Below are positions 1 through 64,000 of a stretch of 64,000 nucleotides of DNA, in pieces. The first letter of the stretch is position 1, and each line of letters opens with the position of its first letter. Source of the DNA: a bacterium (lineage in GTDB: Bacteria; Verrucomicrobiota; Verrucomicrobiia; Limisphaerales; J093); the NCBI GenBank assembly GCA_021823625.1, contig JAKANS010000005.1:1-64000 (forward strand). Direction: 5' to 3'. The notes under the pieces are model-generated. The model worked only from the letters and a program-made list of their open reading frames with translations. It did not search any database and had not been told where the DNA came from. Position numbers and translations under genes: made by a program.

Positions 1-17
1 CGGGAGCCGGAAGCCGT

Positions 18-746
18 TCATCTGGGCGGGGTTCCTCTCCTCGCTCCGGCGCCATAGACATCGGGGAACTCTCGCTCGTAGCCCTTGCGCACCGTCGGGC
101 GCAAGGGGGCCGGAGCCCAGCACCGGCACCTCCGCGCCATCCGGCCGAAACGAGCCTCGGCCTGAAACCTCAGCCGGATGGGGCGATCCGGCACCGCTGC
201 CGCCGTCAACACGGCCGCCAGGTTTTCGGGCAGCGTTTTTTTCCACTCGCGCGGCCCCGGCGGGTCGGCCTGGGGCTGTCGCGTGTCGGGGGCCACTTTG
301 CGCCAACGGTGCCGTTGGACCAGGCCGTACACCACCGAAGGCTTGACCCGCCGGCCCAGTTGTCGATCCAAGGCGGCCCGCAGCGGCGGGAGCACCCCCC
401 ACTCGCCGCGCTCTGCCGCGGCCTGCCAGTCGGCCATGAACGCCGGTTCTTGGGCGCGGCTCAGCAGGGCGCGGCGTCGGCCCCCTCCCAGGGCCGAGCG
501 CGGGCAGGCGGGCGGGCGCTCGCCGGGGTGCCGGAAGCGTGTCTGCAAGCGGGCCACCGTGGCCCGTCCGACTCCCAGCACCGCGGCCGTTTGCTCCAAG
601 GTCAGCTTGGCCAGGCCCGGCAGCGGAACGGCCTGCGCCATACGCAACTCCGGGAGGTCGTGTGCTTGGGCCGCCACCCGTTGGGCTTTGGCCACCAAGT
701 CAGTGTCGAGGCGTCGGGGGCTTGCCAGGCGCCCGGCATCGCACAT
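18..746 (-). CDS. IS630-family-like transposase, N-terminal HTH part plus start of DDE domain; reading frame seems to break near the window edge
   Basis: HTH 'LTLEQTAAVLGVGRATVARLQTRF' and 'FQAEARFGRMARRCRCWAPAPLRPTVRKGYEREFPDVYGA' resemble IS630 transposases; ORF ends early for this family. Confidence 0.75.
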   Translation of the reverse strand: MCDAGRLASPRRLDTDLVAKAQRVAAQAHDLPELRMAQAVPLPGLAKLTLEQTAAVLGVGRATVARLQTRFRHPGERPPACPRSALGGGRRRALLSRAQEPAFMADWQAAAERGEWGVLPPLRAALDRQLGRRVKPSVVYGLVQRHRWRKVAPDTRQPQADPPGPREWKKTLPENLAAVLTAAAVPDRPIRLRFQAEARFGRMARRCRCWAPAPLRPTVRKGYEREFPDVYGAGARRGTPPR

Positions 747-788
747 TTAGTCTCATCTTGAAAGAGAAATGGAATCAGACGCCGTTTG

Positions 789-825
789 GCCGACCCGCAG
801 GTCGGCCCTACCACCGTGGTAGGGC
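789..825. repeat. two adjacent hairpins (GGCCGACC..GGTCGGCC and GCCCTACCAC-C-GTGGTAGGGC)
   Basis: perfect inverted repeats read directly; between the transposase and the pseudouridine synthase. Confidence 0.6.
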
Positions 826-903
826 GAGGCTGTGTCGGCACCGTTCGGCCGGCTGCTTCTCGATTGTACACCGCGCGGACCGCTCTAGCCTCTCGCGGTC
901 CGC

Positions 904-1473
904 GTGCCGATCGCATTCCATAAACCTTACGGCGTGTTGTCGCAGTTCACGCCCGATGGCTCCCCGAACCGGCCGCTGGCGGAATTTGGCTTCCCGCCCG
1001 GCGTGTATCCGATCGGCCGGCTCGACGCCGACAGCGAGGGCTTGTTGCTGCTCAGCGACGAGCCGGTCTGGAACGACCGCCTGTTGAACCCGCGGCAGGC
1101 GCACCGGCGCGAGTATTGGGTCCAGGTCGAACGCGTGCCGGGCGACGCCGCGCTGCGCCAGCTCGCCGCCGGCATCATCATTCAAGGCCGTCGCACCTTG
1201 TCCTGCCGCGTCCGGCGGCTCGAACCTCCGCCCGATCTGCCACCGCGCGAGCCGCCGATCCGCTTCCGAAAGAACGTGCCGGACTGCTGGCTCGCACTGG
1301 AATTGGTCGAAGGCCGGAACCGCCAGGTCCGGCGCATGACCGCCGCCATCGGCCACCCGACGTTAAGGCTGGTCCGCGTGCGGATTGGTGGGTTCGAACT
1401 GGGTGATCTGCCGCCCGGCCGGTGGCAAGAGTTGTCGGCCGCCGAACGCCCACTTGTACTAGCGCCTGGTTGA
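904..1473 (+). CDS. pseudouridine synthase, RsuA/RluE family
   Basis: 'KPYGVLSQFTPDG', 'PIGRLDADSEGLLLLSDE', 'EGRNRQVRRMTAAIGHPTLRLVR' motifs. Confidence 0.9.
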   Translation: MPIAFHKPYGVLSQFTPDGSPNRPLAEFGFPPGVYPIGRLDADSEGLLLLSDEPVWNDRLLNPRQAHRREYWVQVERVPGDAALRQLAAGIIIQGRRTLSCRVRRLEPPPDLPPREPPIRFRKNVPDCWLALELVEGRNRQVRRMTAAIGHPTLRLVRVRIGGFELGDLPPGRWQELSAAERPLVLAPG

Positions 1474-1663
1474 GCGGCGGGTCCGAAATTGGCCTGCATG
1501 GCCAGCGCATCCCCAAGTTGTCGCTGGCGCGCCGGAAATCGCGGGTTCCGGTTCGCCGACAACTTCAGGGTACACTCTGCTTGTCCGTGGCCCGCTTTCG
1601 CGCTGGCGAAACCCACGTTGATCCCGCTAGGGTGGGCGTTGCCAGCCTCGCTGAGCACCACGG

Positions 1664-2878
1664 ATGAACGAAACCACGCGTTACCTCCAATCCGCCTCGG
1701 AAGAGCGTCCCATCGAGGTCGCCACCCTGGTCAACTGCCTCATCATCGACGCCGTCCGCGCCAACGCCAGCGACATCCACATCGAACCGTGGGAGAGCAC
1801 CATCGCCGTGCGGGTCCGCCTCGCGGGGGTGTTGCAGGAGCTGGTGCATCTGCCGCTCGACCTCATGGACAAGCTCGCCGGCCGGATCAAAGTGATGGCC
1901 AGCTTGATCTCCTACCAGACCGACCTGCCGCAGGAAGGCCACGTGGCCGCCAGCCCGGAGTTCGGCGGCGTGGAGTTGCGGGTCTCGTTCTTTCCGACCG
2001 TGCGCGGCGAGAAGATTGTCCTGCGCATCTTCGATCCGCAAAACCGCAGCTTCAACCTCGCCGACCTCGGCTTCGAGGAGGACACGCTGCAAACGTTCGT
2101 GCGGCTGCTCTCGCGCCCGAACGGCTTGATTCTGCTCACCGGCCCCACCGGTTCGGGCAAGACCACCGCCATTTACGCCGCGCTGACGCATCTGGTGAAC
2201 CGCCACGGGCCGACGATCTCGCTCAGCACGGTGGAGGACCCGGTCGAGTTTCACCTGCCGATGATCGGCCAGGCGCAGATTCACCCGGCCAAAGAGTTCA
2301 CGTACCCGCGCGCCTTGCGCTCGCTGATGCGGCAGGATCCGCAGGTCATCATGATCGGCGAAATCCGCGATCCCGAGACCGCGGCCATCGCGGTCCAGGC
2401 CGGACTGACCGGCCACTTGGTGATCAGCACGATCCATTCGGGCAGCACGGCCGGCGTGTTCGCCCGCCTCATCAACATGGACATCGAACCGTTTTTGTTG
2501 TCCTCGGCGGTGAGCGGCGTGCTCAGCTTGCGGCTGATCCGAACCACCTGCCCGCAATGCGCCGAGCCTTGCGCGCCGGACGCCGCACTGCAAAAGGCCG
2601 TCCCGGCGGAGGTGCTGGAAGGCGCCACGCTGCGCCGCGGCGCCGGTTGTCCGCACTGCCTCGACACCGGCTATGACGGACGCACCGCCCTCACGGAAAT
2701 GCTGGTGGTCGATGAGATTCTGCGCGACGCCATTTTGCAGAAGTTGCCCACCCGTTCACTGCAACAAGTCGCCATCCAGCAGGGCATGCACACGCTGTGG
2801 CAAAACGGCCTGCGCCGCGTGTTGAGCGGCGAGACCACGCTGGACGAAGTCATGCGCGTCCTGGCCGCGGACATCTGA
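1664..2878 (+). CDS. GspE/PilB-type secretion/pilus assembly ATPase
   Basis: Walker A 'GPTGSGKTT', 'GEIRDPETA', paired CxxC motifs; lacks the N-terminal GspE domain. Confidence 0.92.
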   Translation: MNETTRYLQSASEERPIEVATLVNCLIIDAVRANASDIHIEPWESTIAVRVRLAGVLQELVHLPLDLMDKLAGRIKVMASLISYQTDLPQEGHVAASPEFGGVELRVSFFPTVRGEKIVLRIFDPQNRSFNLADLGFEEDTLQTFVRLLSRPNGLILLTGPTGSGKTTAIYAALTHLVNRHGPTISLSTVEDPVEFHLPMIGQAQIHPAKEFTYPRALRSLMRQDPQVIMIGEIRDPETAAIAVQAGLTGHLVISTIHSGSTAGVFARLINMDIEPFLLSSAVSGVLSLRLIRTTCPQCAEPCAPDAALQKAVPAEVLEGATLRRGAGCPHCLDTGYDGRTALTEMLVVDEILRDAILQKLPTRSLQQVAIQQGMHTLWQNGLRRVLSGETTLDEVMRVLAADI

Positions 2879-2908
2879 GCCGTAAGTATGCCGTCGGAAC
2901 GCTGGCTC

Positions 2909-3043
2909 GCCCTCACCCTAACCCTCTCCCCCAGGAGAGGGAACCAACGGTCGGGGCGTGGGCAAGACTCACTGAACGATGAAGGTGCTCTCGCGCTGGA
3001 AAAGTCCCTCCCTCTCCCCGGGGGAGAGGGCCGGGGTGAGGGC
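2909..3043. repeat. REP-like inverted pair: CCCTCACCCTAACCCTCTCCCCCAGGAGAGGG ... CCCTCTCCCCGGGGGAGAGGGCCGGGGTGAGGG
   Basis: two self-complementary units in inverted orientation at about 2909-2941 and 3008-3043. Confidence 0.8.
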
Positions 3044-3094
3044 GAGCGTGAAGGCCAACCGCATGGATACGGCTGAGGATTCACGTTTCGCGGC

Positions 3095-4228
3095 ATGACC
3101 CTGGTGCTGGCCACGCTCGCGGTTCTGAGCCTTGCCTTGCTGCTCTGGCAATGGCTCGAAGCGACGCTCTTCCCGTTGCACCGGCGCGAGCCTGACACCG
3201 GCTTCGCGCCCGCGCTGACGTTGCTCAAACCGCTCAAAGGCGCCGACGCCGAAACCGGGACCTGCCTGCGCAGTTGGCTGGCCCAGGATTACGCCGGGCC
3301 GGTGCAATTCCTCTTCGCGGTCGCCACCGAAAACGACCCGGCAGTCGCCGTGGTTCGCCGGCTGCAGGCGGAATTTCCCAAAGCAGACGCGCAACTCGTG
3401 GTCTGCCCGGAGCGGCTGGGCCTAAACTCGAAGGTGTCCAAGCTCGCCCAACTCGAGCCACACGTGAAGCACGCCTTCCTCGTGGTCAGCGACGCCGACG
3501 TGCGCGTGCCGCCGGACTTTCTCCGGCAAGCAGTCCAGCCGCTGCGCGATCCCGCGGTGGGTCTGGTCAACCCGTTTTACCAGCTCGCCACACCCGCCAC
3601 GCCCGCCATGCATTGGGAGGCCCTCGCCACCAACGCCGACTTCTGGAGCAGCGTACTGCAGGCGCGCCGGTTCGGGCCGATGCACTTTGCGCTTGGCGCG
3701 GCCATGCTCGTGCGCCGCGAGGCGTTGGCTGGAATCGGCGGCTTCAAAACCTTGCTGAACCACCTGGCCGACGACTACGAACTGGGCAAACGCGTGACCG
3801 CCGGCGGCGCGCGGGTCGCCATCAGCCCAACGGTCGTGGAATGCCGCGAAGCTGCGCGCGGTTGGGGCGCGATCTGGCGTCACCAACTGCGCTGGTCGCG
3901 CACCATCCGCCATTGCCAGCCGGCACCCTACGCGGCGAGCATCCTGAGCAACCCCACGCTTTGGCCACTGCTCTGGCTGGCGGGCGCACAGAGTAGTCTT
4001 GCGCTCGACGGCTTCGGCGTCTGCCTGGCGGCCCGGCTGGCGATGGCGGCGCATTGCCAGTGGCGGCTGACCCGCTCGTGGCGGCAGCTGCCCTGGCTTT
4101 GGCTCGCGCCGGTGAAAGATTTGCTGGGCGCGACGCTGTGGGCGCTGGCGTTTCTCGGCCACACCGTCGAGTGGCGCGGCGAGCGGTTTCGCGTGCGGCG
4201 GGGCGGCGAACTGCAACGTCGTGTTTGA
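3095..4228 (+). CDS. family 2/21 glycosyltransferase, ceramide glucosyltransferase/HpnI-like
   Basis: 'PALTLLKPLKGAD', 'LVVSDADVRVPPDFL', 'LADDYELGKRV', 'HQLRWSRTIR' motifs. Confidence 0.85.
   Translation: MTLVLATLAVLSLALLLWQWLEATLFPLHRREPDTGFAPALTLLKPLKGADAETGTCLRSWLAQDYAGPVQFLFAVATENDPAVAVVRRLQAEFPKADAQLVVCPERLGLNSKVSKLAQLEPHVKHAFLVVSDADVRVPPDFLRQAVQPLRDPAVGLVNPFYQLATPATPAMHWEALATNADFWSSVLQARRFGPMHFALGAAMLVRREALAGIGGFKTLLNHLADDYELGKRVTAGGARVAISPTVVECREAARGWGAIWRHQLRWSRTIRHCQPAPYAASILSNPTLWPLLWLAGAQSSLALDGFGVCLAARLAMAAHCQWRLTRSWRQLPWLWLAPVKDLLGATLWALAFLGHTVEWRGERFRVRRGGELQRRV
4157..4218. repeat. 62-bp direct repeat, copy 1 (3' end of the glycosyltransferase)
   Basis: identical to 4975-5036. 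Confidence 0.97.
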
Positions 4229-4427
4229 GTCGGGCAGGTTGAGCAAAGACCGAAACCGAAGGAAACCAGATTGTCGAACCGCGAAGGTCCAGGAAACGGA
4301 TCTTGTGGTCGCCGATTTCCCCGCGCATTCAACCTCGTAAGCCAAGCCTCGTTTCATTCCGGGCGTGTCCAACGCCGGGCGCATGGGGGTGTTTGCTTTT
4401 CCGTCAGGGTGCCGCCACGCTGCGGGT

Positions 4428-4643
4428 GTGAACGTGCTTGAGATTCAGCAGATGCCGCGGCAGGAAAAGCTGCGGCTCATGGAAGCCTTATGGGCGGCCC
4501 TCAGTGGGGAGGAGCAGGATCTGGCGTCACCCGCCTGGCACGGCACCGAATTGGCCGCCACGACCCAACGGTTGGCGGCCGGCCAAGAGGAAGTGCTGGA
4601 TTGGGAACGCGCCAGGGCCGCGCTGCACAAGAGCCCGGCATGA
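4428..4643 (+). CDS. addiction-module component (RelB/ParD-like antitoxin), GTG start
   Basis: 'MPRQEKLRLMEALWAALSGEEQDLASPAWHGTELAATTQRLAAGQEEVLDWERARAAL' resembles addiction-module component proteins; 4-nt ATGA overlap with toxin. Confidence 0.8.
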   Translation: MNVLEIQQMPRQEKLRLMEALWAALSGEEQDLASPAWHGTELAATTQRLAAGQEEVLDWERARAALHKSPA

Positions 4644-4945
4644 GCCTCCGCATCCTCACGTCTGCCGTCAAAGACCTGGCAGATGGACGAGAGTTTTACG
4701 AGCGGCAGGGCGAAGGGCTGGGCGCGTACTTCCTCGATTCGTTGTTCTCGGATATTGACTCGCTGGCCCTCTACGCGGGAATTCACCGGAAGGTTTTCGG
4801 TTTCCACCGGCTGCTCGCCAAACGGTTTCCTTACGCGATCTACTACCAACTCGACGCCCAAGGTACGGCGGTCGTGTATCGGGTGCTCGATTGCCGCCAG
4901 AACCCGCGGAAGACTACGGTGGCGTTGAAGCGCAGTTCGTCGTAG
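4640..4945 (+). CDS. RelE/ParE-family toxin
   Basis: 'EFYERQGEGLGAYFLDSLFSDIDSLALYAGIHRKVFGFHRLLAKRFPYAIYYQLD..VVYRVLDCRQNP'. Confidence 0.88.
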   Translation: MSLRILTSAVKDLADGREFYERQGEGLGAYFLDSLFSDIDSLALYAGIHRKVFGFHRLLAKRFPYAIYYQLDAQGTAVVYRVLDCRQNPRKTTVALKRSSS

Positions 4946-4974
4946 GTCGTGAGAGATGGACACTCTCCTTCCTT

Positions 4975-5036
4975 GGCCACACCGTCGAGTGGCGCGGCGA
5001 GCGGTTTCGCGTGCGGCGGGGCGGCGAACTGCAACG
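4975..5036. repeat. 62-bp direct repeat, copy 2 (intergenic)
   Basis: identical to 4157-4218. Confidence 0.97.
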
Positions 5037-5399
5037 CCTCTCCCGAGACCGCGATGCTGGATCGAAGCGAAACTTCGAGACTCACCAACGGGCGCCGCGC
5101 CCCCTGAATTTTTGAGTTTGGCCGGACCCATTCCTGAATTGTCGGAGGTCCAGCCAGAAGTCATGAACCGGGGACCGATGCCTCCGGGCGAAATGACGCG
5201 TCAGTTGTGATAGCGGGATTGTCAGCCAAGCGTACGCGCGGCGGGGTCCGCTTCCCGGCCGCCCGACATGCCAGCCATCCCGCCCGGCGTTGAAGGATGA
5301 CAAGGTTGTCATGCTGGCTTCATGCCCAATTCACCGGGTGGCCGCAAAGTCTGTCGCGTTGACGGTTTCCGAATGACATCGATCGAAACGCAGAAAACC

Positions 5400-5822
5400 A
5401 TGAAAAGAAGCACCCTCATCGGCTCCCTCCTTGCGGCCTGCCTGCTCGTCGGGTCTGGCATCGGCAACGCCCTGGCCGGCGAAACCGCGGCCAAGCATTC
5501 CGACGCCAAGCCGAAGATTACGAAAGCCGAGGCGAAGAGAATCGCGCTCGGCAAGGTGCCCCACGGCAAGGTCAAGTCGTCCGAGCTGGAGAAAGAAAAC
5601 GGAGAACTGGTCTGGTCGTTCGACCTCGCCACCCCGGACACGAAGGACATCACCGAAGTGTTGGTGAACGCCAAGAACGGCAGGGTCGTGTCGGTACAAA
5701 CCGAGACGCCGGCCGAGCAGGCAAAGGAGGCCCAGGCCGACGCCGGAAAGCAGGGGAAGGGCGGAGAAAAGAAAGCGCGCAAAGAAAAAGAAGCAAACGC
5801 GGAGAAGGACGAGAAAGACTAA
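5400..5822 (+). CDS. secreted PepSY-domain protein with charged C-terminal tail
   Basis: signal peptide; 'ITKAEAKRIALGKVPHGKVKSSELEKENGELVWSFDLATPDTKDITEVLVNAKNGRVVSVQTE'. Confidence 0.85.
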   Translation: MKRSTLIGSLLAACLLVGSGIGNALAGETAAKHSDAKPKITKAEAKRIALGKVPHGKVKSSELEKENGELVWSFDLATPDTKDITEVLVNAKNGRVVSVQTETPAEQAKEAQADAGKQGKGGEKKARKEKEANAEKDEKD

Positions 5823-5893
5823 ACACACCGCGACGTGCGGGGCGGTTCGCCGCGCCGCCGTCCGCCCTGAAGTTCATACGCTCTCGCCTCGGC

Positions 5894-8089
5894 ATGAAAG
5901 CGCTTCCCATCCTGCTACTGGTCCTGAGCCTGGCGCAGGCTCAGGGTCAGGCGGTTCTCAACGAAGTCATGGTGGCGAACGTCCAGGCCGTCCCAGGCTT
6001 CGGCGGTTACCCCGATTGGGTGGAGTTGTACAATCCCTCCGCAGGGAGCGTGTCGCTCGTGGGCATGAGTCTCACCGACGATCCGGCGCAACCGCGTCGC
6101 TTCGCGTTTCCCGCGGGCGCGAGCCTGGGGCCGCTGCAGTTTTTGGTGGTTTGGTGCGACGGCCTTACGAACGCAGCAGGATGGCACGCCCCGTTCAGCC
6201 TCAAGACGGTCGGCGGAGAGGTCTCCTTGTTCGCCACCGACGGCGTCACGTTGATGGATCGGGTCGCTTACGGCGTGCAACTGCCCGACCTCACCGTGGG
6301 CCGGGTTCCCAATGGCAGTGGCGCCTGGGCATTGACCCGCCCCACGTCCGGCGCCGCCAACTTAAGCGCGCCCACCGACCCGCCTTCGACACTACGGATC
6401 AACGAATGGTTGGCGTCCGAGTCGGTCGGGTCCGACTGGATTGAAATGTACAACCCGGCCAATCGACCGGTGGACCTGGGCGGGCTGGTCCTCAGCGACA
6501 TGGCGGGGGCGCCCACCAATCGCGCGGTGCCGGCTCTCTCGTTCGTCGCGGGGAATGGGTACCTGCAATTCTTGGCGGACGATCTGGCGTCGGCTGCCGC
6601 CAACCACCTTGACTTCAAATTAAGCAAGGGCGGCGACACGATCACTCTGTTCGGCCCCGATCGGCAAACCGTCCTGGACCGGGTGGCCTACACGAACCTG
6701 GCCCGGGACTATTCCCAAGGCCGATTCCCGGATGGCTCGGCAAAAATCGTCACTTTTCAACCCGACCAAGTCACGCCAGGTGCGAGTAATTTTCGTTTCT
6801 TGGAAATCACGAACGTGGTCGTCAACGAGGTATTGGCCCACACCGATCCGCCCTTGGAGGACGCCATCGAACTGCACAACCCCACGAGCGACGCGGTGGA
6901 CATCGGCTATTGGTGGTTGAGCAACCGGCGTGAAACGCTGGAGAAATACCGCATTCCCGGCGGGACCGTCATCCCCGCCGGCGGTTACATGGTGTTCTAC
7001 GAGTACCAATTCGACCCGGATTTCACCGGGAACAGCCCCAGCTTCCGGTTCAACTCCGCCCACGGGGACGAAGTGTATCTCACGACGGCCAACGCCGCGG
7101 GCGAACTCACCGGTTACCGCACCGGCGTCAGCTTCGGAGCGACCGCCAACGGTGTGTCCGTCGGGCGGGTCGAAACCAGCACCGGAGCGCAGTTCGTGCC
7201 GCTGGCCGCCCGCAGCTTCGGGGCGGACAACCCGCGCAGCCTCGCCGAGTTTCGCACGGGGCGGGGCGCGCCCAACGCCGCGCCTGCTGTTGGCCCGGTC
7301 GTGATCCAGGAAATCATGTATCGCCCTCCGAATTGGGTCCAAGACACCAACACCGCCGACAACACGCTGGACGAATACGTGGCCCTCTACAATCTCGGCC
7401 CCGTCAGCGTGCCGCTTTACGACCCGGCGGCGGCAACGAATTCGTGGCAAATCCAGGGGGCCATCGGTTTCACGTTCCCGCCGGGCGCGGCGCTGCCTCC
7501 CGGTAGTTTTGCGCTGGTCGTGAGTTTCGACCCCGCGCTGGATGCCGCCCAACTGGAGCGGTTTCGCGACCTGTACGCCGTGCCGTCGTCCACCCCGATC
7601 GTTGGGCCTTACCGTGGCAAACTCAGCAATTCGGGCGAAAGCCTCGAGTTGTACCGGCCGGATTCCCCCCAACTGCCACCGCACCCGGACGCCGGGTTCG
7701 TGCCGTATCTGCTGGTGGACCGCGTGCAATACTCGTCCCGCCCGCCGTGGCCGGCCGCGGCCGATGGTGGGGGATCGGCGTTGGTGCGTCCGCAGCCCGA
7801 GGCGTTCGGCAACGATCCGCTGTCCTGGACGGCGGCGGCGCCCAGTCCGGGTCGGCCGGCCGTAAAGCTGGAAGCTGTGCGTACGGTGGAAGGGAAATTC
7901 GTGGTGCGATTCTTCGCGATGGCGGGCGCCAGCTACAGCCTCGAATCCAACCGTTCGCTCGCCGCCGCCGGCTGGCAAACCGTCGGCTCTTGGGGCGGGG
8001 AGCGAACCAGCCACACTGTTGAGTTGTCATTTCCTTTGAACGGCGGGTCCGGGGATTTGTTCTATCGCGTGAAAGTGAACGGACCATGA
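5894..8089 (+). CDS. secreted protein with multiple lamin-tail (LTD)-like domains
   Basis: repeated 'LNEVMVANVQAVPGFGGYPDWVELYNPS', 'INEWLASESVGSDWIEMYNPANRPVDLGGLVLSD', 'VVNEVLAHTDPPLEDAIELHNPTS'. Confidence 0.85.
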   Translation: MKALPILLLVLSLAQAQGQAVLNEVMVANVQAVPGFGGYPDWVELYNPSAGSVSLVGMSLTDDPAQPRRFAFPAGASLGPLQFLVVWCDGLTNAAGWHAPFSLKTVGGEVSLFATDGVTLMDRVAYGVQLPDLTVGRVPNGSGAWALTRPTSGAANLSAPTDPPSTLRINEWLASESVGSDWIEMYNPANRPVDLGGLVLSDMAGAPTNRAVPALSFVAGNGYLQFLADDLASAAANHLDFKLSKGGDTITLFGPDRQTVLDRVAYTNLARDYSQGRFPDGSAKIVTFQPDQVTPGASNFRFLEITNVVVNEVLAHTDPPLEDAIELHNPTSDAVDIGYWWLSNRRETLEKYRIPGGTVIPAGGYMVFYEYQFDPDFTGNSPSFRFNSAHGDEVYLTTANAAGELTGYRTGVSFGATANGVSVGRVETSTGAQFVPLAARSFGADNPRSLAEFRTGRGAPNAAPAVGPVVIQEIMYRPPNWVQDTNTADNTLDEYVALYNLGPVSVPLYDPAAATNSWQIQGAIGFTFPPGAALPPGSFALVVSFDPALDAAQLERFRDLYAVPSSTPIVGPYRGKLSNSGESLELYRPDSPQLPPHPDAGFVPYLLVDRVQYSSRPPWPAAADGGGSALVRPQPEAFGNDPLSWTAAAPSPGRPAVKLEAVRTVEGKFVVRFFAMAGASYSLESNRSLAAAGWQTVGSWGGERTSHTVELSFPLNGGSGDLFYRVKVNGP

Positions 8090-8493
8090 AGAACCAACTC
8101 TCGATCCTCAAGCTGCTGCCGGGGTTGGCCGTACTAGCGTTGACCTCGCATCTCACCGGCGCAGCCGCGCCGCAACCCAGGTTCGCCCACCCGCGCGAGA
8201 TCACGAACCCGTTCCTGCCTCTTGGAGCTTTGCAGAGGGACGTGCTCGAAAGTCGCAACCCCCGCCTTTCCGGCGACGAGCGCCAGGACCTGAGCGGGGA
8301 CCTGAACGAAGATGGCCTTTCCGACCTGCCACGCCCCACACAAGCCGATCTGCCCTTCGTCGTGAACCGGCTCATCTTGATTGCGGCGGTCGCGCCCGAC
8401 GCAATGGACAGGGTCAATGCCGACAGCGTTGCGGAGGCGCACAAGGATCCCTCCGATCTCTCCGTGATGTTCGTGCGAGTGGCCGCACGCTAA
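8086..8493 (+). CDS. hypothetical secreted protein
   Basis: signal-peptide-like N-terminus; ATGA overlap with upstream gene; no recognised family. Confidence 0.55.
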   Translation: MKNQLSILKLLPGLAVLALTSHLTGAAAPQPRFAHPREITNPFLPLGALQRDVLESRNPRLSGDERQDLSGDLNEDGLSDLPRPTQADLPFVVNRLILIAAVAPDAMDRVNADSVAEAHKDPSDLSVMFVRVAAR

Positions 8494-8544
8494 GACCGCA
8501 TCTCTTAAGAAATGCCTTCGGTAAACCGCCGGCACCACTAGTCT

Positions 8545-9225
8545 TTGCGCGTGCGCGTACTCGTCGTCGAAGACATCAGGAAAACCGCCGCCTTCATCCG
8601 CAAAGGCCTGGCCGCGGAAGGCTTTGCCGTGGACGCGGTCCACAACGGCGAAGACGCGCTGGCCGCCGCGATTACCACCCCGTTCGACGCGCTGGTGCTC
8701 GACATCATGTTGCCGGGCTGCGACGGGCTGGGCGTCTTGCGCCGCCTGCGCGAGCGGGGCGTGCGTACGCCGGTACTCCTTCTCTCGGCACGCGGCCAGG
8801 TCAACGAGCGCGTCGAGGGCCTCAACGCCGGCGCGGACGATTACCTGCCCAAGCCGTTTGCACTGGCCGAATTGATTGCGCGGCTGCGTGCGCTGGGGCG
8901 GCGCAGCGCCGAGTCCACGCCGCTGGTGCTGCGCGTGGCCGACCTGGCGCTGGACACGGTCACTCACCAGGCGCGCCGGGGCGAACGCGCCATCGAGCTG
9001 ACCGCCCGCGAGTATCGCTTGCTGGAGTTTCTCCTGCGCACACCGGGCCGGATTTGCGGTCGGATGCTGCTGCTCGAAAAAGTCTGGGATTACGACTTCG
9101 ACCCCGGCACCAATCTGGTGGACGTCTATATCATGCGCCTGCGCGAGAAGATCGACGCCGGCGAAGACCGCAAGCTGCTCCACACCGTGCGTGGCGCCGG
9201 CTACGTACTCAAGGAGTCGCCATGA
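8545..9225 (+). CDS. OmpR-family response regulator (exact start uncertain, 8545 or 8551)
   Basis: receiver 'VLDIMLPGCDGLGVLRRLRERGVRTPVLLLSARG', winged-helix 'LTAREYRLLEFLLRTPG'. Confidence 0.95.
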   Translation: MRVRVLVVEDIRKTAAFIRKGLAAEGFAVDAVHNGEDALAAAITTPFDALVLDIMLPGCDGLGVLRRLRERGVRTPVLLLSARGQVNERVEGLNAGADDYLPKPFALAELIARLRALGRRSAESTPLVLRVADLALDTVTHQARRGERAIELTAREYRLLEFLLRTPGRICGRMLLLEKVWDYDFDPGTNLVDVYIMRLREKIDAGEDRKLLHTVRGAGYVLKESP

Positions 9226-10319
9226 CCATCCGCACCCGTCTGACCTTGTGGTACGCCGGCATCCTATTCGTCTCGCTCCTGGCGATGGGGTTGTTGTCGT
9301 ATCATGAGTTTGTCTCCGAACCGCGCAGCCGTGCCCTGGGGGGCGAGGCGCCGGAGCAGGAAATCGCCGAGGACGAAGGCGGTTGGGGAGAAGTGTCTCG
9401 CATCCTCTTCGGATGCGGCGTGCCCGCCGGCCTGCTCGCACTGGGCGGCGGCTGGTGGCTCATGCGCCGGGCGCTCGCCCCCGTGGCCACGCTCACCGCG
9501 GCGGCGGAACGGATCAACGACCGCAACCTCGGAGAACCCTTGGCCCGCACCGGCAACGGCGACGAATTGGACCGGTTGACCGAAGTCTTCAATGCCATGA
9601 CCGCGCGGCTCGACCAGTCGTTTCAGCGCATCCGCGAATTCACCCTGCACGCCTCGCACGAACTCAAAACGCCGCTCACCGTCATGCGGGGCGAACTCGA
9701 CACGCTCCTCCAAGACCCGTCGCTGGCTCCGGCCCACCGCGAGCGGCTCCTCAGCCAACTCGACGAACTGGACCGGCTGGCTCAGATCGTCGATGGCCTC
9801 ACGCTGCTGACTAAGGCGGACGCCGGGCAGGTTCCGCTCGCGCGCGAGCCGATCCAGCTTGACGAATTGGTGCGTGACGCCCTCGCCGACGCCGAGATCC
9901 TCGCCCAGCCGCGCGGCGTGCGGATGCGTCTCGACGCCTGCAAGCCGCTCACGGTCCTGGGCGACCGCCATCGCCTGCGGCAACTGCTGCTGAACCTCAC
10001 CGACAACGCCATCAAGTACAACCACCCCGGCGGCGAGGTGAGACTCGCTTTGCACGGCGTGGAGCACTGCGCCGTACTCGTCGTCACGAACACCGGCCCG
10101 GGCATCGCGCCCGAGCGGCTGCCGCGCGTCTTCGAGCCCTTCTTCCGCGGTGACGCCAGCCACAGCAACGCCGTCGAAGGGTGCGGGCTGGGATTGAGCA
10201 TTGCGCGGTGGATCGTACGGGCCCACGATGGGGCCATCGTGATCGCGTCCGTGCCCTCGAACCACACCACGGTCACGTTGCGCCTCCCCCTCCCGGGGCC
10301 GGAGGGCCAACTCACATGA
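9222..10319 (+). CDS. sensor histidine kinase (HAMP/HisKA/HATPase)
   Basis: 'FTLHASHELKTPLTVMRGELDTL', 'LLLNLTDNAIKYNHPGG', 'GCGLGLSIARWIV'; ATGA overlap with RR. Confidence 0.95.
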   Translation: MTIRTRLTLWYAGILFVSLLAMGLLSYHEFVSEPRSRALGGEAPEQEIAEDEGGWGEVSRILFGCGVPAGLLALGGGWWLMRRALAPVATLTAAAERINDRNLGEPLARTGNGDELDRLTEVFNAMTARLDQSFQRIREFTLHASHELKTPLTVMRGELDTLLQDPSLAPAHRERLLSQLDELDRLAQIVDGLTLLTKADAGQVPLAREPIQLDELVRDALADAEILAQPRGVRMRLDACKPLTVLGDRHRLRQLLLNLTDNAIKYNHPGGEVRLALHGVEHCAVLVVTNTGPGIAPERLPRVFEPFFRGDASHSNAVEGCGLGLSIARWIVRAHDGAIVIASVPSNHTTVTLRLPLPGPEGQLT

Positions 10320-10867
10320 AACGCTGGGCGCTCCTCCTCGGCCTCGTTGCGTTGGCCGGCTGCGCCCGCTTCGCGCCCCGCCCGCTCGCGCCGGCGCAAA
10401 CCGCGGCGCAACTCGAAGCGCATTCGCTCACGGCCCCCGCCTTGCGCTCGTTCGTGGAAACGCACCTGCACCGCAACTTCCCGGAATGGCCGCAGGGTCT
10501 TTCGGTGACGCTGCCGGTCTTCAATCGAAACCCGAGAGCGAACGCCGAAGCGCCGGCCCGGTTCAACGCGTTGCCGGCGCGCGCGCTGGCGGAGATCGAT
10601 CTCGCCGTGGCCGGCTATTGCGCGGCGGCGCAGAAGCCGGCCGAGGCCGACACGCTGCTCGCCGCCCAGGCGATGCGCGATGCGGGAGAGATCTCCAAAA
10701 GCGAACTGACCGGCTTGCAGTTGCAGTTAAGCGCCTCGGCGCTCGCCCGCCTTGACGCGCTGGTGAAGGCGCAGCCGGCGGCCGGTCAATTGGAAGACGC
10801 GGTGGAAAGCCCGTTCGACGTGCCGCTGGCGCCGATCGAGAGCGTTCGACATCCTCCCCAATCGTGA
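10316..10867 (+). CDS. CusC/TolC-like outer membrane lipoprotein with large in-frame internal deletion ('mini-CusC')
   Basis: lipobox 'LVALAGC'; N-part matches the CusC-like protein at 20114-21511 up to 'EWP', then resumes at 'LSVTLPVFNRN' ~ 'LGVSLTLPVLNRN'. Confidence 0.85.
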   Translation: MKRWALLLGLVALAGCARFAPRPLAPAQTAAQLEAHSLTAPALRSFVETHLHRNFPEWPQGLSVTLPVFNRNPRANAEAPARFNALPARALAEIDLAVAGYCAAAQKPAEADTLLAAQAMRDAGEISKSELTGLQLQLSASALARLDALVKAQPAAGQLEDAVESPFDVPLAPIESVRHPPQS

Positions 10868-12294
10868 AGCCAGTTCACTCTCGACTCTGTCTGCGACACG
10901 CGACCGTCACGGCACTGCTGACCTGCGTGTTCAGCGGCTGCGTGGCGTATCATCCCAAGCCGTTGAGCCAGGACGCGGCAAGTCGCGCGCTTCGTCCGCC
11001 GGACCTGGCCGCCGTCCGCGTCGAGGCGCAATCGCTCAAACACCCCTTACTGCCTCCGATTTCGTTCGACGAGCGCGACGGTCTAAGCCCGGACGAGGCG
11101 GCGGTGCTGGCGGTGCTCGCCAATCCATCCCTGCGCGCCGTGCGGGATCGGCGGGGCATGGCGTCGGCGCAACTGCTCCAGGCCGGTCTGCTGCCCAACC
11201 CGCAACTTTCCTACAGTCTCGACGTGCCCACGGGCGGCAGCACGGCCGGAACCATCAATGCCTACGGCCTGGGTTTGAGTTGGGACGCATCGCAACTGAT
11301 CGCCCGCTCGGCACGCGTGCGGAGCGCGGCGTCACAGCGGGCGGCGGTGGATTTGGATGTCGCCTGGCAGGAATGGCAGGTGGCGCAGGCGGCCAAGACC
11401 GCCGTTTATCGCGTCATCAGTTTGACGGCGCAGCACGCCGTGGCGGTCGGGACGGACCGGCGCCTGGCGGACAACCTCGGCCGGGTACGCCAGGCGGCGG
11501 AAAAAGGGTTGATGTCGGAATTGGACGTGGCCGCCGCCGAAGCCGCCAGCAACCAGGCGCACGCCAGGGTGCTCGACCTGGAAAAGCAACGCGAGGATCG
11601 GCGGCTGACGTTGAATCGGTTGCTCGGGTTGCCACCGGAAACACCAGTCGCCTTGCAAAAGGAAGCGGAGTTGCCATCGCATTTTGTTTCGTTACCGACA
11701 AACCAGCTTCTGCAAGATCTTGAACAACGCCGACTGGATTTGGTGGCGTTGCGCCGGGGTTACGAAAGCCAGGATGCCACGGTCCGCGCGGCCATTCTCG
11801 CCCAATTCCCCAAGATCAACCTGGGCGTCAACCGGGCGCGCGACACGGGCAACGTCGTCACCACTGGTTTTGGCGTCTCGATTGACCTGCCTCTTTTCGA
11901 TCGCAACCAGGGCCGGATCGCTTTGGAATATGCCACGCGCAAAACGCTGTTTGACGAATATGTCAACCGTGTGTTTGAAGCGCGCTCCGAGGTAGCTACA
12001 TTGGCCGCCAATCTCCGGGCGCTCAACGGGCAGATCGAAACGGCGCAGGCGGCCGAGCCCGGACTGCAACGGCTGGTGGAAGCGTATCGCCGGGCCACCA
12101 ACCAGGGCCAGGCCGACGTGCTCAGTTACTACACGGCCTGGAATAATCTGGCCCAACAGCAAATCGAAATCCTGAGTCTGGAGCAACAACTGGCCGAAAC
12201 CCGGATCGCTTTGGAACTGGCCACGGGGCGGTTCCGAATTGACGAGCCGGCCAGCGGGGCCAATCCGCACGCCCCAAATCCCTCATCGAAATGA
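10864..12294 (+). CDS. TolC-family outer membrane efflux lipoprotein
   Basis: lipobox 'CVFSGC'; TolC-type repeats; 'GFGVSIDLPLFDRNQGRIALEYA'. Confidence 0.92.
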   Translation: MKPVHSRLCLRHATVTALLTCVFSGCVAYHPKPLSQDAASRALRPPDLAAVRVEAQSLKHPLLPPISFDERDGLSPDEAAVLAVLANPSLRAVRDRRGMASAQLLQAGLLPNPQLSYSLDVPTGGSTAGTINAYGLGLSWDASQLIARSARVRSAASQRAAVDLDVAWQEWQVAQAAKTAVYRVISLTAQHAVAVGTDRRLADNLGRVRQAAEKGLMSELDVAAAEAASNQAHARVLDLEKQREDRRLTLNRLLGLPPETPVALQKEAELPSHFVSLPTNQLLQDLEQRRLDLVALRRGYESQDATVRAAILAQFPKINLGVNRARDTGNVVTTGFGVSIDLPLFDRNQGRIALEYATRKTLFDEYVNRVFEARSEVATLAANLRALNGQIETAQAAEPGLQRLVEAYRRATNQGQADVLSYYTAWNNLAQQQIEILSLEQQLAETRIALELATGRFRIDEPASGANPHAPNPSSK

Positions 12295-12298
12295 CTTC

Positions 12299-13402
12299 AT
12301 GAAACGCGCCCGCTGGATAAAACTATCATTGTTCACCCTGCTTCTGTTGGGCGTGGGCATCGGCATCGGCCAATGGTCCGCTCGTCACACCGCCCCCCAG
12401 TCCGCTGCGCCGGAGGTAGCGGCCCCGGATTCAAACAATGGACCGGTCGCGACCGTCGAAACCGTTCCCTTGCGGCGCGCTCAAATCAAAGCCGTCCAGG
12501 TCGCCTACGGTACGGTGATGGCGGCGCCGAGCGAAACGCACACGTTCAGTGTGCCCTACGAATCCCGTGTGAAGACGATTTCGGTCACCGCCGGACAGGT
12601 GATTCAGACGCACACGCCGCTCATCGAAGTGGAACCCAGCCCCGACACCCGCCTGCAACTGGATCAGGCCCGCAACGACCGGGACACGGCGCGCAAAAGT
12701 TTTCAACTCGTCCAGCAGCGCCTCGACCTGAAGCTGGCCACCCGGCAGGACCAGTTTCAGGCGCAACAGCAGCTTGAGGCCGCCGAGTTGCGCGTGCGCA
12801 GCCTCGAGTCGCGCGGCGTCGAGACTCCACAGATACTGCGCGCCGACGCTTCGGGCGTCGTCAACGACATTACGGTTCAACCCGGACAAATCGTCGCGGC
12901 GGGCGCGCCGTTGCTGAACACGATCGGCGAGAACCAAATCATCGTCCGGCTGGGACTTGAGGGCGAGGATGTCCGGCGCGTGCAAGCGGGCCAAGGGGTC
13001 GAGCTGCGCGCCGTGAACGCGCCGGGAACGGAGCCGGTGCCGGGAAAAATCCGCTTCATCGCCAGCCGTGTAAATCCCCAGACGCGTTTGGTGGACGTTT
13101 TTGTCGCCCCCGATTCGGCGGCGCATTTCGTTCTCAACGAATATGTGCGGGGAGACATTGTGATCGCCGCGCATGAAGCCTGGGTGGTGCCGCGCGCGGC
13201 GGTCTTGCCGGAGGACGGGCGGAACATCCTTTACACGGTCGAAAGCGGACGCGCTGTCCGGCATGCCATCGCGCTCGGCTTGCAAAACGACCAGGAAGTA
13301 GAAGTCATCGGCCAGGCTTTGAAAGCGGGCGAACCGGTCGTGGTCGTCGGCAACAGCCAGTTGCAGCCCGGCATGGCCGTTCACGAGGGCGCCAAGCCAT
13401 GA
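12299..13402 (+). CDS. RND efflux periplasmic adaptor (membrane fusion protein)
   Basis: N-terminal TM; 'VPYESRVKTISVTAGQVIQTHTPLIEVEPSPDTRLQLDQARND'. Confidence 0.93.
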   Translation: MKRARWIKLSLFTLLLLGVGIGIGQWSARHTAPQSAAPEVAAPDSNNGPVATVETVPLRRAQIKAVQVAYGTVMAAPSETHTFSVPYESRVKTISVTAGQVIQTHTPLIEVEPSPDTRLQLDQARNDRDTARKSFQLVQQRLDLKLATRQDQFQAQQQLEAAELRVRSLESRGVETPQILRADASGVVNDITVQPGQIVAAGAPLLNTIGENQIIVRLGLEGEDVRRVQAGQGVELRAVNAPGTEPVPGKIRFIASRVNPQTRLVDVFVAPDSAAHFVLNEYVRGDIVIAAHEAWVVPRAAVLPEDGRNILYTVESGRAVRHAIALGLQNDQEVEVIGQALKAGEPVVVVGNSQLQPGMAVHEGAKP

Positions 13403-16400
13403 AGTTCACCGCATGGGTCCAGGCGCATCGGCGGTCCATCCTGTTTCTGCTGGCCGTATTCAGTCTGGCCGGATTGATGAGCAGTTTCTATCTGCCGGTC
13501 GGATTATTTCCCGACGTCAACTTCCCGCGCGTGGTGGTGAACCTCGACGCGGGCGACCGGCCGGCCGAACGCATGGCCATCGAAGTCACCTGGCCGATTG
13601 AAGAGGCGGTGCGCTCCGTGCCGGGGGTGCGCAGTGTCCGCTCCACCACGAGCCGCGGCAGCGCGCAGATTTCCATCAATTTCGCCTGGGGCCAGGATAT
13701 GGTGGCCGCCATGCTCCAGGTCGAATCCGCCGTCAATCAAATCAAAGGCTCCCTCCCGGCCGAAACCATGTTTGAAGTGCGGCGCATGGACCCGACCGTG
13801 TTTCCCGTGCTGGGTTACAGTCTGACTTCGGACACGCATTCGCTGGTCGAGCTACGCGACTTGGCGCTTTATCAAATCCGTCCGGTGCTCTCCACCGTCA
13901 ACGGCGTGGCGCGCATCGGCGTTTTGGGCGGCGCGACGGCGGAATACCAGGTGATGGTGGACCCGGCCAAACTGGATTCGTATGGCCTGGGTTTGAACGA
14001 CATCGCCAGCGCTCTTTCCGCGGCCAACATCATCACCGCGGTGGGGCGGTTGGAGGAACACAACAAACTTTACCTCGTCCTGTCCGACACGCAGTTCCGG
14101 AATTTTGATGAGATTGGCCGGACAGTCCTGCGCTCGGGCGAAAACGGCCTGGTGCAGCTCGACGACGTGGCCATTGTGAGCCGCGCGACGGTGCCGCAAT
14201 GGACGCGCGTCAATGCCGATGCCCACGACGCGGTAATCTTCCAGGTGTATCAGCAGCCCGGCGGCAACACGGTCCAGATCGGCAACGGCATCGCGGCGAA
14301 GTTGGACGAGTTGAAAGCGCGGCTTCCCCAAGGCGTCCGGATTGCCAACTGGTATGACCAGCGCGAACTGATCGTCGCCTCGGCCGGCAGCGTTCGCGAT
14401 GCGGTGCTCATCGGCATCGTGCTGGCGGCGCTGGTGCTGTTCGCGTTCCTGCGCAATCTCAAGGTCACGTTCATCGCCGCGCTCGCGGTGCCGATGGTGC
14501 TGGCCGCCACCGTCCTGCTGCTGTTCATCCTCAAGATGAGCTTTAACATCATGACGCTTGGCGGCATGGCGGCGGCGGTGGGCCTGATCATTGACGACGC
14601 CATCGTGATGATCGAGCACGTCATGCGGCGGTTTCGCGGCGGCGCCGGTCGTTACCGCGAACGCGTGATGGCCGCCGCGGCGGAATTTACCCGCCCGTTG
14701 GCCGGATCTTCCGCCTCGACCATCATCATATTCGCGCCGCTCGCCTTTTTGTCCGGCGTGACCGGGGCCTTCTTCAAGGCGCTTTCCCTGACCATGGCCG
14801 CCAGTCTCATCATCTCCTTCCTCGTGGCCTGGCTGGCGGTTCCCTTGCTCGCATTGCATTGGTTGAAAGAAAAGGATGCGGAAGAAAAGGAGGGCGGCGC
14901 CTTGACCGCGTTCGTGCATCGCCCTTATCGCCGCTGGGTGGGAAGCGTGCTGGCGCGGCCGTGGCTGATTGTCGTGGTCATCGTGCCGTTGCTGGTCGCG
15001 GGCGGGGTGGCTTACCGCCATACGGGATCGGGTTTCATGCCCGCGATGGACGAAGGCGGTTTCATCCTGGATTACCGCGCGCCGTCCGGAACTTCCCTGG
15101 CGGAAACCGACCGGCGGTTGCGCCAAGTCGAGGCCATTCTGCGTGCCACGCCGGAAGTCGAAACGTATTCGCGGCGAACCGGGTTGCAGTTGGGGGGCGG
15201 CGTGACGGAAGCCAACGAGGGCGATTTCTTTGTGCGACTCAAACCTCTGCCCCGACGACCGATTGACGCGGTGATGGACGACGTTCGCGGACGCGTCGAA
15301 CATGCGGTGCCCGGGCTTGAAATCGAGATGGCCCTCCTGATGGAGGATTTGATCGGCGATTTGACGGCGGTGCCACAACCCATCGAAATCAAGTTGTTTT
15401 CGGATGACGCCGGACTCCTGCGCAGCGTGCCGTCGAAAGTCGCGGATGCCATCGCCAAAGTCCCCGGCGTGGTGGACGTGAAAGACGGCATCGTGCTCGC
15501 GGGCGATGCCATGGAGATTCGCGTGGACCGCGAAAAAGCCGCGCTGGAGGGCTTCGACCCGGAGGCGGTCACGCGCCTGCTCTCAAGCGCGTTGACGGGC
15601 ACGGTCACCACCTCGGTCCAACGGGGGCCGAAGATGATCGGCCTGCGGGTTTGGATTCCCGGCGCGGATCGCGACTCGGCGCGCACGCTGGATCTGCTCC
15701 GGCTGCGGGCACCTGACGGACATCTTTTTCCCCTGAAGCGGATCGTGACCCTCACCCCGGTCACCGGCCAGCCACAGATCACGCGCGATGATCTGAAGCA
15801 GATGGTCGCCGTCACGGGACGCATCAGCGGACGCGACATGGGATCCACCATCCGGGACATCAAAACGATTCTTGACCAGCCAAACTTTCTGCCCGCTGGA
15901 ATGTATTACACGCTGGGCGGACTTTATGCGCAGCAACAAATCGCCTTTCGCGGGTTGATCACCGTGTTTGTCTCGGCGGTGCTGCTGGTGTTCGTGCTGC
16001 TGCTGTTTCTCTACGAAAGCTTCCGCGTGGCTCTGGCGATGATGCTCACCACGCTACTCGCGCTGGCCGCGGTGTTCATCGGCCTGTGGCTCACCGGCAC
16101 GGAGTTGAACATCACGGCGATGATGGGTATGACGATGGTAATTGGCATCGTCACCGAAGTTTCCATCTTCTATTTTTCGGAATACCACGACTTACCCGAT
16201 GCTATGGACAGGAACGAGCGGTTGATCGCGGCGGGCATCAATCGGATGCGCCCAATCGCCATGACCACGCTGGCCGCGATTCTGGCGTTGCTACCACTGG
16301 CGCTGGGTCTGGGACAGGGCGCGGCGATGCAGCAACCGCTGGCCATCGCCATCATTTCCGGGCTGGCGGTGCAGTTGCCGCTGGTGCTCACGGTGCTGCC

Positions 16401-16470
16401 GGCGCTGTTGAAGGTCTTTGGTGGACCTAATTCGGAAAAACCGGCCGCGGAAACCGCCGCCACGCCTTGA
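13399..16470 (+). CDS. RND efflux inner-membrane permease
   Basis: 1023 aa; AcrB/CusA-like architecture, 'GGMAAAVGLIIDDAIVMIEHVMRR'. Confidence 0.96.
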   Translation: MKFTAWVQAHRRSILFLLAVFSLAGLMSSFYLPVGLFPDVNFPRVVVNLDAGDRPAERMAIEVTWPIEEAVRSVPGVRSVRSTTSRGSAQISINFAWGQDMVAAMLQVESAVNQIKGSLPAETMFEVRRMDPTVFPVLGYSLTSDTHSLVELRDLALYQIRPVLSTVNGVARIGVLGGATAEYQVMVDPAKLDSYGLGLNDIASALSAANIITAVGRLEEHNKLYLVLSDTQFRNFDEIGRTVLRSGENGLVQLDDVAIVSRATVPQWTRVNADAHDAVIFQVYQQPGGNTVQIGNGIAAKLDELKARLPQGVRIANWYDQRELIVASAGSVRDAVLIGIVLAALVLFAFLRNLKVTFIAALAVPMVLAATVLLLFILKMSFNIMTLGGMAAAVGLIIDDAIVMIEHVMRRFRGGAGRYRERVMAAAAEFTRPLAGSSASTIIIFAPLAFLSGVTGAFFKALSLTMAASLIISFLVAWLAVPLLALHWLKEKDAEEKEGGALTAFVHRPYRRWVGSVLARPWLIVVVIVPLLVAGGVAYRHTGSGFMPAMDEGGFILDYRAPSGTSLAETDRRLRQVEAILRATPEVETYSRRTGLQLGGGVTEANEGDFFVRLKPLPRRPIDAVMDDVRGRVEHAVPGLEIEMALLMEDLIGDLTAVPQPIEIKLFSDDAGLLRSVPSKVADAIAKVPGVVDVKDGIVLAGDAMEIRVDREKAALEGFDPEAVTRLLSSALTGTVTTSVQRGPKMIGLRVWIPGADRDSARTLDLLRLRAPDGHLFPLKRIVTLTPVTGQPQITRDDLKQMVAVTGRISGRDMGSTIRDIKTILDQPNFLPAGMYYTLGGLYAQQQIAFRGLITVFVSAVLLVFVLLLFLYESFRVALAMMLTTLLALAAVFIGLWLTGTELNITAMMGMTMVIGIVTEVSIFYFSEYHDLPDAMDRNERLIAAGINRMRPIAMTTLAAILALLPLALGLGQGAAMQQPLAIAIISGLAVQLPLVLTVLPALLKVFGGPNSEKPAAETAATP

Positions 16471-16474
16471 GATC

Positions 16475-16912
16475 GAAATGGCTGTTCTACGGCGCGTTTG
16501 TCTTTTCGGTGTTATGGTCACCGGTCGCACCCCGATGGTTTGTTATGAATTGATCCCAATGCCGCTGCGATTTTTACGGAAAAAGTCGGGTTCCGGCGAC
16601 GAACTGACTCTGGCGCAGATGGACGACCTTGTGGCGCTGTTGCGCCGGGCGCCCAAGCCGGTTTTGATTCACTGCCTGGGCGGAGCCGACCGGTCCGGCC
16701 TGGCGGCCGCCCTTTACGGTTACGCCATCGAAGGCGAAAAACCGGCGGAAGCGAATCGGCAACTGCCCCTCTGGTATGGCCACGTGCCGCTCATCCGGCC
16801 AAAAGTAACGGCCAGGAATGATTCCTTCCGGCGTTATGTCAGCAACCGCGTCGCCCGCGCAACCCATCGGCCATCCCCGGACCAGCACCAGCCATTGAAC
16901 CAACACGGATGA
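16475..16912 (+). pseudogene. tyrosine/dual-specificity phosphatase remnant
   Basis: retains 'ELTLAQMDDLVALLRRAPKPVLIHCLGGADRSGLAAALYGYA' (CxxGxxRSG) but lacks the usual upstream domain; another frame encodes a TM-like N-terminus 'KWLFYGAFVFSVLW'. Confidence 0.65.
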
Positions 16913-17330
16913 AGCAAACGCCCACGCCAAAAAAATCCGCCGCGCTGAAATTCGTTTTGACCATCGGCGGGCTCAGTTTCTTTGCCGACTTCACTTGTGA
17001 GGGCGCGCGCAGTGTTTACGGTCCGTTCCTCGCGCTGCTGTCGGCCAGCGCCACGGTGGTGGCCTCGTCGCCGGTTTCGGTGAACTGGCCGGCTACGGCT
17101 TGCGCCTCGTTTCGGGGCGCTGGGCGGATCGCACCGGCGCTTTCTGGCCGATTGCCATTTTCGGTTACTCCGTGCAACTGCTGGCGGGGCCGGCGCTGGT
17201 GCTGGCGCGAACAACTGGTCCACGGCCGCCGTGCCGATTTTCTTCGGCGTGCGCCGACAATCTGCGGCATTCTAAAGAACGCCTTGACGAAGTTCACTTA
17301 AACCGGCGGTTGCCGGGCCACAAGCCGTGA
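16909..17330 (+). pseudogene. MFS transporter fragment, frameshifted and 3'-truncated
   Basis: 'FVLTIGGLSFFADFTCEGARSVYGPFLALLSASATVV' then in another frame 'GFGELAGYGLRLVSGRWADRTGAFWPIAIFGYSVQLLAGPALVLA'. Confidence 0.85.
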
Positions 17331-17809
17331 AACTGAAAGCAGAACAGATCCATCTCCTCTTCAGAATCGGAGTGGTGATCAAAGGCATTGACGGTCTGGT
17401 GGAGACGATTGCCGGCGTCGCCCTTTTTTTCACCTCGCCGGAGAGGCTTGGCAGAATGATGGACTGGCTGACGAAAGGAGAGTTGCAGGAAGACCCGACG
17501 GATTTTGTCGCCCACCACCTCGTCAATTTTTTCCACCATCTCTCCCTCAGCACAAAACACTTTGCCGCCATTTATCTTTTGGCCTATGGCCTCGTCAAAA
17601 TGGGGCTGGTGGCCGCATTGCAGCGCGGAAAGTTGTGGGCTTATCCGACGGCATTAACGGTGCTCGGCCTTTTTCTGTGCTACCAAATCTATCGGTTCAG
17701 TCACAATCATTCGCTGGGACTGGCGTTTGTCAGCCTGCTCGATTTCATCATCCTTGCCGTGATCTGGCGGGATTACCAATATCTGAAAACGCAGCGCGCC
17801 CGGGTGTGA
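17327..17809 (+). CDS. DUF2127-like membrane protein
   Basis: 'LLFRIGVVIKGIDGLVETIAGVALFF...HHLSLSTKHFAAIYLLAYGLVKMGLVAAL'. Confidence 0.85.
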   Translation: MKLKAEQIHLLFRIGVVIKGIDGLVETIAGVALFFTSPERLGRMMDWLTKGELQEDPTDFVAHHLVNFFHHLSLSTKHFAAIYLLAYGLVKMGLVAALQRGKLWAYPTALTVLGLFLCYQIYRFSHNHSLGLAFVSLLDFIILAVIWRDYQYLKTQRARV

Positions 17810-17899
17810 ATTCGCAGATCCCTTGCGCCGCAGACGGAAAACAGCCTTTCAATTCATTCCGTTTGCGTCCGAACGCCCGCGTATGCCAGTCTCGAAAGC

Positions 17900-18577
17900 G
17901 TGCGCGTCCTGATCATCGAAGATGAAGCGAAGACGGCGGCCTATCTCCGTCAGGGGCTGTCGGAGAACGGGTTCACCGCCGAGGTCTGCACCAATGGCGA
18001 GGATGGGTTGCATCAGGCGCTAACGGTAGAGAACGATGTCATCATCCTCGACGTGATGTTGCCGGGCCGCGATGGGTGGTCCATTCTGGAGGCGTTGCGG
18101 AAGGCCGGAAAACCGATTCCGATATTGTTCCTCACGGCACGCGACACGGTTTACGACAAAGTGAAGGGACTGGAACTCGGCGCGGACGATTACCTCGTGA
18201 AGCCTTTTGACTTCGCGGAATTGCTGGCGCGGGTACGGATGATTCTGCGGCGCGGTCCCACCCGCCAGGCCGAAGTTTTACGCATCGGCGATCTTCAGCT
18301 TGATTTGCCCCGGCGCAAGGCGACTCGCGCGGGAGCGCGGCTTGAATTGACCGCAAAGGAATTTTCGCTGCTCGAACTGCTTGTGCGACGCCGAGGTGAA
18401 CCGCTCTCACGAACGCTGATCGCCGAACAGGTGTGGGACGTAAATTTCGACAGCGATTCGAACGTCCTGGAAGTGGCCATCCGCCGTTTGCGCTCGAAGG
18501 TGGATGATCCGTTCGCGACGAAGCTGATTCATACGGTTCGCGGAGTGGGCTATGTCCTCGAAGAACGCGCAGAATGA
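17900..18577 (+). CDS. heavy-metal-type OmpR-family response regulator (CusR-like)
   Basis: receiver and winged-helix motifs; adjacent to heavy-metal sensor kinase. Confidence 0.95.
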
Positions 18578-20030
18578 GGCGAGCGGTTCCCGTCGCCAGA
18601 CCCGCCATTGGTCCCTCTCGCGGCGGCTGACGGCGCTCTATGTGGCCGCCACGACTATCCTGCTTGTGCTCGCGGCGGCCTATCTGTATTGGTCGCAAGT
18701 CAAGAATCTCGCGCGGGAGGATAACGACTTTCTCGCGAACAAAATTCAAGATTGCCGCAGATTATTGGAGAAACGGCCGAACGATGACGGTTTGTTGGTG
18801 AATGAAGTTCAAACCGAAGCCGCTGCCAGCATAATCAAGTATTACGAACGCGTGATGGACGATCGAGGACTTATTGTTCTGGAAACGCCGGGAATGACTA
18901 ATCTTCTGCCCGCGGCGTCCTTCCCTGTCGCTTCAGGGACGACCCCGATTCCGGACCGCGGGACAGTCTGGAGGACAGCGAAGGGCGAAGTGTATTTGTT
19001 GAGGTCGGCGGAAGCGACAAGCAATCCGGCGGGAACTCGAGCCTGGGTTATTCAAGTGGCACTCGATATTTCCGCCGAGGAGGCGCTAATCACCGGCTAC
19101 CGGCGAAAATTGATTGCGGTCGTCCTCTTGGGCGCATCGCTTGCGTGGGTCATGGGGGCATTGGTAACGCGCCGGGGCTTGCAGCCGCTCAAAGCCATTA
19201 CCCAGGCGACCGAGCGCATCACCGCCAGCCAATTGCACGAGCGCATTATTGCCAAAGATTGGCCGGACGAATTGGCGTCGCTGGCTCGCAGCTTTGACCG
19301 GATGCTCGACCGCTTGGAAGATTCCTTCACGCGCCTGTCACAATTTTCCGCCGATCTCGCCCATGAACTCCGCACGCCCATCAACAACCTGCGCGGCGAA
19401 GCGGGCGTCGCGCTTTCGCAATCCCGAACGCCCGAAGAATATCGCCGCACGCTCGAATCCAGCCTGGAAGAATATGCGCGCCTGACCCGTTTGATTGACA
19501 ACCTCCTTTTCCTCGCGCGAGCCGAAAGTCCGGCCGGCGGAATTACGTCAGCGCGCTTGGATGCCCGGCAGGCCATCGAGACCGTGCGCGAATATTACGA
19601 CGCGTTGGCGGAAGACCGGGGCGTTGAACTCCGCTGCGAGGGCGAAGGCGAAATTCTCGCCGATGCTGTTTTGTTCCGGCAGGCGGTGAGCAATCTTCTC
19701 TCAAACGCCCTGAGCTGCACGCCGCGCGGTGGTCGCGTGCTCATCCGCGCCAGCCAGCGCGCCGGCAGCGTGGATATTATCATCAGCGACACCGGCTGCG
19801 GCATTTCTCCCGAACATCTGCCGCGCGTTTTCGACCGGCTCTATCGAGTGGACGCGGCGCGCTCGCAAAACCCGAACGGCGCAGGACTCGGTCTGGCCAT
19901 CGTGAAGTCCATCATGACGCGGCACGGAGGTTCTGTTGAGGTCCAGAGCGAGCTCGGCCAAGGCGCCTGCTTCACGCTCACGTTTCCAGAAGCTTCATCC
20001 AAAGCGCCCGCCAACCTGACAGAAATGTAA
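18552..20030 (+). CDS. heavy-metal sensor histidine kinase (CusS-like)
   Basis: '[34 protein letters not shown]', '[13 protein letters not shown]'. Confidence 0.94.
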
Positions 20031-20113
20031 GGTTGGCGTCAGCTTCCTGTCAGGAGCCATTCTCTACTATCGGGAATTCAGGCCGAAGCCCAATCCGCCT
20101 TGGCCCTGAAAAT

Positions 20114-21511
20114 ATGCAACGCTGGATTCCTTTAGTTTTTGTCGGATTTCTGGTTGGGTGCGCGCACTATCAATCACAGCCGCTTTTGCCTGCTCGGACG
20201 GCGGAAGGTCTTGAAGCGCGGTCTCTTTCCGACGCGGGCCTGCAAACTTTCCTGGAGACGAACGCGCCGGAGTTGGTGAAAGAATGGCCGCGCGCGTCCT
20301 GGGATTTGCCTTCGCTCATCTTTGTCGCGTTCTATTATCATCCGGACATGGCAGTGGCGCGGGCAAAACTGGCGGGCGCGGAAGCCGCTATTATCACTGC
20401 TGGCGCGCGGCCCAATCCCACGGCCCGATTCCTGCCCACCTATGACGCGGATGCGCCCGGCGGCTTGTCGCCTTGGACGCTCGGGTTCACGCTCGATGTG
20501 CCGATCGAGACGGCGGGCAAACGCGGTTACCGCATCGCGCAGGCGCGATACCTGGCCAACTCCGCCCGGCTAAATGGGGCAGGTACGGCCTGGCAGGTCC
20601 GCAGCCGGGTTCGCAGCAGCTTGCTGGATGTGCGGGCTGCGGATTTGAACCAGGAGCTTTTGACCAAGCAAGAGGCGGTGCAGAACCAAACTGTGGGAAT
20701 TCTGGAAGACCGATTGAAGGCCGGGCAGAGTTCGCTCTTTGAAGTGCAGCTCGTGCGCGTGGCCGCGGCGCAGACAGCGCTGCAACTCCGTGACGCGCAA
20801 AAGCGAAGCGCCCAAGCCCGTGTGCATATGGCCAACGCGCTCGGCGTGCCCGTAAACGCGGTTTCCAATATCCCTTTGTCCTTCCCGGCTTTCGAGCGAC
20901 TCCCCGCTCCAAAAGATACCGGCGCGCTCCGGCGCGCGGCGCTCCTCAATCGCTCAGACGTGCTCGGTTCGCTGGCGGAATACGACGCGAGCCAGTCCGC
21001 GCTCCAACTCGAAATCGCCAAACAATATCCCGACATCCATCTGGGGCCGGGCTATGCGTGGGACCAAGGCGAGAACAAGTATTCGTTGGGCGTCTCACTC
21101 ACGCTGCCGGTCTTGAACCGAAATCAAGGACCGATTGCCGAGGCCGAGGCACATCGCCGGCAGGCTGCTGCCGCGTTCACGGCGCTGCAAGCGCGCGTCA
21201 TCGGCCAAGTGGACGCTGCATTTGCGGGATACCGCGACGCGCGCCGCAAGCTGGACACGGCCAACGAGCTGCTGGCCGCTCAACAAAAGCGAATGCAGTC
21301 CATGCAGGAATCGTTCGACGCGGGTGCGTCCGACCGGCTCGAACTGCTCCAAACGCGACTTGAACTTGAGGCCGGCGAGTTGGCGCGGGCCAACGCGCTC
21401 GTCGAGGCGCAACAAGCGCTGGGCTTGCTCGAAGATGCGATGCAGCGGCCCGTTGACGGGGCAGGCAATTCAAACTCGCTGCCGCCGCCAATCGATAGGA
21501 AATCGAACTGA
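20114..21511 (+). CDS. CusC/TolC-family outer membrane efflux lipoprotein
   Basis: lipobox 'FLVGC'; full-length relative of the 10316-10867 product. Confidence 0.93.
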   Translation: MQRWIPLVFVGFLVGCAHYQSQPLLPARTAEGLEARSLSDAGLQTFLETNAPELVKEWPRASWDLPSLIFVAFYYHPDMAVARAKLAGAEAAIITAGARPNPTARFLPTYDADAPGGLSPWTLGFTLDVPIETAGKRGYRIAQARYLANSARLNGAGTAWQVRSRVRSSLLDVRAADLNQELLTKQEAVQNQTVGILEDRLKAGQSSLFEVQLVRVAAAQTALQLRDAQKRSAQARVHMANALGVPVNAVSNIPLSFPAFERLPAPKDTGALRRAALLNRSDVLGSLAEYDASQSALQLEIAKQYPDIHLGPGYAWDQGENKYSLGVSLTLPVLNRNQGPIAEAEAHRRQAAAAFTALQARVIGQVDAAFAGYRDARRKLDTANELLAAQQKRMQSMQESFDAGASDRLELLQTRLELEAGELARANALVEAQQALGLLEDAMQRPVDGAGNSNSLPPPIDRKSN

Positions 21512-21518
21512 ACAAGTT

Positions 21519-22577
21519 ATGAAACCGTTTTGGAAAAGACTTCTCCTGGTCCCCGTCGCCGTGGTTCTCGTCGCCGGTCTCATCGTTGCTTTCATTGTGG
21601 GCCGCAAGGAGGCAGCCACGGAAGCGGAGCGGGAGAAACCCATCAAGGCCCCGACGCGGGTGAAGGTCGTCAATGGCGAAAATGTCGTCACGCTCGACGC
21701 GGCCACGCAGACCAACAGCGGCCTCGCTCTGGCTTCACTCGCAACCAGCAGCCGTCGCCCCGAAATTGCGGCCTATGGCGTGGTCGTGGACCTTCAGGAA
21801 TTGACCGACTTGCGCAACGCCCTTGAGACGGCGCAAGCGCAACTCAGGAAGGGCCGCGCGGCGCGCGAAGTCGCCCGCGCGGATTACGAGCGGGTCAAGG
21901 CGCTGTTCGAGAAAAAACAGAATGTCTCGCAGAAGGTCGTTCAAGCCGCCGCGGGAACTTGGCAGGCCGAAGCGGCGAACGCGCAAATCGCGCAAGCCGC
22001 CTTGCACGCGGCGCAAGCAACCGCCTTGCAGCATTGGGGCGGCGTGATTGCCGATTGGCTGGCGCAAGCCGCGCCGGAATTCGAACAACTGCGGTCGCAG
22101 ACGAATTTGCTCGTCCAAGTCACGCTCGCCCCCGGCCAGGGCGGCATGATTGCGCCGTCGTCGGCCTCGGTGCAAACCGCCGAGGGCCAACCGATCCCCG
22201 CCCGGTTCATTTCGCTCGCTCCGCGCACGGACGCGAAGATTCAGGGCAAGAGCTTCTTCTACGTCATTGAAGCCGTCGGTGCGAATCTCCTGCCGGGCAT
22301 GAACGTGACTGCGCTGTTGCCCGTGGGCGAGCCCGCGCAAGGCGTGGTCGTGCCGGCCTCCGCCGTGGTTTGGTGGCAAGGCCAAGCCTGGGTTTACGCG
22401 GAATTGAAACCGGATGAATTCGTCCGCCGCGAAGTCTCCACCGAACAGCCACTGCCGGGCGGCTGGTTTCAGCCGCAGGGTTTTTCCACGGGCCAGCTGT
22501 TTGTGGTCAAAGGGCCGCAGGTTCTGCTCTCCGAAGAATTTCGCGCGCAGATTTCCGTCGGGGAAGAAGGCAAATAG
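21519..22577 (+). CDS. RND efflux periplasmic adaptor
   Basis: N-terminal TM, coiled-coil with Ala/Gln-rich helix; syntenic. Confidence 0.9.
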   Translation: MKPFWKRLLLVPVAVVLVAGLIVAFIVGRKEAATEAEREKPIKAPTRVKVVNGENVVTLDAATQTNSGLALASLATSSRRPEIAAYGVVVDLQELTDLRNALETAQAQLRKGRAAREVARADYERVKALFEKKQNVSQKVVQAAAGTWQAEAANAQIAQAALHAAQATALQHWGGVIADWLAQAAPEFEQLRSQTNLLVQVTLAPGQGGMIAPSSASVQTAEGQPIPARFISLAPRTDAKIQGKSFFYVIEAVGANLLPGMNVTALLPVGEPAQGVVVPASAVVWWQGQAWVYAELKPDEFVRREVSTEQPLPGGWFQPQGFSTGQLFVVKGPQVLLSEEFRAQISVGEEGK

Positions 22578-22586
22578 AACGGTGCC

Positions 22587-25500
22587 ATGTTAAACCACAT
22601 CGTCCATTTCTCCGTTCGCTTTCGCGGCGTCGTCATCGCTTTGGCGTGCGCGCTGGCGGGTTATGGAATGTATTCCTTCACGCAGGCCCAATACGATGTC
22701 TTCCCGGAATTCGCGCCGCCGACGGTGTCCATTCAGGCGGAAGCGCCGGGACTGGCGCCGGAACAAGTCGAGCGGCTGGTGACGCAGCCGATCGAAAACG
22801 CCATCAACGGCGTGGAAGGCATCGAAGCTTTGCGGTCGCAGTCCATCCAGGGTTTGGGTCTGATTGTCGTGACGTTTCGCTCGGGCAGCGACGTTTACCG
22901 CGCGCGTCAGGTCCTTGCCGAGCGGCTCACGACGGTGGCCGGGCAGTTGCCGCAAGGTGTGCCGCCGCCCGTCATGACGCCGCTAACTTCTTCCACCAGC
23001 GTCATGCTGATAGCCGGTTTGACTTCCGAAAAACGCTCGCGGATGGAGTTGCGCACGCTCGCGGACTGGACGATCAAGCAGCGGCTTCTGTCGGTGCCGG
23101 GCGTGGCCAAGGTCGCGGTTTTCGGCGGCGAGGTGAAACAGTTCCAGGTCCAAGTCAGGCCAGATCGTCTTGTGGCTTACGACCTTTCCCTTGATGACGT
23201 GCTGGCTGCTGCCGGGCGCGCTACGGCCGTGCGGGGCGCGGGCTTCATCGAAAACGACAGCCAGCGGATCGTCTTGCAGAGCGAAGGCCAATCTTTGACG
23301 GCGGAGCAGTTGGCGCAAAGCGTTGTCCGCCAGAGGCAGGGCGCGGTCGTCAGGCTCGGCGATTTAGGCCGGGTGGTGGAAGCGGCGGAACCCCCGGTGG
23401 GCGCGGCGGCCATCATGGGAAAAACCGGCGTCACGCTCGTGGTCTCCTCCCAATTCGGCGCGAACACGCTTGAGGTCACTCGCAGCGTGGATCAGGCGCT
23501 GGCGGAACTGAAACCGGCATTGCAGGCACAAGAGGTCGCGCTTCACACCGATTTGTTCCGCCCGGCCAATTTCATTCAGACCTCGACGCACAATGTCAAA
23601 AGCTCGCTCCTGGTTGGCGCGGTGCTGGTGGTGGTGCTGCTGACGCTCTTCCTGTTCAACCTGCGCACCGCGGCCATTTCCTGCTCTGCGATTCCGCTCT
23701 CGCTGCTGGCGGCGGTCCTCTTGCTGCAACGACTCGGTTACAGCCTGAACACCATGACGCTCGGTGGTCTTGCCATCGCCGTCGGGGTGGTCGTGGACGA
23801 CGCCGTCATCGATGTCGAAAATATCCTGCGCCGTCTGCGCGAGAACCGGCACTTGCCGAAACCGTTGTCGGGGTTTCAGGTGGTTTTTAACGCCTCAATT
23901 GAAGTCCGCAGCGCTGTAGTCTATGCGACCTTTGCGGTCCTCCTGGTCTTCGTTCCCATTCTCACGATGTCCGGACTGCAAGGCCGGATTTTCTCGCCGC
24001 TGGGAATCGCATTCGTTTTCGCGACGCTGGCGTCGTTGGTTGTCGCGCTCACGGCGACGCCGGCGCTGTGCATGGTCTTTCTGGGCACGCAGCGTTTCAA
24101 GGAAGCAGAACCGCCAGTGGTTCGCTGGCTCAAAGCCCGTTACGTGCGTTTGCTCCAACGGGTGGAAATGAATTCAAAAAAGGTTCTGCTCGCGGTCATT
24201 GTGGTGACCGTGATCGGACTGGCGACACTGCCGTTCATCGGCGGCGGTTTCCTGCCCGAATTGCAGGAGGGGCATTTTATCATCCACATGTCCGCGGTGC
24301 CCGGAACATCGCTCAACGAATCGCTGGCCTTGGGCCGGCAGGTGACCCAGGAGTTGTTGAAGCTTTCCTTTGTGCGCTCCGTGTCGCAGCAGACGGGCCG
24401 CGCCGAACTGGCGGATGACACCTGGGGCACGCATTACAGCGAATTCAATGTGGACTTGAAGCCGCTGGCCGGCGCGGAGGCGGAAGCCGCGCAGTTTCAG
24501 ATTCGCCAGGCGCTGGCCAAATTTCCCGGCGTGAATTTCGCCGTGAAAACGTTCCTGACTGAGCGTGTGGAAGAAACCTTGTCCGGTTATACCGCTTCGG
24601 TCATCATCAACGTGTTCGGCCACGACCTCGACGCGCTGGACACGACCGCCCAAGAAATCGCCCGCTTGCTCAACACGATTGCCGGCGCGGCCGACGTGCA
24701 GGTGCAATCCCCGCCCGGCACGCCGCAACTGGTCATCCGTTTGAAGCCGGCGGCACTGGCGCGCTGGGGTTTTGATGCGGTCAGCGTGCTCGAGGGCATC
24801 CGCACCGCGTATCAAGGGACGACGGTCGGGCAAATCTATGAAGGTAATCAGGTCTTCGACGTGTCGGTCATCCTCGATTCAGCCAGCCGCCGGCAGATTA
24901 CCCAAGTGGCGGCGCTGCCGATGAAAAGTCTCAGCGGCACGCACGTGCCGCTGGGACAATTGGCCGACATTTACCAGGCTGCCGGACGCTACGTGGTGTT
25001 GCACGAAGGCGCTCAACGCGTCCAGACCATCACCTGCAACGCCGGTGGACGCGAGGTGAATGCGTTCGTGGCGGAGGCGCGACGCCGCATTGGCGCGGAA
25101 ATCAAATTGCCACCGGGGACTTACCTCGAATTCGGGGGCACGGCGGCCGGCCAGGCGCGTTCGCGGCGCGACTTGCTCGTCCACTCGCTGCTGGCCGGCT
25201 TAGGCATCGTCTTGCTTCTGTCCATCGTCATGGGAAACGGACGCAATCTGTGGCTCGTGCTGCTGAACCTGCCGTTTGCGCTCGTGGGCGGGGTGCTGGC
25301 GGTGTTCGGCTTTGGCGGGATGCTTTCGCTCGGCGCGCTGGTGGGCTTCGTGACCCTGTTCGGCATCACGTTGCGCAACTCGATCATGATGATTTCGCAT
25401 TACGAGCACCTCGTCGCCGTCGAGGGCCAGACGTGGGGGCCGGAGATCGCGTTGCGCGGCGCGGCTGAACGACTCACTCCCATCCTCATGACCGCGCTGG

Positions 25501-25685
25501 TTACTGGCCTAGGCTTGCTGCCCTTGGCGATTGGCAGCGGCGATCCTGGGCGCGAGATCGAAGGCCCGATGGCCATCGTCATCCTCGGCGGCCTCGCGAC
25601 CTCCACGGTGCTGAACCTGCTGGTGCTGCCGACACTGGCGTTGCGGTGGGGGCGGTTCGAGAAAGCGGACCTGGGACCTGCCTGA
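22587..25685 (+). CDS. CusA/CzcA-family RND efflux permease
   Basis: 1032 aa; 'YDVFPEFAPPTVSIQAEAPGLAPEQVERLVTQPIENAINGVEGI', 'VGVVVDDAVIDVENILRRLREN'. Confidence 0.96.
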   Translation: MLNHIVHFSVRFRGVVIALACALAGYGMYSFTQAQYDVFPEFAPPTVSIQAEAPGLAPEQVERLVTQPIENAINGVEGIEALRSQSIQGLGLIVVTFRSGSDVYRARQVLAERLTTVAGQLPQGVPPPVMTPLTSSTSVMLIAGLTSEKRSRMELRTLADWTIKQRLLSVPGVAKVAVFGGEVKQFQVQVRPDRLVAYDLSLDDVLAAAGRATAVRGAGFIENDSQRIVLQSEGQSLTAEQLAQSVVRQRQGAVVRLGDLGRVVEAAEPPVGAAAIMGKTGVTLVVSSQFGANTLEVTRSVDQALAELKPALQAQEVALHTDLFRPANFIQTSTHNVKSSLLVGAVLVVVLLTLFLFNLRTAAISCSAIPLSLLAAVLLLQRLGYSLNTMTLGGLAIAVGVVVDDAVIDVENILRRLRENRHLPKPLSGFQVVFNASIEVRSAVVYATFAVLLVFVPILTMSGLQGRIFSPLGIAFVFATLASLVVALTATPALCMVFLGTQRFKEAEPPVVRWLKARYVRLLQRVEMNSKKVLLAVIVVTVIGLATLPFIGGGFLPELQEGHFIIHMSAVPGTSLNESLALGRQVTQELLKLSFVRSVSQQTGRAELADDTWGTHYSEFNVDLKPLAGAEAEAAQFQIRQALAKFPGVNFAVKTFLTERVEETLSGYTASVIINVFGHDLDALDTTAQEIARLLNTIAGAADVQVQSPPGTPQLVIRLKPAALARWGFDAVSVLEGIRTAYQGTTVGQIYEGNQVFDVSVILDSASRRQITQVAALPMKSLSGTHVPLGQLADIYQAAGRYVVLHEGAQRVQTITCNAGGREVNAFVAEARRRIGAEIKLPPGTYLEFGGTAAGQARSRRDLLVHSLLAGLGIVLLLSIVMGNGRNLWLVLLNLPFALVGGVLAVFGFGGMLSLGALVGFVTLFGITLRNSIMMISHYEHLVAVEGQTWGPEIALRGAAERLTPILMTALVTGLGLLPLAIGSGDPGREIEGPMAIVILGGLATSTVLNLLVLPTLALRWGRFEKADLGPA

Positions 25686-25768
25686 GCAGCACCGGCGCCT
25701 GTGGCAGACTTGCGGGCGCCCGGCCTTTCTCCTTTGACGCGAGGCGTTTTTCGGCCAGTTTGACCACC

Positions 25769-27400
25769 ATGAGGCTCGGTGAATTTGCGACGGCATGCCG
25801 GCCGGCTGCTCGCTGGCTTCGAGCACGGCCGCGTCAACCCGACGACGTCTCCGCTCGCGCGCCAGGCGTCCGGCGAACCGCGCGCGGGCGTCAGGTCGGC
25901 GCTGCGGTGTTGGGCGTCATTGCTGCGGGCTTCTTCGGCGTGCGCGCGGATTGGCCGATGTACCGCGGCCCAAGCGGCAACGGCGTTTCGACCGAGCGCA
26001 TTCGCACCGATTGGAACGCCAACCCGCCGCAATTGCTCTGGCGAACCCAACTCACGAACGGTCTCAGTTCGCTCAGTGTCAGCGGCGGACGCGTGTTCAC
26101 CCAGGTCCGGACGGGCAGCACCACCGCCGGTGCCGAGTACTGCGTGGCCTTGGATGCGCGCACGGGGGAGTTTCTTTGGACCGCGCCGGTGGGGCAGGCC
26201 AAATACGATTACCCGAACAACGCCATCGCTGTTCGCGACGGTCCCCGCAGCACGCCGGCCGTCGCGGGCGATCGGGTGTACGTTTTGGGCAGCTACCTGA
26301 ACCTCGTCTGCCTCAATGCCACCAACGGCCAGACGATTTGGGCGAAGGACCTGCGGTCGCAGTTCGGCGGCGGCGTGATCGCGTGGCAGAACGCGGCTTC
26401 ACCCCTGATCGAAGGCGATCTGCTGCTGCTGAACTGCAACGCTTCGCCGAGCCGCCTCCTGGCCCTCCGGCTCAGCGACGGCAGCGTGGCGTGGCGCAAA
26501 CTCGACTATGCCATGACCCACGCCACGCCGGTGCCGGCCACGATCCACGGCGTGCGCCAGGTGATCTTTATGACCCAGTTTGGATTGGTCTCGGTGAATC
26601 CGCTAACTGGCGAAGAGTTGTGGCGTTCGGCCTTTCCTTACAGCACCTCAACGGCCGCCTCGCCCGCGGTCGAGGACGACATCGTCTATTGCGCGGCGGC
26701 TTACAGCGTGGGATCGGTGGCGGTTCAGGTTACCCAGTCGGGCTCGACGCTCGCCGCCAACGCACTTTGGGCACGCCGGCCGTCGCGGATGATTCATTGG
26801 AGCACGCCGGTGGTCACGGGGGGATATGTTTATGGCCTTTACGGACAGGACCAGGAAGGCACGGCACCGATGCGGTGTCTGGATCTCCGCACCGGCCAGG
26901 ATCGGTGGTCGCAACCGGATTTTGGCATGGGCGCCACACTGTTGGTGGCCGGGAAGATTCTGGCGTTGACCGATTATGGCGATGTCGTGTGGGTCGAACC
27001 CGACCCCAACCAATATCGCGAACTCGGGCGCTTCACCGCGGTCACGGGAAACTGCTGGAACTCACCCGCGCTGAGCGATGGCACGCTCTATATTCGCAGC
27101 GCCGCTGAGTTGGCGGCCTTCGACGTTTCCCTGCCCCCGCCTCCGCCGCTCCGGCTGGCGGCCACGCTGGATCGCGTGGCGGGCAAGGTGATCTTCGAGG
27201 TGGCGAACGCAGACGGGGAACCCATCGCCGACAGCCGCGTGGCGGGCATTTCGTTGCGAAACTCGAACAACGTGTCTGCGCCGTTGAACGACTGGGCGCC
27301 CGCCGGGGTAGCCTTGACCCTGCAAAGCGGCAAGCTACGGGGCGAACTCGAGCTGCCGGCGGGCGAATCGGCGGTGTTCTTCGCGGTCAAAGAGAACTGA
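25769..27400 (+). CDS. PQQ-binding-like beta-propeller protein
   Basis: 'DWPMYRGPSGNGVSTERIRTDWNANPPQLLWRTQL' and repeated PQQ-like blades. Confidence 0.9.
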   Translation: MRLGEFATACRPAARWLRARPRQPDDVSARAPGVRRTARGRQVGAAVLGVIAAGFFGVRADWPMYRGPSGNGVSTERIRTDWNANPPQLLWRTQLTNGLSSLSVSGGRVFTQVRTGSTTAGAEYCVALDARTGEFLWTAPVGQAKYDYPNNAIAVRDGPRSTPAVAGDRVYVLGSYLNLVCLNATNGQTIWAKDLRSQFGGGVIAWQNAASPLIEGDLLLLNCNASPSRLLALRLSDGSVAWRKLDYAMTHATPVPATIHGVRQVIFMTQFGLVSVNPLTGEELWRSAFPYSTSTAASPAVEDDIVYCAAAYSVGSVAVQVTQSGSTLAANALWARRPSRMIHWSTPVVTGGYVYGLYGQDQEGTAPMRCLDLRTGQDRWSQPDFGMGATLLVAGKILALTDYGDVVWVEPDPNQYRELGRFTAVTGNCWNSPALSDGTLYIRSAAELAAFDVSLPPPPPLRLAATLDRVAGKVIFEVANADGEPIADSRVAGISLRNSNNVSAPLNDWAPAGVALTLQSGKLRGELELPAGESAVFFAVKEN

Positions 27401-27559
27401 GCAACGGCGCAGGCCGGCGGGCGCCGCCAAAGGACGAAAAGCCGAAGCCTCCAAAGCGCGGCATGAAACGGGTCCGGCCTTCGACGTCCGGCTGATTTGC
27501 CGTGCAGGAGTCACCCCAGCATTGCGGCGGAGTTGGCGAACGGTTAAGATGCGCCTGTC

Positions 27560-27688
27560 ATGTTGCACTTGACCCGGCAGGAACAACTGGTGTTGACGGT
27601 GCTCGTGGCCTTGCTGCTCACCGGCTGGGCCGTGCGGTCCTGGCGCACCGCCCACCCGCCGGCGCCGGTGCCGGTGCAACAGCCGTGA
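27560..27688 (+). CDS. 42-aa single-TM microprotein (absent from the ORF track)
   Basis: MLHLTRQEQLVLTVLVALLLTGWAVRSWRTAHPPAPVPVQQP; stop overlaps GTG start of the next gene. Confidence 0.65.
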   Translation: MLHLTRQEQLVLTVLVALLLTGWAVRSWRTAHPPAPVPVQQP

Positions 27689-28143
27689 AACCTATGCAGC
27701 CGCTGGATTTCGACGCGGTGCTGGAGTTGATTGTGGAAAAAGACCCGCGATACCATCGCGAGGCTTACCACTTTCTGCGCGAGGCGCTCGACTACACCCA
27801 GAAAGCCATCAGCCAGGCGAACAAGGGCAAGTTCCGCCATGTCAGCGGCCAGGAATTACTGGCAGGTATCCGGGCCTGGGCGCTCCAGCAATACGGCCCG
27901 ATGGCCTCGGTGGTGCTCAACGAATGGGGCCTCCACCGGTGCGAAGATTTCGGCGAACTCGTATTCGGATTGGTGGACGCCGGGGTGCTGAGCAAGACCG
28001 AGACGGACAGCCGGGCGGACTTCGCCAACGGATTCGATTTCGAGGAGGCGTTTCGCAAACCTTTTCAGCCGGCGCGGACCTCCAGCTCACCCGCCGCCGG
28101 CGCTGCGCCTTCGCCGCCCGCCGGTTCCGCGGCCGGACGCTGA
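27685..28143 (+). CDS. Minf_1886-like conserved protein (start GTG 27685 or ATG 27694)
   Basis: 'FDAVLELIVEKDPRYHREAYHFLREALDYTQKAI...HVSGQELLAGIRAWALQQYGPMASVVLNEWGLHRCEDFGELVFGLVDAG'. Confidence 0.88.
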   Translation: MKPMQPLDFDAVLELIVEKDPRYHREAYHFLREALDYTQKAISQANKGKFRHVSGQELLAGIRAWALQQYGPMASVVLNEWGLHRCEDFGELVFGLVDAGVLSKTETDSRADFANGFDFEEAFRKPFQPARTSSSPAAGAAPSPPAGSAAGR

Positions 28144-28366
28144 GGGACAATCCGCACTTCCGGAGGTCGTTCCTTGGGGTAACACATCTGCGGCGAACGC
28201 CCGGCGCAAGCCATTACTGTCCACCGGTTCCGGGAACCCGCCAGCGGGAGCTGTGTACACGATGGCGAGACCACCTCCCGGTGGCTGAAGCTTATTGGTT
28301 GAACGGATTGCCCGCCCGCCGGTCGAATGAACGATTCGACAGTCAAAACACAACCGAATAGTCAGC

Positions 28367-28702
28367 ATGAAAAAACAACTCGGATGGATCGCGGCGATGG
28401 CGGTTTGCATGGTTGCGCTGGGTAGCGCCAACGCCTTCGCCAAAGACAAGACCGTCACCCTGAGCGGCGAGGCCATGTGCGCCAAGTGCATGTTGCACCA
28501 AGGCGACAAGTGCCAGACCGTGATCGAGACCACCGCCAAGAACGGCAAGAAAATGGACTATTACGTCCTCGACAACAGCGTGAGCAAGGCGTTCCACAGC
28601 GATGTTTGCCACGCCACGAAGAAAGTGACCGTCACTGGCACGGTCAAGAAGGATGGCAAGAAGAAAGAGCTGCTGCTCACCAAGATCGAGCCGGTGAAGT
28701 AG
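28367..28702 (+). CDS. small secreted protein, DUF6370-like, with CxxC
   Basis: 'VTLSGEAMCAKCMLHQGDKCQTVIETT...YYVLDNSVSKAFHSDVCHATKKVTVTGTV'. Confidence 0.8.
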   Translation: MKKQLGWIAAMAVCMVALGSANAFAKDKTVTLSGEAMCAKCMLHQGDKCQTVIETTAKNGKKMDYYVLDNSVSKAFHSDVCHATKKVTVTGTVKKDGKKKELLLTKIEPVK

Positions 28703-28764
28703 TCCCGTCCACTCCCGGCGTGGCAGCCGGGCTTGCGCTGTGCCCGGCCGTGGCGCGCTGCGTT

Positions 28765-28796
28765 CCCCCGCCTCGTCTTTTGCGATGAGGCGGGGG
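28765..28796. terminator. intrinsic terminator-like hairpin between convergent genes
   Basis: CCCCCGCCTCGTC-TTTTGC-GATGAGGCGGGGG followed by cattgtttt. Confidence 0.75.
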
Positions 28797-28872
28797 CATT
28801 GTTTTGCGGCAGACCAAATGAGGGGCCCCGAGCTCGAAGCATCCACAGTGCGGTTCGCCCGGCGTCCAAACT

Positions 28873-29850
28873 TCACCGCGCGCGCGTGCGGCGATCCAGC
28901 CAAACCGCACCCACGATGATCACGCCTTTGATGATTTGCTGGTAGTAGGCCGAGACGTTGAGCTGGTCCAAACCGCTGTTGAGCACACCCAACAACAGCG
29001 CCCCCAGGAAGGTTCCCCCCACGCCACCCACACCGCCTGAAAGGCTGGTGCCGCCGATCACCACGGCGGCGATGGCATCCAGCTCGTAGGCGATGCCGGC
29101 GTTCGGTTGACCCGTGGTGATGCGCGCGGCCAGCACGACGCCCGCCAGGCCCGCCAACGCGCCGCACAGCGCGTAAGCGAAAAGCTTCACGCCGGTGACG
29201 TTAATGCCGGCGGCCCGCGCGGCCATTTCATTCCCGCCCACTGCGTACAGGTGGCGGCCGAGACGGGTGTTGCCGAGGAAGACCCACGAACCCAGCGTCA
29301 CCACCAGCAGGATCAGTGCGGGCACCGGAATGCCGGCGACCTCGCCGCCCAAACTGGTGAAGGCGGGGCTGAGATTCGACACCGGCCGACCACCGCTGGC
29401 CACCAGGGCGAGGCCGCGCGCGGCGGTCATCATGCCCAACGTGGCGATGAACGGCGCGACGCGACCGGCGGTGATGACGGTGCCGTTGACCAGTCCGCAG
29501 AGCAGACCCGCGAGCACCCCGGCCAGGATCGGCACAAGGGCCGGCCAGTCGCCGGGGTGGGCGAGCGACGCCGCCGCCACGCCGGTGAGCGCCACCAGCG
29601 AGCCGAGCGACAAATCCACCCCACCGGTCAGCAGAACATAGGTAACGCCCACGGCGAGGATGCCGTTGATGGAGATCTGGCGGACGATGTTGATGAGATT
29701 CCCTGCGCTGAAGAACGTGGGTTTAACCAGGGCCAGTGCGCCACACACGACCGCCAGCGTCAGCACCAGTCCGTAACGGCGAAACCAATCGCCGCCGGGC
29801 ACGGACTGGTGGGGCGACGCGGAGGCGGGTTCGTGGGGCGCGGAAGTCAT
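28873..29850 (-). CDS. sugar ABC transporter permease (RbsC-like)
   Basis: 'ISINGILAVGVTYVLLTGGVDLSLGSLVALTGV', 'GGTSLSGGVGGVGGTFLGALLLGVLNSGLDQL'. Confidence 0.95.
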   Translation of the reverse strand: MTSAPHEPASASPHQSVPGGDWFRRYGLVLTLAVVCGALALVKPTFFSAGNLINIVRQISINGILAVGVTYVLLTGGVDLSLGSLVALTGVAAASLAHPGDWPALVPILAGVLAGLLCGLVNGTVITAGRVAPFIATLGMMTAARGLALVASGGRPVSNLSPAFTSLGGEVAGIPVPALILLVVTLGSWVFLGNTRLGRHLYAVGGNEMAARAAGINVTGVKLFAYALCGALAGLAGVVLAARITTGQPNAGIAYELDAIAAVVIGGTSLSGGVGGVGGTFLGALLLGVLNSGLDQLNVSAYYQQIIKGVIIVGAVWLDRRTRAR

Positions 29851-29852
29851 GG

Positions 29853-31358
29853 TCAGTCGGGCATCGCGAGGTGCAGCACTTCGGCGGCGGAGGCGGTACG
29901 AGGATCGAGTTCACCGGCGAGCCGGCCTTCCCGCATCACCAGCACGCGGTGGCTCAGCGCCAGGATCTCCGGCAGTTCGGAGGAGACCAGCAAGACCGCC
30001 ATGCCTTCGGCGGCGAGCCGTCGGATCAGCGCGTAGATGTCCGCCTTCGCTGCCACGTCGATGCCGCGCGTGGGTTCGTCGAGAATGAGGATGCGTGGCC
30101 GCGTCAGCAACGCGCGGGCGAGGAGTACTTTTTGCTGGTTGCCGCCGCTGAGCCGGCTGACCGGCTGCCGCGAGCCGGCCTCTTTGATCGCAAACGCGCG
30201 CACCTGCTCCGCTGCGATCCTGGCCTCGCGCGCGTGGTCGATGAACGGTCCCCGGCAAAATTGACGCAGACTTGCGAGCGTCATGTTCTCCCGCAAGGCG
30301 AGCTGGGGCACCAGACCTGATTCGCGCCGGTCCTCGGTAACCATCGCGATACCCAGGGCCAGGGCGTCACGCGGATGCTTCAGGCGCACCGGGTGGCCAA
30401 AGGCGCGTACCTCGCCTTCATCGGCCGGCGCCAGCCCGTAAATCGCGCTCGCCACCTCGGTGCGCCCGGCACCCATCAGACCGGCCAGCCCGACCACTTC
30501 GCCTTGCCGCACGGCGAAGCTCACGTCGCGGAAGCGGTGGCGGCGGCCCAGTCCCTGAACTTCGAGGGCGATTTCGCCGGTCACCGTTTCGGATCGGGTT
30601 GCGCTGACGGCGGCGGCGCGGCCCGCCATGAGTTCTACAAGTCGCGAAGCGGTCAGACCAGGGGCAGGCTCAGTTGTGATGTGCCGGCCGTCGCGGAGCA
30701 CGGTGACGCGGTCCGCGATCCGCAGCACTTCTTCGAGCCGGTGGGTGATGTAAAGCACGGCCACGCCATCGCGTTGGAGTTCGCCAACGATCGCCAAGAG
30801 CGCGTTCGCTTCCGGCTCGGAGAGTGCAGAAGTCGGTTCGTCCATGATGACCACGCGGGCGCGGTGAGCCAGGGCCCGGGCAATTTCCACCATCTGGCGT
30901 TCGGCCACGCTGAGCTCGCGCAACAGCCGCTCTGGTGGGATGTCGAGGCCGAGGCGATCCAGCCGGGTGGCCGCTTCGCGTTGAATCCGCCGGTGGTCCA
31001 GCCAGCCGGGAAAACAGATCACCGGCTCGCATCCCATGAGGATGTTGGCCGCCACGGTCAATTCCGGGAACCCCAGCAATTCCTGGTGGATCATCACGAT
31101 GCCGCGCGCGAGCGCCTCGTGCGGATTGCGCAGGCGGACGGCCTGGCCGTCGATTTGGATTTCGCCGGCATCGGGCGGGAAGTGCCCGGCCAGCAATTTC
31201 ATGAGCGTGGATTTGCCGGCGCCGTTTTCGCCCATGACGGCGTGCACTTCGCCCCAGACCACGTCCAGCGACACGCCTCGTAGAGCTGGCGTGCCGGCGA
31301 AAGCTTTCGCCAAGGCACAAGCTTGGAGCACGAGCGGCGTGGCGGCGGTGCGGGTCAT
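29853..31358 (-). CDS. sugar ABC transporter ATP-binding protein (RbsA-like, two NBDs)
   Basis: 'GENGAGKSTLMKLLAG', 'LSVAERQMVEIARAL', 'LSGGNQQKVLLARAL'. Confidence 0.96.
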   Translation of the reverse strand: MTRTAATPLVLQACALAKAFAGTPALRGVSLDVVWGEVHAVMGENGAGKSTLMKLLAGHFPPDAGEIQIDGQAVRLRNPHEALARGIVMIHQELLGFPELTVAANILMGCEPVICFPGWLDHRRIQREAATRLDRLGLDIPPERLLRELSVAERQMVEIARALAHRARVVIMDEPTSALSEPEANALLAIVGELQRDGVAVLYITHRLEEVLRIADRVTVLRDGRHITTEPAPGLTASRLVELMAGRAAAVSATRSETVTGEIALEVQGLGRRHRFRDVSFAVRQGEVVGLAGLMGAGRTEVASAIYGLAPADEGEVRAFGHPVRLKHPRDALALGIAMVTEDRRESGLVPQLALRENMTLASLRQFCRGPFIDHAREARIAAEQVRAFAIKEAGSRQPVSRLSGGNQQKVLLARALLTRPRILILDEPTRGIDVAAKADIYALIRRLAAEGMAVLLVSSELPEILALSHRVLVMREGRLAGELDPRTASAAEVLHLAMPD

Positions 31359-31596
31359 CGTTGTCGGATATGCGGTCTTCTGTTAGCCTGCGCTTCCGTC
31401 TGCTGGCAACGACTTTCCGCCATCGCCGGCCGACTTCCGAAAAACGGTTGACGCGGTGGGCCGGGCGCGAAAGATTGACGCCGTAACTCCAAATGACCGA
31501 ACTCCAAAAGTGCTTGCAGCCGCGCTTGGCCTGATCTGCGACGGTTGGCGTCTCCAGTCCTCAAACGCGGGCGCAAGCTCAACAAAGAAGTGTGGT

Positions 31597-34500
31597 ATGA
31601 AAAGCTGGCATAACCTTGGCGGTTTCGTGGGCGGCGGATTGCTCGTGGCGTGTCTGGGCGGCCTCTGGCCGGCCTCGGCCCGGGTGTTGGATGACTTCAA
31701 CGCGGCGCAGGCGAGCGGCTGGGAGGACTCGAACCCAGCCGGTCAGCCATTGCCGGGAGGGAAGCAGGCGAACGGCGTCTTTACCTTTGACTTGCCGGCC
31801 ATCGGGCAACCGTACTTCGTGGCCAGCACCAAGAAGACGGAGACCTTCGAACTGAAGGAGGGCCGCAATCTGGAATTCCGCGTGGACCTGGTCAGCGCCC
31901 TCGGCCCGGACTCCTACGCCGTGTTGGCGTTCATCCCCACGACGACCGGTGCCAACTCGTTGGCCGGCTACGGCATCGCGAAGTCGGAGACCGACTTCCT
32001 GATCACCAAGGGCATCAACAAATACTTCCTCGACGACGTGCCGTCGCCGGAGTTGAAGAACCAGAACGTTACCCTGACGCTCAACCTGACCGTCCGCAAC
32101 GGCAACGTCGAAATCACCGGCCAGGTCCTGGACAAAGATGACGGCAACCGGGTGATTTACGAAAGGCGCGTGGTGGACACGCCCGCGGCCGACATCATGT
32201 CCGATGGCACGGACGATCCGCCGGCGCCGTTCATCACCAGCGGCTATTTCGTGCTCTATCTTTACGCGGACAATGGCACCGAACCTGCCGGTTACCAGGT
32301 GGTTTATGACAACGCCGAAGTGCTGGTTTGCGATGCAACGGTGCTGGACGACTTCAACGCGGCCCAGGCCACCGGCTGGGAGGACTCCAATCCCGCCGGC
32401 CTGCCACTGCCGGGCGGCAAACAGGCCAACGGCGTATTCACGTTCGATTTGCAGGCGATCGGCCAGCCGTACTTCGTGGCCAGCACCAAGAAAACCAAGA
32501 CCTTCCAGTTGGACGAAGGCACCCGCAACGAGTTCGCCGTGGACATGGTCAGCGGACTGGGCATCGATTCGTTTACCGTGCTCGCGTTTATCCCGACCGC
32601 GACCGGGGCCAACTCCCTCGGCGGGTACGGCATCGCCAAGTCCGAGAGCGATCTGCTTATCACCAAGGGCATCAACAAGTACTTCTTCAACGAGAACGTG
32701 GACCCGCCGGTCAAGAATCAAAACGTGACCCTGGTGCTCACCCTGACCGTGCTCCACGGCAACGTCGTCATCCGCGGGCGTGTGTTGGACAAGGACGACC
32801 ACAACGCCGTTTTGTTCGACAAGACCTTCGTGGACACGCCTGCGGCCGATGTCATGGCCGACGGCGACGACGACCCGCCGGCTCCTTTTGTTGAGATGCC
32901 GGGCAATGTGGTGCTGTACCTTTATGCCGACGGCGGCCAGGATCCGGCCGGCTATCAGGTGGTTTACGACAACCTGATCGCCTCCACGCCTCCTTCCACC
33001 GCGAACGAACCGCCGGTGATCCTCGAGGTGACACCGAAGACCGGTGCGAGCTTCCTGGCCGCACCCACGACGTTGTCGTTCAAGGTGTCGGATGACAAAC
33101 CGATCGCCGACTCGGGGGTGTCCGTCAGCTTGAACGGGCAGCTCATCACCACGGCCAACGGCCTGACCCTGAGCGCCGCCGGAACCACGCGGGTGGCGAC
33201 CCTGGCCGGGCTTGGCGCCAACACGAATTACGTGGCCGAACTGACGGTGGTGGATTCGGACAACGTTACCCGCTCCGAAACGACGTATTTCGACACCTTC
33301 GTGGCCACCGATCGCGTGACGGAAATCGAGGACTACAACTTCGATTCCGGATCCTATTTCAACAACCCGGTGCGGACCCCCGAAGGTTGGGGCCAGGACA
33401 ACAACTCGTACGTGGATCGGGTGGGGGTTGAAGGCACGGATTTCCACGACACCCGGACGGCTCCGAGTGGGGCCGACACGCTCTATCGAACGCAGGATCC
33501 GGTGCGCATGGCGCACACGCTGGATAAGCCGCGCCCGCAGTTCGACCCGGACAACTTTGTCTTCGACTACGACGTGGGTGACCTCGCCGCCGGCGAATGG
33601 CTCAATTACACGCGCGAGTTCACCGCGGGTTCATACGAGGTGTACTTGCGCGAGGCGGTGGTGAACTTCGTGCAGGCGGACAGCGTGCTGGAACAGGTCA
33701 CCAGCAGCGCCAGCACCCCGGATCAGACCACCACGCAGTTGGGCACTTTCTTCGGCAAGCTTAGCGGCTACACGTTCCGCAACGTGCCGCTGACCGACGG
33801 CACCGGCCTGAACAAAGTAGTGCTCAAGCTGTCCGGCAAAACAACGCTCCGTCTGCGCCACCTGACCGCGGACACGGATTCGGCGAACCGATATTTAAAC
33901 TACCTCATCTTCGTGCCCGTCTCGGACACGGGCGTTCAGCGGGCCACAATCACGTCGCTGCTGCCGACCCCGAGTTCCACGGTGCAGACCGTGACTCCCA
34001 CGATTGAGGCGGTGATCAAGAACCGCGACACCAGCGTGGACACCGCGACCATCCGGCTTGAAGTCAACGGCCAGACGGTGACCCCGACCATCACGCCGGA
34101 CGCCTCGGGCGCGACGGTCTCGTGGGCGATGTCTCCGCTGCCGGCTTCGGGCGCCGCCAACACCGCCAAGCTCAGCTTCAAGGACAACCAGACGGTCGAA
34201 AGCGTCACGGAATGGAGCTTCGTGGTAACGTACAAGCACCTTGATCCGGCGAACCGCCGGAGCGGCCCAGGGCAGGATCGGGGCTTCCAAGTACGCATGG
34301 TTCAGGCCCCCGCTGGATCCAATCTGGAAAACAGCCTCGACCGTGCCGAAGCCCAGCTCGCGGCCAACTCCACCATCCCGGTCTATGTGGACACGAACGT
34401 CGTGGAACAGGTGGTCAACATGTCCCAGGACGGATCGTCTGCGGGCAATTTCCCTGACAAGTACATCGTGCCCGGCTTGGATGACTTCAACGGGACGGAC

Positions 34501-35037
34501 GATTTCGTCGTGGAGGCCCGAGCTTGGCTCGAGTTGTCCGCAGGCGTGCATCGCTTCGGCGTCGTCAGCGACGACGGATACAAGATCTCTTCGGGCGCGA
34601 AGACCTCGGACAAGGAGCCAATCCTCGGCTTCCACAACGGCGGACCGGCCAACGAAACCTCCGACTTCGTCGTGCCACAGGCCGGGTTCTACCCCTTCCG
34701 CATGATCTGGTACGAACGCGGCGGCAGTGCTTACGCGGAATGGTTTTCGCAGGACACGGCCACGGGCGAAAAGACGCTCATCAACGATCCCAGCTCGACG
34801 AAGGCCATCAAAGCCTACCTTAATGTCGCGGCCGAGCCGGCCATCAAGCTGCAGTTCGTGGATCACCTCGGCGACGCGTTCGGCGACGACAACGCCGCAG
34901 TCGTGAACACCACCTCCAAGACCATCACCACCCCGGTCGGCGGCAGCACACGCTTTTACCGGCTGCGCAGCGACACCGCGCACACGCTCAAGACGATCCA
35001 TCTCGAAGGTGGCAACGTCGTCTTGACCTACGAATAG
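31597..35037 (+). CDS. large secreted protein: tandemly duplicated ~219-aa domain plus C-terminal PA14-like region
   Basis: 'VLDDFNAAQ(A/T)GWEDSNPAG.PLPGGKQANGVFTFDL' occurs twice; 'GVHRFGVVSDDGYKISSG...FYPFRMIWYERGGSAYAEWF'. Confidence 0.8.
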   Translation: MKSWHNLGGFVGGGLLVACLGGLWPASARVLDDFNAAQASGWEDSNPAGQPLPGGKQANGVFTFDLPAIGQPYFVASTKKTETFELKEGRNLEFRVDLVSALGPDSYAVLAFIPTTTGANSLAGYGIAKSETDFLITKGINKYFLDDVPSPELKNQNVTLTLNLTVRNGNVEITGQVLDKDDGNRVIYERRVVDTPAADIMSDGTDDPPAPFITSGYFVLYLYADNGTEPAGYQVVYDNAEVLVCDATVLDDFNAAQATGWEDSNPAGLPLPGGKQANGVFTFDLQAIGQPYFVASTKKTKTFQLDEGTRNEFAVDMVSGLGIDSFTVLAFIPTATGANSLGGYGIAKSESDLLITKGINKYFFNENVDPPVKNQNVTLVLTLTVLHGNVVIRGRVLDKDDHNAVLFDKTFVDTPAADVMADGDDDPPAPFVEMPGNVVLYLYADGGQDPAGYQVVYDNLIASTPPSTANEPPVILEVTPKTGASFLAAPTTLSFKVSDDKPIADSGVSVSLNGQLITTANGLTLSAAGTTRVATLAGLGANTNYVAELTVVDSDNVTRSETTYFDTFVATDRVTEIEDYNFDSGSYFNNPVRTPEGWGQDNNSYVDRVGVEGTDFHDTRTAPSGADTLYRTQDPVRMAHTLDKPRPQFDPDNFVFDYDVGDLAAGEWLNYTREFTAGSYEVYLREAVVNFVQADSVLEQVTSSASTPDQTTTQLGTFFGKLSGYTFRNVPLTDGTGLNKVVLKLSGKTTLRLRHLTADTDSANRYLNYLIFVPVSDTGVQRATITSLLPTPSSTVQTVTPTIEAVIKNRDTSVDTATIRLEVNGQTVTPTITPDASGATVSWAMSPLPASGAANTAKLSFKDNQTVESVTEWSFVVTYKHLDPANRRSGPGQDRGFQVRMVQAPAGSNLENSLDRAEAQLAANSTIPVYVDTNVVEQVVNMSQDGSSAGNFPDKYIVPGLDDFNGTDDFVVEARAWLELSAGVHRFGVVSDDGYKISSGAKTSDKEPILGFHNGGPANETSDFVVPQAGFYPFRMIWYERGGSAYAEWFSQDTATGEKTLINDPSSTKAIKAYLNVAAEPAIKLQFVDHLGDAFGDDNAAVVNTTSKTITTPVGGSTRFYRLRSDTAHTLKTIHLEGGNVVLTYE
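31684..32973. repeat. in-frame tandem duplication, period 657 bp (31684-32340 and 32341-~32973)
   Basis: near-identical start sequences at 31684 and 32341; protein repeats align along their length. Confidence 0.9.
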
Positions 35038-35147
35038 CGGCGGCTTCACGCGCTCTCAGGGCGGCCGGCAGAGAATGCCGGCCGCCCGGCGCATTTTCTG
35101 ATTTGCCAGCCGCGTGCCTGTGGCACCATTCGCCCTCCGGATTGCCC

Positions 35148-36281
35148 ATGAGCCAGGACAATCTCTTGATCGTGGCCGACAGCGCCCGCTGCGCCGATTT
35201 GCGCTACGCGGTGGGGCTGTGCGTGCCGGCGCCGTTCATTTACCTGCGCGTGAATGGGCGCGGGTACGCGGTGCTGGGCGACGCGGAACTGGACCGGGTC
35301 GGGCGGCAGGGGCGGAAATGCCGGGTGCTGTCCCTTTCACGCTGTCAACGCCAGCTCCGCCGTGCGGGCGAAAAACACCCCGGCTTGGCGGCGGTGATTC
35401 GCCTGCTGGTCGGCAAGAAAGACGCGGGGCGTCTGCTGGTTCCGGCGGACTTTCCGCTCGGCCTGGCGCGGGAACTCCGCCACCTCAAAGTCCGGGTGCG
35501 GCCGCGGACGGGCGAGTTGTTTTTCCCCGAGCGCGAATTCAAGTCCGCCGAGGAAATGGAAATGATTCGCGCCGCCGTCGTGATGGCGGAGGTGGGGTTG
35601 GCGGAGGCGATCCAGGCACTCAAGGACTCGAAGATCGGCCCGCGTGAGCAACTCATTTACCACGGCTCGCCCCTCACCGCCGAGAAACTGCGCGGGATCA
35701 TTCAGGTGGCGATTCTTCAGGCCGGCGGGCAGGCCAGCCGGACGACTGTGGCCGGCGGGCGCCAGGGATGCGACTTGTACGAGATCGGTTCCGGCCCGCT
35801 GCCGGCGCACCGGCCGATAACCCTGCAGGTGTTCCCTCGGTCCGAGAAAACCGGTTATTACGCCAACATTGCCCGCACGGTGGTTCGCGGCCGCGCCTCT
35901 GAACCGGTGCGAAAACTCTACGCCGCGGTGAAGGACGCCCAGGAAATCGCGCTGGACCGGTTGTGCGATGGCGCGCGCGCGCGCGAAGTTCACGCCACGG
36001 TGCAGGATCACTTCGTCCGGGAAGGCTTCCGCACCAGCCGGGCCAAAGGGGCGCAGCGTGGCTTCCTGCACGCCACCGGCCACGGCCTCGGCCTTGCGCC
36101 TAGCGAACCGCCGCACCTCACAGCCGCCAGCGACGAAGTCTTGCGGCCAAGTCAGGTCGTGGCTCTGCATCCGGCTCTGTACTATCCCGAGTTCGGCGGG
36201 GTGCGCGTCGGCGACGTGGCGGTGGTCACGCGCAACGGCGCCCGCAACTTAACCCAGTTCGAGAAGGTCTTGGAAGTGTGA
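35148..36281 (+). CDS. M24-family (Xaa-Pro aminopeptidase-like) peptidase
   Basis: 'FKSAEEMEMIRAAVVMAEVGLAEAI', 'FLHATGHGLGLAPSEPPHL', 'VVALHPALYYPEFGGVRVGDVAVVT'. Confidence 0.88.
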   Translation: MSQDNLLIVADSARCADLRYAVGLCVPAPFIYLRVNGRGYAVLGDAELDRVGRQGRKCRVLSLSRCQRQLRRAGEKHPGLAAVIRLLVGKKDAGRLLVPADFPLGLARELRHLKVRVRPRTGELFFPEREFKSAEEMEMIRAAVVMAEVGLAEAIQALKDSKIGPREQLIYHGSPLTAEKLRGIIQVAILQAGGQASRTTVAGGRQGCDLYEIGSGPLPAHRPITLQVFPRSEKTGYYANIARTVVRGRASEPVRKLYAAVKDAQEIALDRLCDGARAREVHATVQDHFVREGFRTSRAKGAQRGFLHATGHGLGLAPSEPPHLTAASDEVLRPSQVVALHPALYYPEFGGVRVGDVAVVTRNGARNLTQFEKVLEV

Positions 36282-36381
36282 CCGCGCGGGGCCGTTCCGC
36301 GCCGGTGAGACGCTGATCCGTGTTGCCGTAACCTCGTTGTATTTGATCCAACGTGTTATCCATAAGCATTTGGGGATAGGC

Positions 36382-36409
36382 TTGCACTTGGCAGGCAACC
36401 GGCTAAATT
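36382..36409 (+). promoter_or_regulatory. possible sigma70-like promoter upstream of the YugP-like gene
   Basis: TTGCAC-16 nt-TAAATT. Confidence 0.3.
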
Positions 36410-36471
36410 AGGCGCGCGCGCGAGCGACCGGCTTCAGGCCGGTGGCTGCGGAATGTCGAAAGGAAACGACC

Positions 36472-37197
36472 ATGATGCCTGGACTCTTTTTCGGACCGTG
36501 GGATTGGCTGATGATTCCCGGTCTGCTGATCGGTATGTGGGCGCAGTTCAAACTGATGTCCACCTACAACCGTTACGTGCGCCAACCGGTCGAGACCGGG
36601 GTGACGGGCGCTGACGCGGCGCGCGAGATTCTTGACCGCGCCGGTCTGCGGCAGGTGCCGGTCCAGCCCGTGCCTGGCCACCTGACCGATCACTACGATC
36701 CAATCAAACGCGCGCTCTTCCTGTCCGAAGAGAACTACCACGGACGGTCCATCGCCGCGGTGGGGGTGGCGGCTCACGAAGCGGGCCACGCGCTCCAGCA
36801 CAAAGAGGCTTATGCGCCGCTGCAGTTCCGGATGATGATGGCGCCCGCGACCGGCATCGCCAGCACGGCGGTGTGGTTGATCCTGGGCGCGGGCTTCATG
36901 CTGATGATGTTCCGCATCATCACCCCCAGCCTGTTCGGGGCGCTGCTGCCTTACGCGATCGGCGCCTTCGCTTTTGTGACGCTGTTTCAGTTGGTGACGT
37001 TGCCGGTCGAATACGATGCGAGCCGGCGCGCCAAAGTGCAGTTGTCCCAGCTCGGGATCGTCCGCAGCCATGAAGCGGGAGCGGTGAGCGAAGTGCTGGG
37101 GGCGGCGGCCCTCACCTACGTCGCCGCGTTGGTGGCGTCCGTGCTGCAGTTGCTGCGCTTGGTCATGATCGCGCGCGGTTTCAGCCGAAACAACTAG
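36472..37197 (+). CDS. zinc metallopeptidase, YugP-like
   Basis: 'VAAHEAGHALQHKEAYAPLQFR', N-terminal TM, 'TLPVEYDASRRAK'. Confidence 0.92.
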   Translation: MMPGLFFGPWDWLMIPGLLIGMWAQFKLMSTYNRYVRQPVETGVTGADAAREILDRAGLRQVPVQPVPGHLTDHYDPIKRALFLSEENYHGRSIAAVGVAAHEAGHALQHKEAYAPLQFRMMMAPATGIASTAVWLILGAGFMLMMFRIITPSLFGALLPYAIGAFAFVTLFQLVTLPVEYDASRRAKVQLSQLGIVRSHEAGAVSEVLGAAALTYVAALVASVLQLLRLVMIARGFSRNN

Positions 37198-37372
37198 CCC
37201 GCGCCCCGGTTAGCTTCGAGGCACCGGCGACCGCCAATTGCAGGTTGCCGGTGCCTTTCCGTTTTCCTTGACCCGGCCTGGTCAATCCTTTTCCCTTGCC
37301 ATGAAGCTGAACGTTGCCCCTTTGACCTCGCGGCTTCACCGAACGTCCGACTCGACTCTGTTGGGGAATCGG

Positions 37373-38032
37373 ATGAAACAAACGTTTGAGTTGGCCATAG
37401 TTGATGACGATCTCTCGATCCTCGACTCCCTCAGCCAGGTTTTCGTGGCCGAGGCCGATTTTGGGGTAGGCCGGGTGTATTCATCACCGGCTTTGGCGTT
37501 GCGAGAAATACCGCAGTACAGGCCAGCCTTGGCCATCATCGACCTCTGGCTGCCCCGTTTAGATGGGATCGAACTCACCCGGCAATTGACCGCTCAATGC
37601 GGCGGCCTCAAGGTGCTCATGTACACCGCGTGCGCCGATCCGCAGATCGTCCTTCAGGCCATGAACGCCGGGGCCTTGGGCTACGTCATCAAACCGGTGC
37701 CAACAGTTCAGTTGCTGGAAGCTGTCCGCACCGTTGTCTCCGGGAAGCCCTTTTTCCCTCCGGGCGTGGTCGATCTCCCGGTCCAGGCGATTCAAAGTCC
37801 GGCGCTGGCCTGGCACGGGCTACCCATCTCCCCACAACAATTGGAAATTCTCAAGCGCTACTTCCAAAACTTCACCTACCAACAAATGGGAGACAAGCTC
37901 CACATCTCCCCTCGAAGCGTCGATCCGCAAATGAGCCGAATACGGATCAAATTAAAGGCACACACTCGCCGCGACCTTCAGGAAAAAGCTATCCACATTC
38001 TCCATCCTCCTCCTGGTGGGCTGCCGGTTTGA
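37373..38032 (+). CDS. response regulator with receiver and LuxR-type HTH output (divergent)
   Basis: 'AIVDDDLSILDSL', 'LAIIDLWLPRLDGIELTRQL', 'KRYFQNFTYQQMGDKLHISPRSVDPQMSRIRIKL'. Confidence 0.75.
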   Translation: MKQTFELAIVDDDLSILDSLSQVFVAEADFGVGRVYSSPALALREIPQYRPALAIIDLWLPRLDGIELTRQLTAQCGGLKVLMYTACADPQIVLQAMNAGALGYVIKPVPTVQLLEAVRTVVSGKPFFPPGVVDLPVQAIQSPALAWHGLPISPQQLEILKRYFQNFTYQQMGDKLHISPRSVDPQMSRIRIKLKAHTRRDLQEKAIHILHPPPGGLPV

Positions 38033-38299
38033 CCGCCAAACCAATGTGCCGCCTTTGAATGCAATGGCTCCGAGGCCGTGTACGTAATTTTGTACGGTTG
38101 CAGGAAAAGCGGTTTTGGTGTAAGAAACGCACTTGTGAACGCAGCCCATGATCCAAACGTCCCTGCGAGGCTTGGCTTTGAACGGACGAATTGGGACAAG
38201 CCCCCAGGCGGCGGATCAGGTGCCATCGGCGCGGCCCAAAGCGCGCCAATTCCCCGGAGCCGCGCCTCGGCGGAGCGCCATAAATCTCTTTCCTTTGAA

Positions 38300-38510
38300 A
38301 GCTGCCGGCTCTCGCACCCGATCAGTTTCCTGGACGAAACCGCGCCTCAGAAAAAGGCCAAACCCAAAGGGGTGATCGGGCCGGAAATGTGGGTGAAAAT
38401 CGGCGACCCGCGCCCGGCCGATCCGGGCGAGCTGAGTTTCCTGGCCCTGGACACCAGTTCGCCTTACCTAGCGGAATACACCGGCCCCCAGGCCGGCAAA
38501 ACCGCCCCAA
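38300..38510 (+). pseudogene. fragment of a conserved cytosolic family ('WVKIGDP.PADPGEL.FLALDT.SPY')
   Basis: 'HPISFLDETAPQKKAKPKGVIGPEMWVKIGDPRPADPGELSFLALDTSSPYLAEYTGPQAGKTA' then abrupt loss of similarity. Confidence 0.5.
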
Positions 38511-38566
38511 TGCTTATCCCTTTGACACCGGTGACGGTTTTGGCAGCGTTCGGTCATGGCACGTCT

Positions 38567-38574
38567 CAACTTGG
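38567..38574. repeat. 8-bp target site duplication CAACTTGG (left)
   Basis: identical to 39989-39996. Confidence 0.85.
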
Positions 38575-39988
38575 GAGGTTGTCAAATTCTTAGTTGAAAA
38601 TTCTCTGAGCGGCCCGAGGTGGTTCATGTTAAAAAAGCTTTTAGAGTGAATTCGTCGTAGCGTGTTCGGCTTCAATGTTCGCCAGGACTGCACGGATGGC
38701 CTCATGGCCTTTAATGGTTCGGAAGCTCCGCTCCGCGTAGAGCAGCACGCTGGCCAGCCAGCGCCGAGCCATCCTGGAATTGCGATAGCGTTTGATGTTT
38801 TTCTCACAGGCCCGCACCCGCGAGAAGAGGCTCTCGATGGGGTTGGTCGCGTGCAGCGTCGTGCGCAGCAGCGCCGGGGCCTTAAGTCGGTGCAGCGTCA
38901 GCAGTTCCTGGAACGCTTCTAACAAGGAATCGGCCGCCGACTCGTTGATGGCCCGCAGCCACTGCTCCAGCTCCCCCAGCAGTTTCTCGGCTTCTTTGTA
39001 ATCGTTCTGCTCCAGCGCCACCCGAAAACGGCGGTGGGCTTCCTTGCGGTATTTCTTGGGCCGATGGGCCTGGAGATTGCGGTCCTTGTGGATCGTGCAT
39101 CGCGGCACCAGCAGCTTGCGCCCGTAGCGGTCTTTAAGCGCCTTGGCCGTGCCTTTGCCCCCGTCAATGATGAAGAGCACCTTGGCATTGAGTTTGAGGC
39201 CGCGCTGCTCCAAATCCGCCAGCAACATTTCCCCGATCTCGGCGTTTTCGGTGGCTCCCTCCCAGAAGCCCAGCGCCCGCTTCTGGCCGCCGATATCCAG
39301 CCCCAGGGCCACCACGAAGGCCGTGCCGCCCCGATGCCCCGTGTCCAGGAACATCGCAAAGGGCGCGAAGTCCTCCAGACGCCGCTCGCGAAACTCTTTG
39401 AGCTTTTGGGTCGTCGCTTCCACCAGGCGCTCAGAAACAGCGCTGGGCGATACGCCAAAAGCCTGGGCCGCCCCCCCCACCGTTTCCCGATAACGCCGCG
39501 CCGAGAGCCCTGCCAGCGACTGACCCAGCAACTGCTCGGAGAAGCCCTCCGTGTCTCGCATCGCCTCGTAGCTCTTGAGGCTGACCTCCTGGCCCCCGCG
39601 CCGCAGCCGCGGCCGTTCTACCGCCGCCTTCTGGCCCCCGATGAGCACGGACCCCGCCTCCGAGGCCCATTTGTACAAGCCCTCCCGCCGGGGTTGGTCA
39701 TCCGGGCCAGCTCGTTCCTCGCGTTCCGCGTAGAGGATGAACTCGGCCAGTTCCCGCCCCAACTCCAGCGTCACCTCGTTGAGGGCCCGGCTGCCGGTTT
39801 GCATGATGTCGTGCATCCGCTGACGCATCCGCTCCTGATCGGTGATTTGCCGAAATCCGGCCATTGCTTTTTTCCGATTCTTAGTCTCAACTTTCATGGT
39901 GTGGCTCCTGTCTTGTTTTTTTGTTCAGCGTGGTTGTTACCACGCCGGGAGCCACTCTTCAAATTTCAACTGAATTCAGGATAACCTC
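38575..39988. mobile_element. IS256-family insertion sequence, ~1414 bp, imperfect TIRs starting GAGGTT(A/G)TC
   Basis: 8-bp TSD on both sides; imperfect inverted ends GAGGTTGTC..AATTC..AGTTGAAA..GAGCGGC / GAGGTTATC..AATTCAGTTGAAA..GAGTGGC. Confidence 0.88.
38641..39897 (-). CDS. IS256/mutator-family transposase
   Basis: 'MFLDTGHRGGTAFVVALGLDIGGQKRALGFWEGATENAEIGEMLLADL', 'TTLHATNPIESLFSRVR'. Confidence 0.96.
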   Translation of the reverse strand: MKVETKNRKKAMAGFRQITDQERMRQRMHDIMQTGSRALNEVTLELGRELAEFILYAEREERAGPDDQPRREGLYKWASEAGSVLIGGQKAAVERPRLRRGGQEVSLKSYEAMRDTEGFSEQLLGQSLAGLSARRYRETVGGAAQAFGVSPSAVSERLVEATTQKLKEFRERRLEDFAPFAMFLDTGHRGGTAFVVALGLDIGGQKRALGFWEGATENAEIGEMLLADLEQRGLKLNAKVLFIIDGGKGTAKALKDRYGRKLLVPRCTIHKDRNLQAHRPKKYRKEAHRRFRVALEQNDYKEAEKLLGELEQWLRAINESAADSLLEAFQELLTLHRLKAPALLRTTLHATNPIESLFSRVRACEKNIKRYRNSRMARRWLASVLLYAERSFRTIKGHEAIRAVLANIEAEHATTNSL

Positions 39989-39996
39989 CAACTTGG
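39989..39996. repeat. 8-bp target site duplication CAACTTGG (right)
   Basis: identical to 38567-38574. Confidence 0.85.
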
Positions 39997-40270
39997 CCGC
40001 GACTTTTGAGAACGAAAACTCTGTCTGCGCTGGTTTGCAAGCCGACAAACAACCGTGCGACCTCACCAAAGTGGTTTTCCAGGTTTCGGTAGGCGCGAGC
40101 GCAAAGCTCCTTGGGCACCGACTTCGATGTTCCATTCGGCCGCACCAAATGAGTTGGCCTGCAACTTTGCGCGTTCACCGGTGCCGGAGCGACGCCAAGC
40201 GTCTAAACTGGCCACCTTAATGACATCACACACCCGACTGGCCGTCTTGCCAAGAAACAAGAGGCAGGTG
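39997..40270 (-). pseudogene. 3' continuation of the Eco57I-type RM enzyme, separated by a MITE and frameshifted
   Basis: 'TTYTCLLFLGKTASRVCDVIKVASLDAWRRSG...AAEWNIEVGAQGALRSRL' and, in another frame, 'LENHFGEVARLFVGLQTSADRVFVLKSRGQVG'. Confidence 0.85.
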
Positions 40271-40279
40271 TAGGTCGTA

Positions 40280-40411
40280 GGGCGCATCTCACTTTCTTGC
40301 AACTCCGGTGGGAATTCCGAGGAAAACCGGAGATTTGCCTTGGGATCTCTGAGTGAAATCATGTGAATTCCCCCGGAAAACGGAGGGTGTGCAAGAAAGT
40401 GAGATGCGCCC
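40280..40411. mobile_element. 132-bp MITE with 22-bp perfect TIRs (GGGCGCATCTCACTTTCTTGCA) and 9-bp TSD (TAGGTCGTA at 40271-40279 and 40412-40420)
   Basis: TIRs and TSD read directly; inserted in the RM coding sequence. Confidence 0.92.
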
Positions 40412-42711
40412 TAGGTCGTAGCCTTGGAGAAAACTTGCTGGTCACCAAAATGGACGATGTGCACAAGATGTTTGCCAGCGGACAGAATTTCACGGAGCGC
40501 CTGGCCGTATTGAGCATTGAAGAATTTGTTGGGCAAGATGAAGCCAAGCCGGCCGGCCTTGGCTAGCAACCCAAGTCCGCATTCGGCAAATACAACGTAG
40601 ATGTCGTAGTTGCCCTGGCTTGCGGCTGTGTAGGTATGATTGAAGTATTCGACTTCCTGTGGCTGCGAATCCTGCATCGTCTGGATGCGGACGTACGGTG
40701 GATTTCCAATCACCGCGTCGAAGCCGCCTTCCCATTCTGGTCCAATCGCCGGCGAGAGGGGCATTGCCTTCTCGCCCTTCCGCTTCTTGGAACCGTCGCT
40801 GCCAGGTAGCGGCACGCCGGGCCTGGTGTAGTCCAGGGGCGCAGCAGGCGTCTCGCGCAACTCGCCACTGGAAGTCGCGCGCCGGAATATTTGCGGGAAC
40901 TCCGCCTGCCAGTCGAGGACGTTGATGCGGTAATGTTCCTCGTCGGTGAGAAGCGGGAGTTCGGATTGGTGGTAGAAATCCGGGCCGATGAGCGAGTTGC
41001 CGCACTTGATGTTGTCGCCGAGGTCGGGCAGGGCGCGTTCCTGGGAGAACCGGAAGAGGGTCTGGAGGCTTTGCCCCGTCTCGCCCTCCAGCACTTTGAG
41101 CCGCAGGGAGAGTTTGGTGACCTCGACCGCCTGCGTGTCAGTGTCCACGCCGAAGAGGTTGTTCAGGAGAATGCGCTTGCGCTCGGCGATGGTGAGTTTC
41201 CAGCCGCCGCTGGTCTGCACCAGGGCGGGTTTGCTGCCTTTCGCCCACTTCGCCGGGTCATTGGCCAGGTGGAATTGGAGATGCCAGTCCAGCAGGAATT
41301 GGTAGGCGCCGATGAGGAAGGAGCCCAAGCCGCAGGCGGGATCGAGGATGTGGCGTTGAGCGACGCGGTTGAGCATAGTGGTGGCGGCGCGAGGCGAAAG
41401 TGGGCCACGCTCGCCCTCACCCGCAACAACCAGTTTTCCTCCTTCAACCCTCACCCGGCCTTCGGCCACCCTCTCCCACTCCGGTGGGCGAGGGTCCGGG
41501 GGAGGGGGAAGCGCGCTTGAAGAAACCGGTTCGCCTGAAGTGTTGCCGGAGATTTCCGCCAGCAGTTTCCCAACGGTCTGCCGGACGATGTAGTCCACAA
41601 TGTAGGTGGGCGTGTAATAAACGCCGCCGGCCGTCTTCACCTCCGGCTTGTCGTCCACCACCGCGCGGTGGCCCTCGGTCAGGCGGATGACCTTGCCGAG
41701 AAATTGCTCATAGACCTGCCCAAGAATGTCGGCGGTGAGGACGGAGAATTCGTAGGGACTGTCGGGGTAGTAGAGGCTGCGCAGGATGTCGCGCAGCAGC
41801 TTGTCGTCGAGATCGAGGGACCGCGTGAGTTCGTCGGGATCTTCGTGCCGGCCCTTTTCCCTCTTGAAATGGAAGAGGCCGGAGTTGTAGCGGGCGGCGG
41901 CGGCCTCGAACAACTGGCACAAGCGCGGGGAGATGCGGTCGCCGTTTACGAACGCGCGCAGCCGGCCGTAGTCCTCGATGCCGCGGTCCTCGCCGATGCG
42001 AAGGAAGATGATGCGGTCAATGATGCGCTGGACGGCGAAGTTGAGTTCGCGCTGGCTGAGCTTCGGATTGCGGAGGGCGCGGTTCTCGGCCAGGCGCTTG
42101 CGCCAACCTTCGATGGTTTCAAGGAAAGCGTCGTCCACGGTGGTACCACGCTTGCCCTTGGAGCTTTCGGCGAACTTGTCGAAGGAACCTTTGAGGACGG
42201 CCTCGCGGGAGAAGACCGAAGCGATCCAGTCCCACTTCTCGCCGAGTTCGCGGAAGGTGCAATAGAAGATGCGGGCGGTGGCGGCGGGGTCATCCTGGTG
42301 CGGCTTGATCCGGCAGTCATAGACGGCGAACTCCTCGAAGTCGCTGAGGATGCTGAGGGGAAGCTTGGCGGACCAGGCGTAGCGGCGGAGCTGGTAGGCG
42401 GGGCTGGGCTCGTCCTTGATGCAGACGGACGGCTTCTTGGCTTCGAGGAAGAACTTGCGCGTCCCGCCAATGCGGAAGCCGTAGTCGGGCGCTTTCGTCG
42501 CGCCGCCGCCGCGAATCTGGTCCTCGTGAATGACATCCTTATAGGCCTCGGCGTAGCCCTGCACATTGTCCACGTCCCAACCGAGAGCCTGGAAGAGCGG
42601 GTCGAGGAACTCGCGGCGGAGCTGGGTTTCGTTGTACTGGCCGGACTTGTAGGCGTCGCGTTGCTGCTCGAAGCGAGCGACAAGATCCAGGACGGTTTGG
42701 GGCGCACTCAT
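40411..42711 (-). pseudogene. Eco57I-like (type IIG) restriction-modification DNA methylase, truncated at its 3' end by the MITE
   Basis: 'HILDPACGLGSFLIGAYQFL', 'FDAVIGNPPYVRIQ', N-terminal endonuclease-like 'APDYGFRIGGTRKFFLEAKKP'; ends '...FSKATT*' at the MITE junction. Confidence 0.9.
41447..41512. repeat. REP-like palindromic repeat in frame within the methylase CDS
   Basis: CCCTCACCCGGCCTTCGGCCACCCTCTCCCACTCCGGTGGGCGAGGGTCCGGGGGAGGG, related to the 2909-3043 units. Confidence 0.75.
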
Positions 42712-42899
42712 CGTTTCGAGTAAAGGGCATTTCCCGGTTGCGAAAACACCGCGGTACCGGCGCCGGTTTCCTTCACACCGCCGTGGCCCAAGGCCTGGAA
42801 GCGGCGGACCTGGAAGCGCTGGGCTTCGCCCTTCTCGTGCCCGGTGACGTGCTGGAGGCACCAGGCGACAAAGCCCTCGATCGGTACGGCGTCCGGCAT
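42708..42899 (-). pseudogene. N-terminal fragment of a second type II RM DNA methyltransferase
   Basis: 'MPDAVPIEGFVAWCLQHVTGHEKGEAQRFQVRRFQALGHGGVKETGA' resembles N-termini of type IIG-like enzymes; ends abruptly. Confidence 0.65.
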
Positions 42900-43047
42900 G
42901 GGGAGGTTGTAGCGAAGTGGGCGGCAGACCGGAAAGGAAAAGCAGTGGGCTGGCGATCCAATCGCGGCCGTGCCCGCACGAACTCGTCTTCACTCCGAAT
43001 TCCAATTCTCGACGGGAAGCTCCCGAAGACGCGGTCTGCAGCCGAAC

Positions 43048-44493
43048 TCAGCGTCCCGCAGACGCGCCGAGTCTCACCAACACCACGCACGGTGGGCGGA
43101 TACGCGGGAGGTCCAGTCGCTGGTCCGCCGCAAGTTGACCGTGGGCAACGCTGCCGAGGTCGCGCCCGGCATCCACGGCCAGCACTTCGTACTCGGTGGC
43201 TCCCGCCCAAGGCACGCCGTCGAGGACCAGCGCGAGCGCATCGGCCGCCGGATCCAGGTTGCTGATCGTGACTCCAGCCTCCCGCCGTGCGGCATCCACG
43301 CCGGCCACGGCCGTCACGCGGCTCGAGCCAACCACCGTGGCGGCGGTGCGCAGCGGCGTGTCGAGCAAACGCCGAAACGCCCGGAAGTCGTGGAACGTTT
43401 TCTTCGGCACGCCGTTGAAGTCGAACAGGCCGAAGCCTTGAATCTCGCCGGTGTAATAGTTCGCCACGTCCACCGGCGCGTCTAGGAGGAGCAGCAGCGC
43501 CGCCGCCGTGAACGCCGCGCCCGCCGGACCGTTCATCTCCGCGAACCACTCCTGGCGCGGCAGCCCCTGGCCTTCTTTCACCAGTGGCTGCCAGTCGTCG
43601 CGAGGCAGGTAGTTCCATTCGTTCAAATGGCTCTCGGTCTTCGTGAAACCGAAGTCGTCCAGCACCCGCCGCATCGCTTGCGCACGACGCGGCAGGTCCC
43701 ACGGGTCACTCGTGTAACGATGCCAGGAAAAGAAATCGAGCGGCACGTGGTGGTCCCGGCACCAACTGAGAAACGCAGTTACGAACGGCGTGGGCGTGAA
43801 AGTCTCGCCCGCGAAATCGCCGGTGCCGCCCACCGCCGGACCGCCCACCTTCGCCTCCGGGAAGCGCGCCTTGAGGGCCTTGGCGGTGACCTCGAACAGC
43901 CGGAAGAACTGCTCGTCCGTGCCGGTCCACATGGCGGGCCGCACGTCCGGCTCGTTCCAGATTTCCCAGTACGCGATGGGTTGCCGGGCGCCGCCGGCCC
44001 AGCCTTCCGTGTAATGCCGCGCGATGCCCACGCAGATCGCGGCCCACTTTTCCGGGTCGGTTGGCGGGTTCACGTAGTACTTGTGCGGCGTGTGCTCGAT
44101 GCTTTCGCCGAGGCGATAAACGAGCCGCGAGCCGACATCCGCGATGGTCTGGAGATAATCGTCGGTCTGGCGGAAATCGTAGTTCTCCGGCAGTGCCGGG
44201 TCGTCGCGGAAATCGCGGAAAATCGTGTGGATGTCCACCGCCTCGGCGTTGAGCCAGACGGTGTCGTGCAGGCGCGTGAACGGCACGCCGAGCTCGCGGT
44301 GGTAGGCCGAGAGGTCCACCGTGCCGCGATAACAGAGCGGTCCGCAGTTCACGCCGTGAAGCGGGCGGATGACGCCGTTCGTCCGCGCGAAATCGACCCG
44401 CACCTCCGCCGCGCGCAACACCGAGCCGAAACAGACCGTCGCCAGCCAGACCAGGCAGGCCGGCGCGAGCAAGCTACGTGGATGGGAGAGCAT
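43048..44493 (-). CDS. glycoside hydrolase family 39-like protein
   Basis: 'IRPLHGVNCGP', 'YWEIWNEPDVRPAMWTGT', 'HLNEWNYL'. Confidence 0.85.
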   Translation of the reverse strand: MLSHPRSLLAPACLVWLATVCFGSVLRAAEVRVDFARTNGVIRPLHGVNCGPLCYRGTVDLSAYHRELGVPFTRLHDTVWLNAEAVDIHTIFRDFRDDPALPENYDFRQTDDYLQTIADVGSRLVYRLGESIEHTPHKYYVNPPTDPEKWAAICVGIARHYTEGWAGGARQPIAYWEIWNEPDVRPAMWTGTDEQFFRLFEVTAKALKARFPEAKVGGPAVGGTGDFAGETFTPTPFVTAFLSWCRDHHVPLDFFSWHRYTSDPWDLPRRAQAMRRVLDDFGFTKTESHLNEWNYLPRDDWQPLVKEGQGLPRQEWFAEMNGPAGAAFTAAALLLLLDAPVDVANYYTGEIQGFGLFDFNGVPKKTFHDFRAFRRLLDTPLRTAATVVGSSRVTAVAGVDAARREAGVTISNLDPAADALALVLDGVPWAGATEYEVLAVDAGRDLGSVAHGQLAADQRLDLPRIRPPCVVLVRLGASAGR

Positions 44494-44842
44494 GACGTTG
44501 CTTACCGTCGCGGCGGGCGAATGGCAAGCCCGACCCCGCCAAAGCCTCATCCCAGTGCGGAAGCCACACGGCGGCCAAGGCCTTGGAAGCCGAGGGTGGG
44601 TGCGTTATATCGCGCGTAAGAAGACAAAGCGAGTTGCTCTTTCTGCATCGTGATTGCGCGAGCCGGAAATGGACGGAAGGCATGCCCCAGACAGAACGTT
44701 GAGTTAACCCAAGTGCATGGGGGCGAACTTGACTGAGTGGCACGGTCGTGTCAGCGTGCGTGCCCATGAAGCACCCCACTCCGTATTGGCTTTTGCCCCT
44801 GGCTTTGGCCCAACAATACTGTTCGGCATCATTCGCACATTT

Positions 44843-45121
44843 ATGAACACATCGCGCACTGCACTCAGCACATCAGCGGTTCTCCTTGGATTGAATCTCC
44901 TCGCCGGGTGTTGCACGGCACCTCACAGGCGCACTGATCCGAGTTTCCCGGTGGCCACCAGCCCTGAGCACCGATATGACGTTTACGTTGGTGACAAACG
45001 CTTCATAGTCGACTCCGTGCACTTTCAAGGTGACTGGGTGATCTTGGAGGGAGGCTATCCCGCTGCGAAGGCACTCTGGATACCTCGCGGGCGCGTCGAT
45101 TGGATACAAGAGCCCAAGTGA
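44843..45121 (+). CDS. small lipoprotein
   Basis: 'LLGLNLLAGCC' lipobox; 92 aa. Confidence 0.6.
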   Translation: MNTSRTALSTSAVLLGLNLLAGCCTAPHRRTDPSFPVATSPEHRYDVYVGDKRFIVDSVHFQGDWVILEGGYPAAKALWIPRGRVDWIQEPK

Positions 45122-45284
45122 TTGCCGAACAAACCAGATGCAGCGAACCCGGCGATGGCGCTCCGGTTTGCAGTCGAGGATCAGGGGCGCCGGGTCACTG
45201 ATCTGGAACGTTCGGCGGTTTGCGCCACCGAGGTCTTGCCGGTGGACATCCCCCGGCGGCTGGGCATATGTTCCAGCCGCTGAT

Positions 45285-45485
45285 ATGCAAATTGAGCTTG
45301 AGCAAGAAGCGGACGGCCGATGGCTGACTGAGGTGCCTGAACTGCCTGGGGTGATGGCGTATGGCCGGACGAAGGAGGAGGCACTGGCCAAGGCCAAGGC
45401 CCTGGCCCTGCGTGTGATGGCCGATCGCCTGGAACATGGGGAGCCGATTCCGGAATTGACGGATGTGTTCTCGGTGGCTGCATGA
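45285..45485 (+). CDS. hicB: HicB-family antitoxin
   Basis: 'MQIELEQEADGRWLTEVPELPGVMAYGRTKEEALAKAKALALRVMADRLEHGE'. Confidence 0.9.
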   Translation: MQIELEQEADGRWLTEVPELPGVMAYGRTKEEALAKAKALALRVMADRLEHGEPIPELTDVFSVAA

Positions 45486-45697
45486 GCCAGTGGGGATCAG
45501 CGAAGGCACGCTCGGTTTTGGCGGCGCTGTTGCGGATCGGCTGGCAGATCAAGCGACAGTCGGGTGGGTCTCACCGAGTCCTGGCACGGACAGGGTGGCC
45601 GGACTTCGTTTTCGCGTTCCACGACGGTGAGGAAATTGGCCCACGGATGCTCGCTCGGATCGCCCGGCGTACTGGCTTGCGGCCCGAGGACCTTTGA
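45482..45697 (+). CDS. hicA: HicA-family toxin
   Basis: 'VLAALLRIGWQIKRQSGGSHRVLARTGWPDFVFAFHDGEEIGPRMLARIARRTGL'; ATGA overlap with hicB. Confidence 0.9.
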   Translation: MSQWGSAKARSVLAALLRIGWQIKRQSGGSHRVLARTGWPDFVFAFHDGEEIGPRMLARIARRTGLRPEDL

Positions 45698-45817
45698 ACA
45701 CCATGCCGAACCAAACACTGCACGGAATGGCGGCCCCGCGACGCCGGTTGCCAACCCGTGAGTTGTGACGGGGCCGCCATCGGTGAGCCGGTCGTTGGCC
45801 GGACTTGAACCTGTGAG

Positions 45818-45997
45818 ATGAGCAAGGTCTTTGCAGTGGTGCTGGGGATTTGTTTTGTCGCGCTGGGCCTGGCGACGTTGTGCTTCGCCTGGCAACGCCC
45901 CACGATCTACGGTCTGGCGGTTGGCCCGCTGTTCTTGGTGGCGGGAGTCGCGTGTTTCTTTCACCGCGGGTCTCCCAACCGCCGCCGCCCCGATTGA
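45818..45997 (+). CDS. 59-aa predicted membrane protein (below ORF-track cutoff)
   Basis: MSKVFAVVLGICFVALGLATLCFAWQRPTIYGLAVGPLFLVAGVACFFHRGSPNRRRPD. Confidence 0.5.
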   Translation: MSKVFAVVLGICFVALGLATLCFAWQRPTIYGLAVGPLFLVAGVACFFHRGSPNRRRPD

Positions 45998-46081
45998 CCG
46001 GAGCCTGAATCCACGACCGTTGCTGTCCCGGCGCGGCCGGCCATTGCCAACAGCAGACCGATCACCAAGCCGCCAGGCACG

Positions 46082-46280
46082 CTTAAACCCGAAAACCGAA
46101 GTCGAGTTGGGGAGCGCACGCGCCCCGCGTGCGGTTTTCGGCGCCTTCGCCGAAAAAGGCTTTGGCCAGAAACCGTGCGCCCACCGCCTGGACCGGGCAG
46201 GCCCAAGGCGCTGGACGCGAGGCGCGTCCCGCCACACCCGAGGGCGGGCGTGCTCCCCAACTTCGGAATTCGGGTTAAAG
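46082..46280. repeat. ~200-bp element with imperfect terminal inverted repeats (CTTAAACCCGAAAACCGAAGT..GTTGGGGAGC)
   Basis: right end reverse complement CTTTAACCCGAATTCCGAAGTTGGGGAGCAC aligns to the left end. Confidence 0.75.
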
Positions 46281-46311
46281 GGAGTCGGAGTCGAGCGAGT
46301 CAATGCACCGC

Positions 46312-47958
46312 TTATCCCGATGGATGCGTGCCACCCTCAACTGGCGCCGGGATGGATGCGCCCGTGTTCCCGGAAAGCGCGCGACGCCCGCGCGGCGCAC
46401 AGACCAACCCGGTGGCCAGCGCGATCAGGCCCAGCGAAACCGGGGCGACGCCGATGGTGACCGCCTGGTTGACCAGGTAAAGCGTGCCCGCGAGCAGCAG
46501 CGGCGCCGGCATGGCGGTCAGCACCGCGCGCAGGAAAGTTCGAACGGCACTCTCTTCTCCGCCGGGCACCAACAGAGCGAGCGTTCCCAGCAATGTCGGC
46601 CAAAGGAAGACGTAAGCTGCGGCGGGCACGAACCACGCCGAAACGAGAGTCAAGGCCAGCCACGGCAATAACCCGCCCGCGAGTCGTTCTTCAGGACTCA
46701 GGCCGCGCAGCAGCCAAACGTTCAAGCCCAGCGTGAGCAGCACTGTCCCCAGGGCGAGGCCCGCCAGGTAGCCGTCCTCGAAAGGCAGTCCAACCACAAA
46801 TGGGCCGCGACCGGCCGGATGGTAGGCCTGACGGAGCAGCGCAACGGCGAGGAACCCCAGTCCCGCGGCCAGAACGAAGGACAAGAGACTAACGCCCAGG
46901 CTGCCGAAGCTCCGGCCCAGACGCAGCGATCGTCGCCGCCGCCAGCACGCCACGACGAAAAGGACGGGCGTCAAACATGCCAGTGCCGCGGCCAGGGCTT
47001 GCGGGTAATGGACCAGCCAACCGCGCCACAGCGGAAAGTAAGTCGCCTCGCCGGCATCTTTGAGTTCCTCCAGTTCGGCCGGGGTGGCTCGGCCCAGGGC
47101 GGTGGTCAAAGGCAGAAGATAAGAGCCATAGTGTTGCAGTGTGCGCCGGCTGAGGTTGTCCGGTGTGTCCCGCGGCGTGTGGTAGTATTCGAGTCCGCCC
47201 ACGAAGGCGAAGTTCATCCCCGTGCAACCGGCCTTCAGGAACACAGAGAAATCTGTGTCGTTGGGCAAGCGGCGATAGACTTCCCGGGAGAACGAACAGG
47301 CGACCGGATAGGGACAATGCCGGTTGAGCAGCGCGATCAGCCGGTCCGCGCCGGGGCTGGATTCGAACATCAAAACCGGGCCGTGGTTGCCGCGGGCTTC
47401 CAGGTTCAGGACGACGCGGACGTCACGCCAGAGTTCGGAGTACTCCTGAACGAAGGCGCGGGCCCCCAGCAACCCGTGTTCCTCCCCGTCGGTGAACAGA
47501 ACCGCGACGCGGTTGCGCAGCGGGGGACCGGCTCGCAGCGCGCGTAAGGTTTCCAGAATGGTGGCAACGCCGCTGGCGCAGTCGGCCGCCCCCGGCCCAC
47601 GCGGCACGGAGTCGTAGTGGGACACCAAGAGAATGACCGGTCGGCTGGCGTCGGTTCCGGCGAGTTCGCCGTAGAGGTTGCCGAGCTTGAGTCCGCCTTG
47701 CTCACCCGGAAGTTCACGCACGGTCAGTCCCAGCTTGGACAGATCTGCCTTCAAGTAGGCCCGGACGCGAAGGTTCTCCGCTGTGCCAGCGGGGTGGAGT
47801 TCCCGGGCCATGGCGCTGACATGTTGCCAGGCGCGCTCGGCGGAAAAGGCGTTCTCCGGTGCCTCGATCGGCAGCGGGGCAGGTAGCCACGCCCCGGAGA
47901 GGCCCAAGGCGACAGCAAGAGAACCCAGCGTTAGGCCAAGAACACCGGAGGATTTCAT
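46312..47958 (-). CDS. M28-family metallopeptidase with C-terminal TM region
   Basis: 'VILLVSHYDSVPRGPGAADCASGVATILETLRAL', 'LFTDGEEHGLLGARAFV'. Confidence 0.93.
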   Translation of the reverse strand: MKSSGVLGLTLGSLAVALGLSGAWLPAPLPIEAPENAFSAERAWQHVSAMARELHPAGTAENLRVRAYLKADLSKLGLTVRELPGEQGGLKLGNLYGELAGTDASRPVILLVSHYDSVPRGPGAADCASGVATILETLRALRAGPPLRNRVAVLFTDGEEHGLLGARAFVQEYSELWRDVRVVLNLEARGNHGPVLMFESSPGADRLIALLNRHCPYPVACSFSREVYRRLPNDTDFSVFLKAGCTGMNFAFVGGLEYYHTPRDTPDNLSRRTLQHYGSYLLPLTTALGRATPAELEELKDAGEATYFPLWRGWLVHYPQALAAALACLTPVLFVVACWRRRRSLRLGRSFGSLGVSLLSFVLAAGLGFLAVALLRQAYHPAGRGPFVVGLPFEDGYLAGLALGTVLLTLGLNVWLLRGLSPEERLAGGLLPWLALTLVSAWFVPAAAYVFLWPTLLGTLALLVPGGEESAVRTFLRAVLTAMPAPLLLAGTLYLVNQAVTIGVAPVSLGLIALATGLVCAPRGRRALSGNTGASIPAPVEGGTHPSG

Positions 47959-48200
47959 GGCTGGAAAGCTTGCTCGCCCGGCCGGCACAGGACAAGACGC
48001 AACGCCGCTGCCATCGCCGGCGCACCAACGGCACAAGTTCGCGTGGCGGGTGCGAGGGTGAGGCCCAAACTGGCTCCGCTCTGGCGGAACCGTGCGGGTG
48101 CCGGTGGTGAGGCTCGCTTTGTCGATGCCAGTGGGAACCGAACCGCGGATGCTGGGGACGTGGCTTGCGGGCGAGCGCGAGTGCCGGCACTTTGCGCGGC

Positions 48201-49763
48201 ATGGACGATCTCGGCCACTTGGACGAACTCATGATCTGCCGGCTCGACACCAGCCGTCGGCAGGTTTCGCCGTGCACCATTGTGATCTTCGGGGCGAGCG
48301 GCGACCTCACCGCGCGCAAGCTCATCCCCGCGCTCTATCACCTGCACGGCAAAAAGCTCCTGCCCGAGCCGGTCCGCATTCTCGGCTTTGCCCGCCGGCC
48401 GAAGACGGACGAGTCATGGCGCGCGGAACTCTTCGGCGAGCTGCAAAAGTATTCGCGCACCCAGCCGGTCGATGTGGCGCGCTGGGAGGCCTTCGCCGCC
48501 AACCTCGGTTATTGCCAGGGCGACCTGAACGACCCGGAATCCTATCGCCGCCTGGCCGCGCGGCTGAACACGCTGTCGCCCGCCGAATTGGGCCGCAATC
48601 GCCTCTTTTACCTGGCCACGTCGCCCAGCCAGTTTGCGGAAGTAACCGAGCGCCTCGACGCCGCCAGTCTGCTGCACCGTGACGAGCAGCCGCCGTTCTG
48701 GCAGCGCGTGGTGGTCGAGAAGCCGTTCGGGCATGACCTCGCTTCGGCGCGGGCGTTGAACCAGGAACTCGTTCAGTTCGCCCATGAAGGCCAGATCTTC
48801 CGCATCGACCACTACCTCGGCAAAGAGACCGTCCAGAACATCCTCATGTTCCGGTTCTCGAACGCGATCTTCGAGCAACTCTGGTCGCGCCAGTCGGTGG
48901 ATCACGTCCAGATCACCGTGAGTGAGAAACTCGGGGTGGGCGCGCGCGGCGGTTACTACGAGGAAGCCGGCGCGCTGCGCGACATGGTGCAAAATCACCT
49001 GCTCCAGGTGCTCTCGCTCGTGGCGATGGAACCGCCGGTGTCGCTCGACGCGGAGGCCATCCGCGACGAAAAGGTCAAGCTGTTGAAATCGATCCGGCCA
49101 GTGGCACCGGAGGCAGCCGGCCGCCAGGTGGTGCGCGGTCAGTACACGGCCGGCCAGGTCGATGGCCAACCCGCGCCCGCCTACCGCCAGGAACCCAAGG
49201 TGCGGCCGGACTCGAACGTCGAGACCTTCGCCGCGCTGCGGCTGCTGGTGGACAATTGGCGTTGGGCGGGCGTGCCGTTTTATCTCCGCACCGGCAAAAA
49301 TCTGCCGCTCAGCGCGAGCGAGGTGCGCGTGCAGTTCCGGCCGACGCCGAACGTGCTCTTCGCCGCTCAGTGCGGGCCGCGACTCGACGCGAACGTGCTC
49401 ACGCTCCGGCTCCAACCGAACGAAGGCATTTCACTCCGCTTCAATGGCAAGGTTCCCGGCGCGAGCATGACCGTGCGGCCGGTCCGAATGCATTTCGGGT
49501 ACGACGCGGAGTTTGGCGCGTACACCCCGGAGGCCTACGAGCGGCTGCTGCTCGACGCGCTCGAAGGCGATGCCACGCTGTTCATCCGCCGCGACGAAGT
49601 CGAAGCCGCGTGGACGTTTGTGGATGGCATCCGCGCGGCCTGGGACGACGCGCCGCTGGGCGAAGGCGAGTTTTATCCGGCGGGCACTTGGGGGCCGGCC
49701 GCGGCGGATGAGTTGCTGGTCCGCGATGGTCGCCAGTGGCGCAACCCGCAACCGGTGACCTGA
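48201..49763 (+). CDS. zwf: glucose-6-phosphate 1-dehydrogenase
   Basis: 'IFGASGDLTARKLIPALYHL', 'RIDHYLGKETVQNILMFRFSN'. Confidence 0.97.
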   Translation: MDDLGHLDELMICRLDTSRRQVSPCTIVIFGASGDLTARKLIPALYHLHGKKLLPEPVRILGFARRPKTDESWRAELFGELQKYSRTQPVDVARWEAFAANLGYCQGDLNDPESYRRLAARLNTLSPAELGRNRLFYLATSPSQFAEVTERLDAASLLHRDEQPPFWQRVVVEKPFGHDLASARALNQELVQFAHEGQIFRIDHYLGKETVQNILMFRFSNAIFEQLWSRQSVDHVQITVSEKLGVGARGGYYEEAGALRDMVQNHLLQVLSLVAMEPPVSLDAEAIRDEKVKLLKSIRPVAPEAAGRQVVRGQYTAGQVDGQPAPAYRQEPKVRPDSNVETFAALRLLVDNWRWAGVPFYLRTGKNLPLSASEVRVQFRPTPNVLFAAQCGPRLDANVLTLRLQPNEGISLRFNGKVPGASMTVRPVRMHFGYDAEFGAYTPEAYERLLLDALEGDATLFIRRDEVEAAWTFVDGIRAAWDDAPLGEGEFYPAGTWGPAAADELLVRDGRQWRNPQPVT

Positions 49764-49814
49764 GCGGCGCCGCCTGGCCTGGTGGGGCAAGACTCCGTCG
49801 AGCCGTGCATTTGG

Positions 49815-49960
49815 GCCACTGAGGCGCGGAGACACAGAGTGGGAATTCGGCAAGCAGGAAAGCAGGAAAAGCCTGCCGGCAATTGCTCAGTGTCTGGATT
49901 CTCGCTTTCCTGCTTTCCTGAGTTCCAAATTCAATCTTTGTGTCTGGGTGACTCCGTGGC
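49815..49960. repeat. 146-bp imperfect hairpin/MITE-like element between zwf and pgl
   Basis: GCCACTGAGGCGCGGAGACACAGAG..GAATTCGG..CAGGAAAGCAGGAAA pairs with the reverse complement of the right half GCCACGGAGTCACCCAGACACAAAG..GAATTTGG..CAGGAAAGCAGGAAA. Confidence 0.8.
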
Positions 49961-50027
49961 CGTGGCTTGCAGCCGCCTTGGGCGCGTTTGCGGACTGCCG
50001 CCGATTGGTTCAGTTTGGCGCTGTCCA

Positions 50028-50741
50028 ATGGCTGAAATCTTCCGTTTTGCTTCGGCTGATGCACTGGCCATCGCGGCGGCGCGACGCCTCGTTGGTTTGA
50101 TCGGCGACGCGCTAACCAGTCGCACGCCGTTCGTCATCGCGCTTTCGGGCGGCCGGATTGCCCGGCCGTTCTACGAGGCGGTCGTGGCCGAATCGTCGCG
50201 GGCCGGAGCAATTTGGAAGCGCGTTCGGTTTTGTTTCGCGGACGAGCGGTGCGTGTCGCCGGATCATCCCGACAGCAATTTCGCCGTGGCGCAGCGGCAC
50301 TTGTTCACGCCGCTCGGTCTCGCGCCGGGTCAGGTGCTGCGGTTGCGGGGTGAAATCGAGTCGGCGATGGCCGTGGTCGAGGCTGAGCGTGCGTTGCGCC
50401 AGCTTGCACCGGTCGAAAATGGTCTGCCGGTGCTCGACCTGGTCTGGCTCGGGATGGGTGAGGACGGCCACGTGGCGTCGCTGTTCCCGAACGCCGGGGT
50501 CGAAATCGTCGAAAGCCGCGCGGTTTACCGGCCGGTCATCGGCCCCAAACCGCCGCCGCAGCGCCTGACGCTGACCTTCGCCATGCTGGCCGCCGCGCGC
50601 GAGGTGTGGGTGCTGGCCACCGGCCCCGGCAAGGGTGCGGCGTTGGCGGAATCGCTGCGGCCCGACGGCCAGACGCCGCTGGCGCGCGTCTTGCGCGCGC
50701 GCACCCACACCACTGTCTTCACCGATCTCGCCGTGGCCTGA
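50028..50741 (+). CDS. pgl: 6-phosphogluconolactonase
   Basis: 'FVIALSGGRIARPFYEAV', 'FCFADERCVSPDHPDSNF', 'WLGMGEDGHVASLFPN'; adjacent to zwf. Confidence 0.95.
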   Translation: MAEIFRFASADALAIAAARRLVGLIGDALTSRTPFVIALSGGRIARPFYEAVVAESSRAGAIWKRVRFCFADERCVSPDHPDSNFAVAQRHLFTPLGLAPGQVLRLRGEIESAMAVVEAERALRQLAPVENGLPVLDLVWLGMGEDGHVASLFPNAGVEIVESRAVYRPVIGPKPPPQRLTLTFAMLAAAREVWVLATGPGKGAALAESLRPDGQTPLARVLRARTHTTVFTDLAVA

Positions 50742-50834
50742 AAGCGCGCCACGAACCCGCGTCGAACGCGACGCAGGTCAAGCTTTCGGCGAGCGGGTCT
50801 GGACAGCCGCGGCGCCCACCATCAGTTTTGGCTC

Positions 50835-52136
50835 ATGCTCCGTTGGCGAACACTTATCGCAGCAGCCGTAGCGGTGGCCGCGCACCTGGCCGCGCAAAAC
50901 CTGCCGGACTACGAGCTGCCGCCGATCAACTACTCGACCGCCCTTGCCAGCAACACGGTCTCGCGGCTGCAAGCGCGGCTCGACGCGGGCCGCGGCCGCC
51001 TGCCGCTGGGCGAACCCACGGCCTGTTTGCGCGAGCTGCTCGCCGCGTTGGAGGCGCCGGTCGCGTCGCAGGTGCTGGTGTTTTCCAAAACGAGCCTGCA
51101 ACGCGCGCTGATCGAGCCGCGCCGGCCGCGGGCCATCTACTTCTCCGAGGACGCGTACGTCGGCTGGGTGCCCGGCGGTTTGATGGAGGTCGCCGTCACC
51201 GACCCGCAACTCGGGCTGACGTTTTACCGCTTCGATCCGCGCGACACCACGCAGCCGGTGCGCTTCGCGCGCGACGCGGATTGCCTGTCCTGCCATGCCG
51301 GCTCGCTCACGCGCGACTGGCCGGGCCTGATGGTGCGCTCGGTTTTTCCGGACGCGCACGGCGAGCCGATCGTTTCGGCGGGCACGTTCCTGATCGGCCA
51401 CGACAGTCCGCTGAGCGAGCGTTGGGGCGGTTGGTACGTGACCGGCACGCATGGCGCGGCGCGACATCTGGGCAACGCGATCGCCACCGAGGCAGCCGGC
51501 GGCGCCACGCTGGATCGCGAAGCAGGCGCGAACGTGACGAACCTCGCGGGCTATTTCGCGACGAACCAGTATTTGCGGCCGGACAGCGACATCGTGGCGT
51601 TGATGGTGCTCGAACATCAGGTGGGAATGCACACCCGGCTGGCGCAAGCCGCCCTGCGGGTCCGCAAATGGATGGCCTACCAGCAGAATCTCCAGCGCGA
51701 ACTCAAGGAGCCGGTCACCGACGTGCCGGAAGGCACGGCGCGGCGGGTGGTCGAGACCGAAGCCGGTCGGATTGTCGAACACCTGCTCTTCTGCGACGAA
51801 GCGTCGTTGCCGGCAAACGGGGTTCACGGCGCCGGAGATTTTGAGCGGGCGTTTTGCCGGAACAAATGCGCCGACCCGCGCGGTCGGAGCTTGAAGGACT
51901 TCGATTTGCGCACGCGGCTGTTCGCCTGGCGGTGCAGTTACATGATTTACTCGCAGGCGTTCGACGCTCTGCCGCCGGCGCTCAAGGCGTGCGTGTACCA
52001 GCGCCTGAAAGCCGTGCTGACGGCGTCGGAGCCGCCGAAGCGTTTCGCGCACCTGTCCGCGGCGGAGCGCACCGCCATTGGCGAAATCCTGCTGGCGACG
52101 AAGCCGGACTTGAAGGCCGCGTGGACGGACCATTGA
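50835..52136 (+). CDS. secreted hypothetical protein with a single CxxCH heme-binding motif
   Basis: signal peptide; 'DADCLSCHAGSLTRDWPGLMVRSVF'. Confidence 0.8.
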   Translation: MLRWRTLIAAAVAVAAHLAAQNLPDYELPPINYSTALASNTVSRLQARLDAGRGRLPLGEPTACLRELLAALEAPVASQVLVFSKTSLQRALIEPRRPRAIYFSEDAYVGWVPGGLMEVAVTDPQLGLTFYRFDPRDTTQPVRFARDADCLSCHAGSLTRDWPGLMVRSVFPDAHGEPIVSAGTFLIGHDSPLSERWGGWYVTGTHGAARHLGNAIATEAAGGATLDREAGANVTNLAGYFATNQYLRPDSDIVALMVLEHQVGMHTRLAQAALRVRKWMAYQQNLQRELKEPVTDVPEGTARRVVETEAGRIVEHLLFCDEASLPANGVHGAGDFERAFCRNKCADPRGRSLKDFDLRTRLFAWRCSYMIYSQAFDALPPALKACVYQRLKAVLTASEPPKRFAHLSAAERTAIGEILLATKPDLKAAWTDH

Positions 52137-52149
52137 TTCGCACAATTTA

Positions 52150-52235
52150 CGTACTTTGGGCGGCGCGCCGGCTTGCCGCCGGCTGGGCGGGGTCCACCGG
52201 CCCCAAGCCGGTCACAGACCGGCGCTCCACTCCTT
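52150..52235. repeat. GC-rich dispersed-type hairpin repeat
   Basis: GCCGGCTTGCCGCCGGC; CCGGTC-ACA-GACCGG; intergenic. Confidence 0.45.
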
Positions 52236-52349
52236 CGGCCGTCTGTGTGGGTTGTGAATTACTCGGGTTAACCGGCACACGGCGCGATTGGCGCCCCGAA
52301 TCAGCGCGGCGCTTGACGCCCTTGGTTCGCGGCCAACACACTCGCCGCC

Positions 52350-53345
52350 ATGTTCAAGATGATCGGCGGCGACGGCCGTGAGTACGGCCCGGTGACCGCG
52401 GACCAGTTGCGACTCTGGATTCTGGACCATCGCGCGAACGGCCAGACGATGGTCCAACCGGTGGGCAGCCTGGATTGGGTTCCGCTCGGCAGCCTGCCCG
52501 AGTTCGCCGAAGCGCTCGCCTCCGCGGCGCAACCCCACGGCGTTCCGCCACCGAAACCGTTGCCAGTCGTCGCGGAGGCGGAAGCCCCCACGCCGTTCGC
52601 GCCCGTTGTCGCTCCGGTGGCGGCCGGTGAACTGCACATCTTCGATTGTCTGGAGCGCGCCTGGCTTCTGTTGCAGCGGCATTTCCTCCTCATCGCCGGC
52701 GCCGCCTTGGTGGTGTGGGGCGTGCAGACTCTTTCCGCGCTGGGCGGCTGTGCCGGTGGACTGGTCAGACTGGCTATTTCGGGCCCGCTCTATGGGGGCT
52801 TGTCGGTGCTGGTGCTTGGCCTCGCGCGCGGCCGATCGACTGGCCTCGGCGATTTGTTCGCGTGCTTCGGCGAACGGTTTCTGCCGTGCCTGGCGATCTG
52901 GCTGGTCACGGAGATTCTTTCCCAACTGGGACTTGCGCTGTGCCTTTTGCCCGGCATTTTCCTGAGTGTGGTCTGGGCATTCAGCCTGCCGCTGACGGCT
53001 GACCGCGGCCTCGGCTTCGGCGAGGCGATCCGCACCAGTTGGCGCGCGGTGCTGCCCCGGTTTTTCACCGTCCTGGGTTTGCTGGCGCTGGCCTTTCTGC
53101 CGGTCGTCGTGTTCGCGGCTTACAGCAGCGTGACGATGGCGGTGCATGCAATGGACGTGCTGGGACCGGTGGGCGCGTTCGATTTCGCGCGGTTGCAGGA
53201 AAAACTCCCGGAACTGGCCAGCCACGCGGCCCGGATCGGATTTCAACAACAGATGGTGCTGCTCTTAAATTTGCCGTTTGCCTGGGCCGCGCTGATGACC
53301 GCGTATGAAGATCTCTTCGGCCGGCGTTCCGCCCAAGCTGCTTGA
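52350..53345 (+). CDS. GYF_2-like domain plus polytopic membrane protein
   Basis: N-terminal 'FKMIGGDGREYGPVTADQLRLWILDHRANGQTMVQPVGSLDWVPLGSLPEF'; later TM helices. Confidence 0.85.
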   Translation: MFKMIGGDGREYGPVTADQLRLWILDHRANGQTMVQPVGSLDWVPLGSLPEFAEALASAAQPHGVPPPKPLPVVAEAEAPTPFAPVVAPVAAGELHIFDCLERAWLLLQRHFLLIAGAALVVWGVQTLSALGGCAGGLVRLAISGPLYGGLSVLVLGLARGRSTGLGDLFACFGERFLPCLAIWLVTEILSQLGLALCLLPGIFLSVVWAFSLPLTADRGLGFGEAIRTSWRAVLPRFFTVLGLLALAFLPVVVFAAYSSVTMAVHAMDVLGPVGAFDFARLQEKLPELASHAARIGFQQQMVLLLNLPFAWAALMTAYEDLFGRRSAQAA

Positions 53346-53688
53346 CCGCCCCACCGCCTGGGCTTGCACGGTCACGAACCTGGTCACGCTGCCGGGGTTG
53401 GGCAGCCTGGCCGCCCGGCGCAAGGTTGGCTACGCGCAAGCCGGGCTGGCGCTGGCAGGCTTCGCGCTGACGATGTGGTGGATGCTCCGCACGCTGTTGG
53501 ACTGGTTCGCGTCCGGCGAATTGAAGGCGGAATTGAACTCGACGCTTCTGATCGGCCTGCTCGGTGTGCTCGTGTTCGGGTTGGCCTGGCTCTGGGCGCT
53601 GGCCACGAGTCTGCAATTACACCGGGAGGCCCGGCAAAATGAACGCGCTGCCGAAAGCTCAAAGCCCGAATCTGCCGCCGCTCCTTGA
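53305..53688 (+). CDS. small membrane protein
   Basis: two TM helices; overlaps ends of neighbouring genes. Confidence 0.65.
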   Translation: MKISSAGVPPKLLDRPTAWACTVTNLVTLPGLGSLAARRKVGYAQAGLALAGFALTMWWMLRTLLDWFASGELKAELNSTLLIGLLGVLVFGLAWLWALATSLQLHREARQNERAAESSKPESAAAP

Positions 53689-54097
53689 ACGGCGCGTGCC
53701 TTCGGCCCCGCGCGGCAACCGCTGGCCGGTGGTCGCCTTCGCGGTGTGCCTGCTGGCGCTGGGCGGACTGCGCCTCGCCGTGGCGTGGAACCTGCCTTTG
53801 CCGGGATGCCGGTTTCACGCGGTGACCGGCCTGCCCTGCATGTCCTGCGGATCCACCCGCGCGGCGCTGGCGTTGACGCGCGGTGAGTGGCTGGAGGCGT
53901 TGCGTTGGAACCCGCTGGCCGTCGCCGGTTTTGTGGCGGTGGCGGTGGCTTTCCTGCTTTGGTGCGCGGACGCCGCCTTCGGTTCGCGATTTCTACGCGC
54001 GGCGCGTCAAAGGCTGGGGTGCTTGCCCGGCTGGCGTTTGTTCGCCGCAGCGGTGGCGCTGAACTGGATTTACTTGCTCTTCAGCGGGGGGCGTTGA
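53639..54097 (+). CDS. DUF2752-like membrane protein
   Basis: 'LPGCRFHAVTGLPCMSCGSTRAALALTRGEWLEALRWNPLAV'. Confidence 0.88.
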   Translation: MNALPKAQSPNLPPLLERRVPSAPRGNRWPVVAFAVCLLALGGLRLAVAWNLPLPGCRFHAVTGLPCMSCGSTRAALALTRGEWLEALRWNPLAVAGFVAVAVAFLLWCADAAFGSRFLRAARQRLGCLPGWRLFAAAVALNWIYLLFSGGR

Positions 54098-54466
54098 CCC
54101 CAGGCCGGCCGCGCTGCGCCGAGTCCAACCTTTCCTGTGAAAGCAAAGTCGCCTTCGATGGCGCTGCGACTCTTGCTCAGCCTGGCTCCTTCCTCACGGC
54201 CCGGGCACCGCCCGGTAGAACTGGGAAGCTGCCCCCGCGTTCACCGGGCACGGGCTGACTGCGTTCGTCAGGTTGTGCCACGGGCCGTTCACCCTTTCGG
54301 CGTCGGCGGCTTGCGGGTGGTCGAACGCACTGAATGCTGAAGCGGTCCTCAGCATGTCGAACCTGCCGTTGATCGTCGCTATTTGGCGGCGGGTTGAGGC
54401 GGACACACGGACTCCGCCACCAATCCCCGCCGTCGTTCCGCGCGGAAGGTCAAGTAAGTCCTCAGG

Positions 54467-54680
54467 GCGCCTGCCGCAGGTGGAAGAACTGCATCGGGCC
54501 GCTTTGGAGGACCGTCATCTGCTGGAAGCCGGGCGGCATAGAGTCTTGGACCGGCAACCACGGACCGTTCACGCTGGGCGTGGCTTCGACGCCGAAGTTC
54601 ATCCCCGTGGCAGTCCAGTTGAGCTGCACGGCACGCTCGATGCCGACTTGGGGCGCTTCCTAGGTGCGCAGTTCCAGGTT
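54467..54680 (-). pseudogene. C-terminal remnant of a secreted protein
   Basis: reverse strand reads 'QVGIERAVQLNWTATGMNFGVEATPSVNGPWLPVQDSMPPGFQQMTVLQSGPMQFFHLRQAP*'. Confidence 0.55.
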
Positions 54681-54819
54681 ATCGAAGGCGGCTTCCGCGG
54701 CACGCGTAGCCACCGCCTGCTATCGCAGGGCGTCAGTGCTACCGCCGATGCCATAGCCGGCAATGTCGTAGTGGATGGAATGAGCTGCTTGCCGCTTGTG
54801 CCGCTTGTGCTGGAGGATT

Positions 54820-56141
54820 TCATTTCCTCTGCACGTTGTAGATCTCCGGATTGGTCGGGAACGGCGGCGCCCCATCCTTGAGGTAGGTGTCGAAGAACCA
54901 GACCAAGCAGGCATCGAAAGCCAGTGCTGGCCCGCGTCCCCAGGGTACCTCCGACAACCAGGCTAGATCAGTGCCGGTGAAGTGGTCGGCCTGCGCAACT
55001 TGGAGCAGGACAGCGTTGGTGATTGCCTTGCTGAAGAGCCACTGATCTTGGGCGTAAAACAAATTCGTTTGGCCCAGCGCGACGATGAATGGCTTCTGGA
55101 GGCCCGAACTGTTCAACTGAACGTTCATGGCGTCCCACAGAGCCGCGCACTTCACCCTGCTGTCGCAGCGGCAGGTCTCAACGACCATGCCGCCATAGGA
55201 AATTCCGTAAACACCAATTCGGTCCAGGTCCAGTTGGCCGGCGAGCAACGGGTCGCTGCTGTTGATTAGAACCAGTTCGTCGAGCAGGAATCGCATGTCC
55301 ATGAGACGGTTCGTCACGTCACCGGCGTGATTACCGGCAAGATAGCGACCATCGGGAAATTCCGTGGCCCAGCAATCGGCATGATCCAGTGCGACCACGA
55401 CATAGCCGTGGCTGGCCAACTCTTCGGCGGTCTGCGATTGCGGCTGCCCATCAGACCGTGAGAATGAACGATCACCGGGTACGTGCCGGCATTCGACAGC
55501 GGAGTTTGAAGAAACCGATGTCCCGCGAGCCTGGGTGCGATCAACGCCCACCGAGTATCAAGTCCGAAAGTGGAGTAACCGGTGGTATCTGCCGCGAAGT
55601 GCCGGTCCCACATGGCGGCTGGCAGGACTCCAGCCGCCGGCGTGTCCGCTGGATACCAAAACGTGGCCATGAAGGCGTTGGTCGGAGGCGAGTATCGGTA
55701 CAAATTCGTTCGCGCGGGATCAATCATCACGCGATCCACGGTGCCGACCGCGAATGGTCCGCTAGGTTTTGGGAAGGCCGTGAGCAGATGGTTGGCAAAG
55801 GTGCGATAGAACCGCTGGTTCAGACCGGCGGCATTGGTATCCTGAAAGATCAAAGGACTGGGATCGTTGTTCGTCCGCAGCAGCCAAGCCAACGGCGTCC
55901 AGTCCATTAGATTGCTGGAGGCTTCGACCGGATAGAGGTCGAACATCTGCCTGAACTGATTGGAGATGGTGCCCGTCAGGTTGAACATGCCCACGACGCT
56001 GCCATCCAGGCTGAGCGTCGCCGTGTGGTCCGGCGAGACCGTGACACCGCTGAAATGGTGTGGCACTGGCTGGGCCGAGAGAGTTGGATGCGCCGGGAGC
56101 AGCAGCCCCAGGCCGAGCGCGAGCAGAGTTGATGGTTTCAT
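54820..56141 (-). pseudogene. secreted alpha/beta hydrolase (PAF-acetylhydrolase/dienelactone hydrolase-like), split by a frameshift near 55440
   Basis: N-part '...YPVIVHSHGLMGS' and C-part 'QTAEELASHGYVVVALDHADC...IGVYGISYGGMVVETC...QADHF' lie in different frames. Confidence 0.75.
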
Positions 56142-56162
56142 AGTCTTGGTTTTACAGGTTAT

Positions 56163-58874
56163 TTAGTTCTCCACGCGCACCCGGTAGAATAGCGGCGCCA
56201 GGCTGGCCGCATTGGTGTCGGTGAAGCGGGTCGTGCCGGGTTGCCCGACAATGTCGGAAGCCAGCGGCAGGAAGCACGGCGAGGACGCGAGGTTCGTGCT
56301 TCGCTCCAGCAAATAGAGTACGCCGGCGATGCTTTGCCAACTCACCGTCACGTTCGTGCCGTCGGACGTCGCGGAGAGCAGGCGCAACACGGAGAGCGCG
56401 TTGGTGGGACAGGTTCCCGTGCGCCACTCCTGCCAGGTGGTGTGGCCGTCGGCGTCCGCGTCCGTGGCATCGGCCGAGCCGTTGGTGGGCAGGCCGTAGC
56501 GCTGGAGCCAAGCGTACGAAATCGACGACCCTGGCCCTTGGAACTCGTAAGCGCCGATGTCCACCGTGCCGCTGACGATGCGCGGGTTGCCGTCCAAGTC
56601 CGTGGGGCCGGCGGCATAGGCATTGTTGCCGGCGTTGATGCACGGGGAATTGGATTGCAGGCGCAGGTTGCCGCCGGCGTAATCCACGAACAGCGGCGCG
56701 TTAGTGATGTTGCCGACGCCGTTGGTGGGCATGGGCGTCGTGCAACAGTAGTTCATCACAGGAGGACTAAAGAAAATTTCCCCATTGTGGTAGTTCGCAC
56801 CGGTTGGGGCCGTGTTGAAATAGAGGATGCAGTTGTTCAGCGTGCCCCCATTCGCGCCGCCGGCAAAGCCTAATCCCCCCGAGTTGTCGGTCACCAAATT
56901 GCCGGTCAGCGTGCAGTTGTTCAGCATGCACCAATTCGCTCCGCCGCCGTATGCACGAGCCAAGTTGGCGGTCAGCGTGCAGTTGTTCAGCGTGCAGTTA
57001 TCCGCCCCGCCCCCACGGTAGCCAGCCGAGTTGCCGGAGAGCACACAGTTGTTCAGCGTGCTGTCGTTTGCTCCGGCGCCGGCCCAGTCAGCCGAGTTGC
57101 CCGTCAGTGTACAATTGTTCAGCGTGCCCCTCCTCGTCCCGCCTCCTTGGTCAGCCGAGTTGCCGGTCAGCGCGCAGTTGTTCAGGGTGCTGTCCGCCGC
57201 CGCGCCTCCGCCGTTGATACGGGCGGAGTTGCCAGTGAGCTCGCAGTTCTCAACCGTGCCCCCAAACGCCCCCCCGCCAAGATTATAGGCGGAGTTGCCT
57301 GCCACCACGCAGTTGGAAACCACAGCATTTGTTGATTCACACCCCACCCCACCGCCGCTCATGTCGAGGGAGTATTCCCAATTAGTTCGCGTCGCCCCGT
57401 TGGTCAAGGTGAACCCAGAGAGGCGGGCGCCGCTGGCCAGATACACGCACCGGATCGCGCCGTCGCCGTTGGTGGTGCCGGGCACTTGGTGGCCTTGGAT
57501 CACCGTGAACTGTGGGCCATTGACGCTGCGCAGCGCCAGCGGTTTGTCCACCGCCACGCGGTTGACGAGCAGGTTCGTTCCAACCGCCCGCCCGCCGGTT
57601 GCGTAAACGCCGTTGGTCACCACGATCTCGTCGCCCGGCAGTGCCGCGTCCACGGCGTCCTGGATGACTCGGGCGGCAGTGGCCCCGTTGGTGTACGGCG
57701 GCGTGGGATTCGGACTCTCTGGCGAGACGTAAAGCGCGCGGTATTCGTAGGCGCCGATGTCGAATGCGGCCACACCATCGCCGTTGCCATCCACTGGACG
57801 CGGCCGGCCATCGAGATCGTTGGTGACGATGGCGCTGAGATTGGTGCCCGCGTCAATGCAGGGCGAGTCGGGCCTCAGTCGGTAATTGCCCGCTGCCGCG
57901 TCCACGAACAGCGGCGCGTTGGTGATGTTGCCGAAACCATTGGTGGGCATCGGCGTCGTGCAGCAGTAGCTCGAGACATTCGGAAACCAGGCCGGGTCAC
58001 ACTCTGTGAAGTTCGCTCCGTCTGGAGCGGTGTTGAAATAGACGATGCAGTTCTTCAGTATGCCAGCGGCCACTCCGCCGCCATCCCCTCGAGCAAAGTT
58101 GCCCGTCACCGTGCAGTTATTCAGTTCAGCCGAAAGCGCCCCACCGCCGGAATAATCCGCCGAATTGCCCGTGAGCGTGCTGTTGTTCAGAGTACCTCCG
58201 GACGTCCCGCCGCCGTACCAGGCACGGTTGCCGGTCAGCGTGCAGGTGTTCAGCGTGGCCGAGGCTGCCCCGCCGCCGCCGGACGCGGAATTGCCCGTGA
58301 GTGTGCAGTCTTTGAGTGTACCGTCATACGCCCCCCCTCCTAGCCCGGCCGCAGAGTTGCCGACCAACACACAGTTGGAAACCACAGCGCTTGATGATTC
58401 GCACCAGAGCCCGCCGCCGCCCGATTCGCTGAACGGAGGCATCTCGTCCACCGCACGTGTCGCCCCGTTGGTCAACGTGAAGCCGGACAGGTTCGCGCCG
58501 TCGGCCAAATATACACACCTGATCGCGTCGTCGCCGTTGATCGTGCCGGGCACCTGGTGGCCTTGGATCACCGTGAACTCAGGACCGTTGACGCTGTGCA
58601 ACGTCACCGGCTTGTCCACGGCAACCCGGTTGACGAGCAGATTCGTTCCAGTCGCCCGCCCGCCCGTGGCGTAAAGCCCGTTGGTTGTCACGATCTCGTC
58701 ACCTGCCACCGCCGCGTCCACCGCCTGCTGGATCGTCACGGCGGCGGTGGCCCAGTTGGTGTAGGGCGGCGCGGGGTTGGCGCTGTTGGCGTCCACGTAG
58801 CGCACGGCGGCCAAAGCGCTGCTCGTGGCTGCCAGCAACATCCCTGCAGCCAGAAGGTCAAGTTTCGTTTTCAT
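56163..58874 (-). CDS. secreted right-handed parallel beta-helix protein, two tandem beta-helix domains
   Basis: repeats '(T)LNNCTLTGNSADxGGGA'; 'DIGAYEY/DIGAYEF' closes each domain; C-terminal 'LLERSTNLASS..FYRVRVEN'. Confidence 0.88.
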   Translation of the reverse strand: MKTKLDLLAAGMLLAATSSALAAVRYVDANSANPAPPYTNWATAAVTIQQAVDAAVAGDEIVTTNGLYATGGRATGTNLLVNRVAVDKPVTLHSVNGPEFTVIQGHQVPGTINGDDAIRCVYLADGANLSGFTLTNGATRAVDEMPPFSESGGGGLWCESSSAVVSNCVLVGNSAAGLGGGAYDGTLKDCTLTGNSASGGGGAASATLNTCTLTGNRAWYGGGTSGGTLNNSTLTGNSADYSGGGALSAELNNCTVTGNFARGDGGGVAAGILKNCIVYFNTAPDGANFTECDPAWFPNVSSYCCTTPMPTNGFGNITNAPLFVDAAAGNYRLRPDSPCIDAGTNLSAIVTNDLDGRPRPVDGNGDGVAAFDIGAYEYRALYVSPESPNPTPPYTNGATAARVIQDAVDAALPGDEIVVTNGVYATGGRAVGTNLLVNRVAVDKPLALRSVNGPQFTVIQGHQVPGTTNGDGAIRCVYLASGARLSGFTLTNGATRTNWEYSLDMSGGGVGCESTNAVVSNCVVAGNSAYNLGGGAFGGTVENCELTGNSARINGGGAAADSTLNNCALTGNSADQGGGTRRGTLNNCTLTGNSADWAGAGANDSTLNNCVLSGNSAGYRGGGADNCTLNNCTLTANLARAYGGGANWCMLNNCTLTGNLVTDNSGGLGFAGGANGGTLNNCILYFNTAPTGANYHNGEIFFSPPVMNYCCTTPMPTNGVGNITNAPLFVDYAGGNLRLQSNSPCINAGNNAYAAGPTDLDGNPRIVSGTVDIGAYEFQGPGSSISYAWLQRYGLPTNGSADATDADADGHTTWQEWRTGTCPTNALSVLRLLSATSDGTNVTVSWQSIAGVLYLLERSTNLASSPCFLPLASDIVGQPGTTRFTDTNAASLAPLFYRVRVEN

Positions 58875-58943
58875 AGTGATTGTGTCGGCATTGGTTTGTC
58901 TGTCTGAAGCTCATCCCGCAGCTGCACGGCGAAAAGAGCACTT

Positions 58944-60017
58944 TCATGGCGTTCCGGCGTCTATCAGAATGTCCGTCGCCCGCATTATGAGGCCCTCGTT
59001 CGCGCCGGTGTCACAAATGACCGTGCCCCTGGGATCAACTATGCGGCTGTGACCGTAACACTGGGCGTAACCGATGAGTCCCACCTGTTCGGCGACCACA
59101 TGCCACCGGCTGGCCCTAAGAGCGTTCGTGTTGGTGGCAATATCGTAGAGGCCGGCAGCGCCGGTCCACCAAGCCGAAGAGGTAACGAGGAAATCAGCCC
59201 CGGCAGCCGCCAGGCGGGGCCCGGGTACGGTATCGATGCATCCGCATTCGCCCCCCATCTCTGCGCAGATCATCATCCCTGCTTTCCCCAGGGGACTGGC
59301 AACCACTTGGATGAGTTGGGTGCCCCGGCTCCAGATCTGACTATCATTGCCGACATGGATCGACTTGCGGTGGGTCCCGAACACTCCTCCAGGCCCCAGG
59401 AACACAGCGGTATTGTATATTCTCCCTGCCTCATCTTTTTCGGTCATGCCGAACACCACATGAATCCCCAGCTCTTTGGCCTTGGCGACGAGTATGTCAG
59501 TGCTTGGTCCCGGGACGGTCTCGGCGGTGTTTGTCATGTACGCCATTTCCGCCGGCGTTGGCGTCCGCGAGTATTCCGCCCACGGCGGACACTGTTGGAG
59601 GGCGACTTCGGGGAAAACCACCAGGTCTGCGCCGCGGCTGGCGGCTTCGGTCATGCGGGCGAACATCGTTGCCAAGTTCGTCTCCGTATTGGGCACTCCA
59701 TGCATTGTCACCGCCGCCAGGGTCAGCCACTTTTTCCCCGGCGGAGGCTGGGTCAATCGAAAGAACTTCCGCGCACCCGTCATCCGGTACCGGCACGAGT
59801 TGACCGCCGCCGTGTTGACGGTTAACCAAGGACCATTCAGGGTCAAAGCCTCCGACAGCTTGGCATCCAGCGGCTCCCAACTGAAGTTGAGGTATTGCTG
59901 GTCTCGGCCGGCCCGCAGTTCAGGCCCGGTGGCGGCGTGTGCCAAAGACAAGACCGACAGTGGCAGTAAGAGCATGAGGAGGTTCAACCGTGCCAGCTTC
60001 GTGCGACAGATATTCAT
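58944..60017 (-). CDS. secreted carbon-nitrogen hydrolase (nitrilase superfamily)
   Basis: 'VVFPEVALQQ', 'THRKSIHV', 'GMMICAEMGGE' give the Glu-Lys-Cys triad. Confidence 0.88.
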   Translation of the reverse strand: MNICRTKLARLNLLMLLLPLSVLSLAHAATGPELRAGRDQQYLNFSWEPLDAKLSEALTLNGPWLTVNTAAVNSCRYRMTGARKFFRLTQPPPGKKWLTLAAVTMHGVPNTETNLATMFARMTEAASRGADLVVFPEVALQQCPPWAEYSRTPTPAEMAYMTNTAETVPGPSTDILVAKAKELGIHVVFGMTEKDEAGRIYNTAVFLGPGGVFGTHRKSIHVGNDSQIWSRGTQLIQVVASPLGKAGMMICAEMGGECGCIDTVPGPRLAAAGADFLVTSSAWWTGAAGLYDIATNTNALRASRWHVVAEQVGLIGYAQCYGHSRIVDPRGTVICDTGANEGLIMRATDILIDAGTP

Positions 60018-60251
60018 AAATTGCCTAAAGCCGTTTGTTTATGGTTTCAGTTGTCACAGGGCTCAGCGTCTGGCGAGTTCGACGCCTCGAATCCACTGAA
60101 CGCGGCTTCCACTCCGTACAGAGGAAAATCCGGGAAACAGATTCAGGAAAACTCCAGAAATCTTTCAGGAAGCAACGGCTACTGGCCTCCAAACCCAAGC
60201 GCTGCTCCTTCGGCGGGGTCCAAACGCTTCGCCACGCCCAACGTCACGATT

Positions 60252-60575
60252 TCACCGGATGGGCACACGCTGCGGGATGGAGCGAAAGAAACGGCCCAGG
60301 TCACGGTCAGTGTTGAGCACCGCGGGTCGGAAGTCCGGCCAGGGCTCCGTCTTCGGCGCCCGGAGCGTGGTCGGCTCTTTCCAAGGCCAGATTTCGGCGT
60401 GTTCGTCGGCGAAGCTCAGCGTGCCGGCGTTGCCGTGGCGCGTGGCGGGGGGCGCTCAGCCAGGTGCATATGGTCGTGCTTTGCTGCACCCAGCCCCCGT
60501 TCGGATGGTTCCTGGCGAAAAGCCCCCAGGAAGTGCTGTTCTCGTGCTCGTCCGCGAACACGAAGGCCAGGACCA
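60252..60575 (-). pseudogene. C-terminal remnant of a prepilin-like (H-X9-DG/PulG-type) protein, frameshifted
   Basis: reverse strand reads 'FVFADEHENSTSWGLFARNHPNGGW..' and in another frame 'RHGNAGTLSFADEHAEIWPWKEPTTLRAPKTEPWPDFRPAVLNTDRDLGRFFRSIPQRVPIR*'. Confidence 0.65.
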
Positions 60576-60585
60576 GGCCGGGGGC

Positions 60586-63747
<3,162 letters not shown>

Positions 63748-63819
63748 AACTGTTTGGGCGACCTGTCAGCCGCCTTACTCTCTTACAGAGGCAAATCCGG
63801 CGAAAAGTTTCGCGCAAAC

Positions 63820-64000
63820 TCACTGGCTCATCACCGCGATCAGGTACCGAAGCTCGGCGTCAATCTCCGCCGGATCGGCCACCGTGTGGGCAATCTCTTC
63901 GCGCACCAACTCGCGGTAGCGCTGCCGCAAGCGATGCAAGGCGGATTTCACCGCGCTCTCGGTCAGTCCCAGGCGAGTGGCCGCCTCGCCACACGAGACG
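63820..64000 (-). CDS. ECF-type RNA polymerase sigma factor, C-terminal part (runs off window)
   Basis: reverse strand '(R)VSCGEAATRLGLTESAVKSALHRLRQRYRELVREEIAHTVADPAEIDAELRYLIAVMSQ*'; sigma-70 region 4. Confidence 0.85.
   Translation of the reverse strand, partial: VSCGEAATRLGLTESAVKSALHRLRQRYRELVREEIAHTVADPAEIDAELRYLIAVMSQ

Follow-up and report, generated by a model that had tools for sequence, protein, structure and literature searches.

How a toxin-antitoxin (TA) gene pair can come to lie against the 3' end of a chromosomal gene, with a second copy of that gene end on its far side and the gene itself left whole, is the question raised by the beginning of the window (the whole 64,000-nt stretch of DNA analysed here, which lies on contig C198 of a 6.1-Mb draft genome in 326 contigs). 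The initial annotation described a TA unit bracketed by an exact copy of the upstream gene's tail, and its coordinates and gene calls proved right: the 62-nt pair is exact, both TA domains are matched, and the upstream gene, hpnI, is intact. The features of the locus are the following.

3095..4228, plus strand: hpnI-type glycosyltransferase gene, intact, 377 aa, ending ...RRGGELQRRV (PF13506, E=6.7e-43; TIGR03472, 312.3 bits)
4139..4218, plus strand: left copy of the hpnI end, 80 nt, within hpnI; the exact 62-mer is 4157-4218
4219..4974, plus strand: putative inserted unit, 756 nt, if the 62-mer is the duplicated target (from sequence)
4428..4643, plus strand: antitoxin gene, Unstab_antitox, GTG start, 71 aa (PF09720, E=1.9e-11)
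4640..4945, plus strand: toxin gene, ParE/RelE-like, 101 aa (PF05016, E=1.5e-6)
4957..5036, plus strand: right, partial copy of the hpnI end; 4975-5036 is identical to 4157-4218
5037..5098, plus strand: flank beyond the right copy, common to contig C282

The exact copies, whose starts are 818 nt apart, form the sole direct repeat of at least 28 nt in the 64-kb window. The repeat extends upstream to 80 nt at 91% identity, with all 7 mismatches falling in the first 18 nt (Fisher p=1e-5 for clustering), where 4957-4974 agrees in frame with the left copy at 11 of 18 positions (61%; chance p=0.002). These diverged 18 nt still encode an HpnI-like peptide, WTLSFL against WALAFL, and for that reason the upstream extension is probably real homology rather than chance. 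The resulting mosaic of identical and diverged tracts suggests a later exchange between the copies, and with 62 identical nucleotides beside 18 at 61% the repeat may plausibly take part in homologous recombination. At its other end the 62-mer leaves the last ten bases of hpnI uncovered, stopping before the final two codons; the left copy of the gene end finishes with ..CTGCAACG, the sequence from 5037 on begins with CCTCTCCCGAGA, and continuation of the repeat past 4218 is no better than chance. If the 62-mer is the duplicated target, the insert would provide the last codons and the stop of hpnI, and 5037-5098 is probably the original 3' flank of the gene. The hpnI product scores barely over the cut-off of the HpnI model TIGR03472 (310 bits), and there is no Rfam match to a structured RNA within 3900-5500.

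The 62-mer is not the high-copy dispersed repeat against which the initial annotation had guarded its proposal: a dispersed-repeat explanation was rejected on finding two copies and one partial copy in the 6.1-Mb genome, and matches outside it, among 320 genomes of the order, are restricted to the tail-like part of the query. The third, partial match, at C282:13234-13300 (81% over 67 nt), is the only other significant one in the genome. The C282 copy (L003:3233-3330) pairs with window positions 4999-5098, that is, with the hpnI end and about 60 nt beyond the right copy; it sits 48 nt downstream of an unrelated DCC-type gene and is without TA genes. Two further structures were seen in the window, a 61-nt imperfect inverted repeat (74%) of CCCTAACCCTCTCCC-type sequence in the gap between gspE and hpnI (2875-3077), and an inverted pair of 24-mers (TAGGGCGCATCTCACTTTCTTGCA) about 110 nt apart at 40278-40413.

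The two genes within the unit overlap by ATGA (4 nt), and their matches to PF09720 and PF05016 are both above the cut-offs, so that by family and operon layout they constitute a putative type II toxin-antitoxin pair (ParE / Unstab_antitox). The right copy of the hpnI end begins 11 nt past the toxin stop. The TA pair is the only recognisable gene content of 4219-4974, in which there is no recombinase, integrase or transposase gene, no short att core, and, in place of terminal inverted repeats of the transposon kind, only weak internal inverted repeats; the bracketing repeat, at 62 nt, also exceeds the short target duplication of a transposon or insertion sequence, and a promoter scan returned nothing. 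Some integrase-borne elements restore the 3' end of a target gene, and the layout resembles theirs in having an intact gene end on one side and a gene-end copy on the other. The likeness drawn by the initial annotation is not supported in the integrase sense, since the unit has neither a recombinase nor a short att core; the repeat here, moreover, is a longer protein-coding stretch which varies from case to case. That the unit is an integron or array cassette, or the remnant of an integrase-borne island at a secondary site, is accordingly very improbable: toxins of the window type do also occur in cassette-array-like loci (e.g. L149, L182), but no repeated attC-like unit lies nearby (as judged without a dedicated attC model), and what brackets the unit is a single pair of hpnI coding stretches.

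Comparison with relatives, whose genomes include drafts, bears on what the site looks like when empty. The nearest named relatives of the genome are Pedosphaerales-type Verrucomicrobia MAGs; the gspE-hpnI order is preserved in close relatives, and the two closest, L073 and L074, keep rsuA as well. A nearby TA pair is lacking at all 26 hpnI loci recovered from relatives, and these TA-free loci carry one hpnI end. All of them are from other species, so that at hpnI the exact empty site is putative.

Recurrence of the layout was evaluated in a survey of PF09720 antitoxin loci (89 loci, ten in the own genome and the others in the order), with bracketing defined as direct repeats no shorter than 50 nt and no less than 75% identical. 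Bracketing was found at 16 of the 89 loci, at 11 of 83 after removal of cassette-array-like loci (two of the 11, L102 and L214, being weak), and at 6 of 70 PIN (VapC-type) loci, vs no bracketing pair in 341 kb of control sequence composed of random own-genome loci, hpnI loci, and window tiles which cut the window's own repeat. Repeat lengths are 62-80 nt in the window and about 60-150 nt elsewhere. L102, L214, L311 and L328 were dropped as gene-end cases, as they look like dispersed or noncoding repeats. The duplicated gene parts identified are these.

hpnI tail: window
sucC tail: L106, own genome
gcvP tail: L203
methyltransferase tail: L109/L041
DUF58 head: L108 (own genome), L148, L194, L202
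presumably hemN-like tail, clear: L325, own genome, PIN locus
transporter-like tail, clear: L307, PIN locus
ppdK-like internal stretch around a PIN-domain TA, likely: L322:1839-2791, own genome, contig C76
tail, likely: L329, PIN locus

Gene-tail repeats around other TA cassettes, for which the initial annotation proposed a search, are therefore present, and gene-end bracketing of TA cassettes is a general layout that recurs in the own genome and in related ones. Its usual order, in the orientation of the TA genes, is gene end, antitoxin, toxin, partial copy, with the partial copy beginning between -1 and about 67 nt past the toxin stop at bracketed loci; in L109 this order is reversed, the intact gene being next to the toxin. 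The majority of TA loci lack such a repeat, which would be due to decay or to other routes of entry. The survey also bears on whether the locus is an artefact of assembly or binning in which strains with and without the TA pair were joined through the 62-bp identity. A draft in 326 contigs and an exact repeat near common k-mer sizes invite that suspicion, but many genomes that were assembled independently have this layout with copies that are not identical (about 78-95%), and junctions are conserved across genomes; we consider an artefact highly improbable, marginally more so than a cassette or island origin.

Other repeat-associated TA genes came up in the same survey. At L103:1027-1995 (own genome, contig C212) a TA is bracketed by a 147-nt repeat (82%) without a gene assignment, beside an RHH-like antitoxin and a DNA methylase-like ORF. 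L182, L149, L142, L151 and L157 are cassette-array-like, with several 70-140-nt repeats around TA genes; the repeats of L182 and L142 look attC-like (GTTAGGC-type ends), and a tyrosine-recombinase-like gene adjoins those of L182.

The junction between moxR and DUF58 is a hot spot of insertion in this order. Many of the order's genomes have the two genes side by side, separated by -4 to about 170 bp, and so present an empty junction, while other genomes have inserts of about 470-2700 bp between them, part of which are not recognisably TA. Unstab_antitox or ParE-like genes occupy the junction in eleven genomes (G000, G214, G018, G037, G103, G005, G046, G124, G125, G057, G068; in G103 at a paralogous DUF58), and in seven of these a copy of the DUF58 head directly follows the toxin stop. 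Exactly 84 nt separate the copied ATG from the toxin stop in G000, G214, G005, G057 and G125, and antitoxin and DUF58 are 39 nt apart, with sequence recognisably in common, in G000, G214 and G057, so that both junctions are fixed across families. On a toxin tree with few columns and weak inner support, ten DUF58-site toxins require two site changes, vs 9.4 in shuffles. The fixed junctions and the clustering of toxins by site argue that the TA unit and its gene-end copy were inherited or moved together. At L108 the spacer between moxR and the head copy is 51 nt, vs 54-59 nt at the family's empty sites, and its sequence is not alignable with theirs.

Besides TA genes, the junction holds a DUF4160 gene in L194, an AbiEii-like nucleotidyltransferase in L261, and other DNA elsewhere; both of these loci have moxR tail copies. 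Two or more tandem antitoxin or TA genes are seen at single junctions in L193 (G018), L277 (G125) and L253 (G046); L193 has no DUF58 head copy.

Two explanations of these observations, all of them comparative, have to be weighed. The one that we favour, which we hold with about even confidence, is an insertion with a long target duplication, after which the gene ends act as arms for homologous recombination. The other is import, in which DNA carrying a gene end together with a TA pair came from a related strain or species and recombined through the gene end, either by a Campbell-type single crossover of a circle or by homology-anchored illegitimate recombination of a linear piece; the two ends would then be alleles of two lineages, the carried end having served as a homing arm. 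Import as a whole, by whichever route, is a possibility that we take seriously while thinking it somewhat less probable than not.

The origin of the copies bears on the choice, with the proviso that short tails resolve little and that gene conversion can mimic local origin. The copy at L202 is of the local paralogue type (91% vs at most 68% elsewhere), the hemN-like copies are each other's nearest (80/90 vs at most 73/90), and the window's 62 nt are identical to the local gene. All three speak against import, and the first two, in which a copy is nearest its own gene, are a reason to favour target duplication. Pointing the other way, the DUF58 head copies of L148, L194, L284 and L228 are closer to foreign DUF58 heads than to the local one. 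Copy differences, moreover, fall at third codon positions in 106 of 188 cases (sucC and gcvP having been put in their true frames by hand), an excess (p=3e-4) over an expected 0.436, which is an assumed value for one constrained and one dead copy; this bias is more than target duplication with one dead copy would lead one to expect, and it favours import. Import would also account for the 18 nt that precede the identical tract, which differ in HpnI-like codons and have a 15/18 match in G042, for homology that ceases at the stop codon in both L307 and L325, as flanks from different species would have it, and for the fixed junctions and site-clustered toxins.

Insertion with target duplication is nevertheless favoured because bracketing recurs among PF09720 and PIN loci and is absent from the control, because the copy starts so close to the toxin stop and the duplicated gene ends can be identified, and because empty moxR-DUF58 junctions stand beside occupied ones. 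The subsequent homologous step is favoured because of the fixed 84- and 39-nt junctions, the clustering of toxins by site and the mosaic in the window. The prevalence of repeat-free TA loci and the reversed order of L109 count against this reading, as do the third-position bias, the foreign-like DUF58 heads and the restriction of TA-free hpnI loci to other species. Applied to hpnI, the favoured reading would have a minimal, recombinase-free type II TA cassette enter at the 3' end of the gene; first entry at a gene would be an insertion with a long and variable target duplication, as in restriction-modification (R-M) systems, a step favoured because the unit holds only the TA pair. Two copies of the gene end would then be present, the complete one towards the antitoxin and a 62-80-nt remnant past the toxin stop, and they could serve as ordinary homologous arms, permitting exchange between them, clean loss of the unit, and its passage as a whole into the corresponding gene of other strains. 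A stronger form, in which the TA cassettes here are integrase-free homing units that use the gene-end copy as a homology arm, exit cleanly and re-enter other strains or species at the corresponding gene end, leaving the gene intact each time, seems to us unlikely.

Insertion of R-M systems with long target duplication has reportedly been described by Nobusato et al. in 2000 and Furuta et al. in 2010. As two papers summarise it, these systems insert with long, variable target duplications on the scale of 100 bp (PMC3874152, PMC3031569), a precedent that is a further reason for favouring target duplication. The likeness lies in an addictive gene pair, without a recombinase of its own, within direct repeats of the target of variable length (about 60-150 bp). 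The present cases differ in that the cargo is a type II TA pair rather than a restriction-modification system, in the position of the repeat, which coincides with gene ends and adjoins the toxin stop, and in the site fidelity and fixed junctions at moxR-DUF58; some of the copies, too, may be foreign alleles. Chromosomal TA modules between co-transcribed genes, such as ccd between folA and apaH or parDE between relA and mazG, are treated in a review which calls the mechanism of TA integration unelucidated (PMC7167474). Those modules likewise lie at recurrent sites between genes that are adjacent in relatives, while a gene-end duplication is not described for them in the passages of the review on this point. 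Reports of TA modules flanked by duplicated gene ends were absent from the literature searched, the coverage of which was partial.

On the best reading, TA cassettes with duplicated gene ends would extend the known insertion with long target duplication to TA cargo, tying TA mobility to the duplications known for restriction-modification systems. The recurrent layout hints at how TA cassettes enter chromosomes without breaking genes. At the moxR-DUF58 junction empty and occupied sites form a natural series, and the scar of gene end, antitoxin, toxin and partial gene end would let genome comparison address TA entry.
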